34,591 bases of DNA, taken from Maribacter sp. (GTDB lineage: Bacteria; Bacteroidota; Bacteroidia; Flavobacteriales; Flavobacteriaceae). Below, piece by piece: positions 1 to 34,591 of this stretch. Position 1 is the first letter of the stretch. Each line of letters begins with the position of its first letter. The DNA is taken from positions 1 through 34,591 of the forward strand of contig JAGLKG010000147.1 in assembly GCA_023141835.1 (NCBI GenBank). Reading direction: 5' to 3'. The notes beneath the pieces are model-generated. The model did no database searches. It worked only from the letters and a program-made list of their open reading frames with translations, and was not told the origin of the DNA. Position numbers and translations under genes: made by a program.

Positions 1-699
1 ATTGGTTGGAGTAGAATCGTTGATGGGAATTTAACGACTTTTGGTGTTTCCGGTAAGTTGTACAATAACAATTTAATACCTTATGATAGGGCCACGAACA
101 GTAATTGGTCACAAGTTGGGCTGCAATGTATCAATGGAAGTTTGATAGGTCAAAGACCTGATTTAGTGACAGTGCTTGAAACTACATGGGGTGTATGGAA
201 AACCATGTACCCCCAAACGAAGGTAATGACTACCAATACGGGTTTCGCTAGAAATTATGGTCTTTATCCTTACGGAGATTACAGAACCAATAATTCGTAT
301 CTCATATTTCCTTTGACCAAGATTGACAATCGTATTCCGGCCAAAGAACGTGTTCATTCCATTATTAATGTGGATAAGGCCAAAGTCTATACGTTCAATG
401 CTTTTGGGAATGGCAATACATTGAGGGATATATACAATGGAAACGATATCTTATTGGTTGGTGATAATAACACTATTGTTTCGTTTGAATTGGATGCTGC
501 CAATGGTCAATTGGAATTCACGTATGATTATAATGGCTCTGAAGGTTTTTTTAAGGATAACGAAGGTACTATTTGGAATGTTTTCGGTGAGGCGATTTCC
601 GGTCCTGGAATGGGCGGTCAATTAAAAGCTACTCCGTCTTTTATAGCGTATTGGTTTTCTATCGGTGCATTTTATCCTAACGCACAAATTTATGAATAA
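1..699 (+). CDS. DUF3179 family protein, 5' truncated by window edge
   Basis: The reading frame is open from base 1, so the gene begins upstream and only its last 232 codons are present. The first in-window start-like codon (TTG at 58) lies in the middle of the conserved domain and is not the true start. The family assignment rests on the downstream gene: the two align without a gap over all 232 codons and share DUF3179 hallmarks such as the YNNNL.PYDR, TNS.WSQ, TTWGVWKTMYP and WNVFGEAISGPG blocks. By hand count about 40 of 213 residues differ, so identity is near 81 percent. Molecular function of DUF3179 is not established; members are usually exported. Its partner 23 bp downstream has a lipoprotein signal, so this one is probably exported too, but that end is not visible. 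Family assignment is secure; role is unknown. Confidence 0.9.
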   Translation: MGWSRIVDGNLTTFGVSGKLYNNNLIPYDRATNSNWSQVGLQCINGSLIGQRPDLVTVLETTWGVWKTMYPQTKVMTTNTGFARNYGLYPYGDYRTNNSYLIFPLTKIDNRIPAKERVHSIINVDKAKVYTFNAFGNGNTLRDIYNGNDILLVGDNNTIVSFELDAANGQLEFTYDYNGSEGFFKDNEGTIWNVFGEAISGPGMGGQLKATPSFIAYWFSIGAFYPNAQIYE

Positions 700-722
700 T
701 GACCTCCTGAAATCAAAAACGT

Positions 723-1796
723 ATGAAAACGAAAATTTCATTGATATTATTTTGCTTGTTTCTTTTAGTTTCCTGCAGTAGTACTGATGTTTCGGAAGAT
801 CAAGAAAACCAATCGCCCAATAATGGTGGGTCAATCAGTGAATGGTTGTACCCAATATCGGAAATCCGGGACGGTGGCCCTGGCGTAGATGGTATACCAT
901 CTATTGATTCTCCAATTTTTGTTGGTGCAGATATGGCCCCTTCAATCTTAAGTGATGATTTATTGGTTATTGGAATTAAGATCGGTGAGGATGTAAGAGC
1001 TTATCCACATTATATTTTAGATTGGCATGAGATCGTCAATGACTATGTCAATGGAGTTGAGGTTGCAGTAACTCTTTGTCCATTAACGGGCACTTCTATT
1101 GGATGGAATAGAATAGTGGGTGGTAAAAGAACAACCTTTGGTGTTTCAGGATTGCTCTATAACAATAACCTTCTTCCATATGATAGAACAACGAATAGTT
1201 TATGGTCACAATTGGGGTTACTATGTATTACCGGCAGTCTAATAGGTCAAAGACCAGAATTGGTTACCGTATTGGAAACTACCTGGGGGGTGTGGAAAAC
1301 CATGTACCCACAAACCAGTGTATTGACGACTGAGACAGGATTTGATAGGAATTATGGAGTTTATCCATACGGAGACTATAGGACCAATAATTCGTTTTTG
1401 ATTTATCCTTTAACCACTGAAGATAACCGTATTCCTGCTAAGGAACGTGTTCATTCGATTATTGATGATAATGAAGCCAAAGTCTATAAATTCGGTGCCA
1501 TTGGAAATGGAAACACGATTAAGGACATATATAAGGGTAGGGAGATACTATTGGTTGGGGATAACAATACTATTGTTTCATTTGAGTTGGATGCTTCTAG
1601 CAGTCAGCTTGAATTTGAATACGATTACAATGGTTCAGAAGGATTTTTCAAGGATAATGAAGGTACGGTGTGGAATGTTTTCGGTGAGGCGATTTCTGGC
1701 CCTGGTTTGCGTAATCGACTAAAACCAACTACGTCTTTTATCGCCTATTGGTTTTCGATTGGGGCTTTTTATCCCAATGCTGAAATCTATGAATAA
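723..1796 (+). CDS. DUF3179 domain lipoprotein
   Basis: A complete 357-residue protein. Residues 1-18 are a lipoprotein signal (KTK basic start, hydrophobic core, lipobox LVSC with Cys18), so it should be lipid-anchored in the envelope. A Ser/Asn-rich linker follows, then the DUF3179 domain from about residue 40 to the end. Family-typical blocks include AYP near 93-95, HEIVND near 102-107 and VTLCPLTGTS near 116-125. The conserved His102/Glu103 and Cys119 could bind a metal or be catalytic, but that is inference. The gene lies 23 bp after a near-identical paralogue in the same direction, consistent with tandem duplication and co-transcription. A strong hairpin terminator follows. The exact biochemical role is unknown. 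Confidence 0.92.
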   Translation: MKTKISLILFCLFLLVSCSSTDVSEDQENQSPNNGGSISEWLYPISEIRDGGPGVDGIPSIDSPIFVGADMAPSILSDDLLVIGIKIGEDVRAYPHYILDWHEIVNDYVNGVEVAVTLCPLTGTSIGWNRIVGGKRTTFGVSGLLYNNNLLPYDRTTNSLWSQLGLLCITGSLIGQRPELVTVLETTWGVWKTMYPQTSVLTTETGFDRNYGVYPYGDYRTNNSFLIYPLTTEDNRIPAKERVHSIIDDNEAKVYKFGAIGNGNTIKDIYKGREILLVGDNNTIVSFELDASSSQLEFEYDYNGSEGFFKDNEGTVWNVFGEAISGPGLRNRLKPTTSFIAYWFSIGAFYPNAEIYE

Positions 1797-1806
1797 GGGT
1801 TAAAAT

Positions 1807-1844
1807 AAAGGAGCCTCCCAACTTAACTGTAGAGAGGCTCCTTT
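1807..1844. terminator. bidirectional intrinsic terminator between DUF3179 and groL
   Basis: A perfect 11-bp inverted repeat (AAAGGAGCCTC at 1807-1817, GAGGCTCCTTT at 1834-1844) with a 16-base loop. It is followed by TTTTATT on the plus strand and preceded by A-rich sequence, which gives a U-tract on the minus strand. It lies between converging genes (DUF3179 plus, groL minus) and can serve both. Confidence 0.88.
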
Positions 1845-1882
1845 TATTCAACATATTAGCCATGCAGGCTTATTAATGCATA

Positions 1883-3520
<1,638 letters not shown>

Positions 3521-3532
3521 TTATTATTTGTC

Positions 3533-3552
3533 ATTCCCGCGGCTGCGAGAAT
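3533..3552. repeat. small REP-like imperfect hairpin upstream of groL
   Basis: ATTCCCGC at 3533-3540 and GCGAGAAT at 3545-3552 form an 8-bp stem with one mismatch around a 4-base loop. The word TCATTCCCGC...GCGnGAATC resembles small palindromic intergenic repeats common in flavobacterial genomes (from memory, not checked). It sits 16 bp before the groL start, in the groES-groL spacer. Confidence 0.4.
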
Positions 3553-3588
3553 CTGATTATGATTAATTGTTACTATTGTTCTTTTTAG

Positions 3589-3609
3589 ATTCCCTTGAAC
3601 ATAGGGAAT
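3589..3609. other. intercistronic hairpin in groES-groL spacer
   Basis: ATTCCCT at 3589-3595 pairs perfectly with AGGGAAT at 3603-3609 (7-bp stem, 7-base loop), just after the groES stop on the minus strand. There is no clear U-tract on the minus strand, so it is more likely an RNA processing or stability element than a full terminator. Confidence 0.4.
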
Positions 3610-3621
3610 AAAAGGTATTGA

Positions 3622-3900
3622 TTATATGATTGCTAAAACGTCGCTTTCCCTCATCATAAGGTAGTCAGTACCTTCTAATTTCAATTCAGTGCCGGCATAC
3701 TTGCCGTAAAGAACGGTGTCACCTACTTTAACAGTAATTTGATCATCTTTTGTTCCAGGACCTACGGCCACAACTTTTCCTTTTTGTGGTTTTTCTTTTG
3801 CAGTATCAGGAATGTAGATACCAGATGCAGTTTTGGTTTCTGCTGCCATTGGTTCTATAAGAACTCTATCTGCCAATGGTTTAATGCTAACTTTAGCCAT
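3622..3900 (-). CDS. groS: 10-kDa co-chaperonin GroES
   Basis: The 92-residue protein has the full GroES pattern: the [12 protein letters not shown]-terminus, the mobile-loop region with TASGIYIP, the GKVVAVGPG block, and a C-terminal segment ending VLAII. It forms the heptameric lid of the GroEL chamber. It is the first gene of the groES-groL operon. The 88-bp gap to the secG terminator stem contains no TAnnTTTG box; instead a sigma-54-like TGGCA-N6-CTGTC motif lies about 44 bp before the start. Assignment is secure. Confidence 0.99.
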
Positions 3901-3943
3901 ATTAAATAGTTTTAAATTGATTTTTATTTTACTCGATTAATTA

Positions 3944-3960
3944 GACAGAAATTATGCCAT
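3944..3960 (-). promoter_or_regulatory. candidate sigma-54-like promoter of groES-groL
   Basis: On the minus strand the sequence reads TGGCATAATTTCTGTC. Compared with the sigma-54 consensus TGGCACG-N4-TTGCW, the -24 half (TGGCA) is intact and correctly spaced from a weaker -12 half (CTGTC in place of TTGCW, two mismatches). No TAnnTTTG housekeeping box is visible upstream of groES. A transcription start about 11-12 bases downstream would leave a leader of roughly 33 bases. This is pattern matching only. Confidence 0.35.
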
Positions 3961-3988
3961 TTCCTAAAAACTGACATATTGTAAAACA

Positions 3989-4021
3989 AAAATGCCAGCT
4001 TGTCATTCAGGCTGGCATTTT
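3989..4021 (-). terminator. intrinsic terminator of the miaB-secG operon
   Basis: A perfect 11-bp stem (AAAATGCCAGC at 3989-3999, GCTGGCATTTT at 4011-4021) with an 11-base loop. On the minus strand it is followed by TTGTTTTA, giving a U-rich tract. It lies 22 bp after the secG stop and insulates groES from readthrough. Confidence 0.9.
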
Positions 4022-4042
4022 ATTATAATTTACAGGCATGGA

Positions 4043-4402
4043 TTATTGACCGTCGGTAGTATTGTCTGTGTTTGTTGCAGGTGCTGGAATTTCCTCAGGA
4101 ACTGCTTCTGGAACAGTTTCCTCTATGTCATCTCCTTGAAGCAGTTTGGAATCTGAGTCACCGAAGCTCCCTTTTAAGGCAATATTCGATGCTAGAATCA
4201 AAACAATCAAAAGACCGGCCAATGTCCATGTGCTTTTATCCAAAAAGTCACCGGTCTTCTTTACACCTCCCACTATCTGGCTGCCACCGCCTCCAAAGGA
4301 AGATGATAATCCACCGCCTTTAGGATTTTGAACCATTATCACCAATATCAATAGGAAACAAACTACGATTATGAGAATCACGAAAATTGAAAATGTACTC
4401 AT
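4043..4402 (-). CDS. secG: preprotein translocase subunit SecG
   Basis: This 119-residue inner-membrane protein is an accessory subunit of the SecYEG translocon. It has the SecG layout: a first membrane helix at about residues 4-22, the conserved cytoplasmic loop QNPKGGGLSSSFGGG (about 25-39), a second helix at about 57-75, then an acidic Pro/Glu/Thr-rich tail of about 35 residues that is longer than in E. coli and usual for Bacteroidota. It is the last gene of a five-gene minus-strand operon, 2 bp after the TPR gene, and is followed by a strong terminator. Confidence 0.95.
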   Translation of the reverse strand: MSTFSIFVILIIVVCFLLILVIMVQNPKGGGLSSSFGGGGSQIVGGVKKTGDFLDKSTWTLAGLLIVLILASNIALKGSFGDSDSKLLQGDDIEETVPEAVPEEIPAPATNTDNTTDGQ

Positions 4403-4404
4403 TA

Positions 4405-5331
4405 TTAGGTATTTTCTTGTTGTATTTTTTTCACCGCTTTTATACGGTCTGCAAAGAAACCACTTTTTTCCGGATATTTCAAACTTAAAATTTTGTAGGC
4501 CTGAATGGCTTTTTTGTACTTTTTTTGCTCTAAATAAACCTTTGCCAATGTTTCTGTCATCAACTCATCCTTGTCGAGTTTCAATGATTCCCTTATATCT
4601 ATTTTGAAAGCTTTTTGTGCAGCCGGGACTATTTTGGGATTATTCTCAATAAATCTATCAATGAGCTCGAATTTTTTCTTTTTTAAGTCCTCTTTTTTCA
4701 AAGGGGGGTCATTGTTGGTATCAGAAACGCCTTCTTTCTTTGAACTAGGGTTTCGTTGAATGGGTTTATATGATGTCAATTGAAGCCATTCGCTAAAAGA
4801 ATGCTTTTCGTGTTTGGTAAATGGCAGGGGTTTGCCAATTTCCAGCTCTTTTTCGGCCTTCTTTTTTTCCTTGGCAAATGCTTTATCAATTCTCGGATCT
4901 TTTGACTTAAAGAGCTTAGGGTTTAATATTTGGTTGGCATCCTTTAGATCTTGAGGCAAGGGTTTATCTTCTGACACTTCAATAAAGGAAATGCTTTTTT
5001 TGTGTACGGGTTCAGCTTCATTGGATGTGACATCATGTTCTGGTGAAGGCGACACCCTTCCTGAAATTGAATTGGCTATGGAGTTCTGTAAGAAATCCTT
5101 TGAGGTGATAAAATCAAAAAGAATATCGCGATCTGTCGTATAGGCCGCGGTTGTTTTTAAAGCACTGTTATATTTGAAACTATTGAGATTTCGTAAGCCC
5201 TTTAATTGAAGAGCCCTCGCGGCCTGAAAATAGGGATACTCTTCCAGTATATCTTCCAATTGTTTCGTCTGTATTGGAGTAACAACCTTTTCAGGGTTTT
5301 GTAATAAGTATGTAAAATCCTGGACGTTCAT
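4405..5331 (-). CDS. TPR-containing protein of the lptE-secG operon, function unknown
   Basis: A 308-residue protein with no signal peptide, hence probably cytoplasmic. The N-terminal part (about 1-60) is helical and begins NVQDFTYLLQNPEKV; it includes EEYPYFQAARALQLKGL, which looks like a degenerate TPR or SEL1-type helix pair. A long charged, Lys/Glu/Ser/Pro-rich middle section follows. The C-terminus has a recognisable TPR unit (ETLAKVYLEQKKYKKAIQAY and onward, about 262-295). It is tightly packed, 6 bp after lptE and 2 bp before secG, which suggests an envelope-biogenesis or secretion role, but nothing in the sequence fixes it. In other flavobacteria I recall this position held by a hypothetical protein. 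Confidence 0.8.
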   Translation of the reverse strand: MNVQDFTYLLQNPEKVVTPIQTKQLEDILEEYPYFQAARALQLKGLRNLNSFKYNSALKTTAAYTTDRDILFDFITSKDFLQNSIANSISGRVSPSPEHDVTSNEAEPVHKKSISFIEVSEDKPLPQDLKDANQILNPKLFKSKDPRIDKAFAKEKKKAEKELEIGKPLPFTKHEKHSFSEWLQLTSYKPIQRNPSSKKEGVSDTNNDPPLKKEDLKKKKFELIDRFIENNPKIVPAAQKAFKIDIRESLKLDKDELMTETLAKVYLEQKKYKKAIQAYKILSLKYPEKSGFFADRIKAVKKIQQENT

Positions 5332-5337
5332 ATCTGA

Positions 5338-5856
5338 TTACCAATCTGCAAGTGATTCATTGAAAATATCCTGCGTTATTCGCTCAAAAATAATTTCATG
5401 TGCCTCAGACTTTACGGAAGACAATTGCGCGTTTGCCGGATAGTCATAAAAGAACGAGAAACGCCTTTCAAAATCTGCATCTTCCTTGGTTTTGTTATAG
5501 AACCGTACGGCAATGCCTATAGAAAGTCTATTTTGAGCAGCGGTTTGTTGAGCGGTGGCACTCATTGGTGAAATTCGGTATTCAACGATTTCACCTTCAT
5601 AAACCAAATCTCCATTCGAAGGTGTTAAGTCTAAACTGGACTGATTTAAGATCCGGTCTTGTAATGCCAATGTAAAATCCCTATCCATTCCGGGTTCAAA
5701 CGTTGAGCCTGGGCTTTGTGTTGCGTAGTTCTGAAAATAATTTACCTGAAAGGTCACCGCTGTGCCCACATTGCCTCCTGTGAAGTTGTAAATGCCACAA
5801 CTGACCAGCGAAGTAAACACGGTCAGCACCAATAATGATTTTTTAATGTTTGGCAT
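5338..5856 (-). CDS. lptE: LPS-assembly lipoprotein LptE
   Basis: A 172-residue lipoprotein with a signal ending in the lipobox LVSC, giving a mature N-terminus CGIYNFTGG that is characteristic of Bacteroidota LptE. LptE plugs the LptD barrel in the outer membrane and helps insert lipopolysaccharide. The body is a small alpha/beta fold with the family blocks VTFQVNYFQNYA, a DRILNQSSLDL helix region and YEGEIVEYRISP, and length is normal. It lies between the sigma-54 activator (2-bp gap) and the TPR gene (6-bp gap), so it is translationally packed in the operon. Confidence 0.87.
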   Translation of the reverse strand: MPNIKKSLLVLTVFTSLVSCGIYNFTGGNVGTAVTFQVNYFQNYATQSPGSTFEPGMDRDFTLALQDRILNQSSLDLTPSNGDLVYEGEIVEYRISPMSATAQQTAAQNRLSIGIAVRFYNKTKEDADFERRFSFFYDYPANAQLSSVKSEAHEIIFERITQDIFNESLADW

Positions 5857-5858
5857 AA

Positions 5859-7124
5859 TTAGAGATCGTACTGTTTTATTTTACGGTAAAGGGTGCGTTC
5901 GGATATACCCAATTCAGCTGCTGCTGCTTTTCGTTTTCCTCGGTTTCTTTCCAAGGATTTTTTAATCAATTCCACTTCCTTTTCCTGTAAAGATAGGGTT
6001 TCTTCCTCTTCTATTTCCTCCGCAAAGTGGTACTTGTCCTCCTGTGGGGTCTGGTAGGTTGTTGTCTCTATTTGTTGTTGGGGCTCGGGGAGTTGTAAAA
6101 CTTTCAATGATGCTTCCTCCTCCTGCATTTTCTCACCGTTACCCCCGTAGATTTTTTGAATCAATCCTTCGTTTTCCTCTTGGACTTTCTGGGTGTCATT
6201 GTTTTTCAATAATTCCAAGGTCAGTTTTTTCAGGTCTGTTAAATCCCCTTTCATATCAAACAAAACCTTATAGAGAATTTCGCGTTCATTACTAAAATCA
6301 CTTTCACTCTTCTCGACTATAGCCGGTAAATTGGTATTTCCAGCATTTGGTAAATAACTGTTCAAAGTGGGTAAAGAGATGTTCCTTTCTTTCTCCAAAA
6401 CAGAAACCTGTTCAGCCATATTCCTAAGCTGTCTTATATTTCCTGGCCATCGGTATTTAAGTAGCAGTTGAATAGCATCATTCTGCAAGCGGATTGTCGG
6501 CATTTTATATTTCTGACCAAAGTCAGAGGCGAACTTTCGAAATAGTAAATGAATATCCTCTTTGCGTTCACGTAATGGTGGAATATTGATGTCAACGGTA
6601 CTTAGCCTATAATAAAGGTCTTCCCTGAATTTCCCTTTTTTAATAGCTTCTATCACGTTCATATTGGTTGCCGCAACAATACGAACATTGGTTTTTTGAA
6701 CCTGGGAAGATCCAACTTTTAAGAATTCACCATTTTCCAAAACACGTAACAGACGTACTTGAGTGGTTAAAGGCAACTCGCCCACTTCATCAAGGAAGAT
6801 GGTGCCGCCATCAGCAACTTCAAAATAACCACTACGGGTTGCCGTGGCTCCAGTGAAGGCACCTTTTTCATGTCCAAAGAGCTCACTGTCTATTGTGCCT
6901 TCCGGAATCGCCCCACAGTTGACCGCAATATACTTTGCATGCTTCCTAAATGATAGGGAATGGATTATTTTGGGAATTGATTCTTTCCCTACACCACTCT
7001 CCCCTGTCACCAATACAGAAATATCGGTAGGGGCCACTTGAACAGCTTTTTCTAAAGCCCGGTTAAGTTTTGGGTCGTTTCCTATAATCTCGAAACGCTG
7101 TTTTATTGATTGTAAACCTTCCAT
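5859..7124 (-). CDS. sigma-54-interacting AAA+ transcriptional activator without N-terminal sensor domain
   Basis: A 421-residue bacterial enhancer-binding protein. The AAA+ module starts almost at the N-terminus: Walker A GESGVGKE at 41-48, the sigma-54 contact loop GAFTGA at 88-93, Walker B TIFLDE at 108-113, sensor I VAATN and the arginine-finger region REDLYYRL. An approximately 100-residue Glu/Gln-rich linker of low complexity leads to a C-terminal Fis-type helix-turn-helix (about 380-421; RNRGKRKAAAAELGISERTL). It should use ATP to open sigma-54 promoters. There is no receiver, PAS or GAF domain, so its activity must be set by level, partner or an unknown signal. It is second in the operon, after miaB, and the same arrangement is common in Flavobacteriia. 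Targets are unknown. Confidence 0.95.
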   Translation of the reverse strand: MEGLQSIKQRFEIIGNDPKLNRALEKAVQVAPTDISVLVTGESGVGKESIPKIIHSLSFRKHAKYIAVNCGAIPEGTIDSELFGHEKGAFTGATATRSGYFEVADGGTIFLDEVGELPLTTQVRLLRVLENGEFLKVGSSQVQKTNVRIVAATNMNVIEAIKKGKFREDLYYRLSTVDINIPPLRERKEDIHLLFRKFASDFGQKYKMPTIRLQNDAIQLLLKYRWPGNIRQLRNMAEQVSVLEKERNISLPTLNSYLPNAGNTNLPAIVEKSESDFSNEREILYKVLFDMKGDLTDLKKLTLELLKNNDTQKVQEENEGLIQKIYGGNGEKMQEEEASLKVLQLPEPQQQIETTTYQTPQEDKYHFAEEIEEEETLSLQEKEVELIKKSLERNRGKRKAAAAELGISERTLYRKIKQYDL

Positions 7125-7160
7125 TTTAGTATCTGGCTATTGTGGATTTTTGAATATTGT

Positions 7161-8606
7161 CTAATTACCTTCACTAAGGCCAATGGCCTTCCCGATTAGG
7201 GTAGCAGAAGTACAGTCATCCATCCTGACTTTTACAAAATCTCCTACCTTATAATTTTCCTTGGGAAAAACCGCGACTATATTTTGCGAATTGCGGCCCA
7301 TCCATTGAGCGTCGTCTTTTTTTGAGGGGCCTTCGATCAATATTTCTTCGGTCTTTCCCAAGTGTTGCTCAGTTTTGTATTTACAGTGTTCACGCTGCAA
7401 AGCGATAATTTCTGAAAGCCTTCTTTGTTTTGTTTTTTCAGGAATATCATCTTCCATTTTTCTTTCAGCTAGGGTTCCAGGACGTTCTGAATACGAATAC
7501 ATATAACCATAATCATATTTGATATAGTCCAAGACGGCCAAAGTCTCTAGGTGGTCTTTTTCATTTTCACTAGGGAAACCAGAAATCATGTCATGGGAAA
7601 TAGCACAGTCTGGAATTATCTTTTTGATATTGTCTATAAGTTCAAAATACGCTTCAATGGTATGTAAACGATTCATTGCCTTTAAGATTCGATTACTACC
7701 GCTTTGAACTGGTAAATGAATATGCTTGCAGATATTATCATATTTCGCCATGGTTTTGATTACCTCTAAGCTCATATCCTGCGGATTCGATGTTGAAAAT
7801 CGAATGCGCATTTTGGGTTGTGCCATTGCCACTATTTCCAAAAGATTGGAAAAATTGACAGCGGTCGCAATTTGCATTTCACTAGCTTTCTCGAAATCTT
7901 TCTTTAGTCCACCTCCATACCATAAATAACTATCTACATTTTGGCCCAACAAAGTAATCTCCTTAAAACCTCGATTCCAAAGGTCATTCACCTCTTTTGC
8001 AATAGAATGGGGGTCTCGACTGCGTTCTCTACCACGGGTAAATGGTACGACACAAAAAGTACACATATTGTCACAACCGCGGGTAATCGAAACAAAAGCA
8101 CTTATACCATTCGAATTTAATCGGACAGGGGAAATATCACCATAGGTTTCATCTTTTGAAAGAACTACATTAATGGCGTCTCTACCTTCATCAATTTCTT
8201 GGATCAGATTCGGTAAGTCTTTGTAGGCGTCTGGTCCTACCACCATATCCACTATTTTTTCTTCTTCAAGCAATTTGCTTTTCAACCGTTCGGCCATACA
8301 ACCCAAGACCCCCACCTTCATATGTGGTCTTTTCTTTTTAATGGTATTGTATTTTTCCAAGCGCTTGCGTACGGTAAGCTCTGCTTTTTCTCGAATAGAG
8401 CAGGTGTTCACCAAGACCAAATCTGCATTTTCCAATTCTTGTGTGGTATTGAAACCTTCATTAGCCAGTATGGAAGCAACGATTTCACTATCTGAAAAAT
8501 TCATGGCGCATCCATAACTTTCTATATAAAGGTTGCGACTGTTCTTCTTGTTTGTTTCAACAGAAAGGGTATGGCCTTGAATTGATTCGTCAATGATTTT
8601 TTCCAT
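7161..8606 (-). CDS. miaB: tRNA-2-methylthio-N6-dimethylallyladenosine synthase MiaB
   Basis: This radical-SAM methylthiotransferase converts i6A37 to ms2i6A37 in tRNAs reading UNN codons. The 481-residue protein shows the three parts of the family. The N-terminal UPF0004 domain has Cys33, Cys69 and Cys103 for the auxiliary 4Fe-4S cluster. The radical-SAM core has RGCDNMCTFC with Cys178/182/185. A C-terminal TRAM domain lies at about 412-475. The first 25 residues are a non-conserved extension. It is the first gene of the minus-strand operon, and a good promoter (TTG-N20-TATCTTTG) lies upstream. Confidence 0.98.
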   Translation of the reverse strand: MEKIIDESIQGHTLSVETNKKNSRNLYIESYGCAMNFSDSEIVASILANEGFNTTQELENADLVLVNTCSIREKAELTVRKRLEKYNTIKKKRPHMKVGVLGCMAERLKSKLLEEEKIVDMVVGPDAYKDLPNLIQEIDEGRDAINVVLSKDETYGDISPVRLNSNGISAFVSITRGCDNMCTFCVVPFTRGRERSRDPHSIAKEVNDLWNRGFKEITLLGQNVDSYLWYGGGLKKDFEKASEMQIATAVNFSNLLEIVAMAQPKMRIRFSTSNPQDMSLEVIKTMAKYDNICKHIHLPVQSGSNRILKAMNRLHTIEAYFELIDNIKKIIPDCAISHDMISGFPSENEKDHLETLAVLDYIKYDYGYMYSYSERPGTLAERKMEDDIPEKTKQRRLSEIIALQREHCKYKTEQHLGKTEEILIEGPSKKDDAQWMGRNSQNIVAVFPKENYKVGDFVKVRMDDCTSATLIGKAIGLSEGN

Positions 8607-8635
8607 ATTAAAAAGATTATCGAGAAAATGGTCTA

Positions 8636-8666
8636 CAAAGATAATGCTTAATACAATTTAATGACA
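8636..8666 (-). promoter_or_regulatory. housekeeping promoter of the miaB operon
   Basis: On the minus strand a -7 box TATCTTTG (8643 to 8636; consensus TAnnTTTG) is preceded by TTG at 8666-8664 with a 20-base spacer, matching the Bacteroidota -33/-7 layout. The box ends 29 bp before the miaB start. Confidence 0.65.
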
Positions 8667-8740
8667 ATATGACAGTATTATTTAGTACTATTTTAGGGTT
8701 TATACCCATTCATTGAATAAAAAGACGTTATTTTTATTGA

Positions 8741-9469
8741 ATGAATTTTATTGAAGTTTCGGAACAGATTGAAAAGAGCGACCAACTGGATTTTGGGTCG
8801 ATTTTCTCCAGGTCTATTGAATTGTTCAAAAAGGTCTGGCTACAGGGGTTCATTACTCTCCTGCTGACATTTATAACCATGATTCCATTTTATATTATAT
8901 TTTACCTGCCCATGTTGTTTATGGGGTTAACTGACCCTGAAGTGTTTCAAAACGAGGAATTTCCGGCGGAGTTGATACTGCCTTTGATTGTTTTGTTACC
9001 CATATTAATCTTGGGGGTTATGAGTGTTGGTCTATTGCTAAACGCAGCATTCCTCAGAATATGCAGACAAAAAGATTTGAACATGGCAGGGACCGAGAGT
9101 TACTTTTATTACTTTAAAAAGGAGTTCGTTGGTAAAGTGATGATACTTTCTTTGATGTTATTGGGCTTAATGATTTTGGGAATGTTGACCTGTGGTCTGG
9201 GATTTATTTACTTGCTTGTGCCAATTTCTCTGGTTCCGGCGTTCTTGGCCTTTGATGAGGACTTGTCTGCCATTGAAATAGTTAAATCAGGATTTCGGTT
9301 GGGAAACAAAAACTGGTTGGTAATCTTCGGATTGATCTTTGTGATGGGCCTTTTGGCCGAGCTGGGCGTGATTGTATGTTTTGTTGGTGTTTTGTTTACA
9401 GCTATGCTAGCTAAAATACCAGTATATTTTATGTATAAGGATAGTATGGAAGTCTGGTCCGGGGGATAA
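8741..9469 (+). CDS. multi-pass inner-membrane protein, function unknown
   Basis: The 242-residue protein has a short soluble N-terminus (about 1-32) with DFGSIFSRSIELFKKVW, a motif-like opening seen in membrane proteins of the DUF975 / glycerophosphodiesterase-membrane-domain type. Hydrophobic segments follow at roughly 34-63, 80-105, 130-170 (probably two helices) and 190-230. The GFRLGNKNWLVIFGL stretch repeats the pattern of the N-terminal segment. Related flavobacterial proteins have at times been labelled beta-carotene 15,15'-monooxygenase; nothing here supports that enzyme activity. It is transcribed divergently from miaB, and no clear TAnnTTTG box is seen ahead of it. Confidence 0.8.
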   Translation: MNFIEVSEQIEKSDQLDFGSIFSRSIELFKKVWLQGFITLLLTFITMIPFYIIFYLPMLFMGLTDPEVFQNEEFPAELILPLIVLLPILILGVMSVGLLLNAAFLRICRQKDLNMAGTESYFYYFKKEFVGKVMILSLMLLGLMILGMLTCGLGFIYLLVPISLVPAFLAFDEDLSAIEIVKSGFRLGNKNWLVIFGLIFVMGLLAELGVIVCFVGVLFTAMLAKIPVYFMYKDSMEVWSGG

Positions 9470-9491
9470 CCTATTTTTACGGATTTGAAAT

Positions 9492-9526
9492 TTTGACGCA
9501 ACGAATAAGAGGGTAGGGTATCTTTA
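9492..9526 (+). promoter_or_regulatory. candidate promoter of the LVIVD lipoprotein gene
   Basis: TTTG at 9492-9495 and TATCTTTA at 9519-9526 (one mismatch to TAnnTTTG), 23 bases apart. A start site near 9531 would leave a leader of about 20 bases. The two arms of a perfect 11-bp inverted repeat lie either side of the -7 element. Confidence 0.4.
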
Positions 9527-9545
9527 AAGTAAAACCTCTTATTCG
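9502..9545. promoter_or_regulatory. perfect 11-bp inverted repeat, candidate operator or leader hairpin
   Basis: CGAATAAGAGG at 9502-9512 and CCTCTTATTCG at 9535-9545 are exact reverse complements with a 22-base gap, ending 6 bp before the ATG. No U-tract follows, so it is not a standard terminator. If the candidate promoter is right, the left arm lies between the -33 and -7 boxes and the right arm just after the start site, which suits a repressor binding DNA. If transcription starts further upstream, an RNA hairpin would sit beside the ribosome-binding site. Confidence 0.55.
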
Positions 9546-9551
9546 AAAATT

Positions 9552-10799
9552 ATGAAAAAGAATTGTCTATTACTCCTTTTTGTTGCGTCGCTAAGTTTTA
9601 TTTCTTGTGAAAAAATAGACGACAGCAAGTATGCAGATTATCTGATTGCCAGACCGCTCACAATAAGCAAGGCGGAATTCAAGACCAGTGTTGACATTAT
9701 TTCTCCATTGCCCATTAAGGAATCCGGAAAAATCTATGCCTATCGGGATTACATATTCGTGAACGATAAATATCGTGGCGTTCATGTTATTGATAACAGC
9801 AACCCAAATTCCCCAAAAAAAATATCCTTCATCAAAATTGCTGGAAATGTTGATATCTCAATAAAGGATGATTACCTCTACGCCGATAGCCTTATGGATT
9901 TGATTGTACTTGATATATCAGACATTAATGCTATTAAAATCGTAAATCGCTTGGAAAATGTACTTCGTGATAATGTGGTTTGGCCAGCTGAAGTCGATTT
10001 TTTCGAATCTGTCAATATAGATTATGAAAACGAAATTCTTCTAGGTTGGGAAACAGTAACAGAGCGTAGACTTATATCAGATTTCGAAGAGCAGTTTACC
10101 CGCATGGACGATGTATTTGCGTTGGCTGAAGCTTCCAATGATGGTGCTATTGGACAAGGTGGTTCTTTGGCAAGATTTAAGATCGTGGGAGATTTTCTTT
10201 ATGCGGTGGATAGTCACAACATAAATATTTTCAATATCCAGAATTTAGACGACCCTCAGGATTTGGTTGATGTTTATGCCGGGTTTGACATAGAAACTAT
10301 TTTTAATAGGGGACAACACTTGTTTTTGGGTAGTATGCGCGGAATGTATATTTATGATATTTCTTCACCTGCTTCCCCGACCTTTGTTTCAGAATTTCAG
10401 CATGGTACGGCCTGTGACCCTGTTGTTGTAGATGGGGATTATGCATATGTGACCTTAAGGGGTGGTAACCAGTGTGGCGCCACTGAAAGTGGATTGTTCA
10501 TAGTCGATATTTCCAATATTTCGAACCCTGAACTTGCGATTAGTTATCCGATGGATGGTCCGTATGGTTTAGGGATAAAGGATGAAAAGCTATTTGTTTG
10601 TGACGGCGATTCAGGTTTAAAAGTATATGATAAGACAGATGTGCAGGATTTGGTTTCCCTGAATCATTTTGAAAATATAAACACTTTCGATGTCATTCCT
10701 TTGGAAAATTCATTACTCATGGTAGGAGAGGATATCCTTTACCAATATGAATATTTAAATGATGATATTAAATTGATGAGTACCTTGGAATTGAATTGA
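9552..10799 (+). CDS. LVIVD-repeat lipoprotein
   Basis: A 415-residue protein with a lipoprotein signal (basic MKKN, hydrophobic core, FISC lipobox at about residue 19), so it is probably anchored on the outer membrane or exposed at the surface. The body consists of repeated beta-propeller-like units of the LVIVD type: GVHVIDNSNPNSPKKIS, LIVLDISDINAIKIV, NIFNIQNLDDPQDLV, MYIYDISSPASPTFV, LFIVDISNISNPELA and LKVYDKTDVQDLVSL. Their hallmark is a hydrophobic-(V/I)D/YDIS-N/DP pattern about every 40-50 residues. The molecular role of this family is unknown; binding or scaffolding is an inference from the propeller-like repeats. It stands alone, with its own promoter region and a strong downstream terminator. 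Confidence 0.85.
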   Translation: MKKNCLLLLFVASLSFISCEKIDDSKYADYLIARPLTISKAEFKTSVDIISPLPIKESGKIYAYRDYIFVNDKYRGVHVIDNSNPNSPKKISFIKIAGNVDISIKDDYLYADSLMDLIVLDISDINAIKIVNRLENVLRDNVVWPAEVDFFESVNIDYENEILLGWETVTERRLISDFEEQFTRMDDVFALAEASNDGAIGQGGSLARFKIVGDFLYAVDSHNINIFNIQNLDDPQDLVDVYAGFDIETIFNRGQHLFLGSMRGMYIYDISSPASPTFVSEFQHGTACDPVVVDGDYAYVTLRGGNQCGATESGLFIVDISNISNPELAISYPMDGPYGLGIKDEKLFVCDGDSGLKVYDKTDVQDLVSLNHFENINTFDVIPLENSLLMVGEDILYQYEYLNDDIKLMSTLELN

Positions 10800-10820
10800 T
10801 TTTAGCGCAGTTGTTTGTTG

Positions 10821-10850
10821 AAAAAGCCCTGATTTTACAGGGCTTTTTTT
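10821..10850 (+). terminator. intrinsic terminator after the LVIVD lipoprotein gene
   Basis: AAAAAGCCCTG (10821-10831) pairs with CAGGGCTTTTT (10838-10848) around a 6-base loop and is followed by further T residues to 10851. It lies 21 bp after the stop codon. Confidence 0.93.
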
Positions 10851-10893
10851 TATGCATATATATAAGGTATACCGTGTAATTAAAAAATTCGAC

Positions 10894-10901
10894 TACTTTT
10901 G
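10894..10901 (+). promoter_or_regulatory. candidate -7 box of the topA operon
   Basis: TACTTTTG matches TAnnTTTG exactly and ends 19 bp before the topA ATG. No good -33 TTTG is visible at the expected distance. Confidence 0.45.
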
Positions 10902-10920
10902 TGACTTGAAAAATCAATGA

Positions 10921-13416
10921 ATGGCAAAGAATTTAGTTATTGTAGAGTCACCTGCAAAGGCAAAGACCATAGAAAAATTTTTGGGAAAGGATTTTAGGGT
11001 TGAGTCAAGTTTTGGTCATATTGCAGACCTACCCTCGAAGGAGTTAGGCGTGGATGTTGACAATGATTTTAAACCCAAATATATTGTTGATAAAGATAAG
11101 AAGGCAATTGTAAAGAAACTCAAGGATTTAGCGAGTAAAGCAGAAATCATATGGTTGGCCAGTGATGAGGACCGTGAGGGGGAGGCGATTTCGTGGCATC
11201 TTTCCGAGACTTTGAAATTGGACAGGGCTAAAACCAAGCGCATAGTATTTAATTCAATTACCAAATCGGCCATACAAAAGGCTATAGAGAATCCCCGAGA
11301 GATTAATTATAATTTGGTAAATGCCCAACAAGCTAGAAGGGTTTTGGATAGATTAGTTGGTTATCAGTTATCCCCAGTGCTTTGGAAGAAGATAAAACCT
11401 GGCCTTTCTGCGGGAAGGGTGCAATCCGTGGCGGTACGATTGATTGTGGAAAGGGAACGTGAAATAGAGGTGTTCATGCCTCAGGCCTTATTCAGGGTGT
11501 CAGCCGAATTCAGGACTGCGAATGGAGGTATATTTACAGCTAAATTAGGAAAGACCTTTGCCTCTAAAGAAGAGGCTGAATCTTTCTTAAAGAAAAATAT
11601 TGAGACTGATTTTACCGTCACAAGTTTGGAAAAAAAACCAGCGAAAAAATCACCATCAGCACCATTTACAACTTCTACTTTACAACAAGAAGCATCAAGA
11701 AAATTATACTTTTCCGTTGCTAGGACTATGCAGGTTGCGCAACGTTTATACGAAGCCGGGCTAATCACATATATGAGGACGGACAGTGTTAACCTTTCTG
11801 GTGAAGCCATAAACGCGGCGAAAGATGCGGTTGTGGAAAACTATGGTGACCAATACAGTAAAGTTCGCAATTTTAAAGGAAAATCGAAAGGGGCGCAAGA
11901 AGCACACGAGGCCATTCACCCAACCGACATGAAAAGGCAATCACCTTCTTTGGAACGTGACCAATCAAAATTGTACGAGCTTATTTGGAAAAGGACCATT
12001 GCATCACAAATGAGCGATGCACAATTGGAGCGTACTAATGTGAAGATAAAGGCCGGTTCCCATACCGAGGAGTTTACAGCGAATGGCGAGGTGATAAAAT
12101 TTGATGGTTTTCTTAAGGTTTATATGGAAGGCTTTGATGATGAGGATAGCGTCGAAGAACAAGAAGGAATGTTGCCCGCCATGAATGTTAGAGATGTCTT
12201 GTTCAATAATTTTATTACTGCTACCGAGCGTTTCTCCCGACCCCCGTATAGGTTTACAGAAGCCTCCCTGGTAAAGAAGTTAGAGGAATTGGGGATTGGT
12301 AGACCATCTACCTATGCTCCCACAATTTCAACAATTCAAAATAGAGGATATGTAGAAAAAGGAACTGTTGAAGGAACCGAAAGAAAATATACCCAGTTTA
12401 TTTTGGAAGCTAGTACTGTAAAGGAAAAACATTTATCAGAGACAGTAGGTTCTGATAAAGGCAAAATGGTACCTACGGACATAGGTATAATAGTAACCGA
12501 TTTTTTGGTTAGCCACTTTTCCAATATTTTGGATTATAACTTCACCGCCAAAGTTGAGGAAGATTTTGATGAGATTGCCGATGGTGGCGAAGATTGGCAA
12601 AAGGTGATGAAAGATTTTTACAAGGATTTTCATCCCACCGTCTTGGATGTTGAAGAAAATGCCAATCGTGCAAGCGGTGAACGTGTTTTAGGAAAGGACC
12701 CTAAAACAGGTAAACAAGTTTCCGTACGTTTGGGTAGGTTTGGCCCGATGGTTCAGATAGGGACTGTCGATGATGATGAGAAACCGCAATTTGCAAGTTT
12801 GTCCCCTGATCAGTCATTAAGCACGATTACCTATGAAGAGGCAATGGACCTGTTTAAACTTCCCCGTAGCTTGGGGGCTTTCGAAGGAGAAGAAATTGAG
12901 GCCAATGTTGGCAGGTTTGGTCCATATGTGAAATTTGGCAAGAAGTTCGTCTCATTGGCGAAAGGTGAAAGTGCTATGGACGTTTCTTTGGAGAGAGCCA
13001 TTGAGTTGATTAAGGAAAAGCAAAAAGCAGATGCGCCCATTGCCACCTATGAGGGTAATGATGTCATAAAAGGAGTGGGGCGTTTTGGTCCTTTCATCAA
13101 ATGGAATGGAATGTTCATAAATGTGAACAAGAAGTACGATTTCGACAATCTTACCCAAGATAATATCGTGGAGTTGATTGAATTTAAAAAACAAAAGGAA
13201 ATCGACAAATTGATTCAAGAATGGCCCGAAGAAGGTATTCGGATTGAAAAGGCCAGATGGGGTAGGCATAATATTATAAAGGGAAAGGTCAAGGTTGAAT
13301 TGGCCAAAACCGTGGATGCATCCAAGATGTCTTTGGAAGAGGCCAAAACATTAATAGAGAAAAAATCCCCGAAGAAAAAAACAAAGGCTAAAGCAAAACC
13401 TAAGGCTAAAAAGTAA
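10921..13416 (+). CDS. topA: DNA topoisomerase I (type IA)
   Basis: This enzyme relaxes negative supercoils by cutting and passing one strand. The 831-residue protein begins with the Toprim domain (VIVESPAKAKTIEKFLG at 6-22; acidic DED motif in SDEDREGEA at 81-89). The catalytic tyrosine is Tyr284 in TYMRTDS. Unlike E. coli TopA, the C-terminus has no Cys4 zinc fingers. It carries three copies of a VGRFGP(Y/F/M)(V/I)K-type repeat (about 602-720) and a very basic Lys/Pro/Ala tail, both usual for Bacteroidota. The stop is 2 bp before the next gene, so the two are co-transcribed. Confidence 0.98.
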   Translation: MAKNLVIVESPAKAKTIEKFLGKDFRVESSFGHIADLPSKELGVDVDNDFKPKYIVDKDKKAIVKKLKDLASKAEIIWLASDEDREGEAISWHLSETLKLDRAKTKRIVFNSITKSAIQKAIENPREINYNLVNAQQARRVLDRLVGYQLSPVLWKKIKPGLSAGRVQSVAVRLIVEREREIEVFMPQALFRVSAEFRTANGGIFTAKLGKTFASKEEAESFLKKNIETDFTVTSLEKKPAKKSPSAPFTTSTLQQEASRKLYFSVARTMQVAQRLYEAGLITYMRTDSVNLSGEAINAAKDAVVENYGDQYSKVRNFKGKSKGAQEAHEAIHPTDMKRQSPSLERDQSKLYELIWKRTIASQMSDAQLERTNVKIKAGSHTEEFTANGEVIKFDGFLKVYMEGFDDEDSVEEQEGMLPAMNVRDVLFNNFITATERFSRPPYRFTEASLVKKLEELGIGRPSTYAPTISTIQNRGYVEKGTVEGTERKYTQFILEASTVKEKHLSETVGSDKGKMVPTDIGIIVTDFLVSHFSNILDYNFTAKVEEDFDEIADGGEDWQKVMKDFYKDFHPTVLDVEENANRASGERVLGKDPKTGKQVSVRLGRFGPMVQIGTVDDDEKPQFASLSPDQSLSTITYEEAMDLFKLPRSLGAFEGEEIEANVGRFGPYVKFGKKFVSLAKGESAMDVSLERAIELIKEKQKADAPIATYEGNDVIKGVGRFGPFIKWNGMFINVNKKYDFDNLTQDNIVELIEFKKQKEIDKLIQEWPEEGIRIEKARWGRHNIIKGKVKVELAKTVDASKMSLEEAKTLIEKKSPKKKTKAKAKPKAKK

Positions 13417-13418
13417 GT

Positions 13419-14576
13419 ATGGCGTTTGATTTTTTGGTCCCTGTTGAGGATAAGGTTTTGGCACATTCCGAATTGCTGCCTCCACAGGCATTGGGCAAAC
13501 ACATATATGCACATACCAAAAAAGATGGTTTGCCAGTATTGGCGGGTGCGACAATTGCCATTTTAGGGGTTAAGGAATCACGAAATGCCTTTGAAAAGAA
13601 ACCAGAGAAATTAGACGTTTCAGCTATTCGAATACAATTATACAAATTACTCCTTGGTAATTGGAATTCAGCTATTGTCGATATGGGTGATATCGAGGAA
13701 GGTGAAACGGTAGATGACACCTACTTTGTGGTCAAGGAAATTGTCGCAGGCCTTCTTGAGGAAAACATTATACCTGTTATATTGGGTGCAACCCAAGATA
13801 TAACATATCCGGCCTATAGAGCGTTTGATGGAATTAAGGATATGGTCAATTTAGTGGCCGTTGATAGCCGCTTTGATTTTGGTGTGGAAGATGAACTGAT
13901 TTCTTCACATTCCTATATGAGTAAAATCATTACGGATAAACCGAATAATCTTTTCAATTTCTCGAATTTAGGATACCAAAGTTATTTTAATGCCCAAGAG
14001 GAAAAGGACTTGATGGAGCGTCTATTTTTTGATGCTTATAGGTTGGGTGAATTAATACAGGATATTACCTTGGCCGAACCTGTGCTTCGAAATGCACATA
14101 TGGTTAGTTTGGACGCTCGTTCAATTAAGTCGAGTGAAATCGGTTTTTCAAGTAACTTTTCTCCAAACGGATTCAATGGTCGAGAAATATGCGCGATTGC
14201 TAGATATGCAGGTATAAGCGATAAGGTTTGTGTCTTTGGCCTCTATGAAATGGAAAATTTAAATCAGTCCTGTCAGCTAATGGCTCAAATAATCTGGTAT
14301 TTCATTGAAGGTGTCAACTTCAGGATAAAAGAGTCTCCTTATTCCAAGACCGATGATTTCACAAAGTATACCGTGCCAACTGAAACTGAGCATTTGGTCT
14401 ATTACAAAAGCCATCTTACCGAAAGATGGTGGGTAGAAGTACCATCTATTTTAACTTCACATACTAAAGAAAGCACTGCAGCGTTATTACCATGCACCGA
14501 ACAGGACTATTTAGATGCATGTAATCAGAATATTCCGGAAAGGTGGTTCAAGGCCTATAGGAAAGGCTTTCACTGA
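13419..14576 (+). CDS. arginase/formimidoylglutamase-fold protein, probable pseudoenzyme
   Basis: A 385-residue protein of the arginase/agmatinase/HutG (ureohydrolase) superfamily, often annotated as formimidoylglutamase in flavobacteria. The fold landmarks are recognisable but the binuclear manganese ligands are not. The GGxHS site reads GATQD (about 123-127), the DAHxD site reads DSRFD (149-153), and the SxDxD site reads SLDAR (230-234). Two His and one Asp ligand thus appear to be Gln, Arg and Arg. Loss of hydrolase activity is therefore likely (inference by hand alignment). No other hut gene is nearby. It follows topA by 2 bp and precedes gldK by 121 bp; I recall the same neighbour in other gliding Flavobacteriia, hinting at a T9SS- or DNA-linked role. 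The hutG label would overstate what is known. Confidence 0.75.
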   Translation: MAFDFLVPVEDKVLAHSELLPPQALGKHIYAHTKKDGLPVLAGATIAILGVKESRNAFEKKPEKLDVSAIRIQLYKLLLGNWNSAIVDMGDIEEGETVDDTYFVVKEIVAGLLEENIIPVILGATQDITYPAYRAFDGIKDMVNLVAVDSRFDFGVEDELISSHSYMSKIITDKPNNLFNFSNLGYQSYFNAQEEKDLMERLFFDAYRLGELIQDITLAEPVLRNAHMVSLDARSIKSSEIGFSSNFSPNGFNGREICAIARYAGISDKVCVFGLYEMENLNQSCQLMAQIIWYFIEGVNFRIKESPYSKTDDFTKYTVPTETEHLVYYKSHLTERWWVEVPSILTSHTKESTAALLPCTEQDYLDACNQNIPERWFKAYRKGFH

Positions 14577-14697
14577 GTAGATTTTTTTAATCGATAATTG
14601 TACTAAATACAATAATTTACCCAAAACTAAGTTTTAGAGAGTAGAATAATAATTGTGTTTACAATTTATAACCATTAATCGAAATTTAACCTAAAGT

Positions 14698-16053
14698 ATG
14701 AAGAAGCTATTGTTATCATCTATAGCATTTGTTTTTTTACTCACAAGTTGTGGGTCCAAAACAAAAGGAGAACTAGTCGGGGCCCAAGGAAAAAAATGGC
14801 ATCCAGAGAAACCTTATGGAATGGAATTGATCCCACGGGGGTCTTTCATTATGGGTAAAAGTGAGGAAGACCAAGCCAAAGTTCTTAATGCACCGACCAA
14901 GACCGTTACCGTACGTTCCTTTTACATGGATGACACCGAGATTACAAATAGCGAATATCGCCAATTTGTTGAATGGGTAAAGGATTCAATCACGAGAACA
15001 AGATTGGCAATCTTGGCCGATGAATTGGGATTGGGGCCAGAAGATGGTGGTGTTGGAGAATATGCGTTTAAGGATGCCGATACAACTAAAATATCGGTAT
15101 ACGATAAGTACATGTTGGACAATTATGCAGGGATGGGAGAGGATTACAATGAAGGTCGTGCTTTGAGTAAAGATGAAGAATTAGTTTGGGATACTTCCGA
15201 GTATCCGGATGAATACTATGCTGAGGTTATGGACTCTTTGTATATCCCTGAAGAGGAATCATATAATGGTCAAAGAACAGTTGATGTAACAAGACTCAAG
15301 TATAAATATAGCTGGATGGATATCGAAGCTGCTGCCCGTTCAAGAAATGGTGACAGGAAAGATTTTATCAGACAGGAGGAATTGGAGATCTATCCTGATA
15401 CAACGGTTTGGATCAGGGATTTTGAATATTCCTATAATGAGCCAATGCACAATGATTATTTCTGGCATGATGCTTATAGTGATTATCCAGTAGTGGGTAT
15501 TTCTTGGAAGCAGGCCAAGGCATTCTGTAATTGGAGAACAAAGTTTAAAAATGATGATCAGAAAAGTAAAGGAAAACAATTTGTAAATGGATTCAGGTTA
15601 CCTACTGAAGCTGAATGGGAGTATGCTGCTAGAGGGGGTATCGAAAGTGGTACCTATCCATGGGGTGGTCCTTATGTAATTAGCGATACAGGTTGTTTTA
15701 TGGCAAACTTTAAACCTCAGCGCGGAGACTATGCAGCGGATCAGGCGCTATATACTGTAGAAGCCAAAGCGTATGAACCTAATGATTTCAATTTATATAA
15801 TATGGCAGGGAACGTTTCAGAGTGGACAAATTCCAGTTACGATCCAAATTCTTATGACTATGCATCAACAATGAACCCTAATGCTGGTGACGGTAGCAAC
15901 TCAAGAAAAGTCATCAGAGGTGGGTCATGGAAAGACGTCGCTTACTTCCTACAAGTAAGTACCAGAGATTATGAATACAGTGATTCTGCTCGTAGCTATG
16001 TAGGGTTTAGAACCGTACAGGATTATATGGGCGAGGAAGATTCAACACAATAG
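14698..16053 (+). CDS. gldK: gliding motility / T9SS lipoprotein GldK
   Basis: A 451-residue outer-membrane lipoprotein (signal with LLTSC lipobox, Cys18). With GldN it forms the periplasmic ring of the Type IX secretion system and is needed for gliding. From about residue 40 to the end it has a formylglycine-generating-enzyme (SUMF1) fold: GMELIPRGSFIMG, DDTEITNSEYRQFV, GFRLPTEAEWEYAARGG, NLYNMAGNVSEWTNSSY and VIRGGSWKDV...VGFRTV. A large insertion (about 100-245) rich in acidic and Tyr residues is typical of GldK. The FGE catalytic cysteines are absent after GGSW, so it is structural, not enzymatic. First gene of gldKLMN. Confidence 0.97.
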   Translation: MKKLLLSSIAFVFLLTSCGSKTKGELVGAQGKKWHPEKPYGMELIPRGSFIMGKSEEDQAKVLNAPTKTVTVRSFYMDDTEITNSEYRQFVEWVKDSITRTRLAILADELGLGPEDGGVGEYAFKDADTTKISVYDKYMLDNYAGMGEDYNEGRALSKDEELVWDTSEYPDEYYAEVMDSLYIPEEESYNGQRTVDVTRLKYKYSWMDIEAAARSRNGDRKDFIRQEELEIYPDTTVWIRDFEYSYNEPMHNDYFWHDAYSDYPVVGISWKQAKAFCNWRTKFKNDDQKSKGKQFVNGFRLPTEAEWEYAARGGIESGTYPWGGPYVISDTGCFMANFKPQRGDYAADQALYTVEAKAYEPNDFNLYNMAGNVSEWTNSSYDPNSYDYASTMNPNAGDGSNSRKVIRGGSWKDVAYFLQVSTRDYEYSDSARSYVGFRTVQDYMGEEDSTQ

Positions 16054-16079
16054 AAAAATAAAAGTAAATCATAAATACA

Positions 16080-16099
16080 TCTCGATGAAGTATCGGGGA
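16080..16099. other. weak hairpin between gldK and gldL
   Basis: TCTCGAT (16080-16086) pairs with ATCGGGG (16092-16098) around GAAGT, with two G-U pairs in RNA. It lies in the 97-bp gldK-gldL spacer. No U-tract follows. It may be a remnant of an intergenic repeat or an mRNA processing element. Confidence 0.3.
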
Positions 16100-16150
16100 C
16101 AATCAAAATTTAACCAAATACTTATATTAACATAAATTAAATTTAAAATT

Positions 16151-16801
16151 ATGGCACAATCAAAATCAACAAAAAAATTATTTAACATGGCCTATGGTCT
16201 TGGAGCATCAGTAGTAATTATTGGTGCATTGTTCAAGATCCTTCACTGGGAATTTGGACCTCTAACGGGTGGTCTATTATTAGCGGTAGGTCTTATTACA
16301 GAAGCACTTATTTTTGCAATTAGTGCATTTGAACCCGTAGATGATGAATACGATTGGTCTTTGGTATATCCTGAATTAGGTGGAGGTATGTCCATCGGAA
16401 AAGATGGTGAAATGGCTGAATTGAAGGAAACTGAAACTTCATTGTCAAAAAAATTGGATAACCTTCTTGAAGAAGCTGGTATTGATGCCAATTTAATGGA
16501 AAGTTTAGGGTCCAGTATCAAGAATTTCGAAGGTGCAGCAAAAGGTATCGCCCCTACAATGGATGCCATGGAGTCTACCAAGAAATATTCTGATGAGATG
16601 GTACAAGCCGCGGCTCAAATGGAGTCTTTGAACAGTCTTTACAAAGTTCAATTGGAAAGTGCAAGCAAACAAGCTTCTGTTAATGAAGAAGTAGTACAAA
16701 ATGCCAGTGCTCTTAAAGACCAAATGGAATCTTTGGCTACGAACCTTTCTTCTTTAAATGGAGTTTACGGTGGTATGTTAACTGCAATGAGCAAAAACTA
16801 A
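16151..16801 (+). CDS. gldL: T9SS/gliding motor protein GldL
   Basis: A 216-residue inner-membrane protein that forms, with GldM, the proton-driven motor powering T9SS and gliding. It has two N-terminal membrane helices (about 13-34 and 38-60) and a cytoplasmic helical tail rich in Ser, Glu and Gln. The charged residues inside the helices that the literature assigns to proton coupling are recognisable: Lys29 and His32 in helix 1 (LFKILHW), and Glu51 and Glu61 in helix 2 (ITEALIF and FEPVDDEYDW), with Tyr15 nearby. The GALFKILHWEFGPLTGG block is diagnostic. Second gene of the operon. Confidence 0.97.
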   Translation: MAQSKSTKKLFNMAYGLGASVVIIGALFKILHWEFGPLTGGLLLAVGLITEALIFAISAFEPVDDEYDWSLVYPELGGGMSIGKDGEMAELKETETSLSKKLDNLLEEAGIDANLMESLGSSIKNFEGAAKGIAPTMDAMESTKKYSDEMVQAAAQMESLNSLYKVQLESASKQASVNEEVVQNASALKDQMESLATNLSSLNGVYGGMLTAMSKN

Positions 16802-16855
16802 TTAGAGCATTAGTCCAAACCCAAATCAATAATCAATAATATCTAATTAGAAAAC

Positions 16856-18415
16856 ATGGCAGGAGGTAAACAAACACCACGTCAAAAGATGATCAACCTA
16901 ATGTACTTGATCTTCATCGCGATGCTGGCCTTAAATATGAGTAAAGAAGTTTTAGCCGCATTCGGTATCATGAATGAAAAGCTAGAGATTTCAAACACAA
17001 AGACTACCGAAAGTAATGATGCATTCTTGGTGAGTCTAGAAACTAAAGCACGTGAAGATGCTGAGAAGTACGGAGAAATGTATCAGAATGCACAGGAGAT
17101 AAAGTCAATGTCTCAAGAGTATTTTGACTATCTCGAAGGTATCAAAAAAGGGATGACCGAAAATCTTGAAGACCCTAAGGATTATGCCCGTATGGATAAC
17201 GCAGATTTTTTAGATCAAATGTTATTTCAAGGAGATAATCTTTCCAAAGCTGGAACGGATTTCATGAAAAGACTTACAGATTACCGTACGAAAGTTGTAG
17301 CTATTGCGCCAGCGACTTTAAAGGAAGCTGTTAATTCTCGTTTTCAAACAGGAGACGAAAATGGCAAAGTTGAAAAAAGAGATGGGACAAAGCAAGATTG
17401 GATCAACTATCATTATGAAGGCTATCCTTTAGTAGCTTCTTTGGCCAAATTAACGGCGCTTCAAGCTGATGTAAAAGCAACTGAAGAGGATGCTTTGAAA
17501 TCAATGTTGCAAGGTGAGCTGACCAGTCAAGTCTCATTGAAGAATTTTGCAACTTCGCTTGATGCTTCAAGATCTGCTTTCTATTCTGGAGAAAAATATG
17601 ATGGTAAGATTATCATTAGCAAGACCGATAACTCATCCACCCCTGTACGGGCAGAATTGACTTTGGATGGCAGAAAACTAACCGAAGGTAAGGATTATGC
17701 ACTTGAGGCAGGAGGGGTAAAGATGTTAATTAGCGCTGGTGCCGCAGGAGATCATACCATTGCAGGAGAACTTGTCTTTATGCAAGATGGTAAGGAAATC
17801 CCCGTAACTGTTGATAATTCATTTGCTACCATTACTAAACCGGGTGCTGCTTTAATTGCGGCTGATAAGATGAACGTTGTTTATCGGGGAGTTGCTAACC
17901 CAATGAGTATCTCTATACCAGGTATACCTAATAACAAGGTTAGTGCTAGAGCACCAGGCTTGACAAGACGTAGTGGTAGTAGTTATATCATGAATCCTGG
18001 TAAAGGTAGAACCGTTACTATTTCCGCGTCAGGTACATTACCAGATGGTAAGCCTGTAGGTTCTAAACTTGAATTCAGAATTAAAGATATTCCAAGACCT
18101 TCAGGGTCTATAAGAGGCGAATCGGGTAGTGCTAAAATGCCAAGAAAAAACTTGGAGATTGCTACTGTTGGCGCTTTGTTGGAAGACTTTGATTTTGATT
18201 TAAATCTTAAAGTAAGTGGATTTAAATTCAAAGTGCCTGGTCAGCCTACCGTAAGTGTAAAAGGGAATAAGCTAGACACTAGGGCGAAATCAGCCTTAAG
18301 AAGAGCCAAGCGTGGTGACGCAGTTCAGATATTTGATGTTAATGCATTTATTACGAACAATAAAAGCTATAAACTTAAGAAAGTATCTCCTGTAATCATA
18401 GAGATAACAAACTAA
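16856..18415 (+). CDS. gldM: T9SS/gliding motor protein GldM
   Basis: A 519-residue protein with the strongly conserved start GGKQTPRQKMINLMYLIF, whose single membrane helix (about 13-33) threads the GldL ring. The periplasmic remainder consists of a helical domain (about 40-220) and three beta-rich domains (about 225-519) that reach the GldKN ring at the outer membrane. The last part (KLEFRIKDIPRPSGSIRGES and the C-terminal basic KSALRRAKRGDAVQIFDV) matches the GldM C-terminus. Length is normal. It lies 54 bp after gldL and 57 bp before gldN, with a stable hairpin in the latter gap. Confidence 0.97.
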   Translation: MAGGKQTPRQKMINLMYLIFIAMLALNMSKEVLAAFGIMNEKLEISNTKTTESNDAFLVSLETKAREDAEKYGEMYQNAQEIKSMSQEYFDYLEGIKKGMTENLEDPKDYARMDNADFLDQMLFQGDNLSKAGTDFMKRLTDYRTKVVAIAPATLKEAVNSRFQTGDENGKVEKRDGTKQDWINYHYEGYPLVASLAKLTALQADVKATEEDALKSMLQGELTSQVSLKNFATSLDASRSAFYSGEKYDGKIIISKTDNSSTPVRAELTLDGRKLTEGKDYALEAGGVKMLISAGAAGDHTIAGELVFMQDGKEIPVTVDNSFATITKPGAALIAADKMNVVYRGVANPMSISIPGIPNNKVSARAPGLTRRSGSSYIMNPGKGRTVTISASGTLPDGKPVGSKLEFRIKDIPRPSGSIRGESGSAKMPRKNLEIATVGALLEDFDFDLNLKVSGFKFKVPGQPTVSVKGNKLDTRAKSALRRAKRGDAVQIFDVNAFITNNKSYKLKKVSPVIIEITN

Positions 18416-18427
18416 TACAAATTGATG

Positions 18428-18453
18428 ACCGGGTGGCCTGAAGGTTACCCGGT
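18428..18453 (+). other. stable intercistronic hairpin between gldM and gldN
   Basis: ACCGGGTGGCC (18428-18438), loop TGAA, GGTTACCCGGT (18443-18453): an 11-bp stem containing two G-U pairs, with a GC-rich base. It starts 12 bp after the gldM stop and ends 19 bp before the gldN ATG. No run of T follows, so full termination is unlikely; it may tune gldN relative to gldM by partial attenuation or protection from exonucleases. Confidence 0.55.
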
Positions 18454-18472
18454 AATTTAAATTGAAGTAAAC

Positions 18473-19375
18473 ATGAATTGGAAGAATGTTTTATTAATCG
18501 GAGCTGTTAGCCTACTGCCTGCATCAATAATGGCCCAAGCAAACATATTGAATGCTAAAAAGCCACAGGAAATTGGTGTAAGGACAGAAGCGCAAAAGGC
18601 CTTGGACAATGACACTCCTTTAGCCTATGGTTATGTGGATGATAGAGATGTTCTTTGGTCCAAAACCATATGGGAGACCATTGATCTAGATGAGCGTGTT
18701 AACTTTCCACTGTATTATCCTATAGATACGATAGATATCAGTGCTGATAGGAGGTCGTTGTATGATGTTCTTATTAAGAACATTAAAAATGGTATCCTTG
18801 AGGATGTTTACGTAGACTCTTATTTTACTGAAAAAAGAGTGTTCAGTGATTTGGCGGCGACTTTGCGAAAGGTTGATACCACCGACATGGGATACGAACA
18901 GATAAATGCCGGGGAAGAGCTCTCTGCTGAATATGTGAACCAGAGAGATTTGACTGCTGCTGATATTGAAGAGTACCGTATTAAAGGAATGTGGTATTTT
19001 GACAAGCGACAGGGAGAATTAAAATACCGCTTATTGGGTATTGCTCCTGTAGCTCCCGATGTTAACTTTATTGATGATGAATCCATGGATCCTGCCGATG
19101 CCTTGGTAGAGCTTTTCTGGGTATGGTACCCGGGTGCCAGGAAGATTTTGCACGATGCCAAAGTTTTTAACCAACGCAATTCGGCGCAACCCATAACCTT
19201 TGATATGTTGTTGAACGCAAGAAGGTTCAATGGTGTCATCTATAGAGAGGACAACGTCTACGGAGACCGTGAGATCAACGATTATATTGCTGATAATGCC
19301 TTGTTCCAATTGCTTGAGTCCAAGCGAATCAAAGAGGTCATAAGGGATAGGGAACAAGATATGTGGTCCTACTAA
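18473..19375 (+). CDS. gldN: T9SS/gliding periplasmic ring protein GldN
   Basis: A 300-residue exported protein (signal peptide to about residue 21, SIMAQA cleavage region) that pairs with GldK in the periplasmic ring of T9SS. Diagnostic blocks: DRDVLWSKTIWETIDLDERVNFPLYYP near the N-terminus, EYRIKGMWYFDKRQGELKYRLLGIAP in the middle, and ELFWVWYPGARKILH toward the C-terminus. It is the last gene of gldKLMN and is followed by a strong terminator. Confidence 0.97.
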   Translation: MNWKNVLLIGAVSLLPASIMAQANILNAKKPQEIGVRTEAQKALDNDTPLAYGYVDDRDVLWSKTIWETIDLDERVNFPLYYPIDTIDISADRRSLYDVLIKNIKNGILEDVYVDSYFTEKRVFSDLAATLRKVDTTDMGYEQINAGEELSAEYVNQRDLTAADIEEYRIKGMWYFDKRQGELKYRLLGIAPVAPDVNFIDDESMDPADALVELFWVWYPGARKILHDAKVFNQRNSAQPITFDMLLNARRFNGVIYREDNVYGDREINDYIADNALFQLLESKRIKEVIRDREQDMWSY

Positions 19376-19406
19376 TACGGCTTATTCCAATTCAATACAT
19401 AAAACG

Positions 19407-19446
19407 AAAACCCTGACCCCGATAGCAATCGGAGTCAGGGTTTTTT
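19407..19446 (+). terminator. intrinsic terminator of the gldKLMN operon
   Basis: AAAACCCTGAC (19407-19417) pairs with GTCAGGGTTTT (19434-19444). An inner CCGAT-AGCA-ATCGG stem (19419-19432) extends it, with one C-A mismatch. TTTTTT follows. The inner CCGATAGCAATCGG resembles small palindromic repeats seen between flavobacterial genes (from memory). Confidence 0.92.
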
Positions 19447-19498
19447 ACTTCGACATATTTCTGAGTTAGAATGCAGGACTTTAGGGGTGTATATATGA

Positions 19499-19525
19499 TT
19501 GGGTTTCAAAGAATGCATACTTTTG
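19499..19525 (+). promoter_or_regulatory. promoter of the FAD oxidoreductase gene, leaderless geometry
   Basis: TACTTTTG at 19518-19525 matches TAnnTTTG; TTG at 19499-19501 lies 16 bp upstream. The box ends only 4 bp before the ATG at 19530, so the transcript would begin at or next to the start codon. Confidence 0.6.
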
Positions 19526-19529
19526 TTTT

Positions 19530-20591
19530 ATGGTAGATTATTTGATAGTAGGTTTAGGTTTGGCAGGAATTTCTTTTTGTGAACAGCTTGAGAAAAACAA
19601 AAAAAACTATAAAGTAATAACCGATGATTCGCAAAGGTCTTCAGTGGTGGCCGGGGGACTGTACAATCCTGTAATTCTTAAAAGGTTTACCCTTGCATGG
19701 AATGCGGATAGTCAACTGGAAGAAGCTTTGCTTTTTTATCGACAACTGGAAGAAAAGCTTGATGTAGTATTGGATTTTGAAATCCCCATTCTTAGAAAAT
19801 TCGCCTCAATAGAAGAACAGAATGCATGGTTCGAGGCATCCGATAAGCCCAAATTGGATAAATTTATTTCTATTGATATCATCAAAAACAACTACGAAAA
19901 TATTGATGCGCCCTTGGGTTTCGGCAAAGTGAAGCATACCGGTAGGGTAAATACTAAGAAATTGGTCACTGCCTACGAGGCTTTTTTGATCGATAAAGGT
20001 TTTTTGGCCAAGGAAACCTTTGATTTTGATGTAATCAAAATACAAAAGAATCATGTCGAATATAAATCGATAAAGGCAAAGAAAGTCGTTTTCGCTACTG
20101 GATTTGGTCTTAAAATGAATCCATATTTCAATTATTTGCCTTTACAAGGTTCCAAAGGTGAATTGATAACGATAAAAGCCCCAAAGCTCAAAATCACTGA
20201 TATTGTTAAATCTGGGGTTTTTATAATCCCATTGGGAGATGGGTTATATCGTGTTGGAGCTACATATGAACGTAGTGATAAGTCAAATAGTCCAACAAAG
20301 GCGGCAAAAAAAGAGCTTTTAAATAAATTGCATTCCTTCTTAAAATGCGAATACGAAATTATTCAACATGTAGCTGGCGTTAGACCAACCGTCGCTGATA
20401 GAAGGCCTTTGGTAGGAAGTCATCCTGAACACAAAAACTTAACGGTATTGAATGGATTTGGCTCTAGGGGTGTTTTGATTGCACCTACTGTTTCGAGGCA
20501 ATTGTACGAACATATTGAAAAGGGTGAAACACTGCCAACGGAAATAGATATTGCAAGATTTTCAAAAAGATACTTTACTAGGAAATCTTAG
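19530..20591 (+). CDS. FAD-dependent oxidoreductase (DAO family)
   Basis: A 353-residue flavoprotein with an N-terminal dinucleotide-binding motif (DYLIVGLGLAGISFCEQL, GxGxxG at about 8-13) and the D-amino-acid-oxidase / glycine-oxidase-like C-terminal blocks HVAGVRPTVADRRPLVG and LNGFGSRGVLIAPTVS. It should oxidise a primary or secondary amine using FAD; the substrate cannot be told. The layout resembles the FAD domain of MnmC, but no methyltransferase domain is present. Its 3' end overlaps the converging DUF983 gene by 14 bp. It stands apart from gldN behind a terminator, although I recall this neighbour after gldN in other flavobacteria. Confidence 0.88.
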   Translation: MVDYLIVGLGLAGISFCEQLEKNKKNYKVITDDSQRSSVVAGGLYNPVILKRFTLAWNADSQLEEALLFYRQLEEKLDVVLDFEIPILRKFASIEEQNAWFEASDKPKLDKFISIDIIKNNYENIDAPLGFGKVKHTGRVNTKKLVTAYEAFLIDKGFLAKETFDFDVIKIQKNHVEYKSIKAKKVVFATGFGLKMNPYFNYLPLQGSKGELITIKAPKLKITDIVKSGVFIIPLGDGLYRVGATYERSDKSNSPTKAAKKELLNKLHSFLKCEYEIIQHVAGVRPTVADRRPLVGSHPEHKNLTVLNGFGSRGVLIAPTVSRQLYEHIEKGETLPTEIDIARFSKRYFTRKS

Positions 20592-20964
20592 CAGCTTTAG
20601 CATTATAACCAATAAAAAAATTAATCCAAATATTCCGGGATAAACGAATGATCAGGGGCAAAAAACCAATCATGGTTCCAACAATGGCTATAAATGTGTT
20701 GACCAATGAAGTTCCAATAAACAAATAAGCAATAACAAATGCAGCGAAAGCAAATGCAATTCCTACTGCATAACTAACGTACATAGCTCCATAAAAAAAA
20801 GAAGGTTCTATTTTGTATTTGGTATTGCAATGAGAGCAACGCTCCCGCATTTCGAACAAACTGCCCAAATGATAAGGATTTTTATCTATATACATACTCT
20901 CATTGTGGCATTTGGGGCAAGTTCCTGTTAAAATGCTGTAGAGTTTGTTTCCTTTTTTTAACAT
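20578..20964 (-). CDS. DUF983 zinc-ribbon membrane protein
   Basis: The likely start is the ATG at 20964 (protein MLKKGNKLYSILTGTCPKC..., 128 residues). The frame stays open to 21039, but that extension lacks family similarity and would overlap the ABC-F gene on the other strand. Two CxxC pairs (CPKC near residue 16 and CSHC near 44) form a zinc ribbon. A hydrophobic pair of helices follows (about 61-85 and 90-110), then a basic tail. DUF983 proteins are of unknown function, and some lie near respiratory genes. The stop overlaps the end of the converging FAD oxidoreductase by 14 bp, and the start is 64 bp from the divergent ABC-F gene. Confidence 0.88.
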   Translation of the reverse strand: MLKKGNKLYSILTGTCPKCHNESMYIDKNPYHLGSLFEMRERCSHCNTKYKIEPSFFYGAMYVSYAVGIAFAFAAFVIAYLFIGTSLVNTFIAIVGTMIGFLPLIIRLSRNIWINFFIGYNAKAAKIS

Positions 20965-21028
20965 TTGCAAAAGTTTTGGCGAAAATACATTTTTGTAAAC
21001 GTCTAATAGGTAATCTAGGTCACAAAAT

Positions 21029-22942
21029 ATGCTTAACATTCATAACCTTTCAGTCTCTTTTGGGGGCGAATATTTGTTCGAGGAAATTTCATTTAGATTA
21101 AATGCAGGTGACCGGGTTGGTTTAATTGGCAAAAACGGTGCAGGTAAGTCTACCTTATTGAAATTACTGTCAAAGGATATGCCATTCGATTCCGGAACTA
21201 TCGCCACAGAAAAAGACGTTAAAATAGGATTCCTTAGACAGGATATAGATTTTGAGCAAGGAAGAACTGTTTTAGAAGAAGCTTATCATGCTTTTGAGGA
21301 AATCAAGGCTTTGGAAGGTAAGCTCGATAAAATTAACCACCAACTTGTTGAGCGAACAGATTACGAAAGCGAAGGTTATCATCAACTCATGGTAGACTTG
21401 AATGATTTTACACATCATTATGAAATAATAGGAGGTTATAATTATCAGGGTGAAACTGAAAAAATACTACAAGGTTTAGGATTTAGGCGAGAGGATTTTG
21501 ACAAAAAAACAGAAACTTTTTCAGGAGGGTGGCGAATGCGTATAGAGTTGGCCAAACTACTTTTACAAAGTAATGATGTTTTGCTATTGGATGAGCCTAC
21601 AAACCATTTGGATATTGAATCGATTATTTGGCTAGAGCAATTTTTGACGAACTATTCGGGTGCTGTGGTCATTGTGTCCCACGACAAGATGTTTTTGGAT
21701 AATGTCACAAATAGGACCATTGAAATATCATTGGGTCGCATCTATGATTACAATAAACCGTATTCTCAATTCTTGAAGTTAAGAGGAGAAATTAAAGTGC
21801 AGCAACTAAGCGCCCAAAAGAACCAGGAGAAAGAAATTCAACAAGCCGAGCGTTTGATAGAGAAGTTTAGGGCTAAATCGACAAAGGCTTCCATGGCTCA
21901 ATCACTTATCAAAAAACTGGATAAGATGGAACGTATTGAGGTCGATCAAGATGATAATGCCGTTATGAATTTGCGTTTTCCAATTTCAATTACACCTGGC
22001 AAGGTAATTTCCGAGATACAAGACCTCTCTAAAAGTTATGGAGACAATTTGGTACTCCAAAATATTGACTTGCTTTTGGAGCGTAACAGTAAGACTGCAT
22101 TTGTAGGGCAAAATGGGCAAGGCAAATCTACCTTGGCCAAGATTTTAGTTGGTGAACTGGAGCATGAAGGCGAATGCAAATTGGGACATAATGTGCAGAT
22201 TGGATATTTTGCACAGAACCAAGCCGAATATTTGGATGGCAAAAAAACGGTTTTGGATACAATGATAGATGCTGCCAATGAAAAGAATCGCAGTAAGGTC
22301 AGGGATATTTTGGGGTCTTTTCTCTTTCGCGGAGAAGAGGTCGATAAATATGTAAAGGTACTCTCAGGTGGTGAGCGCAATCGACTGGCCTTGGCTAAAA
22401 TGTTATTGCAACCCTTTAACGTATTGGTTATGGATGAGCCGACCAACCACTTGGATATTAAATCAAAAAATGTACTAAAACAAGCCCTGCAAAGTTTTGA
22501 AGGTACCCTAATTTTGGTGTCGCATGATCGAGATTTCCTTCAAGGACTTACCAATAAGGTATATGAATTTAAAGACAGGAAGATCAAGGAATATCTAGGC
22601 GATATAGAGTTTTATTTAGAGCAACGTAAGGTCAATGATTTTAGAGCTATTGAAAAGCAGAAGAGTCTGGCTGTTAAAAAGGTTAAGACCACAAAGCAAT
22701 CCAACACATTCCAAGATCAAAAAAAACAAAAATCCCTTAAGAACAAACTAAGCACAGTTGAAAGTAAAATATCAGCGCTTGAAAAGGAAATAGGGAAAAT
22801 TGACCACGAGCTTTTAATGGATTATGACGCAACCATTGCAAAGCCCAATTTTTTTGATTCCTACCAAGGAAAAAAGAAGGATTTGGAAGATCTTATGGGT
22901 ATATGGGAAGCGATTACCATTGATTTAGAAAAACTCTCTTAG
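21029..22942 (+). CDS. ABC-F family ATPase (Uup/EttA-like)
   Basis: A 637-residue soluble protein with two ABC ATPase domains and no membrane segment. Domain 1: Walker A GLIGKNGAGKST (about 33-44), signature FSGGWRMRIELAKLLL, Walker B VLLLDEPTNHLD. The connecting linker (about 240-320) is charged and helical, the P-site tRNA interaction motif position in this family. Domain 2: AFVGQNGQGKST, LSGGERNRLALAKMLL, VLVMDEPTNHLD. The C-terminus (about 545-637) is a Lys/Glu coiled coil of Uup type. ABC-F proteins act on the ribosome in translation or, in some branches, antibiotic protection. Nothing here indicates a resistance subtype, and a housekeeping role is more likely. Confidence 0.95.
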   Translation: MLNIHNLSVSFGGEYLFEEISFRLNAGDRVGLIGKNGAGKSTLLKLLSKDMPFDSGTIATEKDVKIGFLRQDIDFEQGRTVLEEAYHAFEEIKALEGKLDKINHQLVERTDYESEGYHQLMVDLNDFTHHYEIIGGYNYQGETEKILQGLGFRREDFDKKTETFSGGWRMRIELAKLLLQSNDVLLLDEPTNHLDIESIIWLEQFLTNYSGAVVIVSHDKMFLDNVTNRTIEISLGRIYDYNKPYSQFLKLRGEIKVQQLSAQKNQEKEIQQAERLIEKFRAKSTKASMAQSLIKKLDKMERIEVDQDDNAVMNLRFPISITPGKVISEIQDLSKSYGDNLVLQNIDLLLERNSKTAFVGQNGQGKSTLAKILVGELEHEGECKLGHNVQIGYFAQNQAEYLDGKKTVLDTMIDAANEKNRSKVRDILGSFLFRGEEVDKYVKVLSGGERNRLALAKMLLQPFNVLVMDEPTNHLDIKSKNVLKQALQSFEGTLILVSHDRDFLQGLTNKVYEFKDRKIKEYLGDIEFYLEQRKVNDFRAIEKQKSLAVKKVKTTKQSNTFQDQKKQKSLKNKLSTVESKISALEKEIGKIDHELLMDYDATIAKPNFFDSYQGKKKDLEDLMGIWEAITIDLEKLS

Positions 22943-23111
22943 AACACTTATATAAAAAATGGTTTCCCCAAACCACAAAAAAGGGAACTTTCGCAACATT
23001 ATACAGTCCTTCAACGATAAAACTCGTCTGTTATCTGTTATTATTCGTAATTTGTAGGGTAATTCTCAGGAATTGATGTTTTAATCTTACATAAACCTAA
23101 CTGGATTGAAT

Positions 23112-23990
23112 ATGAAAAGGATATTATGTTTTTTATTGGTAAGTGTTTTTGCCGGAAACTCGGTTTTTGCCCGAGTGTCCCATGCAGAGAAAGTGGCCCT
23201 GTTGGATTTGTATAAATTCACCAATGGGAACCAATGGAATAAAAAATGGGATTTGGATAGGCCCATAAGTACATGGCATGGGGTTAAGATAGTTGATGGC
23301 CAAGTTGTAGAGATAAATTTATTTAGGAACAACCTAGTAGGCTTGGTTCCTGCTAGTATTGGGGATTTGGAACACTTGGAAGTCCTCAATTTAGCTTTCA
23401 ACTCAATTTCGGGACAGTTGCCCAAAGAACTTGTAAGACTTCGTTATTTGAAGATTTTGAAGTTGGAAATGAATAGGATAAAAGGTACTATCCCTGAAGA
23501 TATGGGTATGATGGGAAATCTAGAAGAGTTGTCCTTGTTCAATAATTTCATTACCGGGAAAATACCACCAAGTATTGGAAAAATGAGGAACTTGAAAGTA
23601 CTCAATTTATCAAGTAATAATCTAAGGGGGGAAATACCAAAAGCCATAGGGGACTTATCCAAATTAGAGAGTTTGGGCCTTTTTGAAAACGCATTGTATG
23701 GTGATATCCCTAATGAAATGGGTAATCTTAGAAACCTAAAGGAATTGGTTTTGGCCAATAATCAATTGGGAGGCGAAATACCACAGGAGTTCGGGCAATT
23801 GGCAAGCCTCAAAGTCCTTCAAATTCAAAACAATAAATTTGACTCATTCAAGAATTTACAAATGATGAATTCTCGCCAGTTTTTGGTCTTGGATTATGAC
23901 AAAGAAGATGATAAGATTGACTTTAAAGACATAAATTTTAGCAAAACTAGGATGGCAGATACGAAGTTTGAGGACGATGTTGAGGATTAA
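23112..23990 (+). CDS. secreted leucine-rich-repeat protein, plant-type LRRs
   Basis: The ATG at 23112 is preferred over the TTG two codons upstream because it directly precedes a normal signal peptide (MKRILCFLLVSVFAGNSVFA). The mature N-terminus (EKVALLDLYKFTNGNQWNKKWD...) resembles the cap of plant LRR receptors. About seven 24-residue repeats follow (about 70-245) with the plant consensus LxxLxxLxLxxNxLxGxIPxxxGxL, e.g. LKVLNLSSNNLRGEIPKAIGDL. The C-terminal 50 residues are acidic. There is no T9SS C-terminal sorting domain visible and no membrane anchor, so it is probably periplasmic or released. A binding role is inferred from the fold. It is a single gene with a strong terminator. Confidence 0.88.
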   Translation: MKRILCFLLVSVFAGNSVFARVSHAEKVALLDLYKFTNGNQWNKKWDLDRPISTWHGVKIVDGQVVEINLFRNNLVGLVPASIGDLEHLEVLNLAFNSISGQLPKELVRLRYLKILKLEMNRIKGTIPEDMGMMGNLEELSLFNNFITGKIPPSIGKMRNLKVLNLSSNNLRGEIPKAIGDLSKLESLGLFENALYGDIPNEMGNLRNLKELVLANNQLGGEIPQEFGQLASLKVLQIQNNKFDSFKNLQMMNSRQFLVLDYDKEDDKIDFKDINFSKTRMADTKFEDDVED

Positions 23991-24020
23991 TCAGTGATCC
24001 TTAGTTTTGTTGGTTTAGTT

Positions 24021-24050
24021 AAAAGGGATGCGAAAAGCATCCCTTTTTTT
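24021..24050 (+). terminator. intrinsic terminator after the LRR gene
   Basis: AAAAGGGATGC (24021-24031), loop GAAAA, GCATCCCTTTT (24037-24047), followed by TTT. Perfect 11-bp stem. Confidence 0.94.
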
Positions 24051-24075
24051 GTATTGTTTTAATAAACATTTAACG

Positions 24076-24095
24076 TTAGTTGCATATGCAACTAA
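24076..24095. promoter_or_regulatory. perfect 20-bp palindrome, candidate MarR operator
   Basis: TTAGTTGCATATGCAACTAA is its own reverse complement with no gap. It lies 24 bp before the marR start codon and 12 bp before the -7 box, where a bound dimer would overlap the -33 region. MarR regulators bind such 16-20 bp palindromes and often repress their own operon, so self-regulation of the efflux operon is likely. Confidence 0.75.
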
Positions 24096-24107
24096 ATGTA
24101 TTTGATG

Positions 24108-24115
24108 TAATTTTG
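24108..24115 (+). promoter_or_regulatory. candidate -7 box of the marR-efflux operon, leaderless geometry
   Basis: TAATTTTG matches TAnnTTTG and ends 4 bp before the GTG start of marR, the same spacing seen at the FAD oxidoreductase gene. No clean -33 TTTG is seen; the TTG inside the palindrome (24080-24082) is 25 bp upstream, longer than usual. Confidence 0.5.
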
Positions 24116-24119
24116 CGAT

Positions 24120-24581
24120 GTGAAAAATCAAAAGGATGTTATCGATTTTGAAAACTCAATAGGAGCCTGGTTGGGGCGCACTGTGAAGATGACCGATTAC
24201 TTTCTTCAGGAGGCCTTTCAATCAGAAAAGATTGATGTGAACAAGGAACAAATGGTCGTTTTAAAAAAGCTGCACGATCAAGATGGCATGAGTCAAAACG
24301 AACTAGCCTGCTTAACCTATCGCGATAAATCATCCATGGCCCGTTTACTTTCCAAAATGGAGTCCAAGAACTATGTGTTAAGAAGGCAAAGTGAAAAGGA
24401 CAAACGCAGCAATAAGGTGTTCTTAACGGTTCAGGGAAGAGCTGTTTTTAAAGAATTGATTCCAGTAGTAAAAAATGTGTTGCTTACCATTGAAAATGGT
24501 ATAGGACATTCAGAAAAGCAGTCACTGATTGAAATTTTGAAAAAAGTTCAACTAAATTTTAAAAAACAAACGAATTATTAA
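24120..24581 (+). CDS. MarR family transcriptional regulator
   Basis: A 153-residue winged-helix regulator. The start is GTG at 24120; an overlapping ATG at 24118 runs straight into a stop, and the next internal ATG would remove a conserved first helix (FENSIGAWLGRTVKMTDYF). The DNA-binding region spans about 35-105: QMVVLKKL, then MSQNELACLTYRDKSSMARLLSKMESKNYVLRR and the wing SEKDKRSNKVFLTVQG with the typical DKR turn. The C-terminal helices form the dimer interface. It lies 7 bp before the efflux genes and behind a perfect palindrome, so it probably represses the operon and is released by a small-molecule inducer. Confidence 0.93.
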   Translation: MKNQKDVIDFENSIGAWLGRTVKMTDYFLQEAFQSEKIDVNKEQMVVLKKLHDQDGMSQNELACLTYRDKSSMARLLSKMESKNYVLRRQSEKDKRSNKVFLTVQGRAVFKELIPVVKNVLLTIENGIGHSEKQSLIEILKKVQLNFKKQTNY

Positions 24582-24588
24582 TTACCAG

Positions 24589-25734
24589 ATGAGAAAGATT
24601 ATTTTAAGCATTTTGGGAGTACTGATCATAGTTGCATCAGTTTTTTTCGCAAAAATGATTGTGGATAGTAAGAGTAATGTAAGACCCATTGCAAAAAAAG
24701 TGGTTAAGACCGTTTTTGCTGAAAAAGCAAAAAATGGAACCGTGCCGATTATTGTACCTGCCAATGGTAATTTGATTGCCAAAAGACGCATGGAACTCTA
24801 TGCTGAGGTTCAAGGGGTATTCAAAAGGGGCAATAAACTTTTTAGAACTGGGCAAGCATACCTAAAAGGCGAGGCCATTATAAGAATAGACGCTTCTGAA
24901 TACACCGCCAGTGTACAATCAGCGAAAAGTAACCTGTACAATCAACTTACCTCGATAATGCCTGATTTGCGTTTGGATTATCCAGAGATATTTCCCAAAT
25001 GGCAAACCTATCTTAGTGGGTTTGATATGGGTAAAAGTACCCCGACCCTTCCTGAAATGAGTTCAGATAAAGAGAAATTCTTTATAACAGGACGTGGCAT
25101 TCTAACAACTTACTATAATGTGAAAAATTTGGAGCAGCGACTTTCAAAATATAGAATTACAGCACCTTTTAGTGGAGTACTTACAGATGCATTGGTTACT
25201 GAAGGTACCTTGATAAGATCAGGTCAAAAATTAGGAGAGTTTATAAATACCGATGTATATGAGTTAGAGGTTTCGGTAAGTAAAACATTTAGCGATTTAC
25301 TTAAGGTAGGTGAGCAAGTAAAATTGAAAAATCTAAACGGGACAAGGACTTATACTGGTACGGTCGCTAGAATCAACGGAAGTGTGGATCAAGCCACCCA
25401 GACCATCAAGGCATTTATAGAAGTGAAAGATAGCAACCTAAGAGAAGGGATGTACCTAGAAGCAAGTTTGAACGCAAGAGAGGAAACGAATGCCATTGAA
25501 ATAGATAGAAACCTTTTACTTGAAGATGATAAAATTTTTGTAGTCCGTGATTCACTTCTAGATGTTATCGATGTTAGGCCTGTTTATTTTTCTAATAAAA
25601 AAGTGGTGCTTAAAGAGGTGCCTGAGGAGACCATGATTCTGACAAGACCTATGATGGGAGCTTATTCAGGTATGCTTGTAAATGTCTACCAGGGAATCGA
25701 AAATAAAGATGAACCAAACAAAGCGAAGAACTAA
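24589..25734 (+). CDS. RND efflux periplasmic adaptor (membrane fusion protein)
   Basis: A 381-residue HlyD/AcrA-type adaptor that links the inner-membrane RND pump to the outer-membrane channel. Residues about 4-23 form an N-terminal membrane anchor or signal without a lipobox. The lipoyl and hairpin region spans about 60-200 (VPANGNLIAKRRMELYAEVQG near 56-76; second half RITAPFSGVLTDALVTEGTLI). The hairpin is short, with AKSNLYNQLTSIMPDL as one strand. The beta-barrel domain (ELEVSVSKTFSDLLKVGEQV onward) and the membrane-proximal domain follow. Its stop codon TAA overlaps the ATG of the pump gene by one base, which suggests coupled translation. Confidence 0.93.
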   Translation: MRKIILSILGVLIIVASVFFAKMIVDSKSNVRPIAKKVVKTVFAEKAKNGTVPIIVPANGNLIAKRRMELYAEVQGVFKRGNKLFRTGQAYLKGEAIIRIDASEYTASVQSAKSNLYNQLTSIMPDLRLDYPEIFPKWQTYLSGFDMGKSTPTLPEMSSDKEKFFITGRGILTTYYNVKNLEQRLSKYRITAPFSGVLTDALVTEGTLIRSGQKLGEFINTDVYELEVSVSKTFSDLLKVGEQVKLKNLNGTRTYTGTVARINGSVDQATQTIKAFIEVKDSNLREGMYLEASLNAREETNAIEIDRNLLLEDDKIFVVRDSLLDVIDVRPVYFSNKKVVLKEVPEETMILTRPMMGAYSGMLVNVYQGIENKDEPNKAKN

Positions 25735-28700
25735 TGAGAAATGTAATCGCATACTTCATAAAGTACCATGTAACGGTTAATGTTATTATAATAGCATTTG
25801 CAGTTTTTGGTATAATGGGGGCATTTTCATTAAAGTCCTCATTTTTCCCCCTGAACGATTCAAAGAATATTTCAATACTTATAACTTATCCGGGAGCATC
25901 TCCGCAAGAAGTTGAAGAGGGTATTGTTCTGAAAATTGAGGACAATCTTAAGGGGTTAGAGGGTGTTGATCGTGTAACTTCGACTTCTAGGGAGAATAGT
26001 GGGAGCATAAGAGTTGAAATTGAGAAAGGTAGGGATGTAGATTTTATGTTGCTACAAGTAAAGAACGCCGTTGATAGAGTGCCTACATTCCCTACAGGAA
26101 TGGAGCCATTAGTGGTTTCAAAATTAGAAGTGATACGCCAAACTATCAGCTTTGCTATAAGTGGCGAAGATATTCCTTTGGTCACTTTGAAACAGATAGG
26201 ACGTCAAATTGAGAATGACATTAGGGCAATTGACGGTATTTCCCAAATTACGATTACTGGCTATCCTCAGGAGGAAATTGAAGTGGCTGTGAATGAAAAT
26301 AGTCTTTTAGCTTATGACCTCACTTTCAGCGATGTTTCTTTGGCTGTGAGAAATGCCAATATTTTGGTGACGGGAGGTAATATTAAGACCGATGCAGAAG
26401 AATATTTAATAAGAGCAAAAAACAGATCGTATTATGGAGACGAATTGTCAAATATTATCATTAAGGCCGATCCAAATGGTCAAACTGTTCGTTTAAGTGA
26501 TGTTGCCGTCGTAAGAGATAGGTTTTCTGAAAGCCCAAATGCGTCATATTTCGATGGAAACATTTCGGTCAACATATCCATATCAAGTACAAATACAGAA
26601 GATTTGGTTGGCTCGGCAGAAAAGGTCAAAAGCTACATTACTGATTTTAATCAAAAGTTCAATAATGTACAACTGAATGTGGTGAGGGATTTATCAAAAA
26701 CGTTGAATCAAAGAACAGAATTGCTCACAAAGAATGCCATTATGGGAATGATATTGGTATTGATATTCCTTTCTCTTTTCTTGAATACACGCTTGGCTTT
26801 TTGGGTAGCCTTTGGATTGCCAATTGCGTTTTTGGGGATGTTCATTTTTGCGGGGTTCTTTGATGTGACCATAAATATTCTTTCTCTATTTGGGATGATT
26901 ATCGTTATTGGAATCTTGGTGGATGATGGTATTGTAATTGCCGAGAACATATATCAACATTATGAAAAAGGAAAGTCGCCCATACAAGCTGCTATAGATG
27001 GTACAATGGAAGTAATTCCACCGATTGTATCAGCAATTATTACAACTATTTTGGCTTTCTCTATTTTATTGTTTTTAGATGGAAGAATTGGGGATTTTTT
27101 TGGTGAGGTTTCTGTTATTGTAATTCTCACATTGGCTGTATCACTTGTAGAGGCATTAATAATTTTGCCAGCACATTTGGCACATTCAAAGGCACTTAAG
27201 CCTAATGTAAAAAAGGAAAAAACAGGAATAGCCAAGGCATTTGCTCAACTTAGGATAATAAATAAGCTGGGCGATGATTTTATGAAATGGATGAGGGATA
27301 ATCTTTATAGCCCAACCCTCAAATTTGTGTTGCAGTATAAATTATTGTCATTCGGAATTTTTTCTATGCTGTTGATTCTCACTTTTGGTTCGATAGGAGG
27401 TGGAATCATCAGAACCTCTTTCTTTCCTAGAGTGGCAAGTGATAGAGTCGTTGTTGAATTATTAATGCCTAACGGTACCAACGAAAAAGTAACCGATTCA
27501 ATAATTTCGTTCATTGAAGATAAGGCCGAAATTGTAAATCAGGAGATGACAGAAAAGTATTTACAAGGTTCAAATAAAATGTTATTTGAAAATATGATTA
27601 TGAAAGTTGGCCCGGGTTCCTCGACGGCCACGTTGACCATGAATCTTTTACCTGGTGAAGAACGCCCCGATGCTGTTCGTTCGGATATGGTATCCAATCG
27701 ACTAAGGGAATTGGTAGGGCCAGTATTTGGCATTGAAAGCTTAATTTATGGTTCTGGGGGTAATTTTGGTGGCGATCCGGTATCGGTTTCTTTATTAGGA
27801 AATAATATAGAAGAACTCAAGGCAGCTAAACAAGAGTTGAAAACTGCTATGTTGAACAATTCTGCTCTAAAGGATGTTGCAGACAATGACCCTGAAGGTA
27901 TTAAGGAGATTAGATTGGTATTAAAGGAAAATGCCTATTTATTGGGATTGGATTTGAGAGGAATAATGAATCAGGTTCGCGCAGGTTTTTTTGGAAACCA
28001 AGCGCAACGTTTCCAAAGAGGACAAGATGAAATTCGAGTGTGGGTAAGATATGATCGTGAAAACAGATCATCTATTTCAGACTTGGATGAAATGAGGATA
28101 GTTACTCCTAATGGTAATAGAGTTCCTTTAAAGGAAATAGTGGAATATTCTATTGAAAGAGGTGATGTGGCCATAAACCATTTGAAAGGTCAAAGGGAAA
28201 TACAGGTTTCTTCTGACCTAAAAGATGAAAAAACAACTAGTGCCACGGATATCATGCTAGAAATACAAAATGATATTATGCCACAAATTTTATCAAAGTA
28301 TCCCACGGTAACCCCGTCTTATGAAGGTCAAAATAGAGAAGCTAATAAAATGATGAAGTCTTTTAAGCCTGTTGGAATTGCGGTATTGTTATTAATTTAT
28401 TTGACCATAGCATTTACTTTCAGAAGTTTCAGCCAACCGTTGATGTTAATATTGTTAGTCCCTTTTAGTATTACAGCAGTCGCATGGGGCCACTGGATTC
28501 ATGGTTTTCCAATTAATTTTATATCATTGATGGGAATCATAGCTTTAGTGGGTGTAATGGTAAATGATGGTCTGGTCCTTGTAGGTAGATTCAATGGGAA
28601 TTTACGACAAGGTATGAATTTCGACGATGCTTTGTTCGAGGCTAGCAGGTCTAGGTTTAGAGCCATTTTCTTAACATCAATTACCACAATTGCAGGACTA

Positions 28701-29000
28701 GCACCATTGCTGCTAGAAAAGAGTAGACAAGCTCAATTTTTAAAACCTATGGCCATTTCAATCGCTTATGGCATTGGCTTTGCGACTGTTCTTACTCTGT
28801 TAATGCTGCCTATATTTCTTTCTTTCAGTAATAAAATTAAAGTTCGCTCCAAATGGTTGGCTACAGGAAATGAAATTTCAAAAGAAGAAGTAGAAAGAGC
28901 CATAAAGGAACAAAAAGAGGAATTGTCTTTAGAAGGAGAAATGACAAAGTCGATAGCTGGTTCTCATGAAAACAGGGCCACCACTTCGGAAACATATTAA
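25734..29000 (+). CDS. RND efflux transporter permease (AcrB/MdtC-like)
   Basis: A 1088-residue proton-driven inner-membrane pump with two homologous halves, each with six membrane helices and large periplasmic loops. The proton-relay helix 4 carries the Asp pair in GILVDDGIVIAENIY (about residue 390-405), and the second half has the matching GVMVNDGLVLVGRF. The porter-domain opening TYPGASPQEVEEGI is typical of the AcrB/MexB superfamily. The N-terminal half is of the branch common in Bacteroidota rather than the E. coli AcrB type, so substrates cannot be predicted; metals cannot be excluded. The C-terminal 45 residues are charged and cytoplasmic. Third gene of the marR operon. Confidence 0.96.
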   Translation: MRNVIAYFIKYHVTVNVIIIAFAVFGIMGAFSLKSSFFPLNDSKNISILITYPGASPQEVEEGIVLKIEDNLKGLEGVDRVTSTSRENSGSIRVEIEKGRDVDFMLLQVKNAVDRVPTFPTGMEPLVVSKLEVIRQTISFAISGEDIPLVTLKQIGRQIENDIRAIDGISQITITGYPQEEIEVAVNENSLLAYDLTFSDVSLAVRNANILVTGGNIKTDAEEYLIRAKNRSYYGDELSNIIIKADPNGQTVRLSDVAVVRDRFSESPNASYFDGNISVNISISSTNTEDLVGSAEKVKSYITDFNQKFNNVQLNVVRDLSKTLNQRTELLTKNAIMGMILVLIFLSLFLNTRLAFWVAFGLPIAFLGMFIFAGFFDVTINILSLFGMIIVIGILVDDGIVIAENIYQHYEKGKSPIQAAIDGTMEVIPPIVSAIITTILAFSILLFLDGRIGDFFGEVSVIVILTLAVSLVEALIILPAHLAHSKALKPNVKKEKTGIAKAFAQLRIINKLGDDFMKWMRDNLYSPTLKFVLQYKLLSFGIFSMLLILTFGSIGGGIIRTSFFPRVASDRVVVELLMPNGTNEKVTDSIISFIEDKAEIVNQEMTEKYLQGSNKMLFENMIMKVGPGSSTATLTMNLLPGEERPDAVRSDMVSNRLRELVGPVFGIESLIYGSGGNFGGDPVSVSLLGNNIEELKAAKQELKTAMLNNSALKDVADNDPEGIKEIRLVLKENAYLLGLDLRGIMNQVRAGFFGNQAQRFQRGQDEIRVWVRYDRENRSSISDLDEMRIVTPNGNRVPLKEIVEYSIERGDVAINHLKGQREIQVSSDLKDEKTTSATDIMLEIQNDIMPQILSKYPTVTPSYEGQNREANKMMKSFKPVGIAVLLLIYLTIAFTFRSFSQPLMLILLVPFSITAVAWGHWIHGFPINFISLMGIIALVGVMVNDGLVLVGRFNGNLRQGMNFDDALFEASRSRFRAIFLTSITTIAGLAPLLLEKSRQAQFLKPMAISIAYGIGFATVLTLLMLPIFLSFSNKIKVRSKWLATGNEISKEEVERAIKEQKEELSLEGEMTKSIAGSHENRATTSETY

Positions 29001-29032
29001 GAAACTCTCAAAGAATTAGAAGGTAAAACAGA

Positions 29033-30397
29033 ATGAGAAATAGACTTTTAACCCCCATATTTTTAGTATTTGTTGGTACAGTGCTTACCGGACAGGAAAA
29101 GCTACTTTCAAAAGAAGATGCCGTAAATGTAGCTTTAGAGAACAATTTTGGAATCATGGTTGCCAAAAATCAAATTCGAGTTGCAGAGAATAATGCGAGT
29201 ATACTAAACTCGGGATATTTGCCAACTTTAACAGGGACGGCAGGAGCCAATTATAACGAATTGAACAGTACCACCACGTATCCAGGGCAAATTGACAGCA
29301 ACGGTGACCCGAGGGTTGATCTGGAAATTAATGACGCAGAGTCACAGACGTATAATGCCGGACTGAACTTAAATTACACTCTTTTTGATGGAATGGGACG
29401 TTTGTATAATTACAAACGCTTAAAGGAGCAATACCAATTAAGCGAATTGCAAGCCCGGGAAACCATTGAAAATACCATACTACAATTGTTCAGTGTCTAT
29501 TATGAAGTGGCTCGGCTAACCCAAAACGAAAAAGTGTTGCGAGAGGCATTGGGGATTTCCACTCAAAGAATCAAACGAGCGGAATATTCTTTTGAATACG
29601 GGCAAAATACCAAATTAGATATCTTAAATGCACAGGTAGACGTTACCAATGACAGCATTAATTTAATGAATATGCGTCAGCTTTTGGAAAACACCAAAAG
29701 AGATCTGAATGTTATATTAAATCTGGATATTAGGGAAACTTACGAAGTAGATACCCTTATTTCTTTTATTCCTAGGTTACAATTGGTAGATTATATGTCC
29801 CAAGCCTCCCAGAATAACATTAGTCTTTTGCAAACCGATAGGAACCTGGCGATCAATGATTATGATATTAAAGTTAGTAAGTCGGGTTATTTGCCGTCCA
29901 TAGGGCTAAATGGGTCCTACGGGTGGAATTTGAACCAAAGCGCCAACTTTTCTTTTCTACCCGGTCAAATAATCCCTGGGAGCAATAGAAACAGTTTAAA
30001 TCTTGGGCTGGAAGCCCGTCTTACCTGGAATCTGTTCGATGGTGGAGGTACAACGGTACGTGTTAGAAATGCAAAAATCGCTTTTGAAAATCAAGAATTG
30101 CTCAAAGAGCAGGTAAATTTGGAAGTTAATCGTGATATTCAAAATGCGCTTGCAATCTATGAAAATCGATTAAAAATATTCTATATTCAAGAACAAAACG
30201 TTCTTACGAACCAAAATAATTTTGAGCGTTCTAGAGAGCAGTTTCAATTGGGAAGGATTACTTCGATTGAATTTAGACAGGCGCAGATAAATTTATTGAA
30301 TGCCCAGACGAATAAGAATTTAGCCAAATACGATGCTAAATTGGCGGAACTTCAGCTATTGCAGTTAACAGGGCAGTTGTTGAATGTAGAGCTATAA
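29033..30397 (+). CDS. TolC family outer-membrane efflux channel
   Basis: A 454-residue TolC/OprM-type protein with a signal peptide ending near TVLTGQ (about residue 20). It has two repeats of the OEP fold: coiled-coil segments at about 130-235 and 345-450, and beta-barrel segments near NLNYTLFDGMGRLYNYKRLKEQY and LEARLTWNLFDGGGTTVRVRN. The (T/N)LFDG signature in both repeats is typical. Without an N-terminal lipobox Cys it is anchored by the barrel only. It completes the tripartite pump with the two genes upstream (32-bp gap after the pump gene). Confidence 0.95.
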   Translation: MRNRLLTPIFLVFVGTVLTGQEKLLSKEDAVNVALENNFGIMVAKNQIRVAENNASILNSGYLPTLTGTAGANYNELNSTTTYPGQIDSNGDPRVDLEINDAESQTYNAGLNLNYTLFDGMGRLYNYKRLKEQYQLSELQARETIENTILQLFSVYYEVARLTQNEKVLREALGISTQRIKRAEYSFEYGQNTKLDILNAQVDVTNDSINLMNMRQLLENTKRDLNVILNLDIRETYEVDTLISFIPRLQLVDYMSQASQNNISLLQTDRNLAINDYDIKVSKSGYLPSIGLNGSYGWNLNQSANFSFLPGQIIPGSNRNSLNLGLEARLTWNLFDGGGTTVRVRNAKIAFENQELLKEQVNLEVNRDIQNALAIYENRLKIFYIQEQNVLTNQNNFERSREQFQLGRITSIEFRQAQINLLNAQTNKNLAKYDAKLAELQLLQLTGQLLNVEL

Positions 30398-30401
30398 CAT
30401 A

Positions 30402-30584
30402 ATGTATGAACATTTTTTTCAATGCCCTCATTGTTGGGAAGAAATATCGATGCTAATCGATTCTTCTATTGCACGACAAACCTATGTTGAAGATTGTGAA
30501 GTGTGTTGTAATCCACTTCAAATCACACTAGAATTCAATAGTAATCAACTTACTGCTTTTCAGGCAAAAAGCCTTGGCCAATAG
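30402..30584 (+). CDS. small CPXCG-motif zinc-ribbon protein
   Basis: A 60-residue protein starting 4 bp after the TolC stop, hence probably in the same transcript. Two Cys pairs (CPHC at 8-11, CEVC at 32-35, plus Cys36) match the CPXCG cysteine-rich family, expected to fold as a zinc ribbon. The acidic spacer and the C-terminal LTAFQAKSLGQ are in line with family members of 55-65 residues. Its function is unknown. Confidence 0.85.
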   Translation: MYEHFFQCPHCWEEISMLIDSSIARQTYVEDCEVCCNPLQITLEFNSNQLTAFQAKSLGQ

Positions 30585-30681
30585 CGGCTTTATAATATTA
30601 AATGAATTGCCTGGCTCGATTGGTTTTTACGTTTTTATATAGTAACAAAACCCTTAAAAAAGGTTAAAATATAAAAACAGG

Positions 30682-30717
30682 TTTGTTATTTTATAACCTG
30701 GGAATTTAATATTTTTG
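30682..30717 (+). promoter_or_regulatory. candidate promoter of the SUMF1-YceI-ApbE cluster
   Basis: TATTTTTG at 30710-30717 matches TAnnTTTG and ends 14 bp before the ATG at 30732. TTTG at 30682-30685 is 24 bp upstream. An imperfect inverted repeat (AGGTTAAAAT at 30661-30670, ATTTTATAACCT at 30688-30699) overlaps the -33 side and could be an operator. Confidence 0.5.
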
Positions 30718-30731
30718 CTAAAATTTTAGTG

Positions 30732-31814
30732 ATGAAGATCCAGCCAAAGAAAAACCTTCAAATCCCATCTTTTATTTTAGCAATTTGTATCGCCACAACC
30801 GGATTTCTTTCCTGTAAATCATCGGTAGGTACAATAAAGCCTACAAACCCTGTCAAGGAGGTGGCCAGCGAAGTTTCAAAGGAAACACAAAATGCAGTTT
30901 CCAAAGATGGATCTAGCGAAGTGTATACAGAGACCATACCTGTGGCCAATAAATCTTTTGATATGGTGCTGATACCAGCAGGGCAGTTTGTAATGGGAAG
31001 TCCTTCGGACGAACCCAATCGAAAGGATGATGAAGGACCACAAAAAAATGTTTCTTTAGATGCCTTTTGGATGGGTAAATATGAAGTTACATGGAGCGTT
31101 TTTGAACTATTTTTTAAACAAAACCAAGAATTGTTCGAAAGCTTGGATACCGATAAACTTAGTGCAATTGATGCTATTACACGGCCAAGTCCACCTTATG
31201 AAGACCCATCGTATGGCATGGGCAAGGATGATTTCCCTGCAGTGAGTATGTCTACCTATTCAGCATTGGTATTCTGTAAGTGGTTAAGCAATATAACAGG
31301 CCATTTTTACAGGTTGCCGACTGAGGCGGAATGGGAATATGCAGCAAGAGCTGGTTCTAAGACTATGTATGAATTTGGGGCTTCGGAAGAAGAATTGGAA
31401 AAGTACGCCGTATATTACAAAAACTCCAACAGCAAGTATGCAGAAGTAGGTACCAAATTGCCCAATAAATGGGGTTTATATGATATGCACGGAAATGTAG
31501 CGGAATGGACCTTGGATCAATATAAAGCGGATGCCTATGCAAAAATGGAGGAGAAAAATCCTTGGGTGATGCCCATGGTTATCCATCCTCGGATTATCCG
31601 GGGAGGTTCTTGGGACGATGATGCCGAAAATTTGCGTTCGGCAGCAAGAAGGGCCTCTAGCGTAAAGCTGCAGAAAAGAGATCCTCAGATTCCCAAAAGT
31701 TTTTGGTGGTTTACAGATTCTAATTTTGTAGGTCTTAGACTGGTTAGCCCTAAAAATCAACCCAGTCCTGAGGAGCAAAGCAAATTCTGGCAAATGGTCC
31801 TTGATGAAGGATGA
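30732..31814 (+). CDS. SUMF1-like (formylglycine-generating enzyme family) lipoprotein
   Basis: The ATG at 30732 is preferred to the GTG one codon earlier. The 360-residue protein has a long lipoprotein signal (lipobox FLSC, Cys28), so it is envelope-anchored. The SUMF1/FGE-sulfatase domain runs from about 75 to 340: FDMVLIPAGQFVMGSPSDE, DAFWMGKYEVTWSVFE, YRLPTEAEWEYAARAGSK, GLYDMHGNVAEWTLDQY and IIRGGSWDDDAENLRSAARR. The FGE catalytic cysteines are missing, so it is probably not a sulfatase activator. It differs from GldK (this window, 14698-16053) in lacking the large acidic insertion. Its gene heads a cluster with yceI and apbE. Confidence 0.9.
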   Translation: MKIQPKKNLQIPSFILAICIATTGFLSCKSSVGTIKPTNPVKEVASEVSKETQNAVSKDGSSEVYTETIPVANKSFDMVLIPAGQFVMGSPSDEPNRKDDEGPQKNVSLDAFWMGKYEVTWSVFELFFKQNQELFESLDTDKLSAIDAITRPSPPYEDPSYGMGKDDFPAVSMSTYSALVFCKWLSNITGHFYRLPTEAEWEYAARAGSKTMYEFGASEEELEKYAVYYKNSNSKYAEVGTKLPNKWGLYDMHGNVAEWTLDQYKADAYAKMEEKNPWVMPMVIHPRIIRGGSWDDDAENLRSAARRASSVKLQKRDPQIPKSFWWFTDSNFVGLRLVSPKNQPSPEEQSKFWQMVLDEG

Positions 31815-31857
31815 TTTGGATAAAAACTTTAGTGAAGTAGGATAAACACATTATAAA

Positions 31858-32403
31858 ATGAAAAACATACTATTTACATTACTTGCATTATTTGGCATTT
31901 CCTTGGGTTTTTCCCAAGATAATTATGAACTATCCTCTGAAAGTGTTTTGACGGTAGATGGGACTTCTACCTTGACTGCTTGGTCTGTTACTGCCAATAC
32001 TTTTACAGGTGCATTGCAACTTGAAGGAAATGCCATAAAGGAAATTTCCTTCGAAGTAGAGGTAGCAAGCCTAATAAGTCCACGCGGGGCCACAATGGAT
32101 AAAAAAACACATAATGCCCTCAAAAAGGAAGAGCATCCCAAAGTGCTTTTTTCGGCTAGTGTCATAAATTTTTCTGAAGGAGATAGCCAAAATATTCCAG
32201 GCAAACTAACTATGGCTGGTGTTGAAAAAGAAGTTGTTGTCGCAACTACAATTGTGCGATCCGAAGGTAAGTTGCAAATAAAGGGAAATCAGAAAATAAC
32301 ATTGCAGGATTATGATATGGAACCGCCTACGGCAATGTTCGGTTCCATTATAGTAGGTGATGATGTCGTTATAAATTTCGATTTGTTTTTTGCAAAAAAG
32401 TAA
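31858..32403 (+). CDS. YceI family periplasmic protein
   Basis: A 181-residue protein with a signal peptide (cleavage near LGFSQ, about residue 20) and a single YceI lipocalin-like barrel domain. Typical features are the N-terminal SVLTVDGTSTLTAWSVTA, the NFxxG-like GALQLEGNAIKE strand, the ARGATMDKKTHNALKKEEHPKVLF block (seen as SPRGATMDKKTHNALKKEEH) and the terminal GDDVVINFDLFF. YceI proteins bind isoprenoid chains such as polyprenyl quinones in characterised members; its own ligand is unknown. It overlaps the next gene by 14 bases, indicating coupled translation. Confidence 0.94.
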   Translation: MKNILFTLLALFGISLGFSQDNYELSSESVLTVDGTSTLTAWSVTANTFTGALQLEGNAIKEISFEVEVASLISPRGATMDKKTHNALKKEEHPKVLFSASVINFSEGDSQNIPGKLTMAGVEKEVVVATTIVRSEGKLQIKGNQKITLQDYDMEPPTAMFGSIIVGDDVVINFDLFFAKK

Positions 32404-33439
32404 TACTCCAAAAAAGAAATTTACCCTTTCACTGAAATTAGGTCTGGGAAAGGCGCTATGTGTCTTTTTTTTACTTTTCTCCAATTTTGTTGTATATGCC
32501 CAAGTGAGATTTGAGTACAAACACCAACAAATGGGCACTCAAATTAGGTTGGTTTTCTATGCTGTGAACAAGCAAGAGGCCGATTCGGTCTCAGACTTGG
32601 TTTTCGAAAGAATTGATGGCTTAAACAATATATTAAGCGATTACATTGAAGATAGTGAACTTAATAAACTCACCAATGAAGGTATTGGGGATGTCACTGT
32701 CAGTAATGATTTGTACGCAGTTCTCAAAAAATCTGTCGAGATTGCAGAGAAAACCAATGGAGCGTTCGACATAACCGCAGGGCCATTGATTCGGCTTTGG
32801 AGGAAGTCAAGAAAATCCAGAATAAAACCTACACTTTCAGACTTGAAAGCCGCCAAGGAGAAAGTTGGGTATCAGCATATTACTTTTCCAAAGCAAAATA
32901 CAGTTCGCTTGGGAAAACAAGGATTACAATTAGATTTGGGTGGAATTGGCAAAGGCTTTGCCGCTGATGAAGTGATTAAAATCCTGTTGAAGAATGGTGT
33001 CACCTCTGCTCTAATTGATATGGGGGGGGACATTAGAGTAAGCGCCCCACCCCCTGGCAGACCATATTGGTTACTTGCTTTTTCGTATTATGATGGTAAT
33101 GGTGATGAAATAGTGCAAAAAATAAAACTTAAAAACGCCGCAGTGGCCACCTCTGGAGACGTATACCAATTTGTTGAGATTGATGGAATACGATATTCCC
33201 ATATTATAAATCCGTTGACAGGTATGGCCCTGACCACAGGTATTCAGGTAAGTGTTATTGCCGAAAATGCAACCAAGGCTGATGCATATGCTTCCGCCTT
33301 AAGTGTGATGGGTATTGAAAAGGCGAAAGAAAAAATCAAGGAAATAGCCAGTTTGAACGTCTTTTTGGTAGAGAGCATAAAAAATAATAGAAAGCAATGG
33401 CATAATCTTGAGTTCAAAAAGTTTTTGATAAATAATTAA
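32390..33439 (+). CDS. apbE: FAD:protein FMN transferase ApbE
   Basis: This enzyme attaches FMN covalently to Thr/Ser of periplasmic or membrane redox proteins. The 349-residue protein begins at TTG 32390 (no ATG is available before the signal peptide, residues about 12-38, ending VVYAQ). The ApbE fold is complete: MGTQIRLVFYAV at the start, TNGAFDITAGPLIRLWR, LQLDLGGIGKGFAADE (about 183-198), IDMGGDIRVSAPPPGRPYW, AVATSGDVYQ and SHIINPLTGMALTTGI, and ADAYASALSVMG. Overlapping yceI by 14 bases suggests translational coupling. The flavinylated target is not in the visible window; it may lie beyond the right edge. Confidence 0.96.
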   Translation: MQKSNTPKKKFTLSLKLGLGKALCVFFLLFSNFVVYAQVRFEYKHQQMGTQIRLVFYAVNKQEADSVSDLVFERIDGLNNILSDYIEDSELNKLTNEGIGDVTVSNDLYAVLKKSVEIAEKTNGAFDITAGPLIRLWRKSRKSRIKPTLSDLKAAKEKVGYQHITFPKQNTVRLGKQGLQLDLGGIGKGFAADEVIKILLKNGVTSALIDMGGDIRVSAPPPGRPYWLLAFSYYDGNGDEIVQKIKLKNAAVATSGDVYQFVEIDGIRYSHIINPLTGMALTTGIQVSVIAENATKADAYASALSVMGIEKAKEKIKEIASLNVFLVESIKNNRKQWHNLEFKKFLINN

Positions 33440-33540
33440 TTTGTTTTAATTATAACAATTGAATTGTGGCTATTTGGATATTGATGGAATTCATTAACTT
33501 TAGGCGGATTACTCAGATACATTTTCCCACCTAGCGGCCT

Positions 33541-34591
33541 ATGAAGCAAAAAGCGCTATTACTTATCATCCTCATATCTATCACGGCTCTACTTTTTTCT
33601 ATAAAAAAGGGAATTTTCAATGCTCAAAATGATAGTTCTGCCAGTATTGAATTGCCTGAAAAAGTTGATTACAATTTTCATATTAAGCCTATCCTTTCCG
33701 ATAAATGTTATACCTGTCATGGTCCAGATGCCAATAAACGTAAAGCTGGGCTGCGTATGGATATTGAGAGTTCTGCATTTTCTGAATTACCAGAAAGCCC
33801 AGGAAAATTTGCTTTAGTTGCGGGTAAACCCAATAGCAGCATAGCCTATCTAAATATGATATCGGATGATCCGGACGAAATGATGCCACCCCCCGATTCA
33901 AAACTAAAACTGAATTCTTACGAAAAACGTTTGATAAAAAAATGGATAAAGCAAGGCGGCAAGTTTCAAAAACATTGGGCGTTCATTGCTCCTTTGAAAT
34001 CGGAACCTCCAGTTATTGAAAACACAGGATGGCCCCAAAACGAGATTGATTATTTTATTCTAAAAAAAATAGAGGAGAATAATCTGGTTCCTTCAAAGAA
34101 GGCAAAGATTGAGACTTTAATACGAAGAATCAGTTTGGATCTAACGGGCCTTCCCCCCAAACCCGAGTTTGTAAAGGAGCTTGTTAAGGGTAAATCAGGC
34201 AATGTTATTAAAGAAGTTGTTGACCATTTTTTGGGAGTTCGGGCATATGGCGAGCGAATGACCCAAAATTGGCTTGATGTCGCCCGTTATGCAGATTCCC
34301 ATGGCTATCAAGATGACAGTTATCGTACCATGTGGCCATGGCGTGATTGGGTTATACATGCCTTTAATAAGAATTTGCCATACGATGAGTTTTTGGTATG
34401 GCAATTAGCAGGGGATTTACTTCCCAATGCAACAAAGGAGCAAATATTGGCAACAGGATTTAATAGGAATCACCCAATTACTCAGGAAGGTGGGGTTATT
34501 CAAGAGGAATACAGGATTAATTACGTGTTGGACAGGACTAATACATTGGGAAAGGGGATTCTTGGTCTTACCTTGGAATGTGCACGCTGTC
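33541..34591 (+). CDS. cytochrome c / DUF1549 (planctomycete-type PSD1 family) protein, 3' truncated
   Basis: The frame is open from ATG 33541 to the window end (350 codons, no stop), so the gene continues. Residues 1-22 are a hydrophobic signal or anchor. A c-type cytochrome domain (about 40-140) shows the heme motif CYTCH at 56-60 and a distal MMPPP motif at 114-118, as in PSCyt1 (PF07635). From about 165 the DUF1549 (PSCyt2) domain begins: WPQNEIDYFILKKIEENNLVP, SLDLTGLPPKPEF, WLDVARYADSHGYQDD, WPWRDWVIHAFNKNLPYDEF and NRNHPITQEGG. A DUF1553 (PSD1) domain normally follows and should lie downstream. It is probably a periplasmic or outer-membrane heme protein; biochemical role unproven. It is 101 bp after apbE. 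Confidence 0.9.
   Translation, partial: MKQKALLLIILISITALLFSIKKGIFNAQNDSSASIELPEKVDYNFHIKPILSDKCYTCHGPDANKRKAGLRMDIESSAFSELPESPGKFALVAGKPNSSIAYLNMISDDPDEMMPPPDSKLKLNSYEKRLIKKWIKQGGKFQKHWAFIAPLKSEPPVIENTGWPQNEIDYFILKKIEENNLVPSKKAKIETLIRRISLDLTGLPPKPEFVKELVKGKSGNVIKEVVDHFLGVRAYGERMTQNWLDVARYADSHGYQDDSYRTMWPWRDWVIHAFNKNLPYDEFLVWQLAGDLLPNATKEQILATGFNRNHPITQEGGVIQEEYRINYVLDRTNTLGKGILGLTLECARC

Follow-up and report, generated by a model that had tools for sequence, protein, structure and literature searches.

The right end of the window (the whole 34,591-nucleotide stretch of Maribacter sp. DNA analyzed in the present study) carries four neighboring genes for exported-looking proteins. What do these genes do together, and do they form one electron-transfer system? 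A sequence-only reading had proposed a single module linking quinone, flavin, and heme.

Gene cluster and its continuation

Open reading frames and Pfam confirmed the four-gene cluster. The features discussed herein are as follows.

24120..30397, + strand: regulator, membrane fusion protein, RND pump, and TolC-like genes (open reading frames; products presumed)
30732..31814, + strand: SUMF1/PvdO-like lipoprotein gene (Pfam PF03781, 2.8e-46; lipobox Cys28 judged by eye)
31170..31199, + strand: loop of SUMF1 (residues 147-156), D-A-I-T-R-P-S-P-P-Y, close to but short of the ApbE acceptor motif D-x-x-[ST]-G-A-[ST]
31858..32403, + strand: YceI-like gene, N-terminus signal-peptide-like (Pfam PF04264, 4e-13)
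32390..33439, + strand: ApbE flavin transferase gene, TTG start (Pfam PF02424, 3.5e-71)
33541..34591, + strand: PSCyt1 and DUF1549 gene, cut by the contig end (Pfam PF07635, PF07583)

The genes at 24120..30397 are a conserved address outside the system; RND and TolC-like homologs lay upstream of SUMF1 at 12/26 family loci. The N-termini of the redox proteins look exported by eye, as had been claimed, and Cys28 of SUMF1 follows 'GFLSC'. YceI scored 50.4 bits against the PF04264 cut-off of 23.7 and appears to belong to this family; its isoprenoid quinone binding is putative. ApbE scored 240.3 bits against the PF02424 cut-off of 25.6, matched 13 PDB ApbE-family sequences, including solved FMN transferases (3.6e-41 to 2.3e-27), and carries HIINPLTG, DMGGD, and ADAYAS, which we take to be ApbE catalytic motifs. 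By domain and motifs, it is a probable FAD:protein FMN transferase, and FMN transfer is predicted. The reported 14-base overlap of yceI and apbE holds provided that apbE starts with the TTG at 32390. When starts were assigned mechanically, the other nine genus loci showed overlaps of 11 (four loci), 26, or 65 bases and, at the remaining loci, gaps of 1, 34, or 40 bases. Since this spacing differs, an overlap of the two genes is usual without being constant.

Position 34591 is the end of the contig and falls inside the PSCyt1-DUF1549 gene. Contig C372 of the same genome, when reversed, opens with the last 34 bases of the window (91% identity) and encodes the remainder of DUF1549/1553 together with DUF1501, a DUF2231-PSCyt1 cytochrome, an SDR, and an FAH hydrolase, in the gene order of a relative, G002. 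Because of the 34-base match and the shared gene order, we infer that the two contigs are adjacent, and C372 appears to continue the cluster. DUF1553, expected past the right edge, was found on C372 and confirmed by Pfam in the G002 copy. DUF1501, also looked for there, was present. The flavinylated target placed in the same region was missing from the C372 continuation, and no acceptor motif was detected at the ortholog loci. The window, C372, and the G002 copy have the domain order PSCyt1-DUF1549-DUF1553 with DUF1501 adjacent. An SDR followed the cluster at 6/9 other genus loci, on C372, and at 12/26 family loci. The predicted structure of DUF1549/1553 had a pLDDT of 53.5, and no relatives were detected in PDB at E≤1.

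Conservation in the genus and family

SUMF1-YceI-ApbE was present in 10/12 genus genomes, and the cytochrome triplet (PSCyt/DUF1501) accompanied it at four of these ten loci. Gene absences in G001, G003, and G000 are weak because these genomes are 68, 68, and 83% complete, respectively. G004 and G007 keep SUMF1-YceI-ApbE and have no DUF1501 homolog genome-wide at E≤1e-50. A single fixed module that includes the triplet was rejected on the basis of these two genomes and the triplet count in the genus; the cluster is two units, SUMF1-YceI-ApbE and the cytochrome triplet.

YceI lay within two genes of SUMF1 in 38/38 ortholog loci, and near it in just two of the other 103 loci. The ApbE clade of the window type occurred in 8/397 family genomes, in all eight at this locus. 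The clustering of SUMF1 with YceI and with this ApbE clade exceeds chance. Among the 26 non-Maribacter Flavobacteriaceae loci, the triplet was present at 22 and ApbE was missing from 21; in the next SUMF1 group of this family, ApbE occurred at only 1/19 loci. What stays constant is the SUMF1 protein, and elsewhere its usual neighbor is a Gfo/Idh oxidoreductase; the sequence-only reading missed both points. That reading was correct on the exported-looking redox genes, the conserved synteny, and DUF1553/DUF1501; its flavin target and its single module were not supported.

SUMF1 protein

The predicted structure of SUMF1 had a mean pLDDT of 84.5 (47-row alignment), and PvdO (5hha) was its best match in PDB, in sequence as well as in fold. 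It scored far below the NCBIfam cut-off for PvdO (137.2 vs 500 bits) and below that for GldK (116.6 vs 350 bits). A formylglycine-generating enzyme (FGE) needs a catalytic cysteine pair. SUMF1 has Cys at 19, 28, and 182 only; because Cys182 is the sole cysteine of the mature part besides the lipobox Cys28, SUMF1 is without this pair. An FGE function was rejected given the absent pair and PvdO as the best PDB match.

A DAITRPS-type loop was found in nearly all 107 aligned homologs (rows above 230 bits, near-identical ones merged, drawn partly from the top 80 among at least 566 loci), and the exact DxxSGAT in 13 of them. The loop is gapped in the alignment with PvdO. Its residues 147-155 had a pLDDT <50, as did a second short segment, 321-323. 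DAITRPS was retained at SUMF1 loci without ApbE, and heme-bearing SUMF1 proteins retain the loop too.

SUMF1 relatives across phyla

SUMF1 relatives of several phyla have Gfo/Idh neighbors, often ApbE, or a heme of their own, and their neighbors are mostly oxidoreductases. Among 103 distinct non-ortholog loci (SUMF1 at 220 bits or more, near-identical rows merged, one homolog-locus set being limited to the top 80 among at least 566), 87 had Gfo/Idh no more than two genes from SUMF1, and 28 had ApbE no more than four genes away; these counts, like the ApbE/heme and motif tests below, ignore shared descent. Gfo/Idh was within two genes of SUMF1 in just 5/38 ortholog-group loci, which, like the missing ApbE at 21/26 family loci, speaks against an electron relay that includes both.

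In a draw of 335 genomes of the phylum, ApbE was present at 13/37 distinct SUMF1 loci (14/39 before merging), against a chance expectation of approximately 0.4% per locus, estimated from 65 ApbE in 40 genomes with an assumed 3500 genes and eight places. The query was an ApbE-linked Pedobacter SUMF1, which may favor its kin; 40/41 non-Flavobacteriaceae matches were used, and the HMM called no SUMF1 at L344. In the ApbE tree, SUMF1-linked ApbE clustered, with two label changes where shuffling gave a mean of 19.4 (0/500 shuffles as low); near-copies contribute to this result. Six near-duplicate rows and two doubtful ones (L158_5 and L193_1) were left out of this tree, which kept L344 and L135 (ApbE eight genes away). 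The linkage recurs with varied gene arrangements, and two or more lineages of ApbE show it.

Four CxxCH motifs were present in 14 of the 103 SUMF1 proteins, all of which were scanned; four of these 14 records were assigned only to Bacteroidia or Bacteroidetes. L185, the one tetra-CxxCH SUMF1 scanned by Pfam, matched NapC/NirT. Among four long Verrucomicrobiota SUMF1 scanned, PSCyt1 was found in L141, L142, and L160, and none in L139. ApbE linkage and heme coincided in 1/103 loci (p=0.02, shared descent ignored).

In the window, no Gfo/Idh lies next to SUMF1. A partner-type Gfo was found at G000:C151 (678.6 bits), and partner-type Gfo/Idh occurred in all ten locus-bearing Maribacter genomes, with the main subtype (670-679 bits) in eight. 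G006 has a contig-end fragment (250 bits) and another subtype; the latter is the only one in G011 (478 bits). In the two locus-free genomes, the best match was 127 bits, or there was none. The co-occurrence rests on these two locus-free genomes and would arise by chance in approximately 1 in 66 cases, or 3 in 66 without G011.

Search for the flavin acceptor

The ApbE acceptor motif is given as D-x-x-[ST]-G-A-[ST] in section 8 of PMC12052999. At the ortholog loci, [ST]GA[ST] was absent from SUMF1 (36 sequences), YceI (36), ApbE (15), DUF1549 (27), DUF1501 (25), and the cytochrome (25), except for a single match in the N-terminal linker of the L091 SUMF1. D-x-[x]-[ST]GA[ST] did not occur in open frames of at least 70 aa of L037-L045, L076-L101, or L211. 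The cluster proteins do not carry the ApbE-substrate motif; SUMF1 has DAITRPS instead. The absence of the canonical motif from any plausible place in these proteins is a further observation against a relay.

FMN_bind (PF04205), an RnfG/NqrC-like candidate suggested earlier, was rejected as the target; it occurs in 12/12 genus genomes, including both locus-free genomes, and does not follow the locus. 'RGAT' of YceI was rejected as an acceptor; it also occurs at loci without ApbE. A DxxSGAT scan of the 12 genus genomes gave 54 matches, and the proteins of the 30 with loci given were inspected by eye. They were RnfG/NqrC-like, RnfD/NqrB-like, Gfo/Idh with DGVSGAT, a family of 368-383 aa (two members scanned with Pfam, neither matching), and chance-like matches such as DAISGAR; no locus-tracking protein was among these 30.

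Proposed electron relay and alternatives

Gfo/Idh at 87/103 loci, ApbE at 28/103, the heme fusions, and the co-occurrence of Gfo in Maribacter led us to propose a relay. We give an even chance to the window encoding the Maribacter-type form of an exported electron relay that spans phyla and is built on a non-FGE SUMF1-family protein. Gene linkage, fusions, and co-occurrence were observed; from these we infer the substrate, electron direction, and FMN-carrying protein. An exported Gfo/Idh, encoded beside SUMF1 in most lineages and apart from it in Maribacter, would use bound NAD(P) to oxidize a sugar or glycoside. SUMF1 would accept the electrons and pass them to the quinone pool via flavin or heme. 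The carrier may be a fused tetraheme NapC/NirT in Bacteroidales-type bacteria, a fused PSCyt1 in some Verrucomicrobiota, and covalent FMN made by ApbE in other lineages. The Maribacter version would use ApbE and YceI, plus the PSCyt/DUF1501 triplet in some genomes. Within the open part of PMC, no account of such a relay was found, and ApbE and formylglycine appeared together only in one Methanococcus proteomics paper.

ApbE might instead modify an unlinked protein, or be a FAD hydrolase supplying FMN, and merely be an operon-mate of SUMF1-YceI. This is possible, if somewhat improbable: other DxxSGAT proteins in Maribacter genomes and the lack of a canonical motif in the cluster fit it, whereas the recurrence of ApbE-SUMF1 linkage and FMN_bind proteins that do not follow the locus do not. 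It is unlikely that SUMF1 itself is the ApbE substrate, with FMN on the last Ser/Thr of the loop D-A-[IV]-[ST]-x-P-[ST] as a relaxed motif. Consistent with this, nearly all homologs have the loop at the spacing of the motif and some the exact DxxSGAT, its low model confidence would fit a mobile loop, SUMF1 is linked to ApbE in many lineages, and heme-bearing SUMF1 is mostly without ApbE. However, low pLDDT is not unique to the loop, and DAITRPS persists without ApbE and with heme. Moreover, among 98 loop-bearing loci, the exact SGA[ST] was found in 0/26 ApbE-linked and 13/72 unlinked loci (p=0.018, descent ignored). R-P predominates in the ApbE-linked loops, L-P, K-P, H-P, T-P, or G-P occurs in some, and in two the first Ser/Thr is replaced by Ala. 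G-to-A or A-to-V changes in the known motif keep approximately 50% flavinylation (PMC12052999, section 8); R-P is not among these changes. A broader form is quite doubtful, in which the SUMF1 fold would be a carrier flavinylated at this loop by a dedicated ApbE and would reoxidize an exported Gfo/Idh, fused heme doing the same job in Bacteroidales-type bacteria and some Verrucomicrobiota.

The chain envisaged earlier, in which YceI-bound quinone, an unseen FMN flavoprotein, and the PSCyt/DUF1549 heme partner form one fixed module, has little chance of being correct. The constancy of YceI at the ortholog loci and the triplet at most non-Maribacter family loci agree with it, but the triplet is dispensable, YceI is seldom near SUMF1 elsewhere, and no acceptor motif was found in the cluster proteins. 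We consider it extremely improbable that SUMF1 is an FGE maturing sulfatases and the rest unrelated; the FGE-sulfatase domain (PF03781) points that way, but the cysteines, PvdO as the best match, and mostly oxidoreductase neighbors across phyla do not.

Comparison with known systems

Under the proposed relay, the four exported-looking proteins would be the form taken in one lineage by a widely shared, undescribed electron route from sugar-oxidizing enzymes outside the cytoplasm, by way of a flavin-attaching enzyme or heme. Many Bacteroidota, Planctomycetota, and Verrucomicrobiota have exported Gfo/Idh enzymes, and we know of no answer to how the NAD(P)H bound to them is reoxidized outside the cytoplasm. 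If the relay is true, a SUMF1 partner wired to heme or ApbE would explain this reoxidation, orphan ApbE enzymes would gain a candidate target, and PSCyt/DUF1501 proteins a testable context. A comparable enzyme is BT2158 of B. theta, which we take to be of the Gfo/Idh family. PMC11300592 describes BT2158 as a periplasmic glycoside 3-dehydrogenase, i.e., an exported sugar dehydrogenase in Bacteroidota, and its likeness to SUMF1-linked Gfo/Idh is by description.

The window shares ApbE in an exported redox cluster with the flavinylation-associated extracytosolic electron-transfer clusters described in PMC8238504 and PMC11334425. PMC8238504 counts 670 genomes with ApbE but no known substrate and reports swapping of flavinylation and cytochromes, as seen at SUMF1 loci. 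Unlike the clusters described there, the window cluster has no canonical acceptor motif and centers on a SUMF1-family protein. A word search of the main texts found no mention of FGE, sulfatase, or YceI in PMC8238504, or of sulfatase or YceI in PMC11334425. PvdO, of the non-FGE branch of the SUMF1/FGE family, is the closest match in fold and sequence; unlike PvdO, the window SUMF1 is a lipoprotein with an extra conserved loop and ApbE or heme partners. PSCyt2 genes lie beside unknown families, with a function said in PMC5615132 to be wholly unknown. The Planctomycete-specific cytochrome clusters (PSCyt/DUF1549-DUF1553 and DUF1501) have the same domains and gene order as the window copy, which, in contrast, sits beside SUMF1-YceI and is often followed by an SDR.

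Genes at the Right Edge of the Window

Open reading frames and Pfam searches confirmed the four genes described by the sequence-only reading:

30732-31814, SUMF1-like lipoprotein
31858-32403, YceI
32390-33439, ApbE, TTG start
to the contig end at 34591, PSCyt1-DUF1549, incomplete

The 14-base overlap of yceI and apbE holds with the TTG start at 32390. The ApbE retains the conserved motifs of its family and is alignable to solved FMN transferases. The YceI carries STLTAWSV at 31966-31989, where 33/36 ortholog-locus YceI proteins have H-D-W. The window spans contig C54 from end to end; the genome it belongs to is 83% complete. When another contig of this genome, C372, is reversed, its start matches the final 34 bases of the window at 91% identity. 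It then encodes, in order, the remaining part of DUF1549/1553, DUF1501, a DUF2231-PSCyt1-LRR protein, an SDR, and a hydrolase of the FAH family. Its gene content agrees with that of the relative G002, on which Pfam was run, and the DUF1553 expected beyond the right edge is present on C372, which probably continues the window. The GldK-like to GldN-like gene run at 14698-19375 is presumably an ordinary T9SS/gliding run.

Two Units and the Placement of ApbE

We concluded that SUMF1-YceI-ApbE and the cytochrome triplet (PSCyt1-DUF1549/DUF1553, DUF1501, and the DUF2231-PSCyt1 cytochrome) are two units, not the single module proposed earlier. SUMF1-YceI-ApbE occurs in 10 of the 12 Maribacter genomes examined, being absent from G005 and G010. 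The triplet lies at only four of these ten loci (C372 counted for the window), and no DUF1501 homolog was found anywhere in G004 or G007 at E<=1e-50. The genus-genome search gave no DUF1501 matches in G001, G004, G005, G007, and G010, and nine on several contigs of the window's own genome, some being contig-end fragments.

The SUMF1 ortholog group (at least 67% identity; below it, E falls from 1e-149 to 1.7e-105) was found in 28 of 397 family genomes. Of 26 loci fetched from other genera, all have YceI, 22 the complete triplet, five ApbE, and four a Gfo/Idh between SUMF1 and YceI. Where ApbE is missing, the slot after YceI often holds a protein of ~396 aa; one scanned was an M20 peptidase and another had no Pfam match.

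ApbE belongs to the SUMF1-YceI locus. The clade of the window's ApbE was detected in eight of the 397 family genomes, each time at this locus (8/8), with a different position within it at L078 and L083. An ApbE tree of 67 rows requires just two changes of the label "SUMF1-linked", versus a shuffled mean of 19.4. The linked rows comprise a single broad group and others that fall with the remaining ApbE; the latter include a Sphingobacteriaceae-type clade with good support, as well as L183 and L346 as single rows. Among 103 distinct SUMF1 loci outside the ortholog group (Bacteroidota and records titled Planctomycetes, Verrucomicrobia, and Acidobacteria, among others), Gfo/Idh, the proposed exported oxidoreductase partner, lay within two genes at 87 and ApbE within four genes at 28. 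ApbE was located before or after SUMF1, divergent from it, or past Gfo/Idh. A draw of 335 phylum genomes placed ApbE at 13/37 distinct SUMF1 loci. However, in Flavobacteriaceae the next SUMF1 group had ApbE at only 1/19 loci.

Gfo/Idh in Maribacter

Scored against an HMM built from 11 SUMF1-linked Gfo, partner-type Gfo/Idh was present in all ten locus-bearing Maribacter genomes, unlinked to the SUMF1 locus. The main subtype (670-679 bits) occurred in eight; G006 had a contig-end fragment and another subtype, and G011 only this other subtype (478 bits). The same HMM gave a best score of 127 bits or no match in the two locus-free genomes; with two such genomes, the chance of this co-occurrence is ~1 in 66; leaving out G011, it is 3 in 66. 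By eye, the gene adjoining this Gfo/Idh in the window's genome looks sulfatase-like in relatives. A second Gfo copy in G002 shares 81% identity with the Gfo linked to the locus in L079, and its neighbours resemble, by eye, the M20 and no-Pfam proteins at loci of other genera.

Some Maribacter Gfo/Idh-type proteins (Pfam run on one) carry DGVSGAT in the C-terminal part (L274:9750-10937; also L240, L244, L245, L262, L265, and L277). Such proteins are also present in G005, which has no window-type ApbE.

Candidate Flavin Acceptors and Haem-bearing Homologs

The flavinylation-motif search suggested by the sequence-only reading revealed no canonical motif (D-x-x-[ST]-G-A-[ST]) at a plausible place in cluster proteins of the window and ortholog loci. 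SUMF1 itself may be the ApbE substrate, with the loop DAITRPS (aa 147-153) as the candidate site, which we consider unlikely. Exact DxxSGAT occupies this position in 13/107 SUMF1 homologs, and residues 147-155 have pLDDT <50 in a model with a mean of 84.5. However, exact-motif SUMF1 was never ApbE-linked in this set (0/26 linked vs 13/72 unlinked), the loop is also retained in haem-bearing SUMF1, and single substitutions in a known motif cut flavinylation to approximately half (PMC12052999).

A family of 368-383 aa with DALSGAT, DAISGAT, or DGITGAT (L268:593-1702 on G002:C94, L270:1628-2740 on G000:C261, and L269, L271, and L272) is a candidate unrecognised ApbE substrate. Two members scanned had no Pfam match, and the single neighbour scanned is an FAD_oxidored protein. 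Three DxxSGA[ST] matches cluster on G000:C350 (L273), one in an FMN_bind protein; the group is Rnf/Nqr-like by eye, and a matching set recurs on G006:C220.

In the open PMC literature, the searches yielded no account of YceI, ApbE, and flavinylation together; ApbE with formylglycine returned only an unrelated proteomics paper, and wider two-term matches, among those listed, were mostly human SUMF1 papers. Of the principal flavinylation papers, word searches of the main text showed that PMC8238504 lacked FGE, sulfatase, and YceI, and PMC11334425 lacked sulfatase and YceI.

In the proposed route, sugar-derived electrons would pass via SUMF1 to quinone through flavin or haem, and haem may replace flavin in some SUMF1 lineages. 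Among the 103 SUMF1 proteins, 14 have four CxxCH motifs. Every one of these comes from a Bacteroidales-type record or an unassigned Bacteroidia/Bacteroidetes record, and all (14/14) have Gfo/Idh within two genes; L185, the only one scanned, has a match to the NapC/NirT tetraheme domain. PSCyt1 is fused to SUMF1 in three Verrucomicrobiota homologs and absent from a fourth scanned; one fusion locus, L160, also has a divergent ApbE. Across the 103 loci, 27 had ApbE only, 17 haem only, one both, and 58 neither (p=0.02, uncorrected). Redundancy between flavinylation and cytochromes in other systems is described in the PMC8238504 abstract.
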